Shown: positions 1-64,000 of the stretch, piece after piece | Position numbering within the stretch: position 1 is the first letter of the stretch | Layout: each line of letters begins with the position of its first letter | Source of the DNA: Nematopogon swammerdamellus | Lineage: Eukaryota; Arthropoda; Insecta; Lepidoptera; Adelidae | DNA: 64,000 nt | Direction of reading: 5' to 3' | Assembly: GCA_946902875.1 (NCBI GenBank) | Contig: OX336355.1 | Coordinates: 15,533,347 to 15,597,346 of the forward strand | Translations under genes and position numbers: made by a program | The notes under the pieces: generated by a model | What the model saw: the letters and a program-made list of their open reading frames with translations, nothing else | Told to the model about the DNA's origin: nothing | Database searches by the model: none

Positions 1-33
1 GTTTATCTTATCTTATCTTATCTTATCTTTTCT
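1..33. repeat. (TCTTA)n microsatellite
   Basis: About six imperfect tandem copies of a 5-bp unit open the window. No gene-like content is attached. Confidence 0.85.
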
Positions 34-179
34 AGTAATATCACATAGAAAGAATCACAGAAATCGGTTGTCGTGGTGTAGATTATTCGCCCATTTGAAA
101 CAGTCCATATCTTGAAAACTATTGAACCGATTTGGATGACTGCACTGAACTTGCACTGTTCCCTAAGTTGAACTAAATG

Positions 180-430
180 TAAGCTAATAAAAAAAGAATG
201 GTCTCAAACCGATTAATAATTTCGGAGAAATACTTGGACAAAGAAACATACATACATACAAACATACATACAGACATACATACAAATATACATACAAACA
301 TACATACAATATTTTGTATATTTGTTTGGAAGTCCTAATAGATTATCATATGTGAATATATTGCAGTTCCAATAATATTACATACATACGTGTCGAATAA
401 TTGATAACCTCCTTTTTTTGAATTTGGTTA
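180..430. repeat. CATA-rich tract with Helitron-like flanks
   Basis: A (CATA)n-type tract at about 247-311 lies after the text 'ctcaaaccgattaataatttcg'-like wording and before 'aacctcctttttttgaa'. The same closing text recurs near 25845. I read the block as a degenerate copy of a dispersed repeat around a microsatellite; the family is not certain. Confidence 0.45.
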
Positions 431-540
431 AAAATGAAGCGATCGTTTATATCATATTTTGCGTTTAGGTCGGATTTTCTATTAAACCGAGTCTATCGCG
501 AGCGAAACTGCGGACAAAAGCTAACACGAACATATACTAA
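430..540 (+). mobile_element. Helitron-like 3' end fragment
   Basis: The text runs through 'accgagtctatcgcgagcg' to 'gcggacaaaagctaa'. Related ends at 44294-44330 and 46120-46158 read 'gcgaagccgcgg' then 'aaaagc', and the one at 46158 finishes in CTAG. A short GC hairpin just before CTRR is the known 3' signature of Helitrons. No 5' end or Rep/helicase sequence is visible, so this is at most a non-autonomous remnant. Confidence 0.4.
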
Positions 541-596
541 GCTAAGAACCAACATATAAGTATTCATGATTTAATTTCATTCACACAAAATATTGT

Positions 597-715
597 GACT
601 TGCGAAGTTTGTTTGTCAGTTCTTCTTCGCATTTGAATTTAGAACTGGCGGAATTTTCAACTTAACCAAATGTAACCTAACTTGGATGAAATTATACAAA
701 TAAACAATATAGAAT
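597..715 (+). repeat. Repeat I copy (LINE-like 3' tail)
   Basis: Begins near 'tgcgaagtttgtttgtcag' and ends with 'aaataaacaatatagaat'. Two more copies lie at 8323-8440 and 11190-11315. The shared end followed by an AATAAA-like signal suggests the 3' end of a 5'-truncated LINE. No coding part is retained. Confidence 0.6.
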
Positions 716-719
716 CGTT

Positions 720-1405
720 AAACTTTAAGACGAGGTGAAGCCCGTGGGCAGAGCTAGTCAATGATAAAGTATTTTTTATCACAAATATTCAAAACGTTTT
801 GACATTTTATAAAAAGAATGCATAACGGAATGCGAGCGCGTACCTACAGCCGTGCGTCTCCTAATGTCACACACGCACATTATCATTAGAGCACAGCTTT
901 CAGACGTCAATGTACCAATAATGCCGACGTGGAGTCAGTTATTCTTTGGAGTAGCTTAAAACTATTTTGATTGATATATTTTATTAATTTATATTGATTT
1001 TATTTACGGTTTCAGGTCAATATACGGCGATATCACATTTCGTTCTTAAAATTATTTTCTATGAATTAGTTGGTTTCGTTATTTTATGCCATGTGACAAA
1101 CCATATATTTTTATTTAATACTAGTAACTTCATTTGATTGATAAATAACAATATGTACCTACAATAACTATGCTTTATTACTAAAAAAATATTAAATTTT
1201 AATTTACATGCAAAATAAAACCACCACCTATTTAAGACTAATAAAAATATTAAAAAATGAATTACAAATTAATGTACATAATTTAAATGTATCCATACAA
1301 GTATAGCCTGTATTTTAAATAGCATTCACATCGAGACTCCATGAGCACGTATGTACTTGTAAACTATTCCAGAATTTGTGGAAGGTCTTTTTTAATATTA
1401 ATCCA
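720..1405. other. AT-rich unassigned stretch
   Basis: A possible Helitron-like end ('gcccgtgggcagagctagt', about 739-757) is followed by AT-rich DNA. I see no ORF, repeat family or RNA gene in it. Confidence 0.5.
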
Positions 1406-1407
1406 AA

Positions 1408-1720
1408 AACTGGCCAAGTGCGAGTCGGACTCGTGCACCGAGAGTTCTGTACCAGCACGCAATTGGCCGGTTTTTAATATTTATTGTTTTACTTTACAGT
1501 TTTGCGATAGAGCAATAACAAAACAAAAAAATCCTTGTTTCTTGTATGGGGACCCGATAATATTTTTTTTTTCATTATTTGTTGGGATATCAGCCATAAT
1601 AACCCATATTTCGTTCCGGCCGAAAATTTCAACCGGCTACCAATTACTGTTAAAAAGATGCAGGTAGGTATTTTAAAGGTAGAACAAACAGACATACGGA
1701 TGTAGAAACCTAAAAACACA
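1408..1720 (+). mobile_element. Element D copy 1
   Basis: Starts 'ggccaagtgcgagtcggac', carries the internal text 'cttgtatgggga' and 'aaaatttcaaccggctacc', and ends with 'gaaacctaaaaacaca'. This layout (GC-rich head, AT-rich middle, a run of 'cagacag', then 'cggaaacctaaaaa') is shared by the other D copies. I know it as a very common lepidopteran non-autonomous repeat but cannot place it in a transposon superfamily from the sequence. Confidence 0.7.
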
Positions 1721-1749
1721 AAAAACAATAAGTGAGGAGAAATAAATTG

Positions 1750-2074
1750 TTTTTAGGTTTCCGTAACCCGTACGGAAGCCTATTACTAAGCCTCCGCCGT
1801 CCGTCCGTCTGTCCGAGGGCTGTATCTCTTGAAACGTAATAGGTAGCCCGTTGAAATCTTCACAGAAAATGTGTTACTATGGCGGATATAACAACAAATA
1901 ATAAAAAAAAAGAAAATTTTAAAAATTGAGGGGGCTCCCATACAACCAACGTACCGAAAAATCAATTAGTCACACTACTGAATAATACACGGCTCCACAG
2001 GCTTTTTTGCTGAAAGGCAAAAGATAGGCGGATAGATACGGAAACCTCCGTGCGCGAGTAAAACTCGCACTTAA
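1750..2074 (-). mobile_element. Element D copy 2, inverted relative to copy 1
   Basis: Reads in reverse: 'ttaggtttccgtaacccg' first, then 'gtccgtccgtctgtccga', 'ggtagcccgttgaaat', and closes with 'gcgagtaaaactcgcact'. With copy 1 it makes an inverted pair separated by about 30 bp. Confidence 0.75.
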
Positions 2075-2379
2075 CAGATTTTTAAAGGGAATGTCTAACA
2101 ATTAATTCCTTCACGTCATCTCCCAAGCTAAATGTGTAATCATACGCCATCACAGTCGGGGTACCTACCTACATACGTCTCGTAGCGCAGCCGAACTGAT
2201 TCTCTATAGGGCTTTATCGTAACCACCATCGGCATTTTGTAGCACGCTCAAACCATTCTGACGCGGCTCCTCTTGCGTGAAATATGGAATAACAGAAAAA
2301 TTGTATCTGACGGTGACTTCTCGTAGAGCTTAAACCTATTACGGTTCAAAAGATACACCACTTTAAAGTATGACCACAG

Positions 2380-2412
2380 CCATATATATATATATATATA
2401 CATATATATACA
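2380..2412. repeat. (TA)n microsatellite
   Basis: A nearly pure TA run interrupted by single CA steps. It is present only in the first tandem unit and so arose after the duplication or was lost from the others. Confidence 0.9.
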
Positions 2413-3019
2413 GCCATATATATGCTGTGGTATGACAGACAGATATATAGACGGACGGCGTAGGCTTAGTAATAGGCTTCCTTGCGGTTATGGTAAACTA
2501 AAAACACATACAATGAGTGAGGAGAAAAAAAGACACATAAAAACACAAAAAATGAGTAATTTAAAAAAAGTATACATAAATAATAGTTTTTAAAGGGAAT
2601 GTCTAACAATTAACTCCTTCACGTCATTTCCCAAGCTAAATATGTAATCATACGCCATCAAAGTCGGAGTACCTACCTACATACGTCTCGTAGCGCAGTC
2701 GAACTGATTCTCTATAGGGCTTTATCGTAACCACCATCGGCATTCTGTAGCACGCTCAAACCATACTGACGCGGCTCCTCTTGCGTGAAAGATGGAATAA
2801 CAGAAAAATTTAATCTGACGGTGACTTCTCGTAGAGATTAAACCTATTACGGTTCAAAAGATACACCATATCGCACTTTATAGGTAAGACAGACATACAT
2901 ACAGACGGACAGCGTAGGCTTAGTAATAGGCTTCCTTAAGGATATAGAACGCTAAAAACACATACAATGAGTGTGGAGAAAAATAAGACACATAATCATA
3001 TGCCATCACAGTCGGAGTA

Positions 3020-3197
3020 CAGTTGCTTTCACGAGTCATGAGCACACTTTTCATTGGTCGGTTTGACTGGATGTGACGTCGACGGCGGCGCCGACGTTCA
3101 TCGCCTATTGGGCTCACATGCGTCGTTCAAGTACTATACACTTGCGTGCAATGTTAGTCCACTGTCCATCTGTGTTCATGACTCGTGAAAGCAACTG
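3020..3197. mobile_element. 178-bp MITE with TA target duplication
   Basis: The ends are inverted repeats of about 27 bp, 'cagttgctttcacgagtcat' at the left and its reverse complement at the right, with one mismatch near position 23. It is flanked by TA on both sides (3018-3019 and 3198-3199). The neighbouring tandem units (2160 and 2668 regions) show the uninterrupted site 'ggagtacctacctac', which is an internal empty-site control. TA duplication and CAG-type ends point to the Tc1/mariner group. There is no transposase. Confidence 0.8.
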
Positions 3198-3499
3198 TAT
3201 CTACCTACATACGTCTCGTAGCGCAGTCGAAATGATTCTCTATAGGGCTTTATCGTAACCACCATCGGCATTTTGTAGCACGCTCAAACCATACTGACGC
3301 GACTCCTCTTGCGTGAAAGATGGAATAACAGAGAAATTTAATATGACGGTGACTTTACTGATGATTCTATAGATGTATGTATGCAAATTGATTCAACCTT
3401 CCGCAGATATGTCACATAGGTGAAAACCCTCGTGAAAATTGCATGCAAATTGGTTGAACCGTTTTTTTCCCTTAATTTTTTTTTAAACTGCCTCTCATT

Positions 3500-3565
3500 A
3501 TCCGGCAAAGTGCGAGTCGGAATCGCGCACCGAGGTTTTCGTACCACCGCACAGTATATTTGTGT
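3500..3565 (+). mobile_element. Element D head fragment
   Basis: 'aaagtgcgagtcggaatcgc' and 'gaggttttcgtaccacc' match the D start. The copy stops at about 3565, where a LINE-F-like tail follows. Confidence 0.6.
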
Positions 3566-3589
3566 TGTAGTATTTACCAAAACAAAAAG

Positions 3590-3737
3590 TGTTTTCTTTG
3601 ATTCACTTCCGGATTCTTACCGCGAGCTTAGCGTCCTGAGCATGGCATTCGCAACTCCCGCAAACAAGCGAATGTCCATGGGCGTCGTTAGATACCTACC
3701 TCATGGGCGGGTCGGCGACACATGTCGTTCTTTCTAT
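3590..3737 (+). mobile_element. LINE-F 3' tail fragment
   Basis: The text 'catggcattcgcaac', 'gaatgtccatgggcgtcgtt' and 'cacatgtcg' before an A-rich end matches the tail of the LINE-F copy at 12919-13225. It is 5' truncated, as usual for LINEs, and retains little or no coding sequence. Confidence 0.6.
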
Positions 3738-4012
3738 AAAAAATCGGTCAAGTGCGAATCGGAATCGCGCGCCGAGGTTCCCGCACCACACAAAAAAAAA
3801 AACATTGAAAAAAAACACGTTTCTTGTATGGGACCCCCCTTTATTTTTTTTCTATTTTTTATAATTTGTTTTTATATCCACCATAATAACACATATTCTG
3901 TGAAAATTTTAACCGGCTACCTATTACGGTTCCAAAGATACAGCAGTAGGACAGACAGACAGACAGACGGCGGCGGCGCCGGCGTCCGTACGAGATACGG
4001 AAACCTAAAAAA
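3738..4012 (+). mobile_element. Element D copy 3
   Basis: Complete from 'tcggtcaagtgcgaatcgg' through 'gtatgggaccccc', 'taaccggctacctattacg' and four 'cagacagacaga' steps to 'gatacggaaacctaaaaaat'. A direct copy of the fragment at 3500, so the LINE-F tail sits between two D heads. Confidence 0.75.
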
Positions 4013-4214
4013 TAACTTTTGACCGCTAATGACTTCACATACATACAAAGCGCACGTCATGATGTATTGGTATAACATTATATTATTGTTTTAGTAAGGC
4101 ACGCTGGTTACACATTTTGATTGTTTAAAAAGGCTCCATAGCGGAGATGACTGACAATTTCGGAGATAACATTCTCTCGTGACTGATTCTTTTGTAACGG
4201 TTTTGAAACCAGTA

Positions 4215-4365
4215 CAATACCGTGCGGGGCCGGCACTTAAAAATAATTGCCCCACTGCATCTCTCCCCGTGCATGTCGTAAAACACGACTGGAAGGACCG
4301 TGCCGAGATGAGAGGTGGCCATCCTGCCGCCCTTTAGCACGGCATCTGGTCCTTATGCCTTAGTA
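4215..4365. mobile_element. Element C, head-to-head inverted fragment
   Basis: Positions 4215-4284 read as the C start on the plus strand ('ggggccggcacttaaaa', 'ctccccgtgcatgtcgtaaa'). From 4285 the sequence switches to the minus strand of C ('ggaaggaccgtgccgaga', 'ctttagcacggcatctgg'). The two halves are therefore joined in opposite orientations. Confidence 0.65.
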
Positions 4366-4771
4366 AACAATTTTTTCAAATGCTCAATGTACAATTTATT
4401 AGTGTATCTTTTAGAACGCAGCTCCCAAAGAACGAGTAATTTCACAAAAGTTATCCCAACGAAGCATTTCTTCTCGCATACAGAGCCCAGACAATGCGTA
4501 AAGGACAACGTATTCTAATATGGCGCTGTGTCTGTCCCGTTTCTGCTCCATTCGAGTGAAAGAGAGGGAAGATATCGGTTAAAATGTCATAGGTCATTAG
4601 GTTCCGAATGCCTTTTATGGCGCATCCAATACGCCAGTATGGCTACTTGCCCTTAAGCAGACGAGATATGTTGTGTACTATGCCTTAAATAGATACTCTA
4701 CTCCAGCGGTGTCCAACCGTCAGTACGCGTGCCCCCGGTAGCAGTCAGTCAGTACTCAGTCAGTCTTATTT

Positions 4772-5185
4772 TTAAGACGAGACGGAAGTTAACTTACTTC
4801 ATACAAAATCGTCATTCGGCATTTATGTTTTTTACCCCTTAACCTTATGAGATTTTTACAATTCTTTTTTTGTAAGGACAGTCGAATCTACGTTCCTGTT
4901 TTTTTTTATTTTTTGAATATCTAAAGTGATGACTCAATAAAGCTTAATGAACTTCATGATATCAAAAATATAAAAAATATTTTTTTTTCGGTCGAAATAA
5001 TTTTTTTTAGCTTCGCTGTTGTAGGTATATTTTTACCTAAACAAAAAAATGACAGGAATGTAGATTGGACTATCCTTAAAACAGAAAAAAAAATGGTAAT
5101 AATCGGATAACATTTAGGGGGCTAGAAAACATAAATTCCGAAAGACGATTTTGTATGGAGAAAATTAACTTTCGTCTCGTCTTAA
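4772..5185. mobile_element. Foldback element with TTAA ends
   Basis: About 60 bp at each end are inverted copies: 'ttaagacgagac' and 'catacaaaatcgtc' at the left recur in reverse at 5182-5120. Both outermost four bases are TTAA, which is the target duplication used by piggyBac-type elements, although it could equally be the first bases of the inverted repeat. The AT-rich interior has no ORF. Confidence 0.6.
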
Positions 5186-5477
5186 GCGCACGCACATAGA
5201 CGTTCTAACAAAAAAAAAAAAATTAAATTATAGCGCGAAAAAAAATATATAAAAAATAATACGTTGTTGACTCCAGAACATGTTAAAAATTGCCTAATGC
5301 TGTCATGCTGTCATATCGATTATATAGCAGATTTTGTAAATTTGTTTGAAAATCAAAATAGGCAGATATCCCATTAAAATGTACCTATAGATAAACGTCA
5401 TACATAAGTACTAGTCCCTACTTGAAGGTGCCCGCTGGGCTTGACAGAAATATGGAATTAGCTTTTTACACACACTT

Positions 5478-5768
5478 TACACACCACACGCTGTATCCCG
5501 ACAATCGGGGTAAGCAGAGAAATCGGTGTTGTGCTACAAGTATTCTGATAAATTACAGCACAACACCGACCGCCACGTTTAGCAAAGTATTCGGACAAGA
5601 TAACTCAGACTGGGCATCAAGTAAGGCACGAAGGTCCACCTGCTGCATGACTCGGTGGAAACACCGTGCCAAGGTGAGAGGTGGCTAACCTGTCGCCCCT
5701 ATGTACGGCATCTTGTCATTATCCCTTAGTCGCCTTTTACGACATGCACGGGGAGAGATGCATTTGGA
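5478..5768 (-). mobile_element. Element C copy
   Basis: Reads in reverse from 'ccacacgctgtatcccgac' through 'caacaccgaccgccacgttt' and 'aaggcacgaaggtccacc' to 'cgacatgcacggggagaga'. The first bases of the element are missing at its 5' end. Confidence 0.75.
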
Positions 5769-5825
5769 ATTAGCTCTTAAGGCGAAACAAGTTGGACACC
5801 GCTGATCTACTCTTATTGTGGTATG

Positions 5826-6213
5826 TTTTTTTATATGGAAACTGACACGGTTGGCTACATCACCTACAACATCCGTGATGTCAGCCCATAACACCGGGTG
5901 AACTAAGTGCCACATCAGTGCTTCCCTTCAGTCGTGCCGGCTACACTGAACTGGACGGAAAACAAAAACTATTTACATAGCCGTTTCGACCGACGTTTCG
6001 TTCAGTGCGGTGGTACCAACCCGGGCGGGTTGAACCCTAACACCTAGTAAGGTAAGAAGGGAAGAGACCTACAGTTTTACGTGGAATCCGAACCACGGTC
6101 AGCCTCCAACGATCGAGCGGTAACCCATCCAAGTACTGACCGCGCCCAGCGTTGCAATCATCAAATCAATAGCAATAGTCGACTGTCTGCACCACTGAGC
6201 TATCGAGGCTGAC
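5826..6213 (-). mobile_element. SINE-B copy, full length
   Basis: The T-rich left end is the poly(A) tail, followed by the tail text 'ctgacacggttggctacatc', the centre 'gtaccaacccgggcgggtt', and the head ending 'gagctatcgaggctgac'. The reverse complement of the head contains a 5S-like stretch matching 'gtacttggatgggtgaccgc' in part, with 'agctcagtggtgca' upstream. Confidence 0.8.
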
Positions 6214-6566
6214 TTACTCGCATGTATAATAATTTAGACTAGCTATTGCTTTGTCATTTCTGACAGTCAACCCAGTCAACGCGGGTACTGGGGCTAGTGA
6301 AATTATAACGTTACTTAGCGGTTCGATAAATAAAAATTATGTCATAAAAATGTGTACACTCATCACGAAAAAGTGGTCGTAATTTCTATAAAAGCCCATA
6401 ATGTGGGGCCCAAACAAAATTACGCGCCCGATAAAAATAGTAATTTGTCCCAGAGCGGACGAAACTAGCGGGCCGTTCAGTCGGTAGAGCTGTCCTTTGA
6501 GAATCGAATGCGTAACTATTTTTAACGGACTACGATGCCCAATATCCGCAATATCTATCGAATATG
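6214..6566. other. Unassigned spacer
   Basis: Moderately AT-rich. No repeat family shared with the rest of the window and no credible coding sequence. Confidence 0.45.
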
Positions 6567-6975
6567 TGACTTTTTTATGTAATCCGGTATGGGTGACTGA
6601 GTCGGAGGGGCCAAAGCATATGCTCCGACCAGCCAATATCACCTCCGAGAAGGTAGATGCCATACCGGAGCCTTCCCTGGATTGCTGGCTATACTGGACT
6701 AGAGGAGAACACAACCGAGGCTGCTATACGGCCATCTTACATTCAGTACGCTGGTGCCAACCCAGTCGACTACAATTTGAGCCTACCACCTAGGAAGGGG
6801 CAAGAGAAGGGACCTACTGTTTTACAACGGTTCCGAACGGTGAATCAGGTGTAGGTATGCACGTGATTTTTTTCGTAAAAAAAAAAACTCATTGGTACAC
6901 GCGGACCAGATTCAAACTTCGGACCTCTCGCATGAGAAGCCGATGCCCAAACCACTCGGTCACCCGCCGCTTGAC
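6567..6975 (-). mobile_element. SINE-A copy, full length
   Basis: From the A-tail side, 'tttttttatgtaatccgg', then 'tgactgagtcggaggggcc', 'ctggctatactggactag' and the head 'ggtcacccgccgctt'. The head's reverse complement carries 'gtgaccgagtgg' (A box) and a degraded B box ('gtttgaatctgg'). Confidence 0.8.
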
Positions 6976-7425
6976 ATGATATGATTTCGAGAGTGTTGTG
7001 ACAAGGTACCTCGCAAAAATGTACCTCCATTCTGATTTTTCTGTCCTTTTCGTGTCATTTTGTGTGTAAATAAATTAGAATTAATCTTAAAAATAATTAG
7101 GGAAGATGTTCATTAAGCGAAGCATCAAAGCTGTAGTCCAGGATTGCGTGCGAACGTGTGGGTTGGAAAGAAAAAAAAAACTAATACGTTTAAAAATATT
7201 TGCCAGTATCAAAATATTGTTCGGCTTTACTCACTGAACCGCCTTTACTTTAGGAACCAAATCAGAGGCGGTCCATGCTCAGATATTTCACCGCTTTACT
7301 TACATCAATACAACTAACTACATAGTACGAACAACTACATGCTTTTAATTCTGACGGTACCTTATTGTATTTATAAATGTACACAATGATTTTGCAACGA
7401 ATTATTTTATAGAAAATGGTTTAAT
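6976..7425. other. Unassigned AT-rich spacer
   Basis: Nothing recognisable beyond short A-runs. Confidence 0.45.
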
Positions 7426-7426
7426 T

Positions 7427-7757
7427 GTCGTGTGGGGCCGGTACTTAAAAAGAATATCCCCACTGCATCTCTACCCATGCATGTCGTAAAAGGCGACGAA
7501 GGGATAAGGACGAGATGCCGTGCTAAAGGGCGACAGGTTCGCCACTTCTCACCTTGGCAAGGTACTTCCGCCGAGTCATGCAGAAGGTGGGTCTTCGTGC
7601 CTTACTTGCTGCTTGATCGGTTGAATCTTGTTCGAATACTTTGCGAAACGTGGTGTTCGGTGTTGTGCTATCATTAACCAGAGTTATTGCAGCACAACAC
7701 TGATTACTCTGCTTACCCCGATTGTCGGGATTTAGCGTGTGTGATATGTATGTTTTT
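7427..7757 (+). mobile_element. Element C copy, full length
   Basis: Starts 'cgtgtggggccggtacttaa' and runs to the short inverted repeat 'cccgattgtcggg' and the end 'gtgtgtgatatgtatg'. All full C copies begin at the same base, which is SINE-like rather than like 5'-truncated LINE copies. I see no clear pol III boxes. A distinct relative with the core 'catgtcgtaaaaggcgacta' is very common in Lepidoptera from memory. Confidence 0.75.
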
Positions 7758-7857
7758 ATGTAATTTTATATTGTACACGTCGGATTAGAATTGACAAACA
7801 TTTCGATAATAGATAAAACGAAGAGTCTAGTTTTAAAAGTAACTTTTTTTATAAAAA

Positions 7858-8006
7858 CCATCATGGGTAGCTGTGCCAAGAGACTAAAGATGCAGTCGAG
7901 AGAGCCAAATTCTTAAGCGGCGGGTGGCAGAGTAGTCTGGATAATTATTATCTCGTCCTAACACTTGGCTAAAAATGGTGGTCGGTGTTGTGCTGTAATT
8001 TACCAG

Positions 8007-8043
<37 letters not shown>
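7858..8043. mobile_element. Mosaic of LINE-E tail, SINE-A head, C fragment and poly(T)
   Basis: In order: 'catgggtagctgtgccaaga' (LINE-E tail on the minus strand), 'aagcggcgggtggcagagta' (SINE-A head), 'gtggtcggtgttgtgctgta' (C interior) and a run of about 30 T at 8013-8043. Each piece is under 60 bp. It looks like fusion of fragments or template switching in reverse transcription. Confidence 0.55.
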
Positions 8044-8046
<3 letters not shown>

Positions 8047-8322
8047 GAACCTCTTCTTTTATGGAAATTTGCTTTCTATTTCTATATAAAAAATAATAAA
8101 AAAAGAAGAAAATATTAAAAAACATATCTATCAAATCATTATTCCTCACCTGACTGAAGACGCCACCGACATCGGGGCGAAATATTTCATTATTAAATGT
8201 GTTTTTTTATTATTATTAATAAAATATGTGTTTTACATAAAAATAAAGTTACTTGAATATAAACTTATATGTAAGGCACTATATATAATACGAATATAAT
8301 ACTTATATGTAAAACATAGTGA
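8044..8322. other. AT-rich unassigned stretch
   Basis: Low-complexity A/T-rich sequence with no shared repeat text except a short GC segment around 8155-8185. Confidence 0.4.
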
Positions 8323-8440
8323 CTTACGAAGTTTGTTTGTCAGTTCTTCTTCGCATTTGAATTTAGAACTGGCGGAATTTTCGACATTTCCAAGCGTAGG
8401 TTACCTACCTATGGATGAAATTATACAATAAAAAATTAAT
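8323..8440 (+). repeat. Repeat I copy
   Basis: Matches 597-715 from 'gaagtttgtttgtcagttc' through 'tggatgaaattatacaa'. Divergence between the two is mostly in the middle ('aacttaacc' versus 'gacatttcc'). Confidence 0.65.
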
Positions 8441-9028
8441 AATTTGTTACACATTGCGAATAATAGTATTATAAATCATATTTACCACATCTGTGCTCTC
8501 TTTATCGCGACGATATTATTTTCCAAGTAACGTTACTTCTTTCTATTTGGGGAGCCAGTCTAAAGTCGCAAGAATCAGATGCTGAACCTTTTTATTTCCC
8601 AGGCGCGCGCCGATCTAGATGTGTGTTTTCGGATTGTTTTGTTTCGCGTTCTCTCTTTGCAGTTTTTTCTTTTAGTTTCTTTTGCCCCCGTCGCTCGCAC
8701 AATCAGCGCAATCGTACGCGCGAGGACGTCCCGAGAAACAGACTAAATAAAGTAAAAAAAAAAGAAAAAGGCCGAGCGCTCTCTCGGTGGCTTATGGGAG
8801 TTCATTGATATTCAATTCAATGTGAAATTTAAATATTTCAATCCGCTCTACGCATTCGACGTCGAAATGTTGGGGCAAACGAAACGGCGGTTGGTCTGGG
8901 CCGAGTGGTCTGGGCGTCGGATTTTTTCTCTTGCCAGATTTCCGAGGCTCGAATTCGGCCGGCGTGTACCGATGAGTTTTTAAGAGCACCTTCGAACGAA
9001 GCGTCTGAAGACAAAGTGAGTGTATTTT
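8441..9028. other. Single-copy stretch with a CpG-rich core
   Basis: Positions 8600-8730 and 8845-8960 are CpG-rich ('caggcgcgcgccgatctag', 'aatcgtacgcgcgaggacgt') and do not match other parts of the window. It could be an untranslated exon or promoter, or an old element. Part of 8890-8960 ('gggccgagtggtctgggcgt', 'ggctcgaattcggcc', 'gtgtaccgatgagttttt') resembles a SINE-A head. Confidence 0.4.
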
Positions 9029-9330
9029 TTTTTATGGAAACTGACACGGTTATCTACATTACCTAAAACATCCGTGATGTCAGCCCATAACACCGGGTGA
9101 ACTAGGTGCCATGTCAGTGCTTCCCTTCGGTCGTGCCGGCTACACGGAACTGGACGGAAAACACAAACTATTTGCATAGCCGTTTCGACCGGTGGTATCA
9201 ACCCGGGCGGGTTAAACCTTACCACCTAGTAATATAAGAAGGGAGTCATATCCCTTAGTCGCCTTTTACGACATACAGGGGGAGAGATGCAGTGGGGCTA
9301 TTCTTTTAAAGTACCGGCCCCACACGGTAC
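9029..9330 (-). mobile_element. C/B chimeric SINE, minus copy
   Basis: The left part is the SINE-B tail and centre ('ctgacacggttatctacatt', 'caacccgggcgggttaaacc'). At about 9238 it passes through 'agaagggagtcatatccctt' into the first ~85 bp of element C ('gtactttaaaagaatag' in reverse; 'ccggccccacacggta'). The same junction recurs at 38575, 42305 and 43450, so this is a family and not a chance fusion. Confidence 0.7.
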
Positions 9331-9349
9331 AGTCTGTTGTGGTGTGCGG

Positions 9350-9560
9350 CCGGGATTTCGTGCGAGGTTTGGATCACGATCTGACACCGCTGCCGAATAA
9401 TGTGCAACCTACCCACAGCTAAAATCTTCGAAAATACCAGTTTAACGGTTGGTACAAAGGGCACCAGACGCGGCGGCGGCTCCAGGAACTCCCGCAGTCC
9501 CTGATGAAGCCCGTGACGTAGCGGGCGAAACGTCGACTTATGTAAGTCATCAGTAACCAC
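9350..9560 (+). repeat. Repeat with hammerhead-like core, copy 1
   Basis: Contains CTGATGA (9501-9507), a 5-bp stem GCCCG/CGGGC, then GAAAC (9527-9531) and GTCGAC, followed by a short inverted repeat 'gacttatgtaagtc'. A related copy is at 32100-32190. CUGANGA, a stem and GAAA are core parts of hammerhead ribozymes, which are known from Penelope-like elements. An extra A between CTGATGA and the stem departs from the consensus. Confidence 0.4.
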
Positions 9561-9579
9561 TGTTAATCCGTAAACTTAA

Positions 9580-9875
9580 CATGATTTCACAGAATATATG
9601 TTATTACGGCCGATATAACAACAAATAATAAAAATAAGAAAAAGCAAAAAAATTCACAGTAAAAAATACAAGAAACTAAAAAGTGTATGCGTGCCATCTA
9701 CCGAAAACAGTATGAAGTATTTTAACTACCTAATCATGAATTTTAACTAATATGAAGCATTTCATAAAACACGCCATAGATGACGTGAGTGTCGCTGACC
9801 ATGACATGGCGATACGGAACCCTCGGTACGAGAGTTCGACTCGCACTTGGTCGGTTTTTTTAGGGTTCCGTACCT
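9580..9875 (-). mobile_element. Element D copy
   Basis: Reads in reverse, with 'ttattacggccgatataac' in the middle and 'cgactcgcacttggtcggt' at the right. The first part of the element (the cagacag run) is missing. Confidence 0.65.
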
Positions 9876-9894
9876 ACCACTGTCAATTCTGTTA

Positions 9895-10132
9895 AAAATG
9901 AGTATATTCGTAAATTAAAGTATTTATGTAGTATTCGCTTGTAGTCTATGACATTTCTTTACGGTTTAATACATTTTACGGTTTAATACATTGACACAAA
10001 ATATTATATTTCATCTGCATGAACTTTTTCCACATCCCAGTTTGAATAAAACACCTCACACCATTAAACCCGCATATTGTACCTAAGTTGTAAGAATTGG
10101 TGTTCAGTAAAGAACATATACATACATACATA
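9895..10132 (+). repeat. Repeat L copy (LINE-like 3' end with ATAC tail)
   Basis: 'tttatgtagtattcgcttgt' through 'aattggtgttcagtaaagaa' to 'catacatacatac' parallels 48805-49028. A tail of short tandem repeats is typical of RTE and CR1 3' ends. No coding sequence. Confidence 0.6.
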
Positions 10133-10139
10133 CGTTTAA

Positions 10140-10500
10140 ATTCAAATTCAAATTCTTTATTTAACTTTTGGCCACACAAAGATAGCATATTAAACATGTG
10201 AATAAAGGTTACAATAAACATTATTTTAAATACATCATTCATTAGTCATAAAGATTCAATATTAAATTAAAAATGAAATGGACAAGTCAAAGTTATAAAA
10301 TCACACAATATATAAAATCAGAAAATAAGAATAAAAAAAAAATAAAAAAAATTATGTATACACATATCACATATCTCGTAAGTTAATTAAATTTATCAAA
10401 ATCAAAATAAATTTTGAAATTATGAAATAAAAAAAAAAAAAACTATCATTATACAATTACATTTAAAATTTACAATCGTTAAATTACGTTTTACATATAA
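10140..10500. other. AT-rich low-complexity stretch
   Basis: Long A-runs and 'ataaaatca' motifs. It opens with 'attcaaattcaaattcttta', a common 3' end of lepidopteran LINEs in reverse, but I cannot confirm a family. Confidence 0.4.
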
Positions 10501-10504
10501 CACA

Positions 10505-10740
10505 TATTCCTCATACATTATTCCTCCTAATTATTCCTCCACCTTTCGCTTGCACTACCCATACTTCTTTCTCTCTATTTTATTCCTCATCACCCAAAGG
10601 TTGACTGGAAGAAATCGCTTGCAGTGATAAGTCCGTCTTTGCGCACTCCTGTTCTACTACTTCTTCTGACTACTTTTCTACTCGTGTACTGTTCTTCTTT
10701 CCATTGTGTGCAATAAAGAGTTTCCATTCTATTCTATTAA
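10505..10740 (+). repeat. Repeat H copy (LINE 3' end with AATAAAG)
   Basis: 'caaaggttgactggaagaaa', 'taagtccgtctttgcgc' and the polyadenylation-type 'gtgcaataaagagtttc' before 'ctattctatt'. Similar tails lie at 12635-12832, 14955-15060 (minus) and 47350-47570. I read it as the 3' UTR of a LINE, ending in short tandem repeats. Confidence 0.65.
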
Positions 10741-10779
10741 AATAATGTTTTCGAAAAATTTCTCCCACGAACTCCTCAG

Positions 10780-10977
10780 TGCAATCCTTCGCCAAGGCAA
10801 ACGGAATCCTACCAACAGCGCGACGTCGGTTGGCCGCACTGCGCGCGCACGGAGGCTGCGCGGCTGCTCGGAGGCTCTATCGAGATGCGCTGGCGACACT
10901 GGCCTTATCAGTCACCGGGGAACCTGTGTACACGCAGTCTGATATTGTACCTGCGTACGCTGTTGGTACAATACACG
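10780..10977 (+). CDS. Candidate internal exon, unknown protein
   Basis: A GC-rich open stretch in AT-rich DNA. It is preceded by a pyrimidine-containing acceptor ('actcctcag' ending at 10779) and followed by the donor GTATGT (10978-10983). Frame through 10779 gives an uninterrupted peptide including 'RRLAALRAHGGCAAARRLY' and 'GEPVYTQSDIVPAYAVGTIH'. The exon would be 198 bp and have the same phase at both ends. Codon third positions are rich in G and C, unlike the surroundings. I do not recognise the protein, and a decayed transposon ORF remains possible. No partner exon could be joined to it. Confidence 0.3.
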
Positions 10978-10984
10978 GTATGTA

Positions 10985-11190
10985 CCTTAGTATAGCTTTG
11001 TGTACTTCCTATTTTGTATAACTACACTTTTAACTTTGTATCTTAAAACTTGTATCTTGTAACTTTGTATCTAATCTAATTATTAAAATTAATATTGCTC
11101 TCAAGCTGTGTTTTCGATAGACTGTAGGCGATGTTATTATGTGTCTAGCCACTCAAATACTTGTAATCATGTGTGTGAAAAAAAAAGATC
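10985..11190. other. Unassigned spacer
   Basis: Repeated 'aactttgtatct' wording at 11030-11075 gives a weak short tandem repeat. Nothing else is identifiable. Confidence 0.4.
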
Positions 11191-11315
11191 CTGCGAAGTT
11201 TCTTGCCTGTTCTTCTTTGTACTTACTTGAACTTGAACTTTGAACCGAATAGAAGAAATTGTGACAAGTTCGAGTGTAGTATAACTGCCATATGAATAAA
11301 CAATAAAGAATTTAC
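11190..11315 (+). repeat. Repeat I, diverged copy
   Basis: 'gcgaagtttcttgcctgttc' and 'tgaataaacaataaagaa' match the family; the middle is longer and diverged. Confidence 0.5.
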
Positions 11316-11371
11316 TGTTATATCCATTAGTCCGTTTGCCCATATTGTCGAGTTGCAATCAAGATTTGTTT

Positions 11372-11745
11372 AAATGTAATCCGGTATGGATGGTTGAGTC
11401 AGAGGGGCCAGAGAACATGCTCTAACAAGCCAATATAACCTGGAAGAAGGTGCCATATCTGAGACTTCCTTTCAGATTGTTGGCTATACTGAACTGGAGG
11501 AGAACACTGCCGAGGTTGCTAAGCGGCCATCTTACAGCGGTGGTACCGATCCAGTCTGCTACATGAACCTACCACCTTGTAAGGGGCATGGGAAGTGACG
11601 CACGGTGAAGCAGTATATATGTATGCACGTAAATTTTTCCGTCAGAAAAAAAAACTCATTGGTGCATGTAGGCCGAAATTGAAACTCGGAGCCTGAGATC
11701 AGAGTCCACGCCAAGATCGTGCCAACCACCCGCCGCTTAAGATGT
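11372..11745 (-). mobile_element. SINE-A copy, full length but diverged
   Basis: Tail 'atgtaatccggtatggatgg', then 'cagaggggccagagaacatg', and head 'caaccacccgccgctta'. The B-box region is degraded ('aattgaaactcgg'), so transcription competence is doubtful. Confidence 0.75.
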
Positions 11746-11796
11746 GTACCATACAATAGATTGACCAATACATATTATTGATACAGACTTTGACTG

Positions 11797-12128
11797 TACT
11801 GTGTGAGGCCGGTACTTAAAAAGAATAGCCCCATTGCGTCTCTTCCCGTGCATGTCGTAAAAGGCGACTAAGGGATAAGGACAAGATGCCGTGCTAAAGG
11901 GCGATGGGATAGCCACCTCTCACCTTGGCACGGTCCTTCCACCGAGTTGTGCAGAAGGTGGGTCTTTGTGCCTTACTTGCTGCTTGATAGTTATCTTGCC
12001 CGAATACTTTGCTAAACGTGGTGGTCGATGTTGTGTTGCAATTTTCCAGAGTTCTTGCAGCACAACACCGATTGCTCTGCTTACCCTGATTTTCGGGATA
12101 CAGCGTGTGTGGTATGTTTAAGTATGTA
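11797..12128 (+). mobile_element. Element C copy, full length
   Basis: From 'ctgtgtgaggccggtactta' to 'acagcgtgtgtggtatgt'. The 3' inverted repeat is weakened ('cctgattttcgggat'). Confidence 0.75.
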
Positions 12129-12249
12129 CTTTGTCTCTTAAAAGTAAATAATTTTACAAGTGTGCAGAAATTATTTAGGCAAAATCAACCAATCGATCAG
12201 ACAGTGCTGCTAATAAATCGTTAAATGTAGGTTTCCTGTAATATTCTTT

Positions 12250-12505
12250 CATTTTTATAAGCTGACACGGTTGGCTACATCATCTACAACATCAGCCCAC
12301 CTTGGTTAACTAAGTGCCATGTCAGTGCATCCCTTCGGTCGTTCCGGCTACACTGAACTAGATGGATAACACGAACTATTTACATATCCGTTTCAACCGA
12401 CCTTTCATTCAGTGTCAACCCGGGCGGGTTAAACCTTACCACCTATACATATATGTATACTGGAGTAATGTAGTAGTAAGGTAAGAAGGGCAGGGACTAT
12501 AAATT
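12250..12505 (-). mobile_element. SINE-B copy, head missing
   Basis: Tail and centre are present with several deletions ('catctacaacatcagcccac'). A 'tatacatatatgtata' insertion sits inside the 'ccacctagtaag' motif near 12450. The 5S-like head is absent. Confidence 0.7.
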
Positions 12506-12634
12506 GTAATTCATATGTATTTAATTTAATCTATAAATAGTAATTTATACGTTTAATTAACTAGTATGTACTTATATGTAGTGTATATTATAGTATATTA
12601 TAGTTTTTTCCTTATATTATATTTTACATTCCCA

Positions 12635-12832
12635 CACTCAAGTCTTTTGCTACTACCTACTTATATCTCACCACATACGACTCTCAAACATCCTAAGGTT
12701 GACTGGGAGAAATCCCTGTAAGGGATAAGTCCGCCTTTGCCCCTCATGTAAATTTCTTATTGTGTGTTTATGTTAAATGTTTTTTGGAGCAATAAAGTAT
12801 TTCTATCTATCTATCTATCTAACCTATAGTTT
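12635..12832 (+). repeat. Repeat H copy with (CTAT)n tail
   Basis: 'ctaaggttgactgggagaaa', 'gtccgcctttgcccctca' and 'ggagcaataaagtatttct' followed by (ATCT)n. The simple-repeat tail directly after the polyadenylation-type signal supports a LINE end. Confidence 0.7.
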
Positions 12833-12918
12833 TACATGGTTCTTATTAAAGAAACGATTGGCATAAAGAAAATCCACTATAAATACCATTGAATGTTTCT
12901 GATATCGCTATTAGAAAT

Positions 12919-13228
12919 ATGTCCCCTTTCCACCTCCGCACCACGCGCACTGGGCAGGGATTACATCCGCTGGGCTTACCGCGACTGCGTACCAATCGGT
13001 TCTGCATATCTTTCCTCTACAGAACCAGTAAACTCTGGAACGCTCTCCCTGCCCATATATTTCCCCCCAAGTACAGTCTCGGATCCTTCGAGAGGGGCGG
13101 CGTGAATGGGCGTCCTGTCAGGCCGGCATGGCATTCGCAACCCCCACATACGACCGAATGTCCATGGGCGTCGTTGGACACCTTATGGGTGGCTCGGCGC
13201 CATATGTCGCGTTTTTAATAAAAAATAA
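12919..13228 (+). pseudogene. LINE-F reverse transcriptase C-terminal remnant and tail
   Basis: The translated part reads 'FHLRTTRTGQGLHPLGLPRL' and 'SFLYRTSKLWNALPAHIFPP'. This is the C-terminal pattern of CR1/Jockey-group LINE polyproteins, in which a tryptophan-asparagine-leucine-proline motif is followed by 'KYSLGSF'. It is 5' truncated and has no catalytic domain. The tail 'catgggcgtcgttggacacc' and A-rich end match 3590-3737. Confidence 0.7.
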
Positions 13229-13229
13229 A

Positions 13230-13915
13230 AAAGTTAAATAAAATTAGAAAACAAAATATATATATGTACAACTAAATTAGTTTCCTTTTTATAATCATTT
13301 GATGAACCTGCTTGTCTGATGGACTCCCGGATACGCGTACCGTACCAGTTTCCCTATAAAAATCATTATAACTAGGTACCTACTTATATATTTTGTTAAA
13401 GTCTAAACAAAACGTTTATTTTCCTAGTAGAAGAAAGCTCAGTAATTACTAAACAAGTAGTTGTTTTTTCTCTCAATTATATTCACTTTCAAATTGGTGT
13501 AGAAAAAAATGTATAGCCTGAAACAACTTTTACACCAATTTGACATACAAGACCGCAAGCGATGGAGAAAATGTTTCCTCCGAGACCTGTCAGAACCGGA
13601 CATGCAACAAGTTGGTCGAATTTTTTTTCCAAGTCAAAGATGAAATTTAATTATGTTTCTGTGAAGGCGCGGTCAAAGGTCGAATACGCCTAGAGTCGCA
13701 ATGTTTCTATTTGGAACGTTTCCGATGAGTTCGACAAAAAAAAAACCGTTGAAGAAAACCATTCGATTCGTTCGATTCGAATTCGGAACCGGAACGAAAT
13801 AATCACGTGACTCCAGGGCTCCGGAACTACGACTTCGTCTGCACTGGGGTTTGAAATTATTGCATCATTTCCCTTGGAGGAAAAAAAATCATATTGGGGG
13901 GGAGGGGGAGGTTAG
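13230..13915. other. Unassigned AT-rich stretch
   Basis: Two 'caatttg' / 'ttacaccaatttgacat' related phrases at 13490-13550 are in inverted relation ('caaattggtgtagaaa' and 'acaccaatttgacat'). Otherwise there is no repeat or coding signal. Confidence 0.4.
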
Positions 13916-13917
13916 GA

Positions 13918-14146
13918 TACCGTGTGTCACTTAAAAATAATAGCTCCACTGCATCTCTTCAAGTGCATGTCTTAAAAGGCGACTAAGGGATGAGTACAAG
14001 ATGCCGTGCTAAAGGGTGACAGGCTAGCCACCTCTCACCACGCACCGTCCTTCCACCGAACCGTGCAGCAGGTGGGTCTTCGTGCCTTACGGGCGACTTT
14101 TTAGTTTATTGTCCAAATACTTTACTAAACATGGTGCTTGGTGTTG
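13918..14146 (+). mobile_element. Element C copy, 5' part (split by LINE-E)
   Basis: Starts 'accgtgtgtcacttaaaa' and runs to 'gtgcttggtgttgtg'. The 3' remainder resumes at 14633 ('gagttcttgcagcacaac'), after a LINE-E insertion. Confidence 0.7.
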
Positions 14147-14632
14147 TGTTTTTTTTTATGTAAACCAGCATGGGTGGCTGTGCCGAGAGACCAATGGTGC
14201 AGTCGACAGAGCCAACATCACCTCTCCTCGCGAAACCACGCTCAGTTAGGTGCCATGCCAGCAGATTTGCGGACTGTTGCAAGGCTGTCAAGCCCATTAA
14301 TACGACGCTTGAAGACACCCAGGTTTAGGGATTCAGGAAATATACCCGCCGGAAGACAGTTCCACACTCTAGCGGTGCGACAAAGAAACGATTTAGAGAA
14401 CCCATGGGTTCTCAAAAGCCCAATGTCAACAACAAAAGGGTGCTGAGTCTCTCTGCGACGAGTCATGCGGAGATAGGACGGGTGGCAGGGAATAAGAGAT
14501 GCTAGTTCCGCAGAGCAGCGTCCGTGATAGTATCTGTAAACAGACCAAGCGAACCCACAAATCGTCTGTGACTCAGGGACTCCAGACCATCTGTAACTTT
14601 CGGGTCACCAACAAGACGGATGTTATTTACCT
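14147..14632 (-). pseudogene. LINE-E reverse transcriptase C-terminal remnant, inserted in element C
   Basis: On the minus strand the translation shows 'RLVGDPKVTDGLESLSHRR', then after a frame shift 'YRYYHGRCSAELASLIPCH', 'GFSKSFLCRTARVWNCLP' and 'FPESLNLGVFKRRINGL'. This order is the C-terminal end of CR1/Jockey-group LINE polyproteins. The 3' UTR ends in 'ccagcatgggtggctgtg' (reverse) with poly(A) seen as the T-run at 14147. The endonuclease and polymerase domains are missing. Confidence 0.75.
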
Positions 14633-14705
14633 GAGTTCTTGCAGCACAACACCGACTACTCTGTTAACCCGATTCTCGGTATACAGCGTGTGGTATGTAT
14701 GTATG
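14633..14705 (+). mobile_element. Element C copy, 3' part
   Basis: Continues the C copy interrupted at 14146: 'cagcacaacaccgactactc' through 'acagcgtgtggtatgtatg'. The interruption dates the LINE-E insertion as younger than this C copy. Confidence 0.7.
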
Positions 14706-14950
14706 GGGTTAGGTTACCAATTTGTCGCACCAATCCGTGTTACCAATAATCCGTTTGCATTAATACGTATAATAAATTGGTTTTGTACGCAGCCGCCTTT
14801 CAGAATTCGCATTCGGTGTTTCAGAATTTGCGAATTATTTTGTGCGAGACCGCAAATTACATCGATGACTGTACCGCATAAATCAAAGTATTTTGAATTG
14901 TCTCGTTTGAGGTTGGTATATGGAGGAAATGAGACATTCAGATAGTAATG
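14706..14950. other. Unassigned short stretch
   Basis: No shared repeat text. A 49-residue open segment occurs but has no recognisable features. Confidence 0.35.
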
Positions 14951-14954
14951 AAAT

Positions 14955-15060
14955 GAAATGAAAATATACTTTATTGCAGAAAAAGTGAGAAAAGGCGGAC
15001 TTAAAGCCTAAGGACATTATCTGCCAGTCATACCTGGGATTGTGAGTAGGGTAGACGGGT
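14955..15060 (-). repeat. Repeat H copy, reversed
   Basis: 'tactttattgcagaaaaag' and 'aaaggcggacttaaagcct' are the reverse complement of the LINE 3' end described at 12635. Confidence 0.55.
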
Positions 15061-15335
15061 AGTGCGGAAAATTAAATAAGAGAATTTTTTTAAGTATAAA
15101 AATAAACAATAAAACATAGATAATAGTAATAACATACAACTAAATACATTCGTGACATACATACATACAAGTTCAAAAGTACATACATATACGCAATATA
15201 AACAAATACATACATACATACCTAATGCAGTTTCTAAACAAGCGCTATCACACATGGAGACATTATGGGTTTGAAAACATATGTTTACTCAAACGGGATT
15301 TGAAAATGTTGTGGGAAGCGGAAGTACTTTTGTCA
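15061..15335. repeat. AT-rich stretch with (CATA)n tracts
   Basis: (ACAT)n runs at about 15156-15172 and 15208-15225. No other feature is visible. Confidence 0.5.
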
Positions 15336-15725
15336 GCCTCGATAGCTCAGTGGTGCAGACAGTCAACTGTCGCTATTGAATGTTAAGCAACGCTGGGTGC
15401 GGTCAGTACTTGGATGGGTGACCGCTGACCGTTGGAGGCTGACCGAGGTTCGGATTCCTCGTAAAACTGTAGGTCCCTTCCCTCCTAATCTTACTTGGTG
15501 GTAGGGTTTAACCCGCCCGGGTTGGTACCACCGCACTGAATGAAACGTCGGTCAAAACGGCTATGTAAATAGTTTGTGTTTTCCGACCAGTTCAGTGTAG
15601 CCGGCACGATCAAAGGGGGAAGCACTGACATGGCACCTACATAGTTCACCCGGTGTTATGGGCTGACATCACGGACGTTGTCGGTGATGTACCCAACGGT
15701 GTCAGTTTCCATAAAAAAAAATAAA
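15336..15725 (+). mobile_element. SINE-B copy, young subfamily, full length
   Basis: The head runs 'agcctcgatagctcagtggt' (A box TAGCTCAGTGG), then the 5S-like 'gtacttggatgggtgaccgc', then 'gaggttcggattcctcg' (B box GGTTCGGATTCC). The body continues through 'aaactgtaggtcccttccct' and 'gggttggtaccaccgc' to 'gtgtcagtttccataaaaa'. It is nearly identical to 43894-44285 and to the reverse of 33718-34100. Confidence 0.85.
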
Positions 15726-15874
15726 AAAAAGTACGGAGAGTGGCAGGGAGTTGGTTCCAGAGTCGAGCTGATTCAACAGTACTAAACATATAGTACAGTA
15801 CTAAATTACCAGAATTTTTTATTTTGAGTAACAACAAGTTTAAGCTTGGCATAGTATAGAAAGCCAAGTATTAG
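15726..15874. other. Spacer between two SINE-B copies
   Basis: About 150 bp of AT-rich DNA. It includes a duplicated 'tagtacagtactaaat'-like phrase near 15778-15805. Confidence 0.4.
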
Positions 15875-16262
15875 CAAGTCAGTATCGGTAGCTTAGTGGC
15901 GCGGTCGATCGACTGTCGGTCGTGCTCAAAATTATGACTCATATGCACACCTGGGCGCGGTCAGTACGTGGACGGGTGACCGCTGACCGTGGTTCGGTTT
16001 CCACGTAAAACTGTAGGTCCCTTACCTTCTTATCTTACTATATGGTAGTGTTTAACCAGCCCGGATTGATACCACCATGCTTAATGAAAGGTCGGTTGAA
16101 ACGGCTATGTAAATAGTTCGTGTTTTCCGTCCAGTTCAGTGTAGCCGGCACGACCGAAGGTAAGCACTGACATGTCACCTAGTTCGCCAAGGTTTTATGG
16201 GCTGACATCACGGATGTAGTAGGTGATGTAGCCAACCGTGTCAGTATCCATAAAAAATAAAA
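15875..16262 (+). mobile_element. SINE-B copy, full length, diverged
   Basis: The head has 'cggtagcttagtggcgcg' and an extra ~25 bp ('gctcaaaattatgactcat') before 'acacctgggcgcggtcagta'. B box is 'gtggttcggtttccacg'. It is older than the neighbouring copy at 15336, judging by scattered changes. Confidence 0.8.
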
Positions 16263-16551
16263 CATATAACTTTGATGGTTGCAAGTCTCCGAACTCGAAT
16301 AGACCTCCATAAAATTACTCATTACAATTATCACGATACTTCATTACAAACTACTGATTCACTCCACCACAAATTAGCAGTTACTTCTCACCAATATGCT
16401 AACACTATCGGTATTGCCAGAAAGTCTGGCCCATTTAAAAAAACAGAAAAATGCATAATATATATTTTTGTATTTTTGATCATACAGCAAGGCGAAGAGG
16501 TGTGTCAGGAACGAGGCACGTGGATCTTCAAGTGCCTCTATCTCCGTTTTT

Positions 16552-16630
16552 TTTTATGTTATCCGGTATGGGTGGCTGAGTCGGAGGGGCCAAAGCACAT
16601 ACTCCGACCAGCCAATACCTCAGAGAAGGT
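16552..16630 (-). mobile_element. SINE-A copy, tail part (split by SINE-B)
   Basis: 'atgttatccggtatgggtgg' to 'ctcagagaaggt'. The copy resumes at 17000. The five bases AAGGT occur at both breakpoints. Confidence 0.8.
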
Positions 16631-16999
16631 TTTTTTTATGAAAACTGACACGGTTGGCTACATCACCTGCAACATCCGTGATGTTAGCCCATAACACCGG
16701 GAGAACTAGGTGCCATGTCAGTGCTTCCCTTCGGTCGTGCCGGCTACACTGAACTGGACGGAAAACACGAACTATTTACCTGTTTCGACGGACGTGTCAT
16801 TCAGTGCGGTGGTACCAACCCGGGCGGGATAAACGCTACCACGTAGTAAGGTAAGAAGGGAAGGGACCTACAGTTTTATGTGGAATCCAAACCACGGTCA
16901 GCCTCTAACGGTGGAGCGGTCACCCATCCAAGTACTGGCCGCGCTCAGGGTTGCTTAACAACAGTCGACCGACTGCACCACTGAGCTACCGAGGCTGAC
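16631..16999 (-). mobile_element. SINE-B copy nested in SINE-A with a 5-bp target duplication
   Basis: A complete minus-strand SINE-B, T-run first and head ('ctaccgaggctgac') last. It is flanked by AAGGT at 16626-16630 and 17000-17004. The exact target-site duplication defines both ends of the SINE and shows that the first base of the element is the G of 'gtcagcctcgg'. Confidence 0.85.
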
Positions 17000-17330
17000 A
17001 AGGTAGGTTCGATACCCGAGACATCCCTGGATGGCTGGCTATACTGGACTAGAGGAGAACACAACCGAGGCAGCTATGCGGCCATCTTACACCCATTACG
17101 GTGGTGTCAACCCGGTCGGCTACAATTTGAGCCTACCACCTAGTAAGGGGCAAGGTAAAGGACCTACAGTTTTACACCGGTCCCGAACGTTGAAGCAGCA
17201 GGTTTAGGTATTGACGTAAATTTTTTTCGCCAGAAAAAACTCATTGGTACACGCCGACAGGATTCCAACTTCGGACCTCTCGCATGAGAAACCGATGCCC
17301 AAACCACTGGCCGCCCGCCGCTTGTCTCAT
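17000..17330 (-). mobile_element. SINE-A copy, body and head part
   Basis: Carries 'ctggctatactggactagag', 'cagccggtcggctacaatt'-like centre text ('cccggtcggctacaatttga'), and the head ending 'ggccgcccgccgctt'. Together with 16552-16630 it makes one full SINE-A. Confidence 0.8.
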
Positions 17331-17344
17331 CCCGTTGTCTCATG

Positions 17345-17435
17345 CCTGACCTCAGTACTGACCGCGCCGAGGTGTGCTTATCATCACGAACGATAGTCGA
17401 CCGACCGCACCACTGAGCTTCCGAGGCTGACTGTT
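17345..17435 (-). mobile_element. SINE-B head fragment
   Basis: Only the tRNA/5S-like head survives: 'cagtactgaccgcgccga', 'gatagtcgaccgaccgcacc' and 'gagcttccgaggctgac'. Confidence 0.65.
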
Positions 17436-17439
17436 TCAT

Positions 17440-17565
17440 CATTATCATGAACAGCCCGTATCAGTCCATTGCTGGACATAGGCCTCTCCCAAGGCACGCC
17501 ATCACACGCGGTCTTTCGCTCTTCTCGTCCATCCACACCCAGCTAACTTTTTAGATCGTCCGATA
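17440..17565 (-). mobile_element. RTE-type LINE 3' end fragment
   Basis: 'ccattgctggacataggcct' and 'acacgcggtctttcgctctt' are the reverse of the C-terminal end of RTE LINE polyproteins, where the protein ends near 'AYVQQW' followed by 'cgtccagcagtggac'. Only the end is present. Confidence 0.6.
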
Positions 17566-17572
17566 ACGGTCA

Positions 17573-17935
17573 GCTTCGGTAGATCAGTTTTGCGGTCGGT
17601 CGACTGTTGTTAAGCACACCTGGGCGCGGTCAGTACTTGGATGGCTCGCCCATTGGAGGCTGACCGTGGTTTGTCCACGTAAAACTGTAGGTCCCTTCCC
17701 TTCTTACCTTACTAGGCGGTAGGGTTTATCCCGCCCGGGTTGGTACCACCGTACTGAATGAAACGTCGGTCGAAACGGCTATGTAAATACCTAGTTCGTG
17801 TTTTCCGTCCAGTTCAGTGTAGCCGGCACGACCGAAGGGAAGCACTGACATGGCTCCTGGTTCACCCGGTGTTATGGGCTGACATCACGAATGTTGTAGG
17901 TGATGTAGCCAACCGTGTCAGTTTCCATAAAAAAA
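17573..17935 (+). mobile_element. SINE-B copy, nearly full length
   Basis: Head 'agcttcggtagatcagtttt' then 'acacctgggcgcggtcagta', with a short deletion around the B box ('gaccgtggtttgtccacg'). Centre and tail are well kept to 'gtgtcagtttccataaaaaa'. Confidence 0.8.
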
Positions 17936-18009
17936 ACGTAGCGCGGAACGTACCCCTAGACGTTCCCTCCATTCGAGCGCCCGTCTACCCCAGCGGTTAC
18001 CGGTTCGAC

Positions 18010-18098
18010 TCACATGGCACCTAGTTCACCAAGGTGCTATGCGCTGACATCGCGGATGTTGTGGGCGATGAAGCCAAACGTGTCAGTTTCCATAAAAA
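18010..18098 (+). mobile_element. SINE-B tail fragment
   Basis: 'catggcacctagttcaccaa' to 'gtgtcagtttccataaaaat'. Shortened at the 5' side. Confidence 0.65.
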
Positions 18099-18640
18099 TA
18101 AGCACATATATCATTAACAGATCCATCAACTCACTTACCATAAATATTATATCCAAATTATAAAACCAAAATAGCACAGTTTAATTGTCACACCGAACTC
18201 AGTACTTGAATCACAATTATTGTATTTCCACTGTTCACAATATATAAATACCCAAACACCAAATGTGCATGTATGTTTATAAACTATAGTCAAAGATAGT
18301 GTGATATTCACTTTCAGTTTCAATGTTTGGCAAATTCAGGGAAAATGTTTTCTTGTGAAACAATTCATTTAAACTGAAATAACTTTTTGATTGAACACAT
18401 AATTATTATGATGACACAGATGAAAAAAGTTTCACTCGATAGTAAGTTGTACTAGGTAATTATTATCGTTCAACTGTCTATTACAATTTCTTCAATAGTC
18501 CACAAAATTTACTATCCACACGCGTTATATAAGTGTCTTTCTTCAAAACCATACTACAATAAAATAACTATAGCATTTGTAATCCACATCAATGACGTCA
18601 CATGTCATAAAAAATCCTAAAGCATGACCCGCCATTTCTA
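18099..18640. other. AT-rich unassigned stretch
   Basis: No repeat text shared with the rest of the window and no convincing ORF. Confidence 0.4.
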
Positions 18641-18830
18641 CATTTCCCGGCTTCCATTCTGACAGTTGTCAAATTCGAATTTCGAACTCGCGGCGTGCGC
18701 TCGCGCCGCCGAACGCCGTGCACTGAGCACGAGTGACCGCACTATACTGCCTTTGGCGCGCTTTTTCCTCTCAATACAGCCTCCGAAGGCTACATATGTT
18801 AGATTCATAATAGATCTATAGCGCAGTTCT
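18590..18830. promoter_or_regulatory. CpG-rich block, possible promoter or first exon
   Basis: Includes 'tgacgtca' at about 18593-18600 (a CRE-type palindrome) and dense CpG at 18688-18765 ('gcgctcgcgccgccgaacgc', 'ggcgcgctttttcctctc'). It is single-copy within the window and lies in otherwise AT-rich DNA. No start codon with a long frame follows on either strand. The call is an inference from composition only. Confidence 0.25.
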
Positions 18831-20180
18831 CACGATGGGCTCGAAGGATTAATCTTTGGATTGGAAAGGTGATTCTGTTACGTCAGGCTTTTTGAGGCTT
18901 ATAGAAGCTTTAATGAGGCTGTTGATGGGTGATGAGGTGTCGAAGTGATGCTAAAGCGCTTTAAGGGGTCGTCTTTTTGTTTTAGTTAAAGCGCTGCTGC
19001 CAGCTCTGTTGGCGATGTTGATGTACAAAAGATAAAAGTATTTTGAAAAGGAACAATTTGAAATTGTATACTTATTTATATTTAAACGCATCAGGACGAT
19101 CGTATATTTGATTTGTTTTATTGTTGGATAGTGAAATACGTCTTTTTTCCTATAGATATTACGAATTAAAGATTTTTATAAGTAGGTCGGTATTCAGTAA
19201 TTAATTGGGATAAATCCATTTGTAGAGATACGTAAAAATAAAAACGTAGTGAGACTTGTATAATCGACAAAATTACTTCAATTAAAAACACAATATATTG
19301 GTATATTTCAAACTAATATTCTGTATATATTATTTATTTCAATAAACAAAAATTTTGTGCTGTTCGCTAGCTGGAAAGCGCATCACTTGTGAAAGGCTGA
19401 ACAAATTTGGCAATTTTTTTTAAATGTTCGCAATAGTCCAATAAGGTTTTTATGGATTTGAGCTGTGAGAAAAAATCACAGTAAGTTAGAGCTGTAATAA
19501 AAACTACCTACTACAAATGTGTTAAATGAGTTTCCTTTAGAAAATTCATTATTTGTCATACAATAAAATGAGCGAAAATGGGCGAAAAGACAAAACATTT
19601 AACAGAAATCCGACTCAACGCTCGCGCCCATACAATAGAGTTCAACGAACCAACAGCTGGGGGTTTTCTTTTGTACAATGTAATTTAACTTTCCTTTCCT
19701 TCATAATATAATATGTATTATGTTTTATTTATTATGAAAAATATTACGGATTTACTCACGGTCATCTTCGAGGTATGTGATTATTCTTATGTTTTATTCG
19801 TGGTTGGTTTTTTAACATTTCGAAAATATTAATTTATCAATAGTAAACTATTACTTTTGGTTAGCATTTTCACTAGTATATTTTTGGCCTTTCTATATTT
19901 TGACCAGATTATAAAATAATATATTCTAATTTAAGGCCGTTGTAAAATATAATTTTTCATATTATAACTTGTTGAAACTTAATATTAGTAGCAGTGTGCG
20001 CTGTTTTGAATGAATTAAAATAGCATTAATAAAAATATGTGTTGTTTTTCATTATCATTATTCATTCTTTATTTAAAACAGTTTTATGAATTTGATTTCT
20101 ACATTGTCAAATGTATATTCTTGTTACTGCCATCAATTTACTCGCTACTTTATTATCTATGAGAGTAATGAGTAGATTTA
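18831..20180. other. Long AT-rich unassigned stretch
   Basis: About 1.35 kb of apparently single-copy, AT-rich sequence. I see no ORF over about 50 codons and no repeat family. It would fit intron or intergenic DNA. Confidence 0.45.
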
Positions 20181-20185
20181 TCTAA

Positions 20186-20543
20186 GCGGCGGGTGGCCGA
20201 GTGGCTTGGGCATCGGCTTCTCATGCGAGAGGTCCGAGGTTCGAATCCGGTCGGCGTGTACCAATGAGTTTCTTCTGACGAAAAAATTTACGTGCATACC
20301 TACACCTGCTGCTTCACCGTTCGGAACCGGTGTATAACTGTAGGTTCCTTCCCTTGCCCCTTACTACGTGGTAGGCTCAAATTGTAGCCGACTGTGTTGG
20401 TACCACCGTACTGGATGTAAGATTGCCGCATAGCAGCCTCGGTTGTGTTCTCTAGTCCAGTAAAGCCAGCAATCCAGGTAAGTCACCAGTATGGCACCCA
20501 CCTTCTCGGAGGTGATATTGGCTGGTCGGAGCATGTGCTTTGG
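20186..20543 (+). mobile_element. SINE-A copy with the best-preserved tRNA-like head
   Basis: The head 'gcggcgggtggccgagtggc' holds an A box (TGGCCGAGTGG), and 'gaggttcgaatccggtcggc' an exact B box (GGTTCGAATCC). These are the internal RNA polymerase III promoter of tRNA-derived SINEs. The body follows to 'ggagcatgtgctttggccc', where it is cut by element D. Confidence 0.85.
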
Positions 20544-20945
20544 CCCAAGTGCGAGTTGGACCCGCGCACAGAGGTTACCGCAACACAAAAAAAAGTTGAA
20601 AAGAAAAGTAACAGAAAAAACACGTTTTTTATATGCACCATATTTTTTTATTTGTTTTTTCTATTCATTATTAATTATTGTTATATCCGCCATAATAAAA
20701 CATATTCTGTGAAAATTTCAACCAACTAGGTTTTTTTTATGGAAACTGACACGGTTGGCTACATCACCTACACAACATTCGTGATGTCAGCCCATAACAC
20801 CGGGTGAAACTAGGTGCCATGTCAGTGCTTCCCTTCATTTCATAGTTATTACGGTTCCAAAGATACAGCATTAATACAGACAGACAGTCGGCGGCGTAGA
20901 CTTAGTAATAGGCTTCCATACGGGGCACGGAAACCAAAAAATCAC
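20544..20945 (+). mobile_element. Element D copy interrupted by a SINE-B tail
   Basis: The D head 'caagtgcgagttggacccg' starts directly at the broken SINE-A. D text continues to 'aatttcaaccaactagg' at 20730, and resumes at about 20845 ('tagttattacggttccaaag') to 'ggcacggaaaccaaaaaa'. Confidence 0.7.
20731..20843 (-). mobile_element. SINE-B tail inserted in element D
   Basis: T-run, 'atggaaactgacacggttgg', 'catcacctacacaacattcg' and 'catgtcagtgcttcccttc'. It is a 5'-truncated SINE-B of about 112 bp. Confidence 0.7.
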
Positions 20946-21021
20946 AATTAATAATTAATCAGCCTATTGTCTAACTAAAGACAAGCAGTTAGACTTTATA
21001 AAAAAAAATCAAATTAGAATA

Positions 21022-21382
21022 CCGTGTGGGGCCGGCACTTAAAAAAAATAGCCCCACTACATCTCTCCCAGTGCATGTCGTAAAAGGCGACTAAGGCATA
21101 AGTACAAGATGCTGTGCATAAGGGCGACAGCCTAGCCACCTCTCACCTCGGCACGGTTCTTCCACCGAGTCACGCAGCAGATGGGTCTTCGTGCCTTACT
21201 TGCTGCTTGATAGTTATCCAAATACTTTCCGAAACGTGGTGATCGATGTTGTGCTGTAATTTATTTTAGTATTTATTTGCTATTATATAGTATATAGTAA
21301 AGTATTTGAAGCAAAACACCGATTACTCTGCTTACCCCCGATTGTCGGGATCCACCGTGTGATATGTATGCATCTATGTAAT
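21022..21382 (+). mobile_element. Element C copy, full length
   Basis: Starts 'accgtgtggggccggcactt'. A 30-bp AT-rich insertion ('ttatttgctattatatag') near 21270-21305 splits the 'gtaatttaccagag' motif. Ends 'gtgatatgtatgcatctatg'. Confidence 0.75.
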
Positions 21383-22490
21383 CAAGTCAGAAATGTTAAA
21401 AGATTTAAAAATAACAAAATAAAATTAGAACACCGCAAATAACGTGGAACAACATCCAAAGTATTGCACTGACCTTCATAAATCAGACCGCAATATGTTG
21501 TTTTGTGACGTAAAATAAACAACCAAAACCGCAGGGCACTTCACACCAATTTGTCAATAGCAGGTTGTTAAAAAAAATCGCCCGAAAGAGACAACACTAC
21601 GTTGCGGAGTTCGGTCAATTTTTGTCACTTCGTCTTGAAGCTGAACGATCTATCCGCTCATTCGAAGTCCAACCCACTTGACGGGAGCTTGGGACGTATA
21701 TCCGTCCCTTTCACTCATTCACGATCTTATGCAGCGTGTTTCTGCTGAAAGCTGCTTTAACAGTGCGATTGGTGAAGCAAAATTAAACTCAATGTGGTAG
21801 CGATAGAGTTGAATTTGCTTAAACGGAATATTTATACATGGTTGCTTTTTCAGTTAGAACAAGTACGTTGTGCTGAATGAGGCGATTTATAAGGACATTG
21901 TTAATGCAATATAAGCTTTATGTGCTTTACTTTAAAGTTCATATTTACTTTAGAATGATCACAGTTTGGTTAGATTAGTAGTAAATACTTTGTGCAATAT
22001 TTCAAAGTGATCGAAATCTTTTAAATCTGCATCTAGGAAGTGAATTTTGCGTAAAATTAGAGTGAATAAAGCACTTTTTATGTAAATATGATTAAATAGG
22101 CGTGCCTCCATTATTTCCCTCAGAGTGTAAGAGCAGAGGTCAACGACATTTGAGGACATTTTTTCGTTGTAATAAAAACAATTTTTCCTCTATAAATTCT
22201 TCCACAAAAAACTCAACGAGGTACTAAGAATAAGGTGTCAATATGTTGTGAGTGTAAATTCTTTGTGTAAATTGCAGTCAGAGTAGCTACCTATGTAGAA
22301 AATGTATCACTTAGTAGCTAAAGGAGCATGCTCTGCAAATAATTTTCATCTATGTTTGAAATGAATTGAAATTTAATAATTTTTTTAATATAATTTGAAA
22401 ACTTAACAGCTATTTATATAAAATAGTACATCTTAAAATTAAAAATTAACTATTGAACCAATAAAAAAGTAAATTTTTTTTATATTCTTA
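21383..22490. other. Unassigned stretch
   Basis: Mostly single-copy. 21540-21800 is less AT-rich than its surroundings, without a usable reading frame. Nothing else is identifiable. Confidence 0.4.
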
Positions 22491-22496
22491 TATCAT

Positions 22497-22540
22497 TTTA
22501 GGGTTCCGTACGGTACGGTGAGGTACGATATGATAGGGTT
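22497..22540. repeat. Element D end fragment
   Basis: 'ttagggttccgtacggtacg' matches the outer end of element D. Only about 40 bp remain. Confidence 0.45.
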
Positions 22541-22761
22541 CCGGTAACATGAGTCAATTTTTAATAATGTTTACTTAACAATCACAATAATAAAAAAAAA
22601 CTGGAAAAATATTTTTATTTATTCACAACATCACTAGCCAGAAATAACAGACCACCCAGGAAATATTAATTTTCTAATTGTGTTTCTAATAAAAAAATTG
22701 CGAAAGTTTTTTCTGGAATGCGTACATTTAGAATTAGCGTAGTAAATGAGTGCTCAAATGG

Positions 22762-23291
22762 TGTAGCCCGAAAGCTCGAAAGCAGAAAGTTTGACTTCGT
22801 AACTTTGTTCTGACTAGTTACTGGTAAACATACTAAAAGTCCCCACCACTGGGGGGTGCGCCCTAGGCACAAAGAAGGTCCCATGTTTCGGTTTTTCGCT
22901 CGGCATTTTTTCGAACATTGTACGTTTTCAAAAATGTTTTTTTCAAAAATGAGTTTTTTACCGCACGTTTTTTGTCATACATTGTTTTTATTTGCAAATA
23001 AAATTGACCTTTTTCGGACCTTATATCTCGACAACGATTGAGAATTGGTAAAAAGTGTATAATACCAAAGTTGTAGAGAATTTTATCACCTCTTATTCCG
23101 TAATTGAACAGTTTTTCCTATGATGAACCGTTTTCGAGATATAAGCGAAAAACCGAAAAATGGGACCTTCTTTGTGCCCCCCCACCTAGGGAGCACCCCC
23201 CAGTGGTGGGGACTTTTAGTATGTTTACCTCCTAACTAGTCAGAACAAGGTTCCGAAGTCAAACTTTCTGCTTTCGAGCTTTCCGGCTACA
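22762..23291. mobile_element. Foldback element, about 530 bp with ~130-bp inverted ends
   Basis: The left arm (22762-22895) and right arm (23150-23291) are inverted copies: 'gaaagctcgaaagcagaaag', 'aaacatactaaaagtcccca' and 'gcacaaagaaggtccca' appear in both. The arms differ by a few substitutions and a small insertion near 23180. The interior holds 'tatatctcgacaacgattg' and no transposase. Long inverted ends with a short unique core are typical of foldback-type elements. Confidence 0.75.
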
Positions 23292-23504
23292 GAGAAAGCA
23301 AAGACATGCAATTTGTGGTTTAACGTATACCCTCGCAATAGGGCAGGTTTAGGGCGGTAATGTAGACCCGCGTTATATCGAAAAAGAAAAAAAAATTACA
23401 CATGCAGGCACACTTGAGATCTCAGTGTATGTAGGTATGTATTTGCTCCCTTGCGGTCATATGACATTCTGTAACCACGTATATTATTATAATGCATAGT
23501 AATG

Positions 23505-23840
23505 TACCGTGTGGGGCCAGTACTTAAAAAGAATAGCCCCACTGCATCTCTCCCCGTGCATGTCGTAAGAGGCGACTAAGGGATAAGGACAAGATACTGC
23601 GCTAAAGGGCGACAGGCTAGCCACTTCTCACTTTGGCGCAGTCCTTCCACCTAGTCATGCAGCAGGTGGGTTCTTCGTGCCTTACTTGCTGCTTGATAGT
23701 TGTCTTGTCCGTATACTGTGCTAAACGTGGTGGTCGGTGTTGTGCTGTAATGTACCGGAGTGCTTATAGCACAACACCGATTACTCTGTTTACCCTGATT
23801 GTCGGGATACAGCGTGTGTTATGTATGTATGTATGTAGAT
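23505..23840 (+). mobile_element. Element C copy, full length
   Basis: 'accgtgtggggccagtactt' to 'acagcgtgtgttatgtatg' followed by (TATG)n. One of the better-kept copies; the 3' inverted repeat reads 'cctgattgtcggg'. Confidence 0.8.
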
Positions 23841-23889
23841 AATCAAAAAGGATGATATTTTCAACTACATATGTATTTACTGAAATTTA

Positions 23890-24098
23890 TTTTTTATTGA
23901 AACTGATACGGTTCGCTACATCACCTACAACATCCGTGATGTCAGCCCATAATGTCACACCGGATTAACTAGGTGTCAAGTCAGTGCTTTTACATTTACA
24001 TATTTACATAGCCGTTTCGACCGACGTTTCGCTCAGTGCGGTGGTACCAAGCCGGGCGGGATAAACCCTACCACCTAGAAGTAAGAACGGAAGGGATG
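23890..24098 (-). mobile_element. SINE-B copy, head missing
   Basis: Tail and centre with a deletion of about 40 bp between 'gtcagtgctttta' and 'catttacatagccg'. Ends at 'gtaagaacggaaggg'. Confidence 0.65.
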
Positions 24099-24151
24099 TA
24101 TGTAGGTTAACAAGTAACCCCAATAACGATTTGAAACAAAATTTTTATTTA

Positions 24152-24192
24152 TATGTAATCCGGTATGGGTGGCTAAGTCGGAGGGGCCTCGA
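24152..24192 (-). mobile_element. SINE-A tail fragment
   Basis: 'tgtaatccggtatgggtggc' and 'agtcggaggggcc' only. Confidence 0.55.
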
Positions 24193-24502
24193 GCCGACCT
24201 CGGACACAGCCAGCTAGTTCGGAAACAATAAAAAAAAAAAATCTCTAGGTACGTGGCGTATGGTGCCCTGAAGTGTTAGTAAGCAGCTGCAAAGCATTTC
24301 TATATTTATCACTTTTATTATCACCTTACAGTCCCTGACCCAGTACAGTGTGTGCTTATCCGTTGCGAAATACTTCATACTTACTGAAGGCGGACTGTGC
24401 CGCAACCTCGCTGTAAGCGCCGAGGTAGATATTACGTTTCTGTTGATTTTTCGTCGTCTATTTCGTTACAAAACCCAAATTTTTTTTTTAATAAAAGTAT
24501 TT

Positions 24503-24577
24503 AGTCGGTGGACCGCTAAGTAAATTCTCGGGCAGCTCTGAGTTTTTATATTTTATTTACTTAGCGGTCCCCCGACT
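24503..24577. repeat. Hairpin with 22-bp inverted ends
   Basis: 'agtcggtggaccgctaagta' at 24503 and its reverse complement ending at 24577 pair with one mismatch around a 31-nt AT-rich loop. It may be a very short MITE or the end of one. Confidence 0.6.
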
Positions 24578-24754
24578 CCTTTAAGTAAGTAAACGGAAAT
24601 TATTTTTGATTTTTTAAAGGTTGGGGGGTTTTTTAAATTTGTAATTTAACATTTTATTTCAAGCTTTAAAAAAAAAACTGCCAGCAAATCGATCCACTTT
24701 ATAAGATAATTAATTTTTTTATTACTTACTCACTTGATTATTTTATTACAAACC

Positions 24755-24895
24755 TAGCTAACAACCATCCAACCAGCTTTCCAATAAAAAAACCGCATCC
24801 AAACCGGTCCATCCCTTTGGGAGCTACGATGCCACAGACACACAAACATTAAACTTATAACACCCGTCCTTTTTCGTCAGGGGTTAAAAATCGAG
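24755..24895 (+). repeat. Dispersed insect-type repeat fragment
   Basis: 'aaccggtccatccctttggg', 'gagctacgatgccacagaca' and 'cgtcaggggttaaaa' resemble a repeat seen widely in Lepidoptera from memory. There is only one copy in this window. Confidence 0.4.
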
Positions 24896-25034
24896 CATTC
24901 CTCCACATATCTCCGAAACTACTGCGTCTAAAAATAAAAATAAAAAGTTGGGAATATAGGGCCTCTCTTAGAGAATACAGGAAATCCTAAACGATTATCC
25001 TATGTATTAAAGCTCTCACTGAAACCGAAATGCT

Positions 25035-25085
25035 ACGGAACCCTCTCCACGCAAGTTCGACTCGAACTTGACCGTTTTTTTTAAA
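25035..25085 (-). mobile_element. Element D head fragment
   Basis: 'gctacggaaccctctccac' and 'cgactcgaacttgaccgttt' are the reversed D head. Confidence 0.55.
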
Positions 25086-25089
25086 TTAA

Positions 25090-25470
25090 AATATTTATGT
25101 CAACAAGTTAAACTTCTTCTGTAAGGTCACCACGGCCTAAAGTGAAAGTAAACTGCAAATAAAATTTCATATTAACAAAACGTAGTATTATATTATCGAC
25201 GTGGCATCGTGTCAAAGCTATCAGTTTTAGTGTTGCCATAAAAACATATCCATTTCACTTGCGTTTCCGGCGCAAAATACTATAATATTATCTAATCATA
25301 CACTTTCACTTGAAAAGTTCAAGTGTTATTTTTAAAGAAAATATTGCTCTACTAGTATGGTTACAGGTTGCAGTGGGAAATGAAATGAAATGAAATGTTT
25401 ATTTATTTTTCAGAAGTAGGTAGGTTTGCAATATACATTTAAATAACAGTTGTACCTAATAAAATCTAAC
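25090..25470. other. AT-rich unassigned stretch
   Basis: Contains 'gaaatgaaatgaaatgaaat' at 25378-25397, a small (GAAAT)n tract. Nothing else. Confidence 0.4.
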
Positions 25471-25476
25471 ACTATG

Positions 25477-25653
25477 ATTAATAGCAAAAAATTACTAAAA
25501 AAACTGTTCATACATTTTTGAAGGTGGTTTTTATATATTTTTTAATTGTTTTTTATTTCACAGTTTTTTTAGTAATTTTTGAAGGCCGTTTTTATATTTT
25601 TTTAAATAGTTTTTTAATTCACACTTTTTTTTTAGTAATTTTTTGCTATTAAT
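25477..25653. mobile_element. MITE-like unit with 27-bp inverted ends
   Basis: 'attaatagcaaaaaattact' at the left is matched in reverse at 25627-25653. Inside is a two-fold tandem repeat around 'tttttgaaggccgttttta'. No coding capacity. Low complexity weakens the claim. Confidence 0.5.
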
Positions 25654-25754
25654 GTACTCGGCGGCTTCGCTCGGCCTTCGGCCTCGCGATTCCGCCTCGC
25701 TTTCAATCCGATCTTTACCAAATTGAAATGGAACCACGCGGGAAGCACCAGCTT

Positions 25755-25870
25755 TCAAATAATAAAAGAATCATCAAAATCGGTTCACCCAGTCGAAACT
25801 TATGAGGGGACAAACATAAAAAAATACAGTCGAATTGAGAACCTCCTCCTTTTTTTGAAGTAGGTTAAAA
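25755..25870 (+). repeat. Dispersed repeat ending in 'aacctcctcctttttttgaag'
   Basis: 'catcaaaatcggttcaccca' and 'ggggacaaacataaaaaa' precede the same closing text found at about 405-425, so at least two copies exist in the window. Confidence 0.5.
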
Positions 25871-26150
25871 AATAGGGACTGGGCGCAGCGTATGATACTG
25901 AGCCAAGACGACCCAGCATCGCTGATTTTAAGGCCAGCCTCCAGAGTATCCTATTTGACAGCTGTAATATTAAAATTTATTTACATTAATAAATAGACAA
26001 TTAATTTAATTATAAAATTAATAATAAAAAAGGCAAAATAAATGAAATATAAAATAAATAAAATATAAAAATATGCTCCATAATGTTATAAATAACAAAG
26101 TGAAAATGACAAATTATCTTATTACTAACAATATTACTAAGCAAATAACA
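25871..26150. other. AT-rich unassigned stretch
   Basis: 'aaataaatgaaatataaaat'-type low complexity at 25975-26110. No gene signal. Confidence 0.4.
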
Positions 26151-26205
26151 CCACTCCTCGCGAAACCACGCTCAAAGAGGCGCCATGCCAACTAGGTATA
26201 AGGCG
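26150..26205 (-). mobile_element. LINE-E tail fragment
   Basis: 'ccactcctcgcgaaaccacg' and 'gaggcgccatgcc' match the 3' UTR of LINE-E copies. Confidence 0.5.
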
Positions 26206-26494
26206 GACCATTAGATTTTCGATTGACCTCATAACTGTACTAAATTCTCTCAAACTCTGGTAAACATTTCTCAAACTAGTAACGAACGGGTGATTCCTAA
26301 AAAGTCCACAAAATCGTTTTGCTCGCTCTCAATGTCAGTTTTTGTATAGAAAAAGTCGATCCCCTCCTCTCCATAAAAAGAGTCTGTGGGATCGATTAAG
26401 GAAGGAACGCGACGCTGTTATTCTAGGAATTTTAGGAAATGATTAACTTTTTGTCTGGTCGAATGCTTGGAGTCAGCTGGTCGGTGGAAAAAAA

Positions 26495-26770
26495 CTGGCC
26501 AAGTGCGAGTCCGACTCGCGCACAGAGGTTTTCGTACCACCACGTAAATTGTCGGTTTTTTAGGGTTCCGTATCCGGTACGGGACCATAATAAACCGACA
26601 ATTTACGAAGCCTGCGCCGTCTGTCTGTCTGTTTGTCCGAGGGCTGTATCTCTTGAACCGTAATAGGTAGCCCGTTGAAATTTTCACAGAACATGTTTTA
26701 TTATGGCCGATATAATAACAAATAATAAAAGTAAGAAAAAGTAAAAATTAATGGGGGCACAAATTCACAG
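26495..26770. mobile_element. Element D, two fragments head to head
   Basis: The plus-strand head 'ggccaagtgcgagtccgact' is followed at about 26560 by a minus-strand D ('ttagggttccgtatccgg', 'gtctgtctgtctgtttgtcc', 'taataggtagcccgttgaaa'). At the join a 16-bp inverted repeat ('cgtaaattgtcggttt' at 26543 and 26592-26607) flanks about 33 bp. An inversion through template switching would leave this. Confidence 0.65.
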
Positions 26771-26774
26771 CGAC

Positions 26775-27270
26775 AATATTTTTTCGAATTCCGTAGATTC
26801 ATTTCCAATGTGCTCGATAGTCGTGTGAGGCACGAAATCTGTGAATTTATTTTTTCAAAAAGGTTGAGCTACAGGGCAAACCCTTAACCCGATCGTCTTT
26901 GTTTTAGGCTCAAATTGTAGCTGACTAAATTGTCCAGAGGAATTTTTCTCAAATTTTTGATATCATACTTAGTTTCCAAAATATCGAGCGCCAAAATAAA
27001 AAATTCGGAAAAAATTAAACTTTTTTTTTCACTATTTCGACCATACCTTTTTTTTTTACTTTCTCAAATAATTCTTTTTGCACCTTAAAGCTCTCATGAA
27101 TACGCGTCTTTTGAGCCTTTTTTGAATATCATATCTTCACAACTGTCCGAGATATAAGGGGATCGCACTTTTTCGTGAAATCGGAGCCTATACTGGAACG
27201 AACCAAAAGACATTTTCAATGTCAAAAGATGACGCTTTTTTGTAAATTATTATATTAAATTGTCCCTTAA
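26775..27270. other. Unassigned AT-rich stretch
   Basis: T-rich with 'cgagatataaggggat' at 27148-27163. No family match inside the window. Confidence 0.4.
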
Positions 27271-27271
27271 T

Positions 27272-27560
27272 ATTTTTCTTCAATTTGGACAACCAGCACC
27301 GGTGGCTGTGCCCAAAAGTTCAAAAGAAGATCAGACACAGCCAATAACACCACTCCTCGCGAGACCACGCTCAGAGAGGCGCCATGCCGGACTACAAGAC
27401 GGAAAAAGAGGTCGTTTTCTAATTTATTAACATGCCTTTTTAAATTCCCCAGGTTGTAGGTGTTGGTGAACACACTCAACGGAAGACCGTTGTTCCATAT
27501 TTTCGCCGTACGACATAGGAACGATTTTGTAAACTTAAATAAACTTTTAATCACAGCGGT
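27272..27560 (-). pseudogene. LINE-E-related reverse transcriptase C-terminal remnant
   Basis: Minus-strand translation reads 'KFTKSFLCRTAKIWNNGLPL' and 'TNTYNLGNLKRHVNKLEN', the same C-terminal pattern as in LINE-E but more diverged. The tail 'cggtggctgtgcccaaaag' corresponds to LINE-E's 'gggtggctgtgccgaga'. Confidence 0.65.
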
Positions 27561-27639
27561 TTCGAGCGATCTTCATTTAAGTGCGGTGGTACTAATCCGG
27601 ACGGGACCTAAGGTTTTAAGGTTCAATGATAGCGGTCTA

Positions 27640-28350
27640 CAGGAATACAGAATAAAATCTCATGTATTGACAGGAATAATATTATGTTACCTTAGGGACA
27701 AGCCTAAGTTACCTTGGGAATAAGCATTAGATACCTTGGGATAAGCAAAAGTTACCTTGGCAACAAGCATAAGTTATATTGGGGACTAGCATAATGTGAG
27801 AGTCCCACCAATAGTGAGTTTGTAAATTGTGAATGGGTTTGTAAAAAAAGTGATGAGTTTATAAATTGCATTCTTAGGTTAAAGTTCAGTTACGTGCATA
27901 GAAAAGGACGTTGCACCAGTGAGCCAGTTGCATTCTTCTGCTTAGTTTTTGTTCCGGAGGCAGCGCGGGGCGGAGGCGGCGTGTCGGATGTATGGGAGAG
28001 TCATCTCCGCCCGAGGAATACCGAGCATAACTTCTGTTGTGTGGAGTAAGGTATTTTGGGACGTGGCTACAAGAATGTAGAATAAAATCTCATGTTTTTA
28101 CAGGGACAATATTACGTTACCTTAGGGACAAACCTAAGTTACCTTAGCGACAATCATATTTTATTATAGCTTGGGGACAACCCTAATTTACCTTGGGGAT
28201 AAGCATGAGTTACCTTGGCGACAAGCCTAATTTATCTTGGGGATAAGCCTAATTTACCTTGGGGACAAGCATAAATAACTTTGCAGACAAAGCTAAGTTA
28301 CATTGGGAACATGCCTAAGTTACCTTGGGAATAAGCATAGATATTAGAGT
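27640..28350. repeat. Degenerate 22-bp minisatellite in two duplicated blocks
   Basis: The unit is approximately 'gttaccttggggacaagc' plus 'ataa' (22 bp). Block 1 is 27680-27795, block 2 is 28115-28350, and a short third run lies at 28485-28555. Each main block is preceded by the same lead-in ('agaataaaatctcatgt'), so the whole block was duplicated. Copies differ at many positions. 22 bp is not a multiple of three and no coding role is evident. Confidence 0.75.
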
Positions 28351-28479
28351 ATTTATTAATCAACCAAAAAATGAAGATACAATAACAATTAAACTAATTA
28401 TCTAAGCTAAACTAATATAAAATATAACTAAGTTAAAAACTAAAATTAACCTAAAATTAAAACTAACCTAAAAAATATA

Positions 28480-28560
28480 AACATAGATAGCTTGGGACAA
28501 GCAAATTAAGTTACCTTGGCAACAAGAATAAGTTATATTGGGGACTAGCATAATGTTAAC
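28480..28560. repeat. Minisatellite remnant, third block
   Basis: 'agttaccttggcaacaagaa' and 'ttatattggggactagcata' match the last units of block 1 (27745-27795) closely. Confidence 0.65.
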
Positions 28561-28671
28561 TTTGACATAATACAAGCTTATTTGACTGAGGAAAATCCTT
28601 AGTTTATTTAAGGGCAAGCACGTCCACTTAGTCTACATTTACACATTTACAATCCAATATGGTTCATATTG

Positions 28672-28850
28672 AATGAAAGGTCGGTCGAAACGGCTATGTA
28701 AATACCTAGTTTGTGTTTTCCGTCCAGTTCAGTGTAGCCGACACGACCGAAGGGAAGCACTGACGTGGCACCAAGTTGACCCGGTGTTATGGGCTGACAT
28801 CACGGATGTTGTAGGTGATGTAGCCAAGTTTCCTTAAAAAATATATTGTT
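28672..28850 (+). mobile_element. SINE-B 3' half
   Basis: Starts inside the element at 'attgaatgaaaggtcggtcg' and ends 'gtagccaagtttccttaaaa'. The head and centre are absent. Confidence 0.7.
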
Positions 28851-29147
28851 TATTCTTTATGGCGAATTAAATATCGGAATCTGAATATCACAAACAGAAT
28901 GAATTTAACTAATGCGATGTGGAGTAACTATTTGAGATGCGTCCGTCCACGGCCGCATGCTTACGGCGAGTGCTCCAAGTTACGATTGAGACGTTAATTT
29001 GCCGCTAATTTGCTCTGCCACAGTTTTTGTTCGAGTTTTGTTTTGTGGTGACTAATTTGAAGTTTTGTGAGAAGCTAATGGTCTGTGATTTCTTATAATT
29101 CATGGAATTCGATGGAATTTGTGGACGTAGCGACGTAATAGTATATC
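28851..29147. other. Unassigned stretch with a moderately GC-rich middle
   Basis: 28940-29030 ('ccgtccacggccgcatgctt') is single-copy here. No frame or signal supports a gene. Confidence 0.35.
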
Positions 29148-29275
29148 AGCCAGCAATGCAAGAGGGAAGTCTCCGGTATGGCACCTTCTTTCTCGGAGGT
29201 GATATTGGCTGGTCGAAGCGTGAACTCTAGCCCCTACGGCTTAGACACCCATATCGGATTACATAAAAAACAATT
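29148..29275 (+). mobile_element. SINE-A 3' part
   Basis: 'tcagccagcaatgcaagagg', 'ggaggtgatattggctggtc' and 'atatcggattacataaaaaa'. The head is missing. Confidence 0.7.
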
Positions 29276-29334
29276 CAGCCATCAATTCTTGCCAAACGTT
29301 CAGTTTCGAATCCTGGTCGAAACGAATTTATATT

Positions 29335-29735
29335 TTTAGGGTTCCGTATCCGTCGTAAGAGACCCTATTACTAAAACTACGCCGTACGCCGTCTGTCTGT
29401 CTGTCTGTTCGAGGGCTGTCAGGGCTGTATCTTGAACCGTAATAGGTAGCCCGTTGAAATTTTCACAGAATATGTGTTATTATGGCCGATATAACAGCAA
29501 GTAATAAAAATAAGAAAAAGTAAAAAATTCTCGGGGGTTCCCATAGAAGAAACCAAAAAGTGTACGCGCGCGCGCCATCTACCGAATAGAGTGTTAAGCA
29601 TTTTGACTAATCATGACATTTAACTAATATGAAGAATTTCATAACACGCCATAGATGGCGTGAGTGGCGCTAGCCATGACATGGCGATAAGGAACCCTCG
29701 GCGCGCGAGTTCACTCGCACTTGGCCGGTGTTTAT
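29335..29735 (-). mobile_element. Element D copy, longest in the window
   Basis: Both outer ends are present in reverse: 'tttagggttccgtatccgtc' at the left and 'cgcacttggccggtgttt' at the right. It carries an extra internal block ('cgccatctaccgaatagag', 'cgccatagatggcgtgag') that shorter D copies such as 3738-4012 lack. Copy 9580-9875 has the same block. Confidence 0.75.
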
Positions 29736-29739
29736 ATTA

Positions 29740-30020
29740 TGGTTCGTTTCAACGTCAGTCAATAAGGAGTTACTTGCAGTTTTAAATATAATTTAAAATA
29801 ATGTAATAATAAGTAGAATGAGACAATGGTAGGCACGTGCGGTGGTTCGCCTCGGGCTGAAGAATCCGACGCAGCGGACAAAAACTCGACGGCAAAATAA
29901 AGAAACGCAACTGCTCTGCGAGTGGGCACTCTGCTCGATATTAAAAATATCGGTTTTATTATTTACGTTTACTGACCTTTATTTTCATAAAACTAAACTA
30001 ATATAAATTAAAACTGAAAA
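29740..30020. other. Unassigned spacer
   Basis: No shared repeats or frames were found. Confidence 0.35.
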
Positions 30021-30021
30021 A

Positions 30022-30352
30022 AATCCGGCCAAGTGCGATTCGGACTCGCGCACCGAGGTTTTCGCACCACAAAGACAACATTAAAAATAAAAACACGTTT
30101 CTTGTATGGGAACCCCCTTAATTTTTTACTTTTTCTATTTTTTTGTTTGTTAAACCTATCCACCATAATAACACATATTGTGTGAAAATTTAAACGGGCT
30201 ATACCTATTACGGTTCAAGAGATACAGCCCTCGGACAAACAGACAGACAGACGGCGTAGGCTTAGTAATAGCAAAATATTACTTATGTAATCTGTGGTAA
30301 TAGGCTTCCGTACGGGCACAGATTAAGTAATGGGATACAGAAACCTAAAAAT
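30022..30352 (+). mobile_element. Element D copy, short form
   Basis: 'tccggccaagtgcgattcgg' through 'gtatgggaacccccttaat' to 'gatacagaaacctaaaaat'. The stretch 30270-30335 shows a partial local duplication ('taatagcaaaatatt...taataggcttccgtacgg'). Confidence 0.7.
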
Positions 30353-30354
30353 AT

Positions 30355-30690
30355 GCCGGTACCTACAAAGAATAGCCCCACTGCATCGCTCCCCGTGCAT
30401 GTCGTGAAAGGCGACTAAGGGATAAGGACAGGATGCCGTGCTAAAGGGCGACAGGTTAGCCACCTCTCACTTTGGCACGGTCCTTCCGCCGAGTCATGCA
30501 GGAGGTCGGTCTTCGTGCCTTACTTGCTGCTCGATCGATTGAATCTTGTTCGAATACTTTGCGAAACGTGGTGGTCGGTGTTGTGCTGTAATTTAACTGC
30601 AAGACAGCACAACACCGATTACTCTGCTTACCCCGATTGTCAGGATTCAGCGTGTGTGATATGTACCTATGTATGTATGTAAAAGAAAAA
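30355..30690 (+). mobile_element. Element C copy
   Basis: Starts within the first bases ('gccggtacctacaaagaata') directly after element D, and ends 'gtgtgtgatatgtacctatg' with (TATG)n. Confidence 0.75.
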
Positions 30691-30824
30691 TTACGATAAT
30701 AAATGTACCTACATACTAACATACCTTTCTACGGCCATGGATAAATCGGATTTTAATACCGGCGAAGCAACGTGCAAAGGTTACATCGTTGTGGTAAAAA
30801 CTGACCACTAGTACAGAAATGATA

Positions 30825-30990
30825 TCTCGAGCGCGTAGTTTGGGAATCCGGGCTGGAGTTACGCAGCGCAGCGTCCGGGGTTCATTTCCCGACCCGGCTC
30901 TGTATCCGATGGAATACGTCGCGTATTATGGGATTCGTACTTTAGGCCGAAATCGCAATACGGTCGACAGGCGCTTGTCGACTTATTTCC
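30825..30990 (+). mobile_element. Possible SINE with a B-box-like motif
   Basis: 'ggggttcatttcccgacccg' resembles a tRNA T-arm/B box, with 'gcgtagtttgggaatccgg' upstream. Single copy in the window; a degraded tRNA-like sequence or chance are both possible. Confidence 0.25.
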
Positions 30991-31085
30991 TTATTTGTTG
31001 AACTTTAATTATACTTTCAAACATAATAAGGTACAAATTATAATTTTTTTTTTTAATGAACATTTAGTATTTTCATTGGTGACAT

Positions 31086-31265
31086 TGGTCAGTCAGTCCA
31101 CTGCTGGACATACGCTTTTGTCCAGTTCAACGTTACGGAACCACTGCTTTCCGCCGATGTACTTGATGTCGTTCCTGGACCTGGTGTATAGTCTACCCAC
31201 ACTCCGTTTCCTGTCCACGGCCGCCAGTGTAGGACACGATTACTCCAAAGGTCGTCGACATACAC
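31086..31265 (-). pseudogene. RTE LINE reverse transcriptase C-terminal remnant
   Basis: Minus-strand translation gives 'DLWSNRVLHWRPWTGNGVW' and, after changes, 'SVTLNWTKAYVQQWTD'. The order (tryptophan-arginine-proline-arginine block, then a terminal 'AYVQQW') is the end of RTE-clade polyproteins of Lepidoptera. The endonuclease and polymerase are missing. Confidence 0.65.
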
Positions 31266-31359
31266 ATAGATATAGGAAATATATCCAGCTAAATTGTGAC
31301 GCCTGTACGTATTATACGGTGAAAAATTCGTCTTCATAGAAAGCACCGATTTTGGAAGG

Positions 31360-31430
31360 AGAGTAGATTTGCGAAGGAGGCGTGTCCGCGACACCGTATA
31401 ATGGGCAGATTTGCCCATATTAACTATCGA
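31360..31430. repeat. Repeat J copy with two short hairpins
   Basis: 'gtgtccgcgacac' and 'tgggcagatttgccca' are perfect or near-perfect small hairpins, and both recur in the copy at 45583-45652 ('gtgtcagcgacac', 'tgggcagattttccca'). The family is unknown; the hairpins may be part of an element's terminus. Confidence 0.5.
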
Positions 31431-31975
31431 TGTGTGCGTGAGCGCACGTGGATGCAACGCTTTGGATTGGCCAAAAATCGCTGGTGTGAATGTGGTCGTG
31501 CGTTCGTATGTATGAACTGTGATTGTGTGCGTTCGGAAACTGGCGACAGGGGTTCTGATACGAGGGGGCGTTCATGGGTTCATATCTTCTCTCCTTCTAG
31601 TCATCTTAAACTGTGATAAATAGAAAATTCATCTTCATCTTTGTTAGAAACTGTCACTTGCTCAGTCTTTCATATTTTACGTAGTTTTGAAATAATCCTG
31701 ATGCTCCTGATCCTGTTCTTCGAACTTAGTTCCTGCCCCTCCCTCACGGTCTTTCTCATCATTCTAGTGGTGACAATGGCTTAGAGATTCTCCGCCACTA
31801 TTCTGGTATCTACAAAAAAAAAGGGTCTCGTGGACGTACCGAATTTGTCACTGTCAGACTTTTAACTGTTTCAACATTTTATTGAAATAATTTTATCTTA
31901 AGACCTGCAGCTGTTGTGGCAATAGTTATATTGTGAATATTCGGGAATGCGGAATTATCGCGCGGTATATGATTG
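31431..31975. other. Unassigned stretch
   Basis: 31431-31560 is less AT-rich ('tgtgcgtgagcgcacgtgga') and has an open frame of about 70 codons without recognisable features. The remainder has no signal. Confidence 0.35.
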
Positions 31976-32192
31976 AAATTCGACGTTTCGCCCCTCGAAG
32001 AGGGTCCCCCCCTCGAGAGTTCGAAGATATGTCGAACCTACCCGCATCGGCCAGTACCCGCTCGCAGTTGACATCTGACTGAACGACGACGTGTTGGGTG
32101 TTCTCAAGGTCGTCGCAGTTCCGCGAGTCCTGACGATGCCCCCAGAGCGAGGGACGAAACGTCGACGAATGTAAGTCGCCGCAGTCGCAGTA
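31976..32192 (+). repeat. Repeat with hammerhead-like core, copy 2
   Basis: CTGACGA (32130-32136), a stem between GCCCC and GGGAC, then GAAAC (32156-32160) and GTCGAC. The spacing CTGAnGA to GAAAC is 26 nt, exactly as at 9501-9527. At 31981-32003 a reversed partial motif ('gacgtttcgcccctcgaaga') occurs, so the block is bounded by inverted 'gacgtttcg' / 'cgaaacgtc'. Confidence 0.4.
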
Positions 32193-32528
32193 AAAGCCTA
32201 AACGAACATAATTCAATTGGATGTGCTCAAATCAGTCCGAGTTCGCCTACCAAATTCGACCTAAAATGTTTCGATCTTCCGAAGCGTTGACCAAACGTGC
32301 GTAAGCACCATAAGCACGCAGTCGTAAGTATCCCTGCGTATTACACGCAACGAAACAATGAAAATAACCTACCGTCTGTGCGGTATGTAGCGTCATGCGC
32401 CTGCGCTATTGAAATATCTCGATTCGAATCGGAGATAAGGTAATGCGCAGTTTATCCTTCGAGCGTAATTCCCTGCTTATTTTTGTGTTAGCTTATGTCC
32501 GCGGCTTTCATAGCAATTTTTACTATAG
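32193..32528. other. Unassigned stretch
   Basis: No repeat family or credible frame. 'taagcacgcagtcgtaagta' and nearby text are single-copy here. Confidence 0.35.
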
Positions 32529-32858
32529 TGAGCCTCGGTAGTTCAGTGGTGCGGTCGGTCGACTGTTGTTAAGCACACCTGGGCGCAGTCAGAACTTGGA
32601 TGTGTGACCGCTCGACCGTTAGAGGCTGACCGTAGTACGGATTGCACGTAAAATTGTAGGTCCCTTCCCTTCTTACTTTACTAGGTGGTAGGGTTAATCT
32701 CTCTATGTAAATAGTTCGTGTTTTCCTTCGAGCCGAGAGTAGCCGACATGAAAATGAAGGGAAGCACTGACATGGCACCTAGTTCACCCGGTGTTATGGG
32801 CTGACATCACGGATGTTGTAGGTGATGTAGCCAACCGTGTCAGTTTACATTAAAAAAA
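32529..32858 (+). mobile_element. SINE-B copy with a central deletion
   Basis: Head 'agcctcggtagttcagtggt' and 'acacctgggcgcagtcagaa', then a deletion of about 60 bp that removes 'cccgcccgggttggtaccac'. The tail ends 'gtgtcagtttacattaaaaa'. Confidence 0.75.
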
Positions 32859-32859
32859 T

Positions 32860-33185
32860 TTAAAAATAAATAAAAAACTTAATAATTGAACTTTTATACC
32901 TTCTTGATGACGTAGCCAAGATATCTTTCTTCTGTCACCAACCGTGGCCAATCGGTCAAGTTAGAAATTGTCTGTGAATGCCTGTGACTTCGTTTCTCTG
33001 TAATTGTTTTTTTTAATATCAAAATTATTTATCATTATTTTGGTGACAATGCGAACACGTAAATCAATTTAATCAATTTACAATATAGATATACGATACA
33101 GTTATTTTTTTAATTCCATTTTATAAATGTCGATGAAGTACCTATGTAGGTCGTGCCAAAACGACCATAGTTTCACAAGATATTG
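32860..33185. other. AT-rich unassigned stretch
   Basis: No recognisable content. Confidence 0.35.
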
Positions 33186-33187
33186 CT

Positions 33188-33452
33188 CAGGTTGGAGGTT
33201 CGAATCCCGGATTTGTCCAAATGAAACCAGTACTCCTGTTCCCTTGCCCCTTACTAGGTAGTAGGCTCAAATCATACCCGACTGGGTGGCCGCATAGCAG
33301 CCTCGGCTGCGTTCTTCTCTAGTCCAGTATAGCCGGCAATCCAAAGGGAAGTTTCCGGTATGGGACCTACCTCCTCGGAAAAGATATTGGCTGCTCGGAG
33401 CGTGTGCTTTGGCCCCTCTGACTCAGCCACCCATACCAAATTACATAAAAGA
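33188..33452 (+). mobile_element. SINE-A copy, partial head
   Basis: A good B box (GGTTCGAATCCCGG, about 33198-33211) is followed by body text 'tgttcccttgccccttacta' and the tail 'cccataccaaattacataaa'. The A-box part is replaced by unrelated sequence and the centre is shortened. Confidence 0.7.
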
Positions 33453-33544
33453 AACTCTTAACAAGATTTACGTCATTAGGTAAATTGAAGAATGAAAGAA
33501 ATTACCTTCAACAATAAGTCCGCCTTTTACAAAGTTTTATACTT

Positions 33545-33645
33545 CTATGTCTCCGGTATGGCACCTTCTTGGAGGTGATAATGGCTGGTCGGAATATGTG
33601 CTCTCTCTGATCCCTCTGATTCAGACCCATTTTCATATTATGTGA
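33545..33645 (+). mobile_element. SINE-A tail fragment
   Basis: 'gtctccggtatggcaccttc', 'ggaggtgataatggctggtc' and a degraded end 'ttttcatattatg'. Confidence 0.6.
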
Positions 33646-33715
33646 TATTACTAAAAAGAGTGAGATAAAAAATCTTTAAAAAAATATTCAACCGACTTCA
33701 AACCCTAAAAAGTAT

Positions 33716-34101
33716 TTTTTTTTATGGAAACTGACACGGTTGGCTACATCACCTACAACGTCCGTGATGTCAGCCCATAACACCGGGTGAACTAAGTGCC
33801 ATGTCAGTGCTTCCCCCTTTGATCGTGCCGGCTACACTGAACTGGTCGGAAAACACAAACTATTTACATAGCCGTTTAGACCGACGTTTCATTAAGTGCG
33901 GTGGTACCAACCCGGGCGGGTTAAACCCTACGACCAAGTAAGATTAGGAGGGAAGGGACCTACAGTTTTACGAGGAATCCGAACCTCGGTCAGCCTCCAA
34001 CGGTCATTGGTCACCCATCCAAGTACTGACCGCAACCAGCGTTGCTTAACATTCAATAGCGACAGTTGACTGTCTGCACCACTGAGCTATCGAGGCTGAC
34101 A
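33716..34101 (-). mobile_element. SINE-B copy, young subfamily, full length
   Basis: Reverse orientation. Shares private markers with 15336-15725 and 43894-44285: 'gatcgtgccggctacactga', 'ctggtcggaaaacac', 'agattaggagggaaggg' and 'caatagcgacagttgactgt'. Confidence 0.85.
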
Positions 34102-34490
34102 AATATTAATTAATATTTTGATCTTCTTGATCTCTTGATTATTTGATCTCAGTTTTTTTCTTGACTTAACTTCGAGCCATCTCCAAAGAAACAAAAGCAA
34201 CTCCACCGATCAGTGTGACCACTTCACAAGTTGAGCCATAAGTAAGGGTCCGGCCACACTTAGTACCTAGTTAAGTCTCCGTTCGTAGGTGGGCGACCCA
34301 GGTAATATCTATAATTTAATCTTATCGGCGCGCGCATAGGCGAGCTTCGACAGGCGATACTGGCAACACTAAGACGAATGGTTCGGTATTAAAATGTGCT
34401 GTTTATATTTTTAACTAAACGGTTTAGTTATTAAATTTAATTAAATATACCTACATACTTTATTGAACAAAAAAAAGTGCAGAACGTAGA
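34102..34490. other. Unassigned stretch
   Basis: 'ggcgcgcgcatagg' near 34326-34339 is the only GC-rich feature. No frame or repeat. Confidence 0.35.
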
Positions 34491-34493
34491 ATT

Positions 34494-34755
34494 TTTTGAA
34501 ACTAACACCTTTGGCTGCATCACCTACAACACAGGCGATATCAGCCCCTTACACTTGGTGAACTATAGGTCATGTCAGTGCTGCCCTTAGGTCGTGCCAT
34601 CTACACTGTACGGAAAACACGAACTATTTACATAATCGCTTCGAGCGATCTTTTATTAAGTGCGGTGGTATCAGCCCGAGCGGAAAAAGCCCTACCACCT
34701 CGTAACGTACACCCAGGTATGCTTATCATCACGAACGACAGTCGACCGCACGGTC
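34494..34755 (-). mobile_element. SINE-B copy, old and diverged
   Basis: Order of motifs is kept ('ggctgcatcacctacaacac', 'cacgaactatttacataatc', 'gtgcggtggtatcagcccg', 'gatagtcgaccg'-like end 'gacagtcgaccgcac') but substitutions are frequent. The head after the centre is shortened. Confidence 0.65.
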
Positions 34756-34779
34756 ACACAAACGGTTTGTGAGCTGAAG

Positions 34780-34875
34780 GCTGTGATAGACAGACATACA
34801 GACGGAAGGACATACTATACCTGACCGATTTTATACGCGTACCAGCCATCGTCGCCGTGTACGGAACCTTAAAAA
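34780..34875 (+). mobile_element. Element D end fragment
   Basis: 'gatagacagacatacagacg' and 'gtgtacggaaccttaaaaaa' correspond to the D right end. Confidence 0.5.
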
Positions 34876-35440
34876 ACTACCGATTTTCCCTGATAGATGA
34901 ATTTTACTTATATAAAAAAAACTGTTTCAAAAACCGTTTTTTTATTTCACTATTTTTAGTAATATAACATAATATTAACATAGGTTGACGGCAAGTAGGT
35001 GATTGAAAATTCCTTAGTGTGAAAGTGTTTATACCTTAATTTCCCACACTTAGGGGTTGTATACTTTCAAAAAAATGATGAAAGGACCACCCCTGAGATA
35101 TACCCTACTCATGAAAAAAAGAATCATCCAAGCTATCCAGCCGCCCTTTAGCACGGCATCTCGTCATTATCCCTTAGTCACCTTATAAGACATGGACGGG
35201 GAGAAAGGTGCGCCCATTTTAAATTTCAATATTCCCATTCCTGAGAAATACATCCCGAAATCGTCAAAAAATTTTCCTTCGAGGAGCAGTCTCAAATAGT
35301 ACCTACGTTCATATTTATTATCGCAATTTGTGAGTTGTCACTAAGTGACACTTTTTAGCACTGTGAAGCTAGACTTCGATCAGAGCAAAACAATAATATT
35401 TTTGTGGTCTTTTGTAATATTGGATGTTTTTGCGGAAGCG
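34876..35440. other. AT-rich unassigned stretch with a C fragment
   Basis: Only 35140-35215 is identifiable: it matches the reversed element C ('gccctttagcacggcatctc', 'acatggacggggaga'). Confidence 0.45.
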
Positions 35441-35459
35441 ACAGCTATCGCGCGCGTAA

Positions 35460-35635
35460 AGACTCTTCTACACTATATAATAATATTATAAAGAGGTAAA
35501 GTTTGTAAGTTTGGATGTAGGAGATAATATCCGAAAATACTCATCCGATTTTAAAAATTCTTTGACCAATATTTAGAATGGACCTTCAGGATGGACATAG
35601 GCTATGCGAACGAAGCCACGGGCAAAAGCTAGTTC
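35460..35635 (+). mobile_element. Helitron-like 3' end fragment
   Basis: 'gcgaacgaagccacgggcaa' and 'aagctagt' finish the block; CTAG is a permitted Helitron 3' end (CTRR). Upstream text 'actcatccgattttaaaaa' is typical of such insect repeats. No 5' end was found. Confidence 0.45.
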
Positions 35636-35689
35636 AAAATAAAATAATGTATTCACATCCAAGGTTTCAATTTAAACCTTTAAAATTAT

Positions 35690-35805
35690 CACATTAAATA
35701 TCCAACACTTCTAATGGCTCGATAAATTGCTCGCTGGGCAACTTTCAACCTTTGAACAACAGCGACCGTCAGCGTCCACGTTTCACACCCGTACCACAGA
35801 TTACT
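35690..35805 (-). mobile_element. RTE LINE fragment
   Basis: 'attgctcgctgggcaacttt' and 'caacctttgaacaacagcga' match 52235-52296 (RTE remnant). Here the text continues 'cgtttcacacccgtaccaca', showing how the element normally reads at the place where the 52.3-kb copy turns into the inverted repeat. Confidence 0.6.
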
Positions 35806-35929
35806 TAATAGTTACTTCGTAACAGATAAATCACTCCATAGAAAATGTTCCTACCTTCGGGCTTTAATAGCCTACTGTTTCACATAGCCAATCGCTGCGT
35901 GCGAAAATGTACCTTAACGATCGAGTGTA

Positions 35930-36120
35930 AAGTGTTTATTGCTTTGCAGCTGCGCGCAGTTGCGTGGGCGAGCGTCTATGTATACTTCGCGCGGCTGACG
36001 AATTTGTACTGAAAAAGACCGCCGGCGGCCCGTCGGGCGGTAGGTAGTTAGCGCGCGCAAGTACATAGAGTGCGTGAGGCCTGCCCGTACGTCATAACCG
36101 GGAGGACACACTACACTAGA
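35930..36120. other. CpG-rich single-copy block
   Basis: Dense CpG ('gaccgccggcggcccgtcgg', 'tagcgcgcgcaagtacatag') in AT-rich surroundings, next to a repeat-H fragment at 36123-36185. No frame supports a gene; an untranslated exon or promoter is possible. Confidence 0.25.
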
Positions 36121-36122
36121 CA

Positions 36123-36185
36123 TCTAAAGCATCTAATGGATGACTGGAATAAATCTCTTTAAGGCATATGTCCGGCTTTACACTT
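36123..36185 (+). repeat. Repeat H fragment
   Basis: 'aatggatgactggaataaat' and 'ggcatatgtccggctttaca' are a diverged part of the LINE 3' end. Confidence 0.45.
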
Positions 36186-36202
36186 AATATGGCTGAATTT
36201 TA

Positions 36203-36480
36203 ACGTACCGTGTGGGGACTTTAAAAGAATACCCCCTTGCATCTCTCCCCGTGCGTATAAGGCGACTAAGAGATAAGGACAAGATGCCGTGCTAAAGTGC
36301 GACAGGTTGGCCACCTCTCAGCTTGTCGCGGTCCTTCCACCGTGTCATGCAGCAGGTGGGTCTTCGTGCCTTACTTGCTGCTTGATAGGTTATCTTGTCC
36401 TAATTCTTTGCTAAACGTGGCGGTTGGTGTTGTGCTGTAATTTACAAGAGCAGCACAACACCGATTACTCTGCTTACTCT
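36203..36480 (+). mobile_element. Element C copy with small deletions
   Basis: 'accgtgtggggactttaaaa' to 'ccgattactctgcttactct'. The 'ccggta' in the head and the 3' end after 'ttactct' are lost. Confidence 0.7.
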
Positions 36481-36481
36481 T

Positions 36482-36727
36482 ACTGTGGTTTTCATTGTTT
36501 AATTTTTTTTGTTATGTAATAAACAAATTTATCCATCTTTTGTACAATTGGCTGGAGTCGTTCAATATAATTTTTTTCAATATATATTTCGTTCAATATA
36601 TATTTATTTATTTACATTTTTATAATGTTTTGTTGTATTGATTTAACCTTTAAAACCTAGTAGGTAATACTAATTAAATAAAATTAACCTAATAAATAAA
36701 TAGAAACTAAATACTAACATGTAAGAC
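36482..36727. other. AT-rich unassigned stretch
   Basis: Partial direct repeat 'tttcaatatatatttcgttcaatatatattta' region only; otherwise nothing. Confidence 0.35.
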
Positions 36728-36870
36728 TTAGGCCCACTTGCACCAACACAAATTTAATATATAAACCAGTTTAGCTAGCACCCGTTGACTGTGGGAACCG
36801 GTTTAAATATGGTTTAAATCCATAACTCGCTACATAACTTTAAACTCGTGTTGGTGCAAGTCGGCCTTAG
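36728..36870. mobile_element. MITE of about 143 bp
   Basis: Ends are inverted: 'cttaggcccacttgcaccaa' at the left and its counterpart 'ttggtgcaagtcggccttag' at the right. The interior has short inverted phrases around 'ggtttaaatatggtttaaat'. This end sequence is familiar from lepidopteran MITEs. No transposase. Confidence 0.65.
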
Positions 36871-36921
36871 TACTGTAAGTAAAAAAAAATCTCCGACTCC
36901 GCCACAGTACCCAATACCCAT

Positions 36922-37508
36922 GGGGGGGTACTAGGCAAAAGCACTTCGTATTTCCCTAACCATACCCATATTTCAAGTGATTTAACTATAATTTATATGC
37001 TAAATATTCAAGGTATAATGTGAATACATTATTTTTCATTTAATTTTATAAATTCCTTTTAAAATATGTGGTTGAAAAGTGGTAAAATCGTTAAAAAATG
37101 CCTTTGCTATTTCCCTCGCCATTTTTTACAAACGCATTTAAATACGAAATGCTTTTTGAGCTTAGAGTCAATAAGACTAAGAATCATCTAAATAAACTCA
37201 AACGCTTACAGAATAAATGTTTTTTCACTGAACTATCTTTGAACATTCTAAATTTTGGGCCGTTGCCGTGCGCGAGCGTTTTTTGTATGGACGTATTTGT
37301 GACGAAATAGCAAATGCATTTTCGAACGTTTTTACCACTTTTCACCCACTTATTTTTCAGAGAATTTACAAGATTAAATTACAATAATCTATCACACATT
37401 ATACCTTGAACCTTTACCTAACTATAAGCATATAAATTATAGTTATATCTATTGAAATATGGCTATAGTTAGGATAATATGATGTGATGTTTTGCCTAGT
37501 ACCCCCCC
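36922..37508. mobile_element. Foldback element, about 587 bp with ~215-bp inverted ends
   Basis: The left arm starts at 'gggggtactaggcaaaa' (36922-36940) and the right arm ends with 'ttttgcctagtacccccc' (37491-37508). Shared inner phrases include 'tataatttatatgc', 'tcaaggtataatgtg', 'gaaaagtggtaaaa' and 'tttgctattt' in reverse. Arms are diverged, so the element is old. The 70-codon frame inside is not recognisable and is probably accidental. Confidence 0.65.
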
Positions 37509-37775
37509 TTAATGTCATAATATATTTATTTACACATACTTGTCTACACTTTCAACATATCCTTGAATCGATGTAAGAGGTAACGATATTACAGATAGGG
37601 CCAACAGATGTGGTTTATTTTCACTCAACCCGCTGTACTGATAGTGGGGATTAGATCCGAGTTGCGCTGATATTTTGCAACGTTTTGGATGTTCTGACCT
37701 TTGTGGACACATACATCTTCACCTTCACCAACTAAGCATAAAATAGGTAAGGGTTAAGTTTGTAAGTGTGAGAGG
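37509..37775. other. Unassigned spacer
   Basis: No repeat or coding signal. Confidence 0.35.
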
Positions 37776-37782
37776 ATAACGT

Positions 37783-38147
37783 TTTTTTATTATGGAAACT
37801 GACACGGTTGGCTACATCACCTACAACATCCGTGATTTCACCCCATAACACCGGGTGAACTAGGTGCCAATGTGAGTGATTCCCTTCATTTCATTTCGGC
37901 TACACTGAACTGGACGAAAAACACGAACTATTTACATAGCCGTTTCGACCGACGTTTCACTCAGTGCGGTGGTACCAAACCGGGCGGGCTAAAACCTACA
38001 ACCTAGTAAGGGAAGAAGGGAAGGGACCTACAGTTTTACGTGGAATCCGAACTATAGTCAGCCTCCAACAGTCGAGCGGTCACTCATCCAAGTACTGACC
38101 GCGCTCAGGTGTGCTTAACTACAGTTGACCGACCGCACCACTGAGCG
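37783..38147 (-). mobile_element. SINE-B copy, nearly full length
   Basis: T-run, 'atggaaactgacacggttgg', centre 'accaaaccgggcgggctaaa', 5S-like head 'catccaagtactgaccgcgc' and 'cgaccgcaccactgagc'. The last ~12 bp of the head (the outer end) are missing. Confidence 0.8.
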
Positions 38148-38231
38148 TAAACGATAAATGAATGTATGCAACAATATAATATATTATTATAATGACTATA
38201 AACCGTTTATTTTTATTCATACATTTTATTA

Positions 38232-38418
38232 TGAAGCAAGTAAGGCACGAATGCCCACCCGCTGCATGACTCGGTGGAAGAACCGTGCCAAGGTGAGAGG
38301 TGGCTTTCCTATCACCCTTTAGCACGGCATCTTGTCCTTATCCCTTAGTCGCCTTTTACGACATGCACGGGGAGAGATGCAGTGGGGCTATTCTTTTTTA
38401 GTACCGGCCCCACACAGA
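38232..38418 (-). mobile_element. Element C, 5' half
   Basis: 'gcaagtaaggcacgaatgcc' to 'gtaccggccccacac', reversed. The 3' half of the element is absent. Confidence 0.7.
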
Positions 38419-38496
38419 ATGATGCATCATACTCCAACCCGAAAAACCGGAGTGTCACTATCTTGCTTTCGTCCGTGAAATATGCAATGTCCTTGC

Positions 38497-38820
38497 CTAC
38501 CGTGTGGGGCCGGTACTTTAAAAGAATAACCCCACTGTATCTCTCCCCGTGTATGTCGTAAAAGGCGACTAAGGGATATGACTGCCTTCTTATATTACTA
38601 GGTGGTAGAGTTTAACCCGCCCGGGTTGGTACCACCGCACTGAATGAAAGGTCAGTCGAAACGGCTATGTAAACAGTTTGTGTTTTCCGTCCAGTTCAGT
38701 GTAGCCGGCACGACCGAAGGGAAGCACGGACGTGGCACCAAGTTCACCCGGTGTTATGGGCTGACATCACGGATGTTGTAGGTGATGTAGTCAACCGTGT
38801 CAGTTTCCATAAAAAAAAAA
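38497..38820 (+). mobile_element. C/B chimeric SINE, full length
   Basis: First ~85 bp are element C ('accgtgtggggccggtactt', 'tatgtcgtaaaaggcgacta'), then through 'gggatatgactgccttctta' into the SINE-B centre ('ctaggtggtagagtttaacc', 'gggttggtaccaccgcactg') and tail to 'gtcagtttccataaaaaa'. It has no tRNA/5S head. Confidence 0.75.
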
Positions 38821-38821
38821 T

Positions 38822-38990
38822 TATGATTCACACATATTTTGTAGTTAGTTTGATTCTGAGCTGCAGTCGTCCTTTTCAGGTGCCTGGGCAGCGGCGCAGC
38901 CCACAGCGACAGCAATACGATGAAGGAAATTCCAAATTTGAAAACGGTTCTCAACGGTTCTCAACGGTGAAAGAGATGCTCTTAAAGCGC
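38822..38990. repeat. Repeat K copy 1
   Basis: 'ttgattctgagctgcagtcg', 'tgcctgggcagcggcgcagc' and 'ccacagcgacagcaat' match 51437-51612. A stretch of this kind is dispersed in lepidopteran genomes from memory; the family is not known to me. Confidence 0.6.
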
Positions 38991-39510
38991 TATACTCAGA
39001 ATAACAGTGGTCTATCTCCAAAAAAAATTATTTTCGCTGGAGTCCGCCAGCCGATCGCTGTCAAGCTATACTTATTTTTCGCTATAAAAGCGAACTAACT
39101 ACTAGTGTGCACAGAATTCAACTAGAAAACTTCTAAAACTTGTTCAAGATGCTGACCTCAATACTACAACAATTGACAACAAATGTTTAGTTTCTGGCCA
39201 TTCATATCTGCCTAATGATAGTGAATATATACCTATATATGAGTGATGGATGATAGACGAGATGATAGAGAAAATAATATTGTGCGTATAACATTCCAGA
39301 TATGTTACCTGTAAAATAAACGCATTAATTACAATGTTCGGCTTTTATTAATTTAGCCCTAGCACAATTTGTATAACTCTCGATATCTCAAAATGTGTGT
39401 TTGTGGAGATAGTTCTGTTATTCTAAGTAACACTATCACATCTGTGGCTATAGTTAGGGCGGATATTGTAACAGCAACATGGGTGTGTGAGCGGTGTGCG
39501 AGTGTGCGGC
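38991..39510. other. Unassigned stretch
   Basis: No shared repeats. 39470-39520 becomes GT/CG-rich leading into a minisatellite. Confidence 0.35.
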
Positions 39511-39520
39511 ACACGGCGGC

Positions 39521-39570
39521 GTGTGTCGGCGTGTGTCGGCGTGTGTCGGCGTGTGTCGGCGTGTGTCGGC
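39521..39570. repeat. 10-bp minisatellite, five exact units
   Basis: Unit GTGTGTCGGC repeated five times without a mismatch; a preceding half unit is at 39511-39520. The perfect array implies recent expansion. It keeps frames open on both strands by chance. Confidence 0.9.
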
Positions 39571-39727
39571 GCGACACAGAAGGCGGCACTGTGTGACGGT
39601 TCCCAATCAATTTGTACACAGCCTCCGCAGCGTTATGTATCGCCGGCCGGCCGCCGCTAACTAGCTGCTCGGCCCTATTATGTAAGCTGCAGGCGGATTG
39701 TCGAAATTTTATTTTATTTTTTATTTT

Positions 39728-39832
39728 TTTATATAATCCGGTATGGGTGGCTAAGTCAGAGGGGCCAAAGCACATGCTCTGACTAGCCAATATCACCTCC
39801 GTGAAGGTAGGTGCCATACCGGAGACATCCAG
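39728..39832 (-). mobile_element. SINE-A tail fragment
   Basis: 'ataatccggtatgggtggct' to 'gtgccataccggagacatcc'. Confidence 0.7.
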
Positions 39833-39911
39833 TACGGATGCGAGAAATTGCGAGAGAATCGTTTCTTCTGGTGATATGTTAAAAATTGAAAAAAATCATT
39901 TATAGAAATGT

Positions 39912-40152
39912 AGAATTTTTTTTATTTCATCTGGGGTGGCTTCGTCGGAGAGGCCAAAGCACATGCCCTGACCAGACAATATCACCTCCGAGAAATTAGG
40001 TGCCATACCGAAAACTTCCCTGGATTGCTGGCTATACTGGACTAGAGGAGAACACAACCGAGGCTGATATGCGGCCATCTTGCATCCAGTACGCTGGTGC
40101 CAACCCGGGCGGGATAACCCCTACCACCTAGTAAGCTACCGAGGCTGACCAT
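39912..40152 (-). mobile_element. A/B recombinant SINE
   Basis: The left part is SINE-A tail and body ('gatattgtctggtcagggca' reversed; 'ctggctatactggactagag', 'cgctggtgccaac'). From about 40104 it becomes SINE-B ('cccgggcgggataacccct', 'accacctagtaag') and ends with the outer SINE-B head 'ctaccgaggctgacc', skipping the 5S-like part. The switch point lies in the domain shared by the two families. Confidence 0.65.
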
Positions 40153-40221
40153 ATGCTGTGGCGAGATTGCTGACAGCGTTCGGTTCTAGCAGCGGACCTG
40201 ATAGCATAGCTCATACTGCGT

Positions 40222-40500
40222 CTACGTCATCATCGACAGCCTGTATCGGTCCATTGCTGGACATAGGCTTCTCTCAAGGCACCCCACCACACGCGGTGTT
40301 TCACTCTTCTCATCCATCCACACCCGGCTATCTTTTTTAGGTGGTTGTCCACCTAGCTGGGGAGCGTCCCACTTTACGTTTGCCTGTGCCTTGTCGCCTC
40401 CATTCAAGCACTCGTTTAGAACAGCGGTTATCGAGTCTGCGACAGATATACCCAGTCCACTGCTACTTCAGCTTGTTAATTTCCTTAGCAATGTTGCCTA
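40222..40500 (-). pseudogene. RTE LINE C-terminal remnant
   Basis: Minus strand shows 'CSKRVLEWR' and 'GRSPARWTTT', typical of the C-terminal end of RTE polyproteins, and the closing 'ccattgctggacataggct' as at 17455. It has several frame breaks. Confidence 0.6.
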
Positions 40501-40673
40501 CCTTCGTTCTTTGATCCTGCTTCTGGGTATATGGGTATATTTTGACTTAATATTTTTAATTTTTTGCTTCGATATAGATGTTATATTTAACATAATGAAC
40601 ACTTAGTATGTAAGATATATTTAAAAAAAGCTCTGTAAGGTTTCTTACCCGATTCTTCCTTATAGATTGCACT

Positions 40674-40747
40674 GCTGTACGTGACATGACAAAAAAAAAT
40701 TATGACGAACCATACTGAATATGCATATGTCTTAATAAAATATTGTT
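40674..40747 (+). repeat. 74-bp direct repeat, left copy
   Basis: Matches 41226-41299 at an offset of 552 bp with two substitutions that I can see (t/c and a/g near the end). The copies flank a SINE-B and an element C head. Confidence 0.8.
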
Positions 40748-41135
40748 TTTTTTTTTTTTTTTTATGGAACCTGACACGGTTGGCTACATCACCTACAACA
40801 TCCGTGATGTCAGCCCATAACACAGGGTGAACTAGGTGCCATGTCAGTGCTTCCCTTCATTTCATGTCGGCTACACTAAACTGGACGGAAAACACGAACT
40901 ATTTACATAGCCGTTTCGACCGACGTTTCGTTCAGTGCGGTGGTACCAACCCGGCCGGGATAAACCCTACCACCTAGTAAGGTAAGAAGGGAAGGGACCT
41001 ACAGTTTAACGTGAAATCCGAACCACGGTCAGCCTCCAACGGTCGAGCAGTCACCCATCCAATCACTGACCGCGCTCAGCGTTTCTTAATAACAGTTGAC
41101 TAACCAACCGCGCCACTGAGCTACCGAGGCTGACG
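40744..41135 (-). mobile_element. SINE-B copy, full length
   Basis: T-run of about 19, tail 'ctgacacggttggctacatc', centre 'gtaccaacccggccgggata', head 'ctaccgaggctgac'. The 5S-like segment reads 'catccaatcactgaccgcgc'. Confidence 0.8.
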
Positions 41136-41142
41136 AATTTTC

Positions 41143-41225
41143 TTATCCCTTAGTCGACTTTTACGACATGCGACGGGGAGAGATGCAGTGGGGCTATTCT
41201 TTTTAAGTACCGACCCCACACGGTA
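41143..41225 (-). mobile_element. Element C head fragment
   Basis: 'cttatcccttagtcgacttt' through 'ggggctattctttttaagta' to 'cgaccccacacggta'. It ends exactly where the right 74-bp direct repeat begins. Confidence 0.7.
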
Positions 41226-41299
41226 GCTGTACGTGACATGACAAAAAAAAATTATGACGAACCATACTGAATATGCATATGTCTCAATGAAATATTGTT
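41226..41299 (+). repeat. 74-bp direct repeat, right copy
   Basis: 'gctgtacgtgacatgacaaa' through 'atgcatatgtctcaatga' to 'tattgtt'. See left copy at 40674. Confidence 0.8.
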
Positions 41300-41545
41300 A
41301 ATGTTGTGTGTTCTTTATGGCGAAATAAATATCTGAATTTGAATCGGAATCTTCGTCATTACGGATTTAATCGATCAAGGAAATGCTGAGCCTTGCGGTT
41401 TCCATAGCTCGCTGATCGACTTTGTAATTTCCGGACCAGACCCATCATCAGGGTTCACTTTTCAGCACCTTACGTCGTCACTGGTAGAACGCACTGATTA
41501 AAGACTTTTGTCTTCACGAAAGGTCTTCGTAAGGTTAACCTGTGT
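41300..41545. other. Unassigned spacer
   Basis: Nothing shared with the rest of the window; no usable frame. Confidence 0.35.
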
Positions 41546-41805
41546 AGAAAACTGTAGGTCCCTTCCCTTTTACCTTACTAGGTGGTAGGTTCAAATTGTA
41601 GCCGACTGGGTTGGTACCACCGTACTGGATGTAAGATGGCCGCATAGAAGCCTCGGTTGTGTTCTCCTCTAGTCCAGTATAGCCAGCAATCCAGGGAAGT
41701 CTCCGGTATGGCATCTACCTTCTCGGAGGTGATATTGGCTGGTCGGTGCATGCGCTTTGGCCCCTCCGGCTCAGCCATCCATACCGGATTACATAAAAAA
41801 AAAAC
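41546..41805 (+). mobile_element. SINE-A body and tail
   Basis: 'gaaaactgtaggtcccttcc' to 'taccggattacataaaaaa'. The junction upstream ('cttttaccttactagg') has SINE-B-like wording, so the 5' edge may be recombinant. Confidence 0.75.
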
Positions 41806-41834
41806 CTAAAAAAATACGTTTAACCTATCGATAT

Positions 41835-42045
41835 CTCTTGCGTTCGGAATAGTACCCCGTGCGTGCGGTGGTCAAAACGGAGCAGATCTCATACAAGATG
41901 CATCGCGCGGCGACCGCCTGCGTGTGCGCAGCCCACCCCCTGCCTTCCCACCCCCCTCCGCGCCACCTCGCGCCGGAACCGCACACACTAATCAATACAC
42001 AACTAGCCACACTCAAAGACTGACAGTCGGCCGTTTTCAGTTTTT
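41835..42045. other. GC-rich single-copy block
   Basis: 'gcatcgcgcggcgaccgcct' and 'ccctccgcgccacctcgcgc' form the most GC-rich stretch outside repeats. No long frame or splice pattern is persuasive. Promoter or untranslated exon is a guess from composition. Confidence 0.25.
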
Positions 42046-42227
42046 TTTATGTTGTGGTTATAGCGACACCTAATTCCACAACTGAATAATAAAGATCGAT
42101 ATTAACCTTGATCACTTCGCGACGATGAACCAACAGAAAGATTCACTAGCACACCAACAGGTGGCGAATAACGTGTAATTAAGAATTCCATACTCCACTT
42201 AACACAATTGTTGAAATATCAATTTGT

Positions 42228-42547
42228 ACCGTGTGGGGCCGGTACTTTAAAATAATAGCCCCACTGCATCTCTCCCCGTGTATGTCGTAAAAGGCGACTA
42301 AGGGATATGACTCCCTTCTTATATTCCTAGGTGGTAGGGTTTAACCCGCCCGGGTTGGTACCACCGCACTGAATGAAAGGTCAGTCGAAACGGCTATGTA
42401 AATAGTTTGTGTTTTCCGTCCAGTTCAGTGTAGCCGTCACGACCGAAGGGAAGCACTGACGTGGCACCAAATTCACCCGGTGTTATGGGCTGACTTCACG
42501 GATGTTGTAGGTGATTTAGTCAACCGTGTCAGTTTGCATAAAAAAAA
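42228..42547 (+). mobile_element. C/B chimeric SINE, full length
   Basis: 'accgtgtggggccggtactt' head, junction 'gggatatgactcccttctta', SINE-B centre and tail to 'gtcagtttgcataaaaaaa'. Nearly the same as 38497-38820. Confidence 0.75.
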
Positions 42548-42642
42548 TCTTCTCGGAGGTGATATTGGCTGGTCGGAGCATGTGCTTTGGCCCCTCTGAC
42601 TCATTCACTCATACCGGATTACATAAAAAAAAAAACTCAAGC
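42548..42642 (+). mobile_element. SINE-A tail abutting the C/B chimera
   Basis: 'cttctcggaggtgatattgg' to 'taccggattacataaaaaaa' follows the poly(A) of the chimera without spacer. It may be a tandem co-insertion or a template-switch product. Confidence 0.65.
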
Positions 42643-42649
42643 GGATTGG

Positions 42650-42895
42650 TACCTCGGAAGAGTTTCCTCGATGAGTTACAGAACACAAAAAGGACACTTT
42701 CCATCCCATATGATATCTGCAAGACCCTCCATCTTGCTATCATCGTGCTATCTGACGCCTGCGGTGTCAACTCGACCATCGTTACTGACGCAGTACTTAA
42801 TGAGTTGGGAATCGAGCTTCGGAGACATTGTAGGCGTTTTTATGTGTGTCACATGAAGCATTATGTGTTTTATTTATTCAGTGCAAGGTCTATGC
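42650..42895 (+). CDS. Weak coding candidate, unknown
   Basis: One frame is open across the stretch and includes 'RKSFLDELQNTKRTLSIPYD' and 'SDACGVNSTIVTDAVLNELG'. Base composition is balanced and the wording is protein-like. A splice acceptor could sit at 'gatgagttacag' (ending 42681). I recognise no family and see no donor of good quality, so chance or an old transposon ORF is about as likely. Confidence 0.2.
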
Positions 42896-42899
42896 TTTA

Positions 42900-43145
42900 A
42901 AGCGGCGGGTGGCCGAGTGGTTTGAACATCGGCTTCTCATTCGAAAGGTCCGAGGTTAGAATCCGGTTGGTGTGTACCAATGAGTTTTTTAGCAGCCTCG
43001 GTTGTGTTCTCCTCTAGTCCAGTATAGCCAGCAATCCAGAGAAGTCTTCGGTATGGCACCTACCTTCTCGGAGGTGATATTGGCTGGTCGGAGCTGTTCT
43101 TTGGGCCCTCTGACTCAGCCACCTATACGGTAGTACATACAAAAA
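42900..43145 (+). mobile_element. SINE-A copy with the central domain deleted
   Basis: The head is present: A box 'gtggccgagtgg', damaged B box 'gaggttagaatccgg'. After 'caatgagttttttagcagc' the text jumps to the 3' part 'ctcggttgtgttctcctcta', so about 130 bp of centre are missing. Ends 'tacggtagtacatacaaaa'. Confidence 0.75.
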
Positions 43146-43204
43146 TAATCACGATCGAATGTTTATTATACAAACGTATACGGGTACATAGTAGCCGAAA
43201 CAAG

Positions 43205-43470
43205 ATTTTTTTTTTATTTTTTTTTTATGTAAACGGACACGGTTGGTTACATCACCTACAACATCAGTGATGTAAGCCCATAACACCGGGTGAACTTGGT
43301 GCCATGTCAGTGCTTCCCTTCGGTCGTGCCGGCTACACTGAACTGGACGGAAAACACGAACTATGTACATAGCCGTTTCGACCGACCTTTCATTCAGTGC
43401 GGTGGTATCAACCCGGGCGGGCTAAACCCTACCACCTAGTGATATAAGAAGGGAATCATATCCCTTATTC
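43205..43470 (-). mobile_element. C/B chimeric SINE, truncated
   Basis: SINE-B tail and centre in reverse, then the diagnostic chimera junction 'agaagggaatcatatccctt' at about 43447-43466, after which the C head is lost. Confidence 0.65.
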
Positions 43471-43893
43471 CTGCAATTTTTACCTTATGTACTTTAACAG
43501 TGCACAAATTATACTGATAAAAAAAAATCGTGAAATATTTCATCATCAATACTAAGTAAGGGATGGTCATGAAGTAAGTTACTTTGTTTTAGGAAATATT
43601 GAGTTTGTAGCCTCTATGTATGATACTAAAGCTAAATTGACGATTTTTAGAAATCTTTTCTGTATGCATGTATGTTCCTCCATAACTCTTAAACCGATCA
43701 TCCGAATTTGATGAAAATTAGTACAAGCACATTTAGATACACGAGACGCAGGATAGGCTAAATAAAATTCAGCTCCGGTTACGCTAAGATGTGGTTCTCA
43801 TACAAACCGACTTGTTCCGCGCGCCGAAATATAGCGTAGCGGGTTTACTTACTTTCTTCTTTTTAAATAATTCTTCTTTTCTTTTTTCGTCAG
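43471..43893. repeat. AT-rich stretch with an insect dispersed-repeat fragment
   Basis: 43670-43860 ('tgtatgttcctccataactc', 'accgatcatccgaatttgat') resembles the body of Helitron-like insect repeats. The remainder is unassigned. Confidence 0.35.
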
Positions 43894-44285
43894 CCTCGAT
43901 AGCTCAGTGGTGCAGACAGTCAACTGTCGCTATTGAATGTTAAGCAACGCTGGGTGCGGTCAGTACTTGGATGGGTGACCGCTGACCGTTGGAGGCTGAC
44001 CGAGGTTCGGATTCCTCGTAAAACTGTAGGTCCCTTCCCTCCTAATCTTACTTGGTGGTAGGGTTTAACCCGCTCGGGTTGGTACCACCGCACTGAATGA
44101 AACGTCGGTCAAAACGGCTATGTAAATAGTTTGTGTTTTCCGACCAGTTCAGTGTAGCCGGCACGATCAAAAGGGGAAGCACTGACATGGCACCTAGTTC
44201 ACCCGGTGTTATGGGCTGACATCACGGACGTTGTAGGTGATGTAGCCAACGGTGTCAGTTCCCATAAAAAAAAAAAAAAAAATAG
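43894..44285 (+). mobile_element. SINE-B copy, young subfamily, full length
   Basis: Head 'gtcagcctcgatagctcagt' with A box, 5S-like 'gtacttggatgggtgaccgc', B box 'gaggttcggattcctcg'. A poly(A) of about 17 ends it. It differs from 15336-15725 at only a few positions that I can see ('cgctcggg' for 'cgcccggg', 'aaaagggg' for 'aaaggggg'). Confidence 0.85.
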
Positions 44286-44330
44286 GACCTTCACGCGAGC
44301 GAAGCCGCGGGCAAAAGCCAATTCATAAAT
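44286..44330 (+). mobile_element. Helitron-like 3' end fragment
   Basis: 'cgcgagcgaagccgcgggca' and 'aaagccaatt', a degraded form of the end seen at 46120-46158. Confidence 0.4.
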
Positions 44331-44467
44331 ATGTACATACATAGCGTTACTCCTGTTTCACAGTGGAGGTAGTGAATGTTTTTGGTTTGGTTGTGGTAAT
44401 GTCGCGTTTTGACCGTAAGCAAATATAGTCATTTTGAAACAAGTCCTCTTTGTGGTGTGTACCGTAA

Positions 44468-44805
44468 GTAACGTGTGGGGTCGATACTTAAAAAGAATAG
44501 CCCCACCGCATCTCTCCCCATGCATGTCGTAAAAGGCGACTAAGGGATAAGGACAAGATGCCGTGCTAAAGGGCGACAGGCTCGCCACCTCTCACCTTGG
44601 CACGGTACTTCCACCGAGTCATGCAGCAGGTGGGTCTTTGCGCCTTACTTGCTGCTTGATCGATTGAATCTTGTTCGAATACTTTGCGAAACGTGGTGGT
44701 CGCTGTTGTGCTGTAATTTACCAGAGTTCTTGCAGCACAACACCGATTACTCTGCTTACCCCAATTTTTGTGATTCAGCGTGTGTGATATGTATGTATGT
44801 CCTCC
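44468..44805 (+). mobile_element. Element C copy, full length
   Basis: 'acgtgtggggtcgatactta' to 'cagcgtgtgtgatatgtatg'. The 3' inverted repeat is damaged ('cccaatttttgtgat'). Confidence 0.75.
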
Positions 44806-44904
44806 TTTTGCACGGCAAAAGTCTACAAAGTGCATAAAATAAACAACAAAATAACAACAAATTCCCACAAATAACATTAAAAAAATCTAAATTTTCCCAA
44901 GATG

Positions 44905-45065
44905 ATTGTCGTCCGTGAGACCACCGGCACAGTAGCCGGGGTCACCGCGTCCCGCTGACCCGCGTTCGAGTCCCGGTCGGGGCATAAATATCTGCTCGCA
45001 CAATAAACCAGCCGATCGTGTCCTCACTGAGCTTCGTCCCCGTGAGGAGCCATCCTCGCAGGTTG
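44905..45065 (+). mobile_element. Possible SINE with an exact B box
   Basis: 'cgcgttcgagtcccggtcgg' contains GTTCGAGTCCC, a good tRNA-type B box. An A box is less clear. Single copy in the window. Confidence 0.3.
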
Positions 45066-45084
45066 GATTTACAAAGTATTTATA

Positions 45085-45555
45085 CAGGGTGTTTCAGGAC
45101 AGGCTCGAGAAACTTCAGGAATAGAAAGGATTCATTATTAGAAGAAAAAAACCCTTATCTCTCAAATCGAAATTCCGTATTTTTTTTACATACAAAAATT
45201 TAAAATTGTAATAAAAATTCGATGGACAGTGAGATTTGGCAACAGTGCTGTCTAGGTCTAGGGAGTGCAATGACCTAGCCAGTCCCCTTTTTCTTTTGAT
45301 GTCATTCAAATTTAAGTGTTTGGAATTTACCTACATGCAGTTACATTCTACTAGTTAAGCATGTAAGTTAGTCATTTTATGTTTATTTAATAAAGGCGGA
45401 GGTTAACCGTCCACCAAAGCTCGATGAAACAATTTTCACCAAAAAGTATTATAAAATTACCGAATTTGGGAAAACGTTTCAGAGCTTTTCGTCTTCAAAA
45501 AGGGGTCCACCCTTTCGAACCCTGAAGTTACAAAACCCTATCCTGAAACACCCTG
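45085..45555. mobile_element. 471-bp MITE, CAGGGTG ends and TA flanks
   Basis: Left end 'cagggtgtttcaggacagg' and right end 'cctatcctgaaacaccctg' are inverted with one mismatch. TA lies on both sides (45083-45084, 45556-45557), pointing to the Tc1/mariner group. The interior, including a 60-codon frame, has no transposase features. Confidence 0.7.
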
Positions 45556-45582
45556 TATATCGGTACCAGCCAGTCAACCAGA

Positions 45583-45655
45583 GTAGATATGCGAAGGAGC
45601 CGTGTCAGCGACACCGTAATATGGGCAGATTTTCCCATATTAAGGCCCTTGCAAC
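45583..45655. repeat. Repeat J copy 2
   Basis: 'cgaaggagccgtgtcagcga' and 'atatgggcagattttcccat' parallel 31374-31428. Lies next to the MITE. Confidence 0.5.
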
Positions 45656-45859
45656 CCGTATTCACCCGTACTCCTCTTTCAAGGCGCCGCTTTCGCTGGT
45701 TGGAGTAGGATACAACACAATCAATCAAAGCTAAAATTAGGTTTTTAGTTTTTTATTCCAATGCCTATTCGATTATCGAAGAAGAACTAGCAAGAAACTT
45801 CACTGGAATTTTTTTCAACGTTTTCCATGTATCTTTTCTTTATCTCTATTCGCTATCTC

Positions 45860-46160
45860 TACTTCTTATAAAAGGGAACTTCTGTGTGTATGTATGTTTG
45901 AAGTAAACTCCGGAACCACTGAACAGATTTTGATGTTGCGGTTAGCAACAATGGAAAAAGTAGTTTTGAGGCTCACTATAGGCTTTATACCATCACTATA
46001 TGGCTAAGTAGTATCAAAGAAAGTATTTTGGACAGAAAAGCAGAGAGAGAGAGAGAGAGAGAGTATATGTAAGAGAAGCGATCGTTAAAATTTGCGTTTA
46101 AACCGGATTTGCTATTAAGCCGAGTCTACCGCAAGCGAAGCCGCGGAAAAAAGCTAGTTG
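45860..46160 (+). mobile_element. Helitron-like element, 3' part
   Basis: 'aagtaaactccggaaccact' and 'taaaccggatttgctattaa' lead to 'cgaagccgcgg' and the terminal 'aaaaaagctagttg'. CTAG followed by T fits Helitron insertion between A and T. An (AG)n microsatellite is at 46046-46064. Confidence 0.45.
46046..46064. repeat. (AG)n microsatellite
   Basis: About nine pure AG units. Confidence 0.9.
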
Positions 46161-46294
46161 TATATAATGAATGAATGATGTATTGGGTAAATCTGTAATG
46201 CCCTATATAATTTACACTAGTAAATACTAGTAATAATTATAAATAAATAAATAAATGGTGGAAACCAAAATAGCATTATATTGGTACTACAGTT

Positions 46295-46410
46295 TTTTTT
46301 TTTTTTTTTGTGGAAACTGACACGGTTGGATACAATACATCACCTACAACATCCGTGATGTCAGCACATAACACCGGGTGAACAAGGTTCCATGTCAGTG
46401 CTGTGTCTGT
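46295..46410 (-). mobile_element. SINE-B tail fragment
   Basis: T-run then 'tggaaactgacacggttgga', with a duplicated 'tacaatacatcacc', to 'catgtcagtgctg'. Confidence 0.65.
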
Positions 46411-46830
46411 TAGGTGTAATAATTTTCCAAAAAAATTTATTCAAATCTCCTACTTGTAGGGTATCGTCATACTGGTAGGACGCACGGCGGGTACCACTTT
46501 ATGAAGTTCGTTCTATATTTTTTTATTCAATAAGAATTTCCGTTTATAACTGACTGACGTAAGTGCCTACATATTTAACCGTATATCAACTAGTAACGTC
46601 ACACACGTCTCGCGACCTGTCTAGATTGTTAGATAGATGAGCCACGCCCACCACTTAGCTGGGAAACACATTGTTACTAAACAACACATCGGTTGAGTTC
46701 TTTAGTTACATTGGCGCTGTTCACAGGTGTGGTCACAAAAGCAACACCTTTTATGATTATATACTAGTACAAAATTTGTAATCTTACTTTGAGAGTTAGT
46801 CAAGCGTGTCAGTTCCAATAAAACAAATAA
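46411..46830. other. Unassigned stretch
   Basis: Includes a short SINE-B-like tail phrase at 46798-46822 ('agtcaagcgtgtcagttcca'). No gene signal. Confidence 0.4.
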
Positions 46831-46833
46831 TAT

Positions 46834-47283
46834 TTTTTTTTATGTACCTAATCCGGTATGGTTGGCTGAGTCGGAGGGGCCAAAGCACATGCTCCGACCA
46901 GCCAATATCACCTCCGAGAAGGTAGGTCCCATAGACCCAGGTACCGGAGACTTCCTTGGATTGCTGGCTATACTGGACTAGAGGAGAACACAACCGAGGT
47001 TGCTATGCGGCCATCTTACATCCAGTACGGTGGTATCAACCCAGTCGGCTACAATTTGAGCCTACCACCTAGTAAGGGGCAAGGGAAGGGGCCTATAGTT
47101 TTACACCGGTTCCGAACGGTGAAGCAGCAGGTGTAGGTATGCACGTAATTTTTTTCGTCAGAAAAAAACTCATTGGTTACATACCAATGAGTTTTTTCTG
47201 ACAAAAAAACGCCGACCGAAATCGAACCTCGGACCTCTCTCATGAGAAGGCGATGCCGAAACCACTCGGCCACCCGCCGCTTA
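46834..47283 (-). mobile_element. SINE-A copy, full length with an internal inverted duplication
   Basis: Tail to head in reverse, ending 'cggccacccgccgctt'. In the head a 45-bp stretch around 47163-47208 is duplicated in inverted form ('aaaactcattggttacat' and 'taccaatgagttttttctg'). An extra 'agacccaggt' is at about 46932. Confidence 0.8.
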
Positions 47284-47349
47284 AATAAAACTTAATAAAA
47301 CTAGCCTAGCACACATGTACTTACGTGTATTATTAATAAGTATTCTTAT

Positions 47350-47570
47350 TATTATTTATTTTCAATTCTCACGTCCAACTCTTTTGCTACTACGTCCTTA
47401 CATCCCACTATATTAATCTAATCTCAAACATCCAAAGGTTGACTGTAAAAAATTTTTGTAAGGGATAAGTCCGCCTTTGCACCTTGTGTAAATATTTAAA
47501 TGTGATTGTTACTGTTGAATGTTTCTTGGAGCAATAAAGCACTTTCTATTCTATTCTATATTTTTATTCT
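47350..47570 (+). repeat. Repeat H copy (LINE 3' end)
   Basis: 'ccaaaggttgactgtaaaaa', 'aagtccgcctttgcacct' and 'ggagcaataaagcactttct' before (TCTAT)n. It is the closest relative of 12635-12832. Confidence 0.7.
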
Positions 47571-48010
47571 ATTCCAGCCTGAAGGTTTTTAAAAAAAGTT
47601 TTTATTGTATTTTGTGTAAGAAACTAAAAATTAAATTTATTTATTTTAACCTTTTAAATATTTTTATTATAATTATAATATTAATGTTTTAAAATGTGTT
47701 TTTATGCAATTTTATTGTTCAATTGGTGATTTAGCAAACGATATCATTTTGCAGAAAAAATATGACACCATGACCTCTAATACTGTTCATTATTCTAAGT
47801 ATTGTAAGATAAGCATCTGTATGGGAATAAAACCGGCTAGGAGCTAGTAGCTAGAAAACCTTGACCACAGAGTAACGGGCGTGGGTCACTAGCGACTGAT
47901 TAATTATTCTCTACAGATATGCATCGTGTAAAATGTATCGACGACTCTTGAAAGGAGGAATGGATAATGCGCCGAATGGGTTGAAAATTATGAGTAAATA
48001 TACATTTATT
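47571..48010. other. AT-rich unassigned stretch
   Basis: No repeat or coding signal. Confidence 0.35.
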
Positions 48011-48011
48011 G

Positions 48012-48320
48012 TCAGCCTCGATAGCTCAGTGGTGCAGACAGTCGACTGCCGCTATTGATTGTTAAGCAACACTGGGCCGGTCAGTACTTGGATGGGTGAC
48101 CGCTCGACCGTTAGAGCACACAAAGGCTCCTACCTAACTTAAACCCTACCACCAAGTAAGATTAGGAGGGAAGGGACCTACAGTTTTACGAGGAATCCGA
48201 ACCTCGGTCAGCCTTCAACGGTCAGCGGTCACCCATCCAAGTACTGACCGCACCCAGCGTTGCTTAACATTCAATAGCGACAGTTGACTGTCTGCACCAC
48301 CGAGCTATCGAGGCTGACAA
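48012..48320. mobile_element. Two SINE-B heads joined head-out as an inverted dimer
   Basis: 48012-48118 is a SINE-B head on the plus strand ('gtcagcctcgatagctcagt' to 'gtgaccgctcgaccgttaga'). After about 25 bp, 48142-48320 is a SINE-B head and start of body on the minus strand, ending 'gagctatcgaggctgac'. The outer ends pair over more than 100 bp, so the unit would fold into a long hairpin. The minus half has young-subfamily markers. Confidence 0.7.
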
Positions 48321-48800
48321 AAAAAAAATATTTTGTCTTCATATTATAGTACAAAAGTAATTACAGTACATTCAATAATAAACAACCGTCAGTTTCTTAT
48401 TACTAAATTAAAATAATGTCCGCAGTATGTACATATATATATGAAATAATGTATTTATTATGTTAAAATTTTAAAGAAATTGAGGTTGTAAAAAGTCTTT
48501 TCGTGTAGCCAGCGTTACACCCGATTGTCTCGCTCGATAAAAAGTTAGCAATAGCATTTTCCATTTATTGCCATTTCTGCATTACTTCCAACATTGAACA
48601 AATTCATCAACACAAAATAGTAAAAAGGTGCTTTGTAAACGGCTGTATTACTTTCCTCACCGAAGTAAATGCAATTTTATATTACATACATATGTTTACT
48701 CCCCTTCTCTTACTCTCCTGTCATTCAGTTGATTGTGTTGCACAACGGTACCACCGATTAATGAACATAATAAGTAAGTTTATTATATACATTATATATG
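48321..48800. other. AT-rich unassigned stretch
   Basis: No recognised content. Confidence 0.35.
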
Positions 48801-48804
48801 CTTA

Positions 48805-49030
48805 TTAAAGTATTTATGTAGTATTCATATGTAGTTTATCATACATATTTCTTTACAGTCAGTCAGTTCTTTACAACACATTGCCACAAACTATTCTTGT
48901 TCGCCTGCGTGTACTTCTCCCACATCCCAAAGGTTAGTTAGAATAGAATGCCTCGCGGCATTAAGCTCGCCTGTTGTAGCTAATTTTATAAATTGGTGTT
49001 CAATAAAGAATATATACATACATACACATA
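48805..49030 (+). repeat. Repeat L copy with ATAC tail
   Basis: 'tttatgtagtattcatatgt', 'gcctcgcggcattaagctcg' and 'tggtgttcaataaagaatat' then (ACAT)n; parallels 9895-10132. A LINE 3' end is the likely origin. Confidence 0.6.
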
Positions 49031-49384
49031 CATAGTTACTACAATGAAATTACACAGGGAAACGAAAGACCAATAGCGTCCAAAGGCGGACTTACACGTG
49101 ATATGTTCCAGTCCACCTCAATGAAGTACTTACGTACACACGATACGCACAAGTCGGCAAAAATAATCGTACAGGTGTACACAATAAATTATTATAATGG
49201 CGGGATTCAGTGTATTCGGAATAGACGATAATGTATTGTTCCAATATTTCCTACAATCATGCTCAATATTCATGAGAACCATTATCGCTCCAGCGTGCGT
49301 GTCCTGAATGAATGATTTATATTGCTGGCGACATGTTCTGTGTGGCTGTGTGCCGATATCTCCACTATGTCTGACTCTCTGCAT
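49031..49384. other. Unassigned stretch
   Basis: No shared repeats; no credible frame. Confidence 0.35.
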
Positions 49385-49386
49385 AC

Positions 49387-49702
49387 TTGTTGTTGTTGTT
49401 GTCGTTGTTGCTGTTTTTTGTTGTTGTTGTTTTGTTGTTGTTTTGTTGTTGTTGTCGTTTTGTTATTGTTACCCCAGCCAGCCATTCCTCTATTCTTACA
49501 CATATTTCAATGAAATTATCATTCCTGGAACCCATAAGACGTTGTGTTGTTTTGTTTTTGTTTGTTGTTGTTGTTTTGTTTTTGTTGTTGTTGTTTTGTT
49601 GTTGTTGTCTTGTTGTTGTTGTTGTTACCCCAGCCATCCTATGAAATTCCTCTATTCTTACACATATTTCAATAAAATTAACATTCTTGGAACCCATAAG
49701 AA
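49387..49702. repeat. Duplicated (GTT)n/(TTTG)n block
   Basis: Two GTT-rich tracts (49387-49468 and 49547-49626) are each followed by the same ~70-bp phrase ('taccccagcca' to 'cctggaacccataag'). The period is about 160 bp. The open frames rich in valine/leucine or glutamine/asparagine here are simple translations of the repeat. Confidence 0.85.
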
Positions 49703-49898
49703 TAAACAATAATTATTCGTTAAATTAAAACTATTAACTAAACAAAAGAAACAAAAGGCTGACCTATTCATTAAAGAAATGTCTTTCAGTCAACCTTTGA
49801 ATGTTTGAGACGTGTATCTACATATATATAAAGTATAAAATATTCAGGTAGTAAGGAGTACAAATGTCAGAATTTGTAATAAGCAAACATAATAATAA
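49703..49898. other. AT-rich spacer
   Basis: No feature seen. Confidence 0.35.
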
Positions 49899-50445
49899 TA
49901 CCACCACCTATCGCTCGTAGCTTGCCTCGCGTCGTCTCGGAGAGCTCCGTATCCACGGCGTGCACCCGCCGGCGTGCTTGGAGGCCTGCCTCCCGCCGCT
50001 GGCGGATATTTACCGTTTTTATTTAGATTTTTATTAATTTTGTGTATTTTTATAAGTTTTTGTATAATATTATAAAATATGTAAAATTAATATAAATATG
50101 GTAAAAATGTGAAAATAAATACATATGGTTAATGAACTTAAAGTTCTGTGTGACGTCGCCCCGCAGCCCGGCGGATACGGAGCTCTCCGAGATGGAGGTG
50201 GTGGTGGCCTACGAGTCTAGTACCACCACCTATCGCTCGTAGCTTGCCTCGCGTCGTCTCGGAGAGCTCCGTAGCCACGGCCTGCACCCGCCGGCGTGCT
50301 TGGAGACCTGCCTCCCGCCGCCGGTGGATATTTACCGTTTTTATTTAGATTTTTATTAATTTTGTGTATTTTTATAAGTTTTTGTATATATATAATATGT
50401 AAAATTAATATAAATACTTGGTAAAAATGTGAAAATAAAGAAATA
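49899..50445. repeat. Two tandem units (period 322 bp), the first closed by an inverted end
   Basis: Units begin at 49899 and 50221 with 'taccaccacctatcgctcgt'. Each has 'gtcgtctcggagagctccgt' followed by 'tttaccgtttttatttagat'. At 50168-50212 the text 'ggatacggagctctccgaga' and 'aggtggtggtgg' is the reverse of the unit start, so unit 1 looks like an element with inverted ends, next to a second copy lacking its right end. Confidence 0.6.
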
Positions 50446-51435
50446 ATACATATATTATATAGTTTTTAATTTTTGTATTAATTTTGTGTATTTTTATTAC
50501 TTTTGTATAATATATGTAAAATTAATATTATTTTTTTAAACGTGAAATAAAGGAATACATAAGTAAGTATAGAATAAAATTTGATCAGGGAGACGGTGTA
50601 AGTAAATTTACATACGGAGTCGTAAGAGTAAGAGAGAGAAAGAGAGAGGTAAAGAGAAAGATGCAACATTAATAATAAGTGCATAGTAGGTAATAAAATA
50701 AATATACAAGTAGTATAAGTTAAATTAAAAATATAAAAAAAAAATATTTTAGCATATTAACAGAGAAACAGGAACAGAAGATGCTCTTAATATTAAAATA
50801 ATAAATACAGCTGTATTTTACGCACTAAATCACATCTATGAACACCACGAAACATACGGCATTACTCATAAAGATACCAAAACAAAATCAAAGACTTTAA
50901 AGCGAATACAAGCCGACAGCGGAACAATAACAACTTAACCCAACGCCAATAAATTGCAAAGTTAAAGAGGTGCTACATTTATAATTGATGTCAAAATTGA
51001 ACATCCAAGATAATAAAGAGCTTGTAATTTTCTTAATATTTTTACGTTTCCAATTGCAGAATGTCATAATTTGAGCGCAGTTAAGAGAACCGGGAAGTCC
51101 ACTTTTCTCATACACCAGGGGAAGTCTCTTTTCAACCCGTAAATCTTGCACTACCATTTTAAAATTTTCGTGTGTAAAAGATATTATCAATATCTATGTC
51201 CCTATATTGTCCTTTTTTCGTTATTTCATTTAAAATTAAATATATTTGATTATATAAAATGTGAAAATATGTATATCAATTTTAGACCTAACTTCAAATT
51301 TTTTAATATGGAAAACTATAAAAAAAATTAATTAAAATTAAGACATAGGGACATCCAGTAGGCTTTTGTTAATAGCAAAAAAAAATATATCACTTAAATT
51401 GAGGAAGAATAAATACCTACATGAAAAAAGACTTC
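50446..51435. other. Long AT-rich unassigned stretch
   Basis: About 1 kb of strongly AT-rich sequence, with purine-rich 'gagagagaaagagagag' at 50632-50650. No credible frame or repeat family. Confidence 0.45.
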
Positions 51436-51436
51436 G

Positions 51437-51612
51437 CCTGAATGATGATTCACAAATATTTTGTAGGCAGTTTGATTCTGAGCTGCATGTTGTCCTTTTC
51501 ACGTGCCTGGGCAGCCAGCAGCGCAGCGGCGCGGCCCACAGCGACAGCAATATCTACGATAAAGGAAATTCGAAATTTGAAAACGGTTCGCAGTACACGA
51601 TGCTCTTAATAC
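51437..51612. repeat. Repeat K copy 2
   Basis: 'gaatgatgattcacaaatat', 'gtgcctgggcagccagcagc' and 'cacagcgacagcaatatc' match 38822-38990, with a 12-bp extra 'cagcgcagcggc' segment. Confidence 0.6.
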
Positions 51613-51914
51613 AAATAATTATATTTTCAAACAACCCACGGTGATTTGTTATTAGACTTTTCGCTATATTATCCAGGAACGTGTTTAGATGGGAGTGCCC
51701 CTTTGTTGAAGAATGCACTCTGTGGGCTTGTGAGATGATTCATGTTTCAATGACAAAAATAATGTGTTAAAATGAACAAGAGTTTTGTAGCGGGATTTCT
51801 GCGTCTTCCTTCAATGAAAGGGGTGCGTTAAATTTTTGTGAGAATATTTTTTGTAAAACTATAATTTCCAAAATTCATAAAGAATATTTTAATTTTTATA
51901 TATTAGTACTAAGC
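51613..51914. other. Unassigned spacer
   Basis: No signal seen. Confidence 0.35.
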
Positions 51915-52296
51915 ATGCCAGTCAGTCAGCGTGTAAGCGTCCACTGCTGGACATACGCCTCCCCAATTTTCCTCCAGCGGTACGGAACCACTGCTTTCCG
52001 CCGACGTACTTGATGCCGTCGCCCCACCTGGCGGGTGGTCTTCTCACACTCCGTTTTCCAGTCCGCGGCCGCCAGTGTAGGACACGGTTACTCCAACGGT
52101 CGTCGTCTCTTCGGCTAGCCCCGGTTAGGCCCAGCCCACTGCCACTTGAGCTTAGCCACCCGGTGTCCAATATTGACTACTTTGATGCGTCGGCGGATTG
52201 CCTCGTTACGCACCATATCGCGTAGCGATATTCCCAGCATGGCTCGCTCCATTGCTCGCTGGGTAACTTTCAACCTTTGGACAACAGCGACCATCA
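51915..52296 (-). pseudogene. RTE LINE reverse transcriptase C-terminal remnant
   Basis: Minus strand carries, in order and with frame shifts, 'KVTQRAMERAMLGISLRDMV', 'NEAIRRRIKVVNIGHRVAKL', 'WQWAGP', 'RWSNRVLHWRPRTGKRSVRR' and 'PPARWGDGIKYVGGKQW'. This is the C-terminal region of RTE-clade LINE polyproteins. The catalytic domains are not present. Its upstream edge runs into the 27-bp inverted repeat at 52296-52354. Confidence 0.8.
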
Positions 52297-52354
52297 GAGT
52301 TCACGTTTCACACACTAAGCATAGCACATGCTTAGTGTGTGAAACGTGAACTCT
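52296..52354. repeat. 27-bp perfect inverted repeat with loop AGCAC
   Basis: Stems 52296-52322 and 52328-52354 pair perfectly; the loop is AGCAC (52323-52327). The left stem begins as native RTE sequence, as the 35780 copy shows. The same stems form the centre of the palindrome (58138-58196), where the loop reads GTGCT. Confidence 0.95.
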
Positions 52355-52529
52355 TTATATTTCTTCATTAGATTTATGTGCATGTTTTAAAATGCGACTA
52401 GGTAAGGACAAGATTCCGTGTATAGATAAGGGCGACAGGCTAGCCATCTCTCACCTTGGTCACCTCCACCGAGACATGTGTAGCAGTTGGGTCTTCGTGC
52501 TGTAATTTACAAGAGTACTTGCACCACAA
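52296..52529 (+). repeat. 234-bp direct copy of the palindrome centre-right segment
   Basis: Identical to 58138-58371 at a constant offset of 5842, apart from the inverted 5-nt loop. It contains an element C fragment ('gatagataagggcgacaggc'-like text, 'tctcaccttggtcacctcca'). The match ends at 'ttgcaccacaa' on both sides. Nine bases (52530-52538) separate it from the left palindrome arm. Confidence 0.95.
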
Positions 52530-52664
52530 GTAAACTGTAAGTCGAAGTAATAAGGAGTGGCTGGTGGAAGGAAAGTGCAGTTTAAATTAGGCCAATGAGA
52601 AAATTAGAATAGAATAGAATGACATGGAATGGAATATGGTAGAGTATAATCAATACTATTTTAA

Positions 52665-53075
52665 AATTCGAATTGAGTATATCTACAGATACTATCACGG
52701 ACGCTGCTCTGTGGAACTAGCATCCCTTATTCCCTGCCACCCGTCCTATCTCCGCATGACTCGTCGCAGAGATACTCAGCACCCTTTTGTTGTTGACATT
52801 GGGCTTTTGAGAACCCATCGGTTCTCTAAATTGTTTCTTTGTCGCACCGCTAGAGTGTGGAACTGTCTTCCGGCGAGTGTATTTCCTGAATCCTTTAACC
52901 TGGGTGTCTTCAAGCCTCGTATTAACGGGCTAGACAGCCTAGAACAGTCCGCAAATCTGCTGGCATGGCACCTAACTGAGCGTGGTTTCGCGGGGAGAGG
53001 TGATTTTGGCTCTGTCGACTGCAGCGTTGGTCTCTCGGCACAGCCACCCATGCTGGTTTACATAAAAAAAAAAAA
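52665..53075 (+). pseudogene. LINE-E C-terminal remnant and tail, left arm
   Basis: A single frame reads 'YRYYHGRCSVELASLIPCHP', 'TRRRDTQHPFVVDIGLLRTH', 'LFLCRTARVWNCLPASVFPE' and 'FNLGVFKPRINGLDSLE'. This is the C-terminal part of a CR1/Jockey-group LINE polyprotein. It is about 90% or more like the 14147-14632 copy by eye. The 3' UTR 'cagccacccatgctggttta' and 'cataaaaa' ends it. Confidence 0.8.
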
Positions 53076-53269
53076 TGACATTTCTGAAGCGGGCTGTATG
53101 CATGGGTGTACATGACGACTTAGAATAGAATAGAGTAGTCACAAAATGGCAACAAGTAGGTAGGTAATCTAAAAAAAATATTATGATTTTCAAATATTTG
53201 ATGTCAGTACTGCGCTCTAATGTACTGAATACTTCTCTGCTAATTGCTGCCCATATAATAAGAAATTAT

Positions 53270-53774
53270 GCATAATTTTTTTGTCAAAAGCGCGACATGT
53301 GGCGCCGCACTACCCATAAGGTGTCTATCGACGCCCATGGAGATTCGGACGATGCGGGTTTGCGAATTCTGGTCTATATTCCCTCTTGAAGGACCCGAGA
53401 CTGTACTTGAGGAGAAATATATGGGCAGGGAGAGCGTTCCAGAGTTACCAGTTCTGTAGAGAAAAGATATGCAGAACCAATTTGTACGCATGAGCGGTAA
53501 GTCCAGCGTGTAGGGATGCAATCCCTAGCCAACGCGTGTGGTGCGGAGATGGAAAGGAGACGACGAACGAGATCGCGTCAAACAGCTCCTCCGAGTACTC
53601 CCCATGGAATAAGCGATAAAACACACTTAGGGAGCTATTAAGAGCCAGTGGCTCTAGATCGCGGGACACTTCGGGGTCACCCACCATTCGCACGGCTCAA
53701 CGCTGGATCGAGTCCAGAGAAAGCTGGTATTTGGCAGAGCCATCCCACAGGTTTCGAGCAGTACTCCGTATATT
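53270..53774 (-). pseudogene. LINE-F reverse transcriptase C-terminal remnant, left arm
   Basis: On the minus strand: 'RNLWDGSAKYQLSLDSIQR', a stop, 'RMVGDPEVSRDLEPLALN', 'SVFYRLFHGEYSEELFDAI', then after a frame shift 'MRTNWFCISFLYRTGNSGTL'. The pattern (tryptophan-aspartate-glycine block, GDP, YRLFHGE) is the C-terminal end of CR1/Jockey-group polyproteins. The tail 'cgtcgatagacaccttatgg' matches the other LINE-F tails. Confidence 0.8.
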
Positions 53775-53907
53775 TTTTCCGTATATAACTGGTTGTAAAC
53801 TTAATATAATACAAAACGTTTTTGTTCCAATCATTCGTTCGGAACGGGACCACGACCTTGTTTGATTTCGTACCGAATTATGGAAACATTCCTTCATTCA
53901 CGAAATT

Positions 53908-54154
53908 CCATACTTCGTCGCTTGTGAGGCCAATCTGCCAGATTGGCTAATTGGACCTAGAGGTACCAATATACGGAGAATGGGTGAATACACGTTGTGG
54001 CCAATTTTCATGACTGTATATCAATTAGGTTCGAAGATATTGAAGTTTAAAATTAACTTAAGCTAGGTTTAACAGTATTAAAAAAAAATGTTTTTTGCTT
54101 CTCCTGTAAAGTTACGATTTTGCAGATTGGCAAATTGGCCTGACAAGCGACGAC
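53908..54154. mobile_element. MITE-like unit with ~33-bp inverted ends, left arm
   Basis: 'tcgtcgcttgtgaggccaat' at the left corresponds to 'attggcctgacaagcgacga' at the right. The interior is AT-rich. The mirror copy is at 62180-62426. Confidence 0.6.
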
Positions 54155-54447
54155 TTACACGGTGACCACTGATCGATCTTAATAAATCACTGTCGTTTGC
54201 ACAATCAGCTCTAACAGTTGAGACAATGTTCTAGAACCTTGGCTTATTCACACACTCCTGAAGTTATGTCTAGGGTAGGGTGCACGAATCGTCCCTTGTA
54301 GTATGACAAGGTTTACCAGTTGATCAGTCTCCAGCGCCGTCATAGCATGGTTCTACCTATGCTGGCTGGATTTCCATTCTTGCCGAGCTAAGGCGAACAA
54401 CTCCGAACGCGACTATGGAACATTCGGAATTGCTCGTTTCGACTCTC
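54155..54447. other. Unassigned segment, left arm
   Basis: No family match. Mirror 61887-62179. Confidence 0.35.
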
Positions 54448-54547
54448 AAGCACTGACATGGCACCTAGTTCACCCGGTGTTATGGGCTGACATCACGGAT
54501 GTTGTAGGTGATGTAGCCAACCGTGTCGGTTCCATGAAAAAAAATCT
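54448..54547 (+). mobile_element. SINE-B tail, left arm
   Basis: 'aagcactgacatggcaccta' to 'ccgtgtcggttccatgaaaa'. Mirror 61787-61886. Confidence 0.7.
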
Positions 54548-55290
54548 CGAATCGTCTTGTCAGCGCAGCGCTTTGAACTTTGTTCGTTTTTGTCATCGAG
54601 CAGGGAGCCGATAAGGATGCAACAAACCGTCGTTGAAATATAAAAGAATTATTGCGCCAAAATTCGAGGGTTTGTAGAATGAAGCAAGAGAAAGTGTGGA
54701 TAGGCGACTCGAAAGACGGCCGAACGTGTCAATGCCAATGGAAACATTGCGTTTAGTGCGCTCCCACCCAGCGTATAAAATTCTTCCCTAAAAAGTCCCT
54801 AGCCTGAGTGGTCGGTGGTTTTTATACACCAGGGAAAAATCCCCACTCGCAAACGCAGGCCAATCTACGCCTGCGACTCTTCAATGCCAGAATGAGCGTC
54901 TATTCGGAAGGTTAGGTATATTTGTATGACTCCACGTTTTTTGCATTGATCCCTGGTAACTTGATACTTGTAGCGCCCTCCAGCCAGGAGTTATCTCACA
55001 CAGGTCAGGCCAAAGAAACCAGAGGGCGCGGTTAACTCTCAGGAGGGGGAACGCGCGCTCAGGGATAGGGCAGGAGATGAAATAAATCGACTGACTTTCT
55101 GGACAGTCTGAGCCGATATTCCAATATTAGGATAAACTGGAACTGTTGAGAGTCTGTCGTCGAGCTGAGGAGTTAGTAGTCTGTCGAGGCTCTCCAGCGA
55201 GGTCGAGGCCAGAGGCCGTGCTGTGTAGATCTGTAACACGAAACCCGAAGCGCTTTCGAGGTACTCCAGTGAGGGTGCGATTGAAGAACT
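54548..55290. other. Unassigned segment, left arm
   Basis: About 740 bp. A TATAAAA (54775-54781) and a moderately GC-rich 55010-55290 are visible. An 87-codon minus-strand frame (55039-55302) has serine/leucine-rich content and no family I know. It is not supported as a gene. Confidence 0.35.
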
Positions 55291-55292
55291 CT

Positions 55293-55616
55293 TACATACC
55301 ACACGCTATATCCCGACAATCGAGGTAAGCAGAGTAGTCGGTGCTGTGATTCAAGTACTCGTGTAAATTACAGAACAACACCGACCATCACATTTAGCAA
55401 AGTTTTAGGGACAAAATAACTGATCAAGCAGCAAATAAGGCACGAAGACCCACTTTCTGCATTACTCGGTGGAAGAACCGTGCCATAGTGAGAAATGGTA
55501 AGCTTGTCGCCCTTATGCACAGCATCTTGTTTTTATGCCTTAGTCGCCTTTTGCGACATGCATGGTGAGAGATGCAGTGGGGCTATTCTTTTTAAGTACC
55601 GACCCCACACGGTACT
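55293..55616 (-). mobile_element. Element C copy, left arm
   Basis: Reversed full-length copy: 'ccacacgctatatcccgaca' to 'gtaccgaccccacacggtac'. Mirror 60718-61041. Confidence 0.8.
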
Positions 55617-55697
55617 CGGAAGAATTCATTCCTCCATAAATCACCCGTGCTAATAAATATTAGAACGAACGATGAAGGTATAAATGGTAAACCGGTA

Positions 55698-56333
55698 TCG
55701 TATCTCCGAACGGGCTCGCTCAGCCGAACCGAATACCTAGCCGAATGTCGATAGTGAAAGTGAAAATCTGTGGAAAATTGGAAAGGTATCTCCGAACAGG
55801 CTCGCTCAGCCGAACCGAATACCTAGCCGAATGTCGATAGTGAAAGTGAAAATCTGTGAAAAATTGGAAAGGTATCTCCGAACAGGCTCGCTCAGCCGAA
55901 CCGAATACCTAGCCGAATGTCGATAGTGAAAGTGAAAATCTGTGGAAAAGTGGAAAGGTCTCTCCGAAAGGGGTCGCTCAGCCGAACCGAATACCTAGCC
56001 GAATGTCGATAGTGAAAGTGAAAATCTGTGGAAAAGTGGAAAGGTCTCTCCGAACGGGCTCGCTCAGCCGAACCGAATGTCGATAGCGAAAGTGAAAATC
56101 TGTGGAAAAGTGGAAAGGTCTCTCCGAACGGGCTCGCTCAGCCGAACCGAATGTCGATAGTGAAAGTGAAAATCTGTGGAAAAGTGGAAAGGTCTTTCCG
56201 AACGGGCTCGCTCAGCCGAACCGAATGTCGATAGTGAAAGTGAAAATCTGTGGAAAAGTGGAAAGGTATCTCCGAACGGGCTCGCTCAGCCGAACCGAAT
56301 ACCTAGCCGAATGTCGATAGTGGAAAGGGGTCA
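55698..56333. repeat. Minisatellite, eight units of 86 or 74 bp, left arm
   Basis: Units start with 'tctccgaacgggctcgctca' and end 'gaaaatctgtggaaaa'. Units 1-4 and 8 contain 'acctagccgaat' (86-bp form); units 5-7 lack these 12 bp (74-bp form). The last is incomplete. Since 74 is not a multiple of three, consecutive units fall in different frames, which explains the overlapping 'MEKWKGLSERARSAEPN' frames. Those frames are not genes. Confidence 0.9.
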
Positions 56334-56620
56334 CAAACAAGTAGTAATAGACTCGCCCCGGGCGGTTAGTCCGCCTCGCAACAATGTGAGTATATTGGTT
56401 AGTTAGAGAATGCCAAAACAAATAAATAAGTTGGCCCCGAGCGAAGCCAATTAATTTAATAAAACCAATAACCAATAAACATTTCAATTAATTATTGACC
56501 GAACCGCACCTTGCACCGGCGACTGTGGAATCTAAAATCTAACTGGGACAGACGATATAGTAGCAAACCTTTGAGGTGTGTCAACTCAGCGAAATAGGAA
56601 AATATTACATACACCGTAAC
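56334..56620. other. Unassigned segment, left arm
   Basis: Single-copy within each arm; 'ttggccccgagcgaagccaa' at 56431-56450. No gene signal. Confidence 0.35.
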
Positions 56621-56965
56621 AGTCGACTGTTGTTAAGCACACCTGGACGCGGTTAGTACTTGGATGGGTGACCGCTCGACCATAGGAGGCTAAACGTGGT
56701 TCGGATTACACGTTAAACTGTAGGTCCCTTCCCTTCTTACCTCACTGGGTGGTAGGAATTATCCTGTCCAGGTTGGTACAACCGCACTGAACGAAACTTC
56801 GGTCGAAACGGCGGCTGTGTAAATAGTTCGTGTTTTCCGTCCAGTTCAGTGTAGCCGACATGAAATGAAGGGAAGCACTGACATGGCATCTAGTTCCCTC
56901 GGTGTTATGGGCTGACATCACAGATGTTGTAGGTGATGTAGACAACCGAGTAAGTTTTCTTAAAA
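56620..56965 (+). mobile_element. SINE-B copy lacking the outer head, left arm
   Basis: Begins 'agtcgactgttgttaagcac', so the A box is lost but the 5S-like part ('gtacttggatgggtgaccgc') and B-box region ('gtggttcggattacacg') remain. Tail ends 'gtaagttttcttaaaaaatt'. Confidence 0.75.
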
Positions 56966-57159
56966 AATTAAAAAATATAAATTCTCGATGCTAGTCCTAA
57001 AAGCGTTACCGAGATGTGCCGAGATAGAACACAGGACCATATACGAAAGTCAACACACTCAGTAATACACACGTTTGAACGAAGTCCAGATGAAGTTGTT
57101 ATACTAGGAGAACATAAAGAAGTAATAGCTAGAATAAGGTAGTCGAGTAATAAGCCAGA
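56966..57159. other. Unassigned segment, left arm
   Basis: No family match. Confidence 0.35.
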
Positions 57160-57985
57160 TGTTGTGAAATAACGTTGTTTATTGTGCGTTCAACTGCGTC
57201 TCGGGCTTCGTTCAATTTCCTCTATCGATTTTAAATTTATTTGGAAAAGGCGTGCATAATTTAGTTTTTACAATGATTTTCTATACATACATTTAGCACT
57301 GACATGGCACATAGTTCACCCGGTGTTATGAGCTGACATCACGGATGTTGTAGGTGATGAAGAGAACCGTATCAGTTTCCATAAAAAAAAAAATAATACA
57401 TACCACACGCTGTATCCCGGCATTCGGGATAAGCAGAGTAGTCGGTGTTGTACTCTTGTAAATTACAGCATGTTGTGAAGTTACGTTTGTTTATTGTGCG
57501 TTCAACTGCGTCTCGGGCTTCGTTCAATTTCCTCTATCGATTTAAAATTTATTTGGAAAAGGCGTGCATAATTTAGTTTTTACAATGATTTTCTATACAT
57601 ACATTTAGCACTGACATGGCACATAGTTCACCCGGTGTTATGAGCTGACATCACGGATGTTGTAGGTGATGAAGAGAACCGTATCAGTTTCCATAAAAAA
57701 AAAAAAAATACATACCACACGCTGTATCCCGGCATTCGGGATAAGCAGAGTAGTCGGTGTTGTACTCTTGTAAATTACAGCATGTTGTGAAGTTACGTTT
57801 GTTTATTGTGCGTTCAACTGCGTCTCGGGCTTCGTTCAATTTCCTCTATCGATTTTAAATTTATTTGGAATAGGCGTGCATAATTTCGTTTTTAAGTTGA
57901 TTTTCTACACATACTTACCACACGCTATAACCCGGCAATCAGGATAAGCAGAGTAGTCAGTATTGTGGTGCAAGTACTCTTGTAA
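57160..57985. repeat. Composite tandem repeat, period 311-312 bp, left of centre
   Basis: Units start at 57160, 57471 and 57783 with 'tgttgtgaa'. Each full unit holds a unique ~140 bp ('caactgcgtctcgggcttcg'), a SINE-B tail ('gcactgacatggcacatagt' to 'agtttccataaaaa') and an element C 3' end ('ccacacgctgtatcccggca'). The third unit lacks the SINE-B tail. The poly(A) differs by about 2 nt between units. Confidence 0.85.
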
Positions 57986-58137
57986 ATTACAGCACGAAGA
58001 CCCAACTGCTACACATGTCTCGGTGGAGGTGACCAAGGTGAGAGATGGCTAGCCTGTCGCCCTTATCTATACACGGAATCTTGTCCTTACCTAGTCGCAT
58101 TTTAAAACATGCACATAAATCTAATGAAGAAATATAA
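57915..58137 (-). mobile_element. Element C fragment next to the centre, left arm
   Basis: Reversed C text 'accacacgctataacccggc', 'ctcggtggaggtgaccaagg' and 'gtcgcattttaaaacatgc'. It diverges strongly from other C copies. Its mirror and the direct copy at 52376-52529 are the same. Confidence 0.7.
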
Positions 58138-58196
58138 AGAGTTCACGTTTCACACACTAAGCATGTGCTATGCTTAGTGTGTGAAACGTGAACTCT
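58138..58196. repeat. Palindrome centre: 27-bp stems and 5-nt loop GTGCT
   Basis: Stems 58138-58164 and 58170-58196; loop 58165-58169, with the symmetry point on 58167. The loop is the reverse complement of the one at 52323-52327. Confidence 0.95.
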
Positions 58197-58348
58197 TTAT
58201 ATTTCTTCATTAGATTTATGTGCATGTTTTAAAATGCGACTAGGTAAGGACAAGATTCCGTGTATAGATAAGGGCGACAGGCTAGCCATCTCTCACCTTG
58301 GTCACCTCCACCGAGACATGTGTAGCAGTTGGGTCTTCGTGCTGTAAT

Positions 58349-59174
58349 TTACAAGAGTACTTGCACCACAATACTGACTACTCTGCTTATCCTGATTGCC
58401 GGGTTATAGCGTGTGGTAAGTATGTGTAGAAAATCAACTTAAAAACGAAATTATGCACGCCTATTCCAAATAAATTTAAAATCGATAGAGGAAATTGAAC
58501 GAAGCCCGAGACGCAGTTGAACGCACAATAAACAAACGTAACTTCACAACATGCTGTAATTTACAAGAGTACAACACCGACTACTCTGCTTATCCCGAAT
58601 GCCGGGATACAGCGTGTGGTATGTATTTTTTTTTTTTTTATGGAAACTGATACGGTTCTCTTCATCACCTACAACATCCGTGATGTCAGCTCATAACACC
58701 GGGTGAACTATGTGCCATGTCAGTGCTAAATGTATGTATAGAAAATCATTGTAAAAACTAAATTATGCACGCCTTTTCCAAATAAATTTTAAATCGATAG
58801 AGGAAATTGAACGAAGCCCGAGACGCAGTTGAACGCACAATAAACAAACGTAACTTCACAACATGCTGTAATTTACAAGAGTACAACACCGACTACTCTG
58901 CTTATCCCGAATGCCGGGATACAGCGTGTGGTATGTATTATTTTTTTTTTTATGGAAACTGATACGGTTCTCTTCATCACCTACAACATCCGTGATGTCA
59001 GCTCATAACACCGGGTGAACTATGTGCCATGTCAGTGCTAAATGTATGTATAGAAAATCATTGTAAAAACTAAATTATGCACGCCTTTTCCAAATAAATT
59101 TAAAATCGATAGAGGAAATTGAACGAAGCCCGAGACGCAGTTGAACGCACAATAAACAACGTTATTTCACAACA
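58349..59174. repeat. Composite tandem repeat, right of centre
   Basis: Mirror image of 57160-57985; same three units in reverse. Confidence 0.85.
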
Positions 59175-59368
59175 TCTGGCTTATTACTCGACTACCTTAT
59201 TCTAGCTATTACTTCTTTATGTTCTCCTAGTATAACAACTTCATCTGGACTTCGTTCAAACGTGTGTATTACTGAGTGTGTTGACTTTCGTATATGGTCC
59301 TGTGTTCTATCTCGGCACATCTCGGTAACGCTTTTAGGACTAGCATCGAGAATTTATATTTTTTAATT

Positions 59369-59714
59369 TTTTAAGAAAACTTACTCGGTTGTCTACATCA
59401 CCTACAACATCTGTGATGTCAGCCCATAACACCGAGGGAACTAGATGCCATGTCAGTGCTTCCCTTCATTTCATGTCGGCTACACTGAACTGGACGGAAA
59501 ACACGAACTATTTACACAGCCGCCGTTTCGACCGAAGTTTCGTTCAGTGCGGTTGTACCAACCTGGACAGGATAATTCCTACCACCCAGTGAGGTAAGAA
59601 GGGAAGGGACCTACAGTTTAACGTGTAATCCGAACCACGTTTAGCCTCCTATGGTCGAGCGGTCACCCATCCAAGTACTAACCGCGTCCAGGTGTGCTTA
59701 ACAACAGTCGACTG
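59369..59714 (-). mobile_element. SINE-B copy, right arm
   Basis: Mirror of 56620-56965. Confidence 0.75.
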
Positions 59715-60000
59715 TTACGGTGTATGTAATATTTTCCTATTTCGCTGAGTTGACACACCTCAAAGGTTTGCTACTATATCGTCTGTCCCAGTTAGATTTT
59801 AGATTCCACAGTCGCCGGTGCAAGGTGCGGTTCGGTCAATAATTAATTGAAATGTTTATTGGTTATTGGTTTTATTAAATTAATTGGCTTCGCTCGGGGC
59901 CAACTTATTTATTTGTTTTGGCATTCTCTAACTAACCAATATACTCACATTGTTGCGAGGCGGACTAACCGCCCGGGGCGAGTCTATTACTACTTGTTTG

Positions 60001-60636
60001 TGACCCCTTTCCACTATCGACATTCGGCTAGGTATTCGGTTCGGCTGAGCGAGCCCGTTCGGAGATACCTTTCCACTTTTCCACAGATTTTCACTTTCAC
60101 TATCGACATTCGGTTCGGCTGAGCGAGCCCGTTCGGAAAGACCTTTCCACTTTTCCACAGATTTTCACTTTCACTATCGACATTCGGTTCGGCTGAGCGA
60201 GCCCGTTCGGAGAGACCTTTCCACTTTTCCACAGATTTTCACTTTCGCTATCGACATTCGGTTCGGCTGAGCGAGCCCGTTCGGAGAGACCTTTCCACTT
60301 TTCCACAGATTTTCACTTTCACTATCGACATTCGGCTAGGTATTCGGTTCGGCTGAGCGACCCCTTTCGGAGAGACCTTTCCACTTTTCCACAGATTTTC
60401 ACTTTCACTATCGACATTCGGCTAGGTATTCGGTTCGGCTGAGCGAGCCTGTTCGGAGATACCTTTCCAATTTTTCACAGATTTTCACTTTCACTATCGA
60501 CATTCGGCTAGGTATTCGGTTCGGCTGAGCGAGCCTGTTCGGAGATACCTTTCCAATTTTCCACAGATTTTCACTTTCACTATCGACATTCGGCTAGGTA
60601 TTCGGTTCGGCTGAGCGAGCCCGTTCGGAGATACGA
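60001..60636. repeat. Minisatellite, right arm
   Basis: Mirror of 55698-56333 with the same order of 86-bp and 74-bp units. Confidence 0.9.
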
Positions 60637-60717
60637 TACCGGTTTACCATTTATACCTTCATCGTTCGTTCTAATATTTATTAGCACGGGTGATTTATGG
60701 AGGAATGAATTCTTCCG

Positions 60718-61041
60718 AGTACCGTGTGGGGTCGGTACTTAAAAAGAATAGCCCCACTGCATCTCTCACCATGCATGTCGCAAAAGGCGACTAAGGCATA
60801 AAAACAAGATGCTGTGCATAAGGGCGACAAGCTTACCATTTCTCACTATGGCACGGTTCTTCCACCGAGTAATGCAGAAAGTGGGTCTTCGTGCCTTATT
60901 TGCTGCTTGATCAGTTATTTTGTCCCTAAAACTTTGCTAAATGTGATGGTCGGTGTTGTTCTGTAATTTACACGAGTACTTGAATCACAGCACCGACTAC
61001 TCTGCTTACCTCGATTGTCGGGATATAGCGTGTGGTATGTA
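60718..61041 (+). mobile_element. Element C copy, right arm
   Basis: Mirror of 55293-55616; here it reads forward from 'gtaccgtgtggggtcggtac'. Confidence 0.8.
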
Positions 61042-61786
61042 AGAGTTCTTCAATCGCACCCTCACTGGAGTACCTCGAAAGCGCTTCGGGTTTCGTGTTA
61101 CAGATCTACACAGCACGGCCTCTGGCCTCGACCTCGCTGGAGAGCCTCGACAGACTACTAACTCCTCAGCTCGACGACAGACTCTCAACAGTTCCAGTTT
61201 ATCCTAATATTGGAATATCGGCTCAGACTGTCCAGAAAGTCAGTCGATTTATTTCATCTCCTGCCCTATCCCTGAGCGCGCGTTCCCCCTCCTGAGAGTT
61301 AACCGCGCCCTCTGGTTTCTTTGGCCTGACCTGTGTGAGATAACTCCTGGCTGGAGGGCGCTACAAGTATCAAGTTACCAGGGATCAATGCAAAAAACGT
61401 GGAGTCATACAAATATACCTAACCTTCCGAATAGACGCTCATTCTGGCATTGAAGAGTCGCAGGCGTAGATTGGCCTGCGTTTGCGAGTGGGGATTTTTC
61501 CCTGGTGTATAAAAACCACCGACCACTCAGGCTAGGGACTTTTTAGGGAAGAATTTTATACGCTGGGTGGGAGCGCACTAAACGCAATGTTTCCATTGGC
61601 ATTGACACGTTCGGCCGTCTTTCGAGTCGCCTATCCACACTTTCTCTTGCTTCATTCTACAAACCCTCGAATTTTGGCGCAATAATTCTTTTATATTTCA
61701 ACGACGGTTTGTTGCATCCTTATCGGCTCCCTGCTCGATGACAAAAACGAACAAAGTTCAAAGCGCTGCGCTGACAAGACGATTCG

Positions 61787-61886
61787 AGATTTTTTTTCAT
61801 GGAACCGACACGGTTGGCTACATCACCTACAACATCCGTGATGTCAGCCCATAACACCGGGTGAACTAGGTGCCATGTCAGTGCTT
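61787..61886 (-). mobile_element. SINE-B tail, right arm
   Basis: Mirror of 54448-54547. Confidence 0.7.
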
Positions 61887-62179
61887 GAGAGTCGAAACGA
61901 GCAATTCCGAATGTTCCATAGTCGCGTTCGGAGTTGTTCGCCTTAGCTCGGCAAGAATGGAAATCCAGCCAGCATAGGTAGAACCATGCTATGACGGCGC
62001 TGGAGACTGATCAACTGGTAAACCTTGTCATACTACAAGGGACGATTCGTGCACCCTACCCTAGACATAACTTCAGGAGTGTGTGAATAAGCCAAGGTTC
62101 TAGAACATTGTCTCAACTGTTAGAGCTGATTGTGCAAACGACAGTGATTTATTAAGATCGATCAGTGGTCACCGTGTAA

Positions 62180-62426
62180 GTCGTCGCTTGTCAGGCCAAT
62201 TTGCCAATCTGCAAAATCGTAACTTTACAGGAGAAGCAAAAAACATTTTTTTTTAATACTGTTAAACCTAGCTTAAGTTAATTTTAAACTTCAATATCTT
62301 CGAACCTAATTGATATACAGTCATGAAAATTGGCCACAACGTGTATTCACCCATTCTCCGTATATTGGTACCTCTAGGTCCAATTAGCCAATCTGGCAGA
62401 TTGGCCTCACAAGCGACGAAGTATGG
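62180..62426. mobile_element. MITE-like unit, right arm
   Basis: Mirror of 53908-54154. Confidence 0.6.
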
Positions 62427-62559
62427 AATTTCGTGAATGAAGGAATGTTTCCATAATTCGGTACGAAATCAAACAAGGTCGTGGTCCCGTTCCGAACGAA
62501 TGATTGGAACAAAAACGTTTTGTATTATATTAAGTTTACAACCAGTTATATACGGAAAA

Positions 62560-63064
62560 AATATACGGAGTACTGCTCGAAACCTGTGGGATGGCTCTGC
62601 CAAATACCAGCTTTCTCTGGACTCGATCCAGCGTTGAGCCGTGCGAATGGTGGGTGACCCCGAAGTGTCCCGCGATCTAGAGCCACTGGCTCTTAATAGC
62701 TCCCTAAGTGTGTTTTATCGCTTATTCCATGGGGAGTACTCGGAGGAGCTGTTTGACGCGATCTCGTTCGTCGTCTCCTTTCCATCTCCGCACCACACGC
62801 GTTGGCTAGGGATTGCATCCCTACACGCTGGACTTACCGCTCATGCGTACAAATTGGTTCTGCATATCTTTTCTCTACAGAACTGGTAACTCTGGAACGC
62901 TCTCCCTGCCCATATATTTCTCCTCAAGTACAGTCTCGGGTCCTTCAAGAGGGAATATAGACCAGAATTCGCAAACCCGCATCGTCCGAATCTCCATGGG
63001 CGTCGATAGACACCTTATGGGTAGTGCGGCGCCACATGTCGCGCTTTTGACAAAAAAATTATGC
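62560..63064 (+). pseudogene. LINE-F C-terminal remnant, right arm
   Basis: Mirror of 53270-53774, with the same stop and frame shift. Confidence 0.8.
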
Positions 63065-63258
63065 ATAATTTCTTATTATATGGGCAGCAATTAGCAGAGA
63101 AGTATTCAGTACATTAGAGCGCAGTACTGACATCAAATATTTGAAAATCATAATATTTTTTTTAGATTACCTACCTACTTGTTGCCATTTTGTGACTACT
63201 CTATTCTATTCTAAGTCGTCATGTACACCCATGCATACAGCCCGCTTCAGAAATGTCA

Positions 63259-63669
63259 TTTTTTTTTTTTATGTAAACCAGCATGGGTGGCTGTGCCGAG
63301 AGACCAACGCTGCAGTCGACAGAGCCAAAATCACCTCTCCCCGCGAAACCACGCTCAGTTAGGTGCCATGCCAGCAGATTTGCGGACTGTTCTAGGCTGT
63401 CTAGCCCGTTAATACGAGGCTTGAAGACACCCAGGTTAAAGGATTCAGGAAATACACTCGCCGGAAGACAGTTCCACACTCTAGCGGTGCGACAAAGAAA
63501 CAATTTAGAGAACCGATGGGTTCTCAAAAGCCCAATGTCAACAACAAAAGGGTGCTGAGTATCTCTGCGACGAGTCATGCGGAGATAGGACGGGTGGCAG
63601 GGAATAAGGGATGCTAGTTCCACAGAGCAGCGTCCGTGATAGTATCTGTAGATATACTCAATTCGAATT
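63259..63669 (-). pseudogene. LINE-E C-terminal remnant, right arm
   Basis: Mirror of 52665-53075, with the same single open frame. Confidence 0.8.
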
Positions 63670-63795
63670 TTAAAATAGTATTGATTATACTCTACCATAT
63701 TCCATTCCATGTCATTCTATTCTATTCTAATTTTCTCATTGGCCTAATTTAAACTGCACTTTCCTTCCACCAGCCACTCCTTATTACTTCGACTT

Positions 63796-64000
63796 GGCAC
63801 GCTAAAATAAACCATAGTGTTTATTTATTACAATTTATTTTACCTTCTAATTTTCCATATTGAATTGCCGTCTAATTGGCTCATCGTCAGTGAATTAAAC
63901 TTGCAGTATTCATTACTTTTATACCATGGTATGAAACACCTAGAAGGGGCTTGTAGAAAAGGTGACAGATACCTGCCAAAATTATATATTACTAGCTTTT
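63796..64000. other. AT-rich unassigned end of window
   Basis: No repeat or gene signal. It is the true flank of the right palindrome arm and therefore useful for testing the rearrangement. Confidence 0.4.

Follow-up and report, generated by a model that had tools for sequence, protein, structure and literature searches.

How does a palindrome of about 11.26 kb, with two identical arms and a centre of only 5 nt, come to lie between ordinary flanks, and was it made in the genome or in the tube? The question is raised by the last part of a 64,000-base window (the whole stretch of DNA analyzed here), where positions 52539–58164 and 58170–63795 are perfect reverse complements of one another in 5626 of 5626 base pairs, with no mismatch and no gap. 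Our answer is a young interstitial inverted duplication that turned around at a pre-existing 27-bp hairpin, a reading to which we give a probability of about 0.6. Hairpin-seeded inverted duplication is a known kind of rearrangement, and the present case is best read as a recent one. No function is indicated; on this reading it is a mutation caught soon after its birth.

Geometry of the palindrome

Throughout 52539–58164, position x pairs with its complement at 116334 - x, without exception, as the original prediction had proposed, and base-by-base pairing around the centre GTGCT (58165–58169) bears out its arms of about 5.6 kb and its 5-nt centre. This centre is the reverse complement of the loop AGCAC of the seed hairpin described below. 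The symmetry ends sharply, with no pairing at 52538/63796. The left arm (52539–58164, plus strand, 5626 bp) is the inserted, inverted copy, while the right arm (58170–63795, minus strand), in which a SINE-like repeat runs unbroken across 58371/58372, is taken as the original. The right flank (63796–64000) returned only itself when compared by blastn with the window, where it is single copy.

The identity extends through sequence of low complexity. The left arm contains six A-tracts of 8 to 14 bases, and all are exactly mirrored in the right arm; the agreement in poly(A) length that had been reported thus holds, and it does so because the arms are identical. A 74/86-bp tandem array (55700–56327, plus strand) is mirrored at 60007–60634, and a 312-bp array (57159–57914, plus strand; 2.4 copies, 97% matches) at 58420–59175. 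The mirrored reading-frame pairs also listed earlier do follow from the symmetry, but they carry no evidential weight, since mirrored DNA yields mirrored frames. Across ten Markov simulations of equal length no perfect stem (loop of at most 40 nt) was longer than 13 bp, which excludes a chance origin of the palindrome. With zero differences between the arms, the Heliconius rate would put its age at less than about 92,000 generations.

A third copy of the centre

The earlier description was right about the symmetry, yet it overlooked three features that hold most of the information: a further copy of the centre, a LINE tip with a likely target-site duplication, and a 9-nt filler. The segment 52296–52529 (plus strand) is the exact reverse complement of 57963–58196 in 234 of 234 bases, so that the palindrome centre is present a second time in the window. 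This copy ends 9 bases outside the left arm, and with it a 175-bp tail of the arm exists in three copies while the remainder exists in two. Its first part (52296–52354) is a hairpin with perfect 27-bp arms (52296–52322 and 52328–52354) separated by the 5-nt loop AGCAC. Folded as DNA, the hairpin has an energy of -32.1 kcal/mol (z -11.1), and 0 of 200 shuffles are as good. It is the longest perfect stem in the window outside the palindrome for loops of at most 40 nt; the next has 16 bp. The loop is oriented opposite to the palindrome centre, as predicted by copying back through the hairpin. Neither the hairpin arm nor a SINE-like stretch had any match in viral contigs.

The context of the left copy suggests where the hairpin came from. 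Running into it from the left is a 5'-truncated LINE fragment of the endonuclease-reverse transcriptase type, which we take to be RTE-like (51918–52313, minus strand; 5' tip at 52313). Its segment 52239–52313 is 89% identical to 35714–35788, and this alignment stops exactly at 52313. The translation CET*TLMVAVVQRLKVTQRAMERAM resembles lepidopteran proteins, for example P0014 (..SETWSLTMGLIRRLRVTQRAMERAM), and the relatives of the LINE point to Lepidoptera. Alignment to other copies begins at 51939; the 3' boundary at 51918 is an estimate placed by eye from the tail CAGTCAGTC, which is also found in the LINE copy near 31090. One base from this presumed tail lies the sequence ACTAAGCAT (51908–51916), an exact match to the 9 bases at 52314–52322 that directly follow the LINE tip and form the inner part of hairpin arm 1. 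The two are a likely 9-bp target-site duplication, the left member of which, like the LINE 3' end, is placed by eye. As a control, 27 of 5000 random 20-mers from window positions 1–50000 matched the hairpin by at least 9 bases anywhere.

Hairpin arm 1 runs on into LINE sequence at the left copy only. The left copy (52296–52529) is thus, as judged from its letters, the probable source and the palindrome centre the derived version, because arm 1 there consists of the LINE 5' tip plus the likely target-site duplication. The 27-5-27 hairpin is intact at 52296–52354 within its own LINE context, as expected of a fold-back junction placed at a pre-existing inverted repeat; that it did pre-exist rests on this argument of polarity.

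The new left junction

The SINE-like repeat, a class that we assign presumptively, occupies 52378–52529 (plus strand) in the left copy, where it is severed at 52529; in the right arm it continues across 58371/58372. Of the BLAST matches elsewhere to 52478–52603, 0 of 7 cross 52529, whereas 9 of the 13 to 58320–58445 cross the equivalent position 58371. Between the cut and the left arm stands a 9-nt filler, GTAAACTGT (52530–52538, plus strand), that is part of neither adjoining copy. No convincing template for it was found; the best partial match, 7 nt at 63750, may be due to chance. The junction 52529/GTAAACTGT/52539 links opposite-strand sites 5.4 kb apart, as in fold-back rearrangements whose second junction is made by another repair route.

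Proposed origin

The order of events may be described as follows. The precursor would have carried the LINE, the hairpin, one arm and the right flank, in this order. In a first step, which is supported by the sequence, insertion of the LINE left an apparent 9-bp target-site duplication. An end beside this duplication would then have folded back and copied 27 nt, comprising the duplication and the LINE tip, in reverse, and the resulting 27-5-27 hairpin would have been linked to the sequence that follows it. Later, the locus would have been copied as far as the present position 52529, and the copy connected through the 9-nt filler to the opposite strand at 63795, 5.4 kb farther along. From there copying would have returned to the hairpin and reversed direction, either by snap-back or by switching from one hairpin arm to the other, before passing along the arm once more and on into the right flank. 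A replay with one inverted 5842-base insertion, two junctions and the filler regenerates all 64000 bases, the replay having been fitted to the same sequence. Other routes would end in an identical sequence: an inverted triplication that later lost one of its palindromic junctions, or a hairpin-capped dicentric that then underwent end-joining.

A recent event, gene conversion and an artefact had all been considered for this locus. The first is now favored and given a mechanism, long-term conversion lacks positive support, and the likeness to gene amplification that had been suggested proves close in mechanism. The fuller claim, that a perfect 11.26-kb palindrome with a 5-nt centre stands in an animal germline and grew from LINE tip and target-site duplication through a 27-bp hairpin to 5.6-kb arms, is held tentatively, at a little short of even odds.

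Precedents exist for the components of this proposal. According to excerpts of the respective papers, yeast fold-back inversions use hairpin stems of 4–15 bp, and the 15-bp stem, which no other available stem exceeded, was a hotspot (PMC7467729); inverted junctions in the SUL1 work on yeast sit at pre-existing interrupted inverted repeats, of which longer ones are likelier to be used (PMC10766183); and yeast breaks gain templated inverted duplications by fold-back, mostly of about 5–34 bp (PMC11724301), a range into which the 27-nt seed fits.

Artefact or genome

The main rival is an origin in vitro, the palindrome being a product of whole-genome amplification, of a missed sequencing adapter or of the assembler. 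We regard this as possible, though clearly less probable than an origin in the genome. The seed hairpin would be an ideal self-primer for a strand-displacing polymerase, a second chimera would supply the left junction, and 0 differences over 5.6 kb are what copying of one molecule should give. A single fold-back of one molecule, however, mirrors the whole molecule with its flanks. Here the symmetry ends sharply at 52539/63795, and such a fold-back explains the centre, not the left junction. An artefact therefore requires two chimeric joins, and one of these must carry the 9-nt filler. A missed adapter puts the centre at a random molecule end, not at the longest hairpin of the window, and an assembler normally needs several agreeing reads. 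The excerpted data of PMC6218980 show how common such products can be: palindromes occurred in 47.8% and 43.6% of reads in two amplified Arabidopsis PacBio sets and in 11.8% in an amplified gorilla Y set, far above the 0.5% found without amplification, to which missed adapters contributed. Were the palindrome artefactual, it would stand as a warning about a chimeric contig.

Origin-dependent amplification and related duplications

Origin-dependent inverted-repeat amplification (ODIRA) would yield an inverted triplication with two palindromic junctions, one of them later deleted to leave the 9-nt filler. It is one possible route to the inverted duplication that we favor, its odds are contained in those of that explanation, and taken by itself we consider it unlikely. 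Reasoning from the part of PMC10766186 used here, a triplication and one deletion give the same final order, and in the yeast studies (PMC10766183, PMC10766186), as here, a palindromic junction lies at a pre-existing inverted repeat and secondary deletion at one junction is reported. The size of the hairpin can be read in two ways. Its arms plus spacer come to 59 bp, within the 40–80 bp that the Fig 6 legend of PMC10766183 gives for repeats plus spacers. In the section text of that paper and in the model figure of PMC10766186, which draws repeats of about 5 nt lying 40–80 nt apart, 40–80 is by contrast the spacing itself, and the spacing here is 5 nt; close inverted repeats are expected to self-anneal. 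The 27-bp arms also exceed the 2–14 bp repeats found in PMC10766183. ODIRA predicts two junctions at short inverted repeats, and only the centre qualifies. The left junction is a filler join of sites 5.4 kb apart, and secondary loss of one junction would explain this mismatch.

Human DUP-TRP/INV-DUP rearrangements measure hundreds of kb, whereas ours is measured in kb. They consist of an inverted triplicated segment with duplicated segments on both sides; here the duplicated block is on one side only. The examples described in the excerpted PMC4352052 share with our locus one inverted segment between direct copies and one junction in an inverted repeat, and differ from it in copy number, our locus having three copies of the 175-bp tail and two of the remaining arm.

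Gene conversion and reversed polarity

An old palindrome in which gene conversion prevents the arms from diverging, the situation on mammalian Y chromosomes, would account for the perfect identity, and the relatives of the LINE point to Lepidoptera, whose females carry a W chromosome. Against it, conversion would also have to act on the third copy, which lies outside the arms and is identical over 234 bases; the centre is only 5 nt; and no gene was recognized in the three arm frames tested. Pfam returned no family for ten frames (three of them inside the palindrome) at E up to 0.1, nor for three frames, one common to both sets, at E up to 10, and the longest arm frame had no protein relative among 15 candidates. 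A sex-chromosome palindrome has no positive support, and we consider this explanation very improbable. The least probable of all is derivation of the left copy from the palindrome: they differ only in the orientation of the loop, but the continuity of arm 1 with the LINE, beside the likely target-site duplication, exists at the left copy only, and the idea was already disfavored.

Two further candidates were rejected. In the case of a fold-back transposon, comparison of the 20 bases beyond either end gives a direct match of at most 5 bases (TAAAC) that does not abut the ends, so no target-site duplication is seen around the palindrome, and the outer ends are explained by the end-join and the unbroken flank. 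Misjoining of two alleles is opposed by the perfect identity, assuming heterozygosity near 1%. The window contains no structured RNA gene at Rfam gathering scores and no tRNA gene by ARAGORN (bacterial code).

Relation to known systems

The favored inverted duplication shares with the hairpin-mediated inversions of yeast (PMC7467729, in the part used) a turn at a short, small-looped hairpin and a further rearrangement afterwards. It differs in its stem (27 bp against 4–15 bp), in an interstitial product that keeps both flanks, in a second joint with a 9-nt filler where yeast mostly shows homologous recombination, and in its host, an insect-like genome for which no repair defect is known. The human large inverted duplications in excerpts of PMC3907307 likewise combine fold-back at inverted homology with a second join, but their sequenced spacers are 766 bp to 70 kb, against 5 nt here, and they adjoin terminal deletions, translocations or rings, where our locus keeps both flanks.

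Inverted duplications in most of the papers cited, as far as their excerpts go, come from yeast selections and patients, for which a reference gives the starting sequence. At this locus the source hairpin, the derived centre, the end-join and the continuous version of the repeat lie side by side, and the order of events can therefore be read from one sequence. If confirmed, the locus would be a natural test case for small hairpins growing into large palindromes, for the lifetime of a 5-nt-centre palindrome in an animal, and for whether retrotransposon junctions seed such events. If the fuller claim is true, retrotransposon tips would act as seeds and hairpins would grow stepwise into giant palindromes, and a structure thought too unstable to persist would be seen with its parental junction still in place. 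None of the open-licence PMC papers found on lepidopteran and insect palindromes deals, by its excerpts, with a perfect lepidopteran palindrome like the present one. The palindromic gene blocks of the springtail Folsomia candida (PMC5490193, in excerpt) are also inverted duplications in an arthropod; they comprise collinear genes, with a Ks of 0.2, called low there, for the Dscam2 block, whereas the arms described here hold repeats and are identical.

A perfect palindrome and a third copy of its centre

The palindrome occupies positions 52539–63795, and its arms (52539–58164 and 58170–63795) are exact reverse complements over their whole length, with 5626 of 5626 pairs complementary around the central pentamer GTGCT (58165–58169). 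Complementarity is lost immediately beyond both arm ends. The original prediction of apparently identical arms about a 5-nt centre is borne out. Two tandem arrays lie within the arms, one of 74/86-bp and one of 312-bp period, the copies of the latter showing 97% matches; A-tracts 8 to 14 long are present as well. The repeat units have diverged within a single arm; arm-to-arm divergence is zero.

Self-comparison of the window revealed a 100% copy of the palindrome centre at 52296–52529, outside the left arm and absent from the original prediction. This left copy is the base-for-base reverse complement of 57963–58196, and it departs from 58138–58371 solely by an inversion of the five loop bases. 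As an exact duplicate of the centre, it holds its own complete hairpin, with arms of 27 bp each (52296–52322 and 52328–52354) and the loop AGCAC. A search of the whole window for perfectly paired stems (12 bp or longer, loop no larger than 40 nt) returned this hairpin as the longest after the big palindrome, the next being 16 bp; the longest stem in ten Markov-simulated sequences was 13 bp. As single-stranded DNA the hairpin folds at −32.1 kcal/mol, versus a shuffle mean of −7.0 (0 of 200 shuffles were as good).

Origin of the hairpin

A 5'-truncated LINE fragment (51918–52313, minus strand) ends with its 5' tip inside hairpin arm 1, the outer 18 bases of which are LINE sequence by alignment to a second LINE copy (52239–52313 against 35714–35788, 89%). 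The reverse-strand translation of the LINE, CET*TLMVAVVQRLKVTQRAMERAM, is similar to proteins of Lepidoptera, P0014 (..ETWSLTMGLIRRLRVTQRAMERAM) being an example. Of the 62 proteins listed, nine were retrieved, and three of these nine (P0014, P0016 and P0039) cover the ETW part. By our own table count, Pararge aegeria is the named source of 53 of the 62 and Diatraea saccharalis of one, the remaining eight having no name or being labelled hypothetical; this points to a host that is probably lepidopteran. The nine bases ACTAAGCAT, which form the inner part of arm 1, occur a second time at 51908–51916, adjoining the other LINE end, and the pair is placed as expected for a likely target-site duplication; that LINE end was set by eye, alignment to other copies beginning only at 51939, and the intervening bases include a CAGTCAGTC tail that is found also near 31090. 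Because it joins LINE sequence to this likely duplication, the left copy's arm 1 appears to have an origin of its own there. Arm 2 reads as a mirror copy of arm 1, and the palindrome centre, which bears the LINE tip without the LINE, as a derived copy.

Old and new junctions

The left-copy end, 52529, is equivalent to right-arm position 58371, which lies in a repeat that we take to be SINE-like and that has many copies across the window. The right-arm stretch 58320–58445 has 13 BLAST matches beyond the palindrome, of which nine cross 58371 and four stop there or short of it; the corresponding left-copy stretch has seven, none of which crosses 52529. For six of seven reference stretches the best local alignments ended before the breakpoint in both copies and are uninformative there; with the seventh, inside an arm, alignment continues in the right arm for 50 columns (45 matches) and in the left copy for none. 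Since matches cross 58371 and none cross 52529, it is the right arm that is continuous, and the repeat is broken at 52529. The filler GTAAACTGT (52530–52538) links 52529 to the left-arm start. The right flank (63796–64000) has no relative within the window, leaving the 63795/63796 junction model-based; it would be unbroken in the model. A comparison of the 20 bases beyond each palindrome end gave no bracketing duplication, the longest shared direct match being 5 bases (TAAAC) and set back from the ends.

A proposed reconstruction of the duplication

The left copy and the remainder of the right arm yield a simple 58158-base precursor. In the model, copying of this precursor would have run as far as 52529, where nine nt were added, and would then have landed at 63795 on the opposite strand, returned to the point where hairpin arm 1 ends, turned round and proceeded forward. 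Replay of these steps on the precursor reproduces all 64000 bases; fitted to the very sequence it reproduces, the replay demonstrates sufficiency rather than proof. The model would also account for three features that go beyond what drawing a palindrome requires: the existence of the third copy, the inversion of the centre loop relative to the source hairpin, and the centre being a hairpin present elsewhere. The best account of the palindrome is an inverted duplication seeded by a hairpin.

An artefact is the main rival reading, less likely but with an appreciable chance. One study reported palindromes in 47.8% and 43.6% of reads in two amplified Arabidopsis PacBio sets and in 11.8% of reads in an amplified gorilla Y set; the figure for unamplified material was 0.5% (PMC6218980). 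A single fold-back is insufficient here: two chimeric joins would be required, one with filler. The palindrome gives no evidence for a sex-chromosome reading. We regard it as apparently a real, very young-looking feature of the sequence. At 2.9e-9 per site per generation, the rate for Heliconius (range 1.3e-9 to 5.5e-9, as quoted in PMC5535293), and with gene conversion assumed absent, 0 differences in 5626 pairs put the 95% upper bound on its age at ~92,000 generations (48,000 to 205,000 over the rate range).

Rearrangements of this kind are already known; what makes this one unusually easy to read is that the source, the product and the two junctions stand side by side. Yeast fold-back inversions are described as hairpin-primed, with a hotspot at the longest available stem (PMC7467729). 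SUL1 inverted junctions are reported at pre-existing interrupted repeats, longer ones being preferred; that account favours replication error over a break, and wider repeat spacing is preferred there (PMC10766183) than the 5 nt of the present hairpin. Fold-back at breaks is reported to yield templated inverted insertions of mostly 5–34 bp (PMC11724301), a range that the 27-nt seed fits. Fold-back has also been named as the cause of human inverted duplications (PMC3907307); in a unifying model, inverted duplications arise from palindromic intermediates with eroding junctions (PMC10766186). The sequence relations are as observed, and the enzymology of the event is what we infer; the final letters here are predicted to be identical whether the route was template switching, an eroded triplication or dicentric breakage.

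Gene content and other repeats

Searches of window 1–64000 for tRNAs and Rfam families gave no match, nor did Pfam for 12 different frames from the window (three of the ten in the first set lie in the palindrome). A 163-aa frame in the left arm (52624–53115) resembles the terminal part of a non-LTR retrotransposon protein but gave no database match; it has a 95% relative at 14149–14538. The window is rich in interspersed repeats of ~300–400 bp, many copies being 83–97% alike. SINE-like copies at 15328–15730, 43884–44282 and 33715–34103 are ~97% alike, closer than most other listed pairs. A 289-bp direct repeat (2072–2360 and 2581–2868) has 95% identity, its copies lying ~510 bp apart. The 10-mer CGGCGTGTGT is present in 5.5 perfect copies at 39517–39571; degenerate 22-bp repeats with units GTTACCTTGGGGACAAGCATAA and GTTACCTTGGGGACAAGCCTAA form two arrays (27686–27794 and 28116–28343) within 27686–28343; and two GTT-rich arrays of similar make-up lie ~70 bp apart at 49387–49626.
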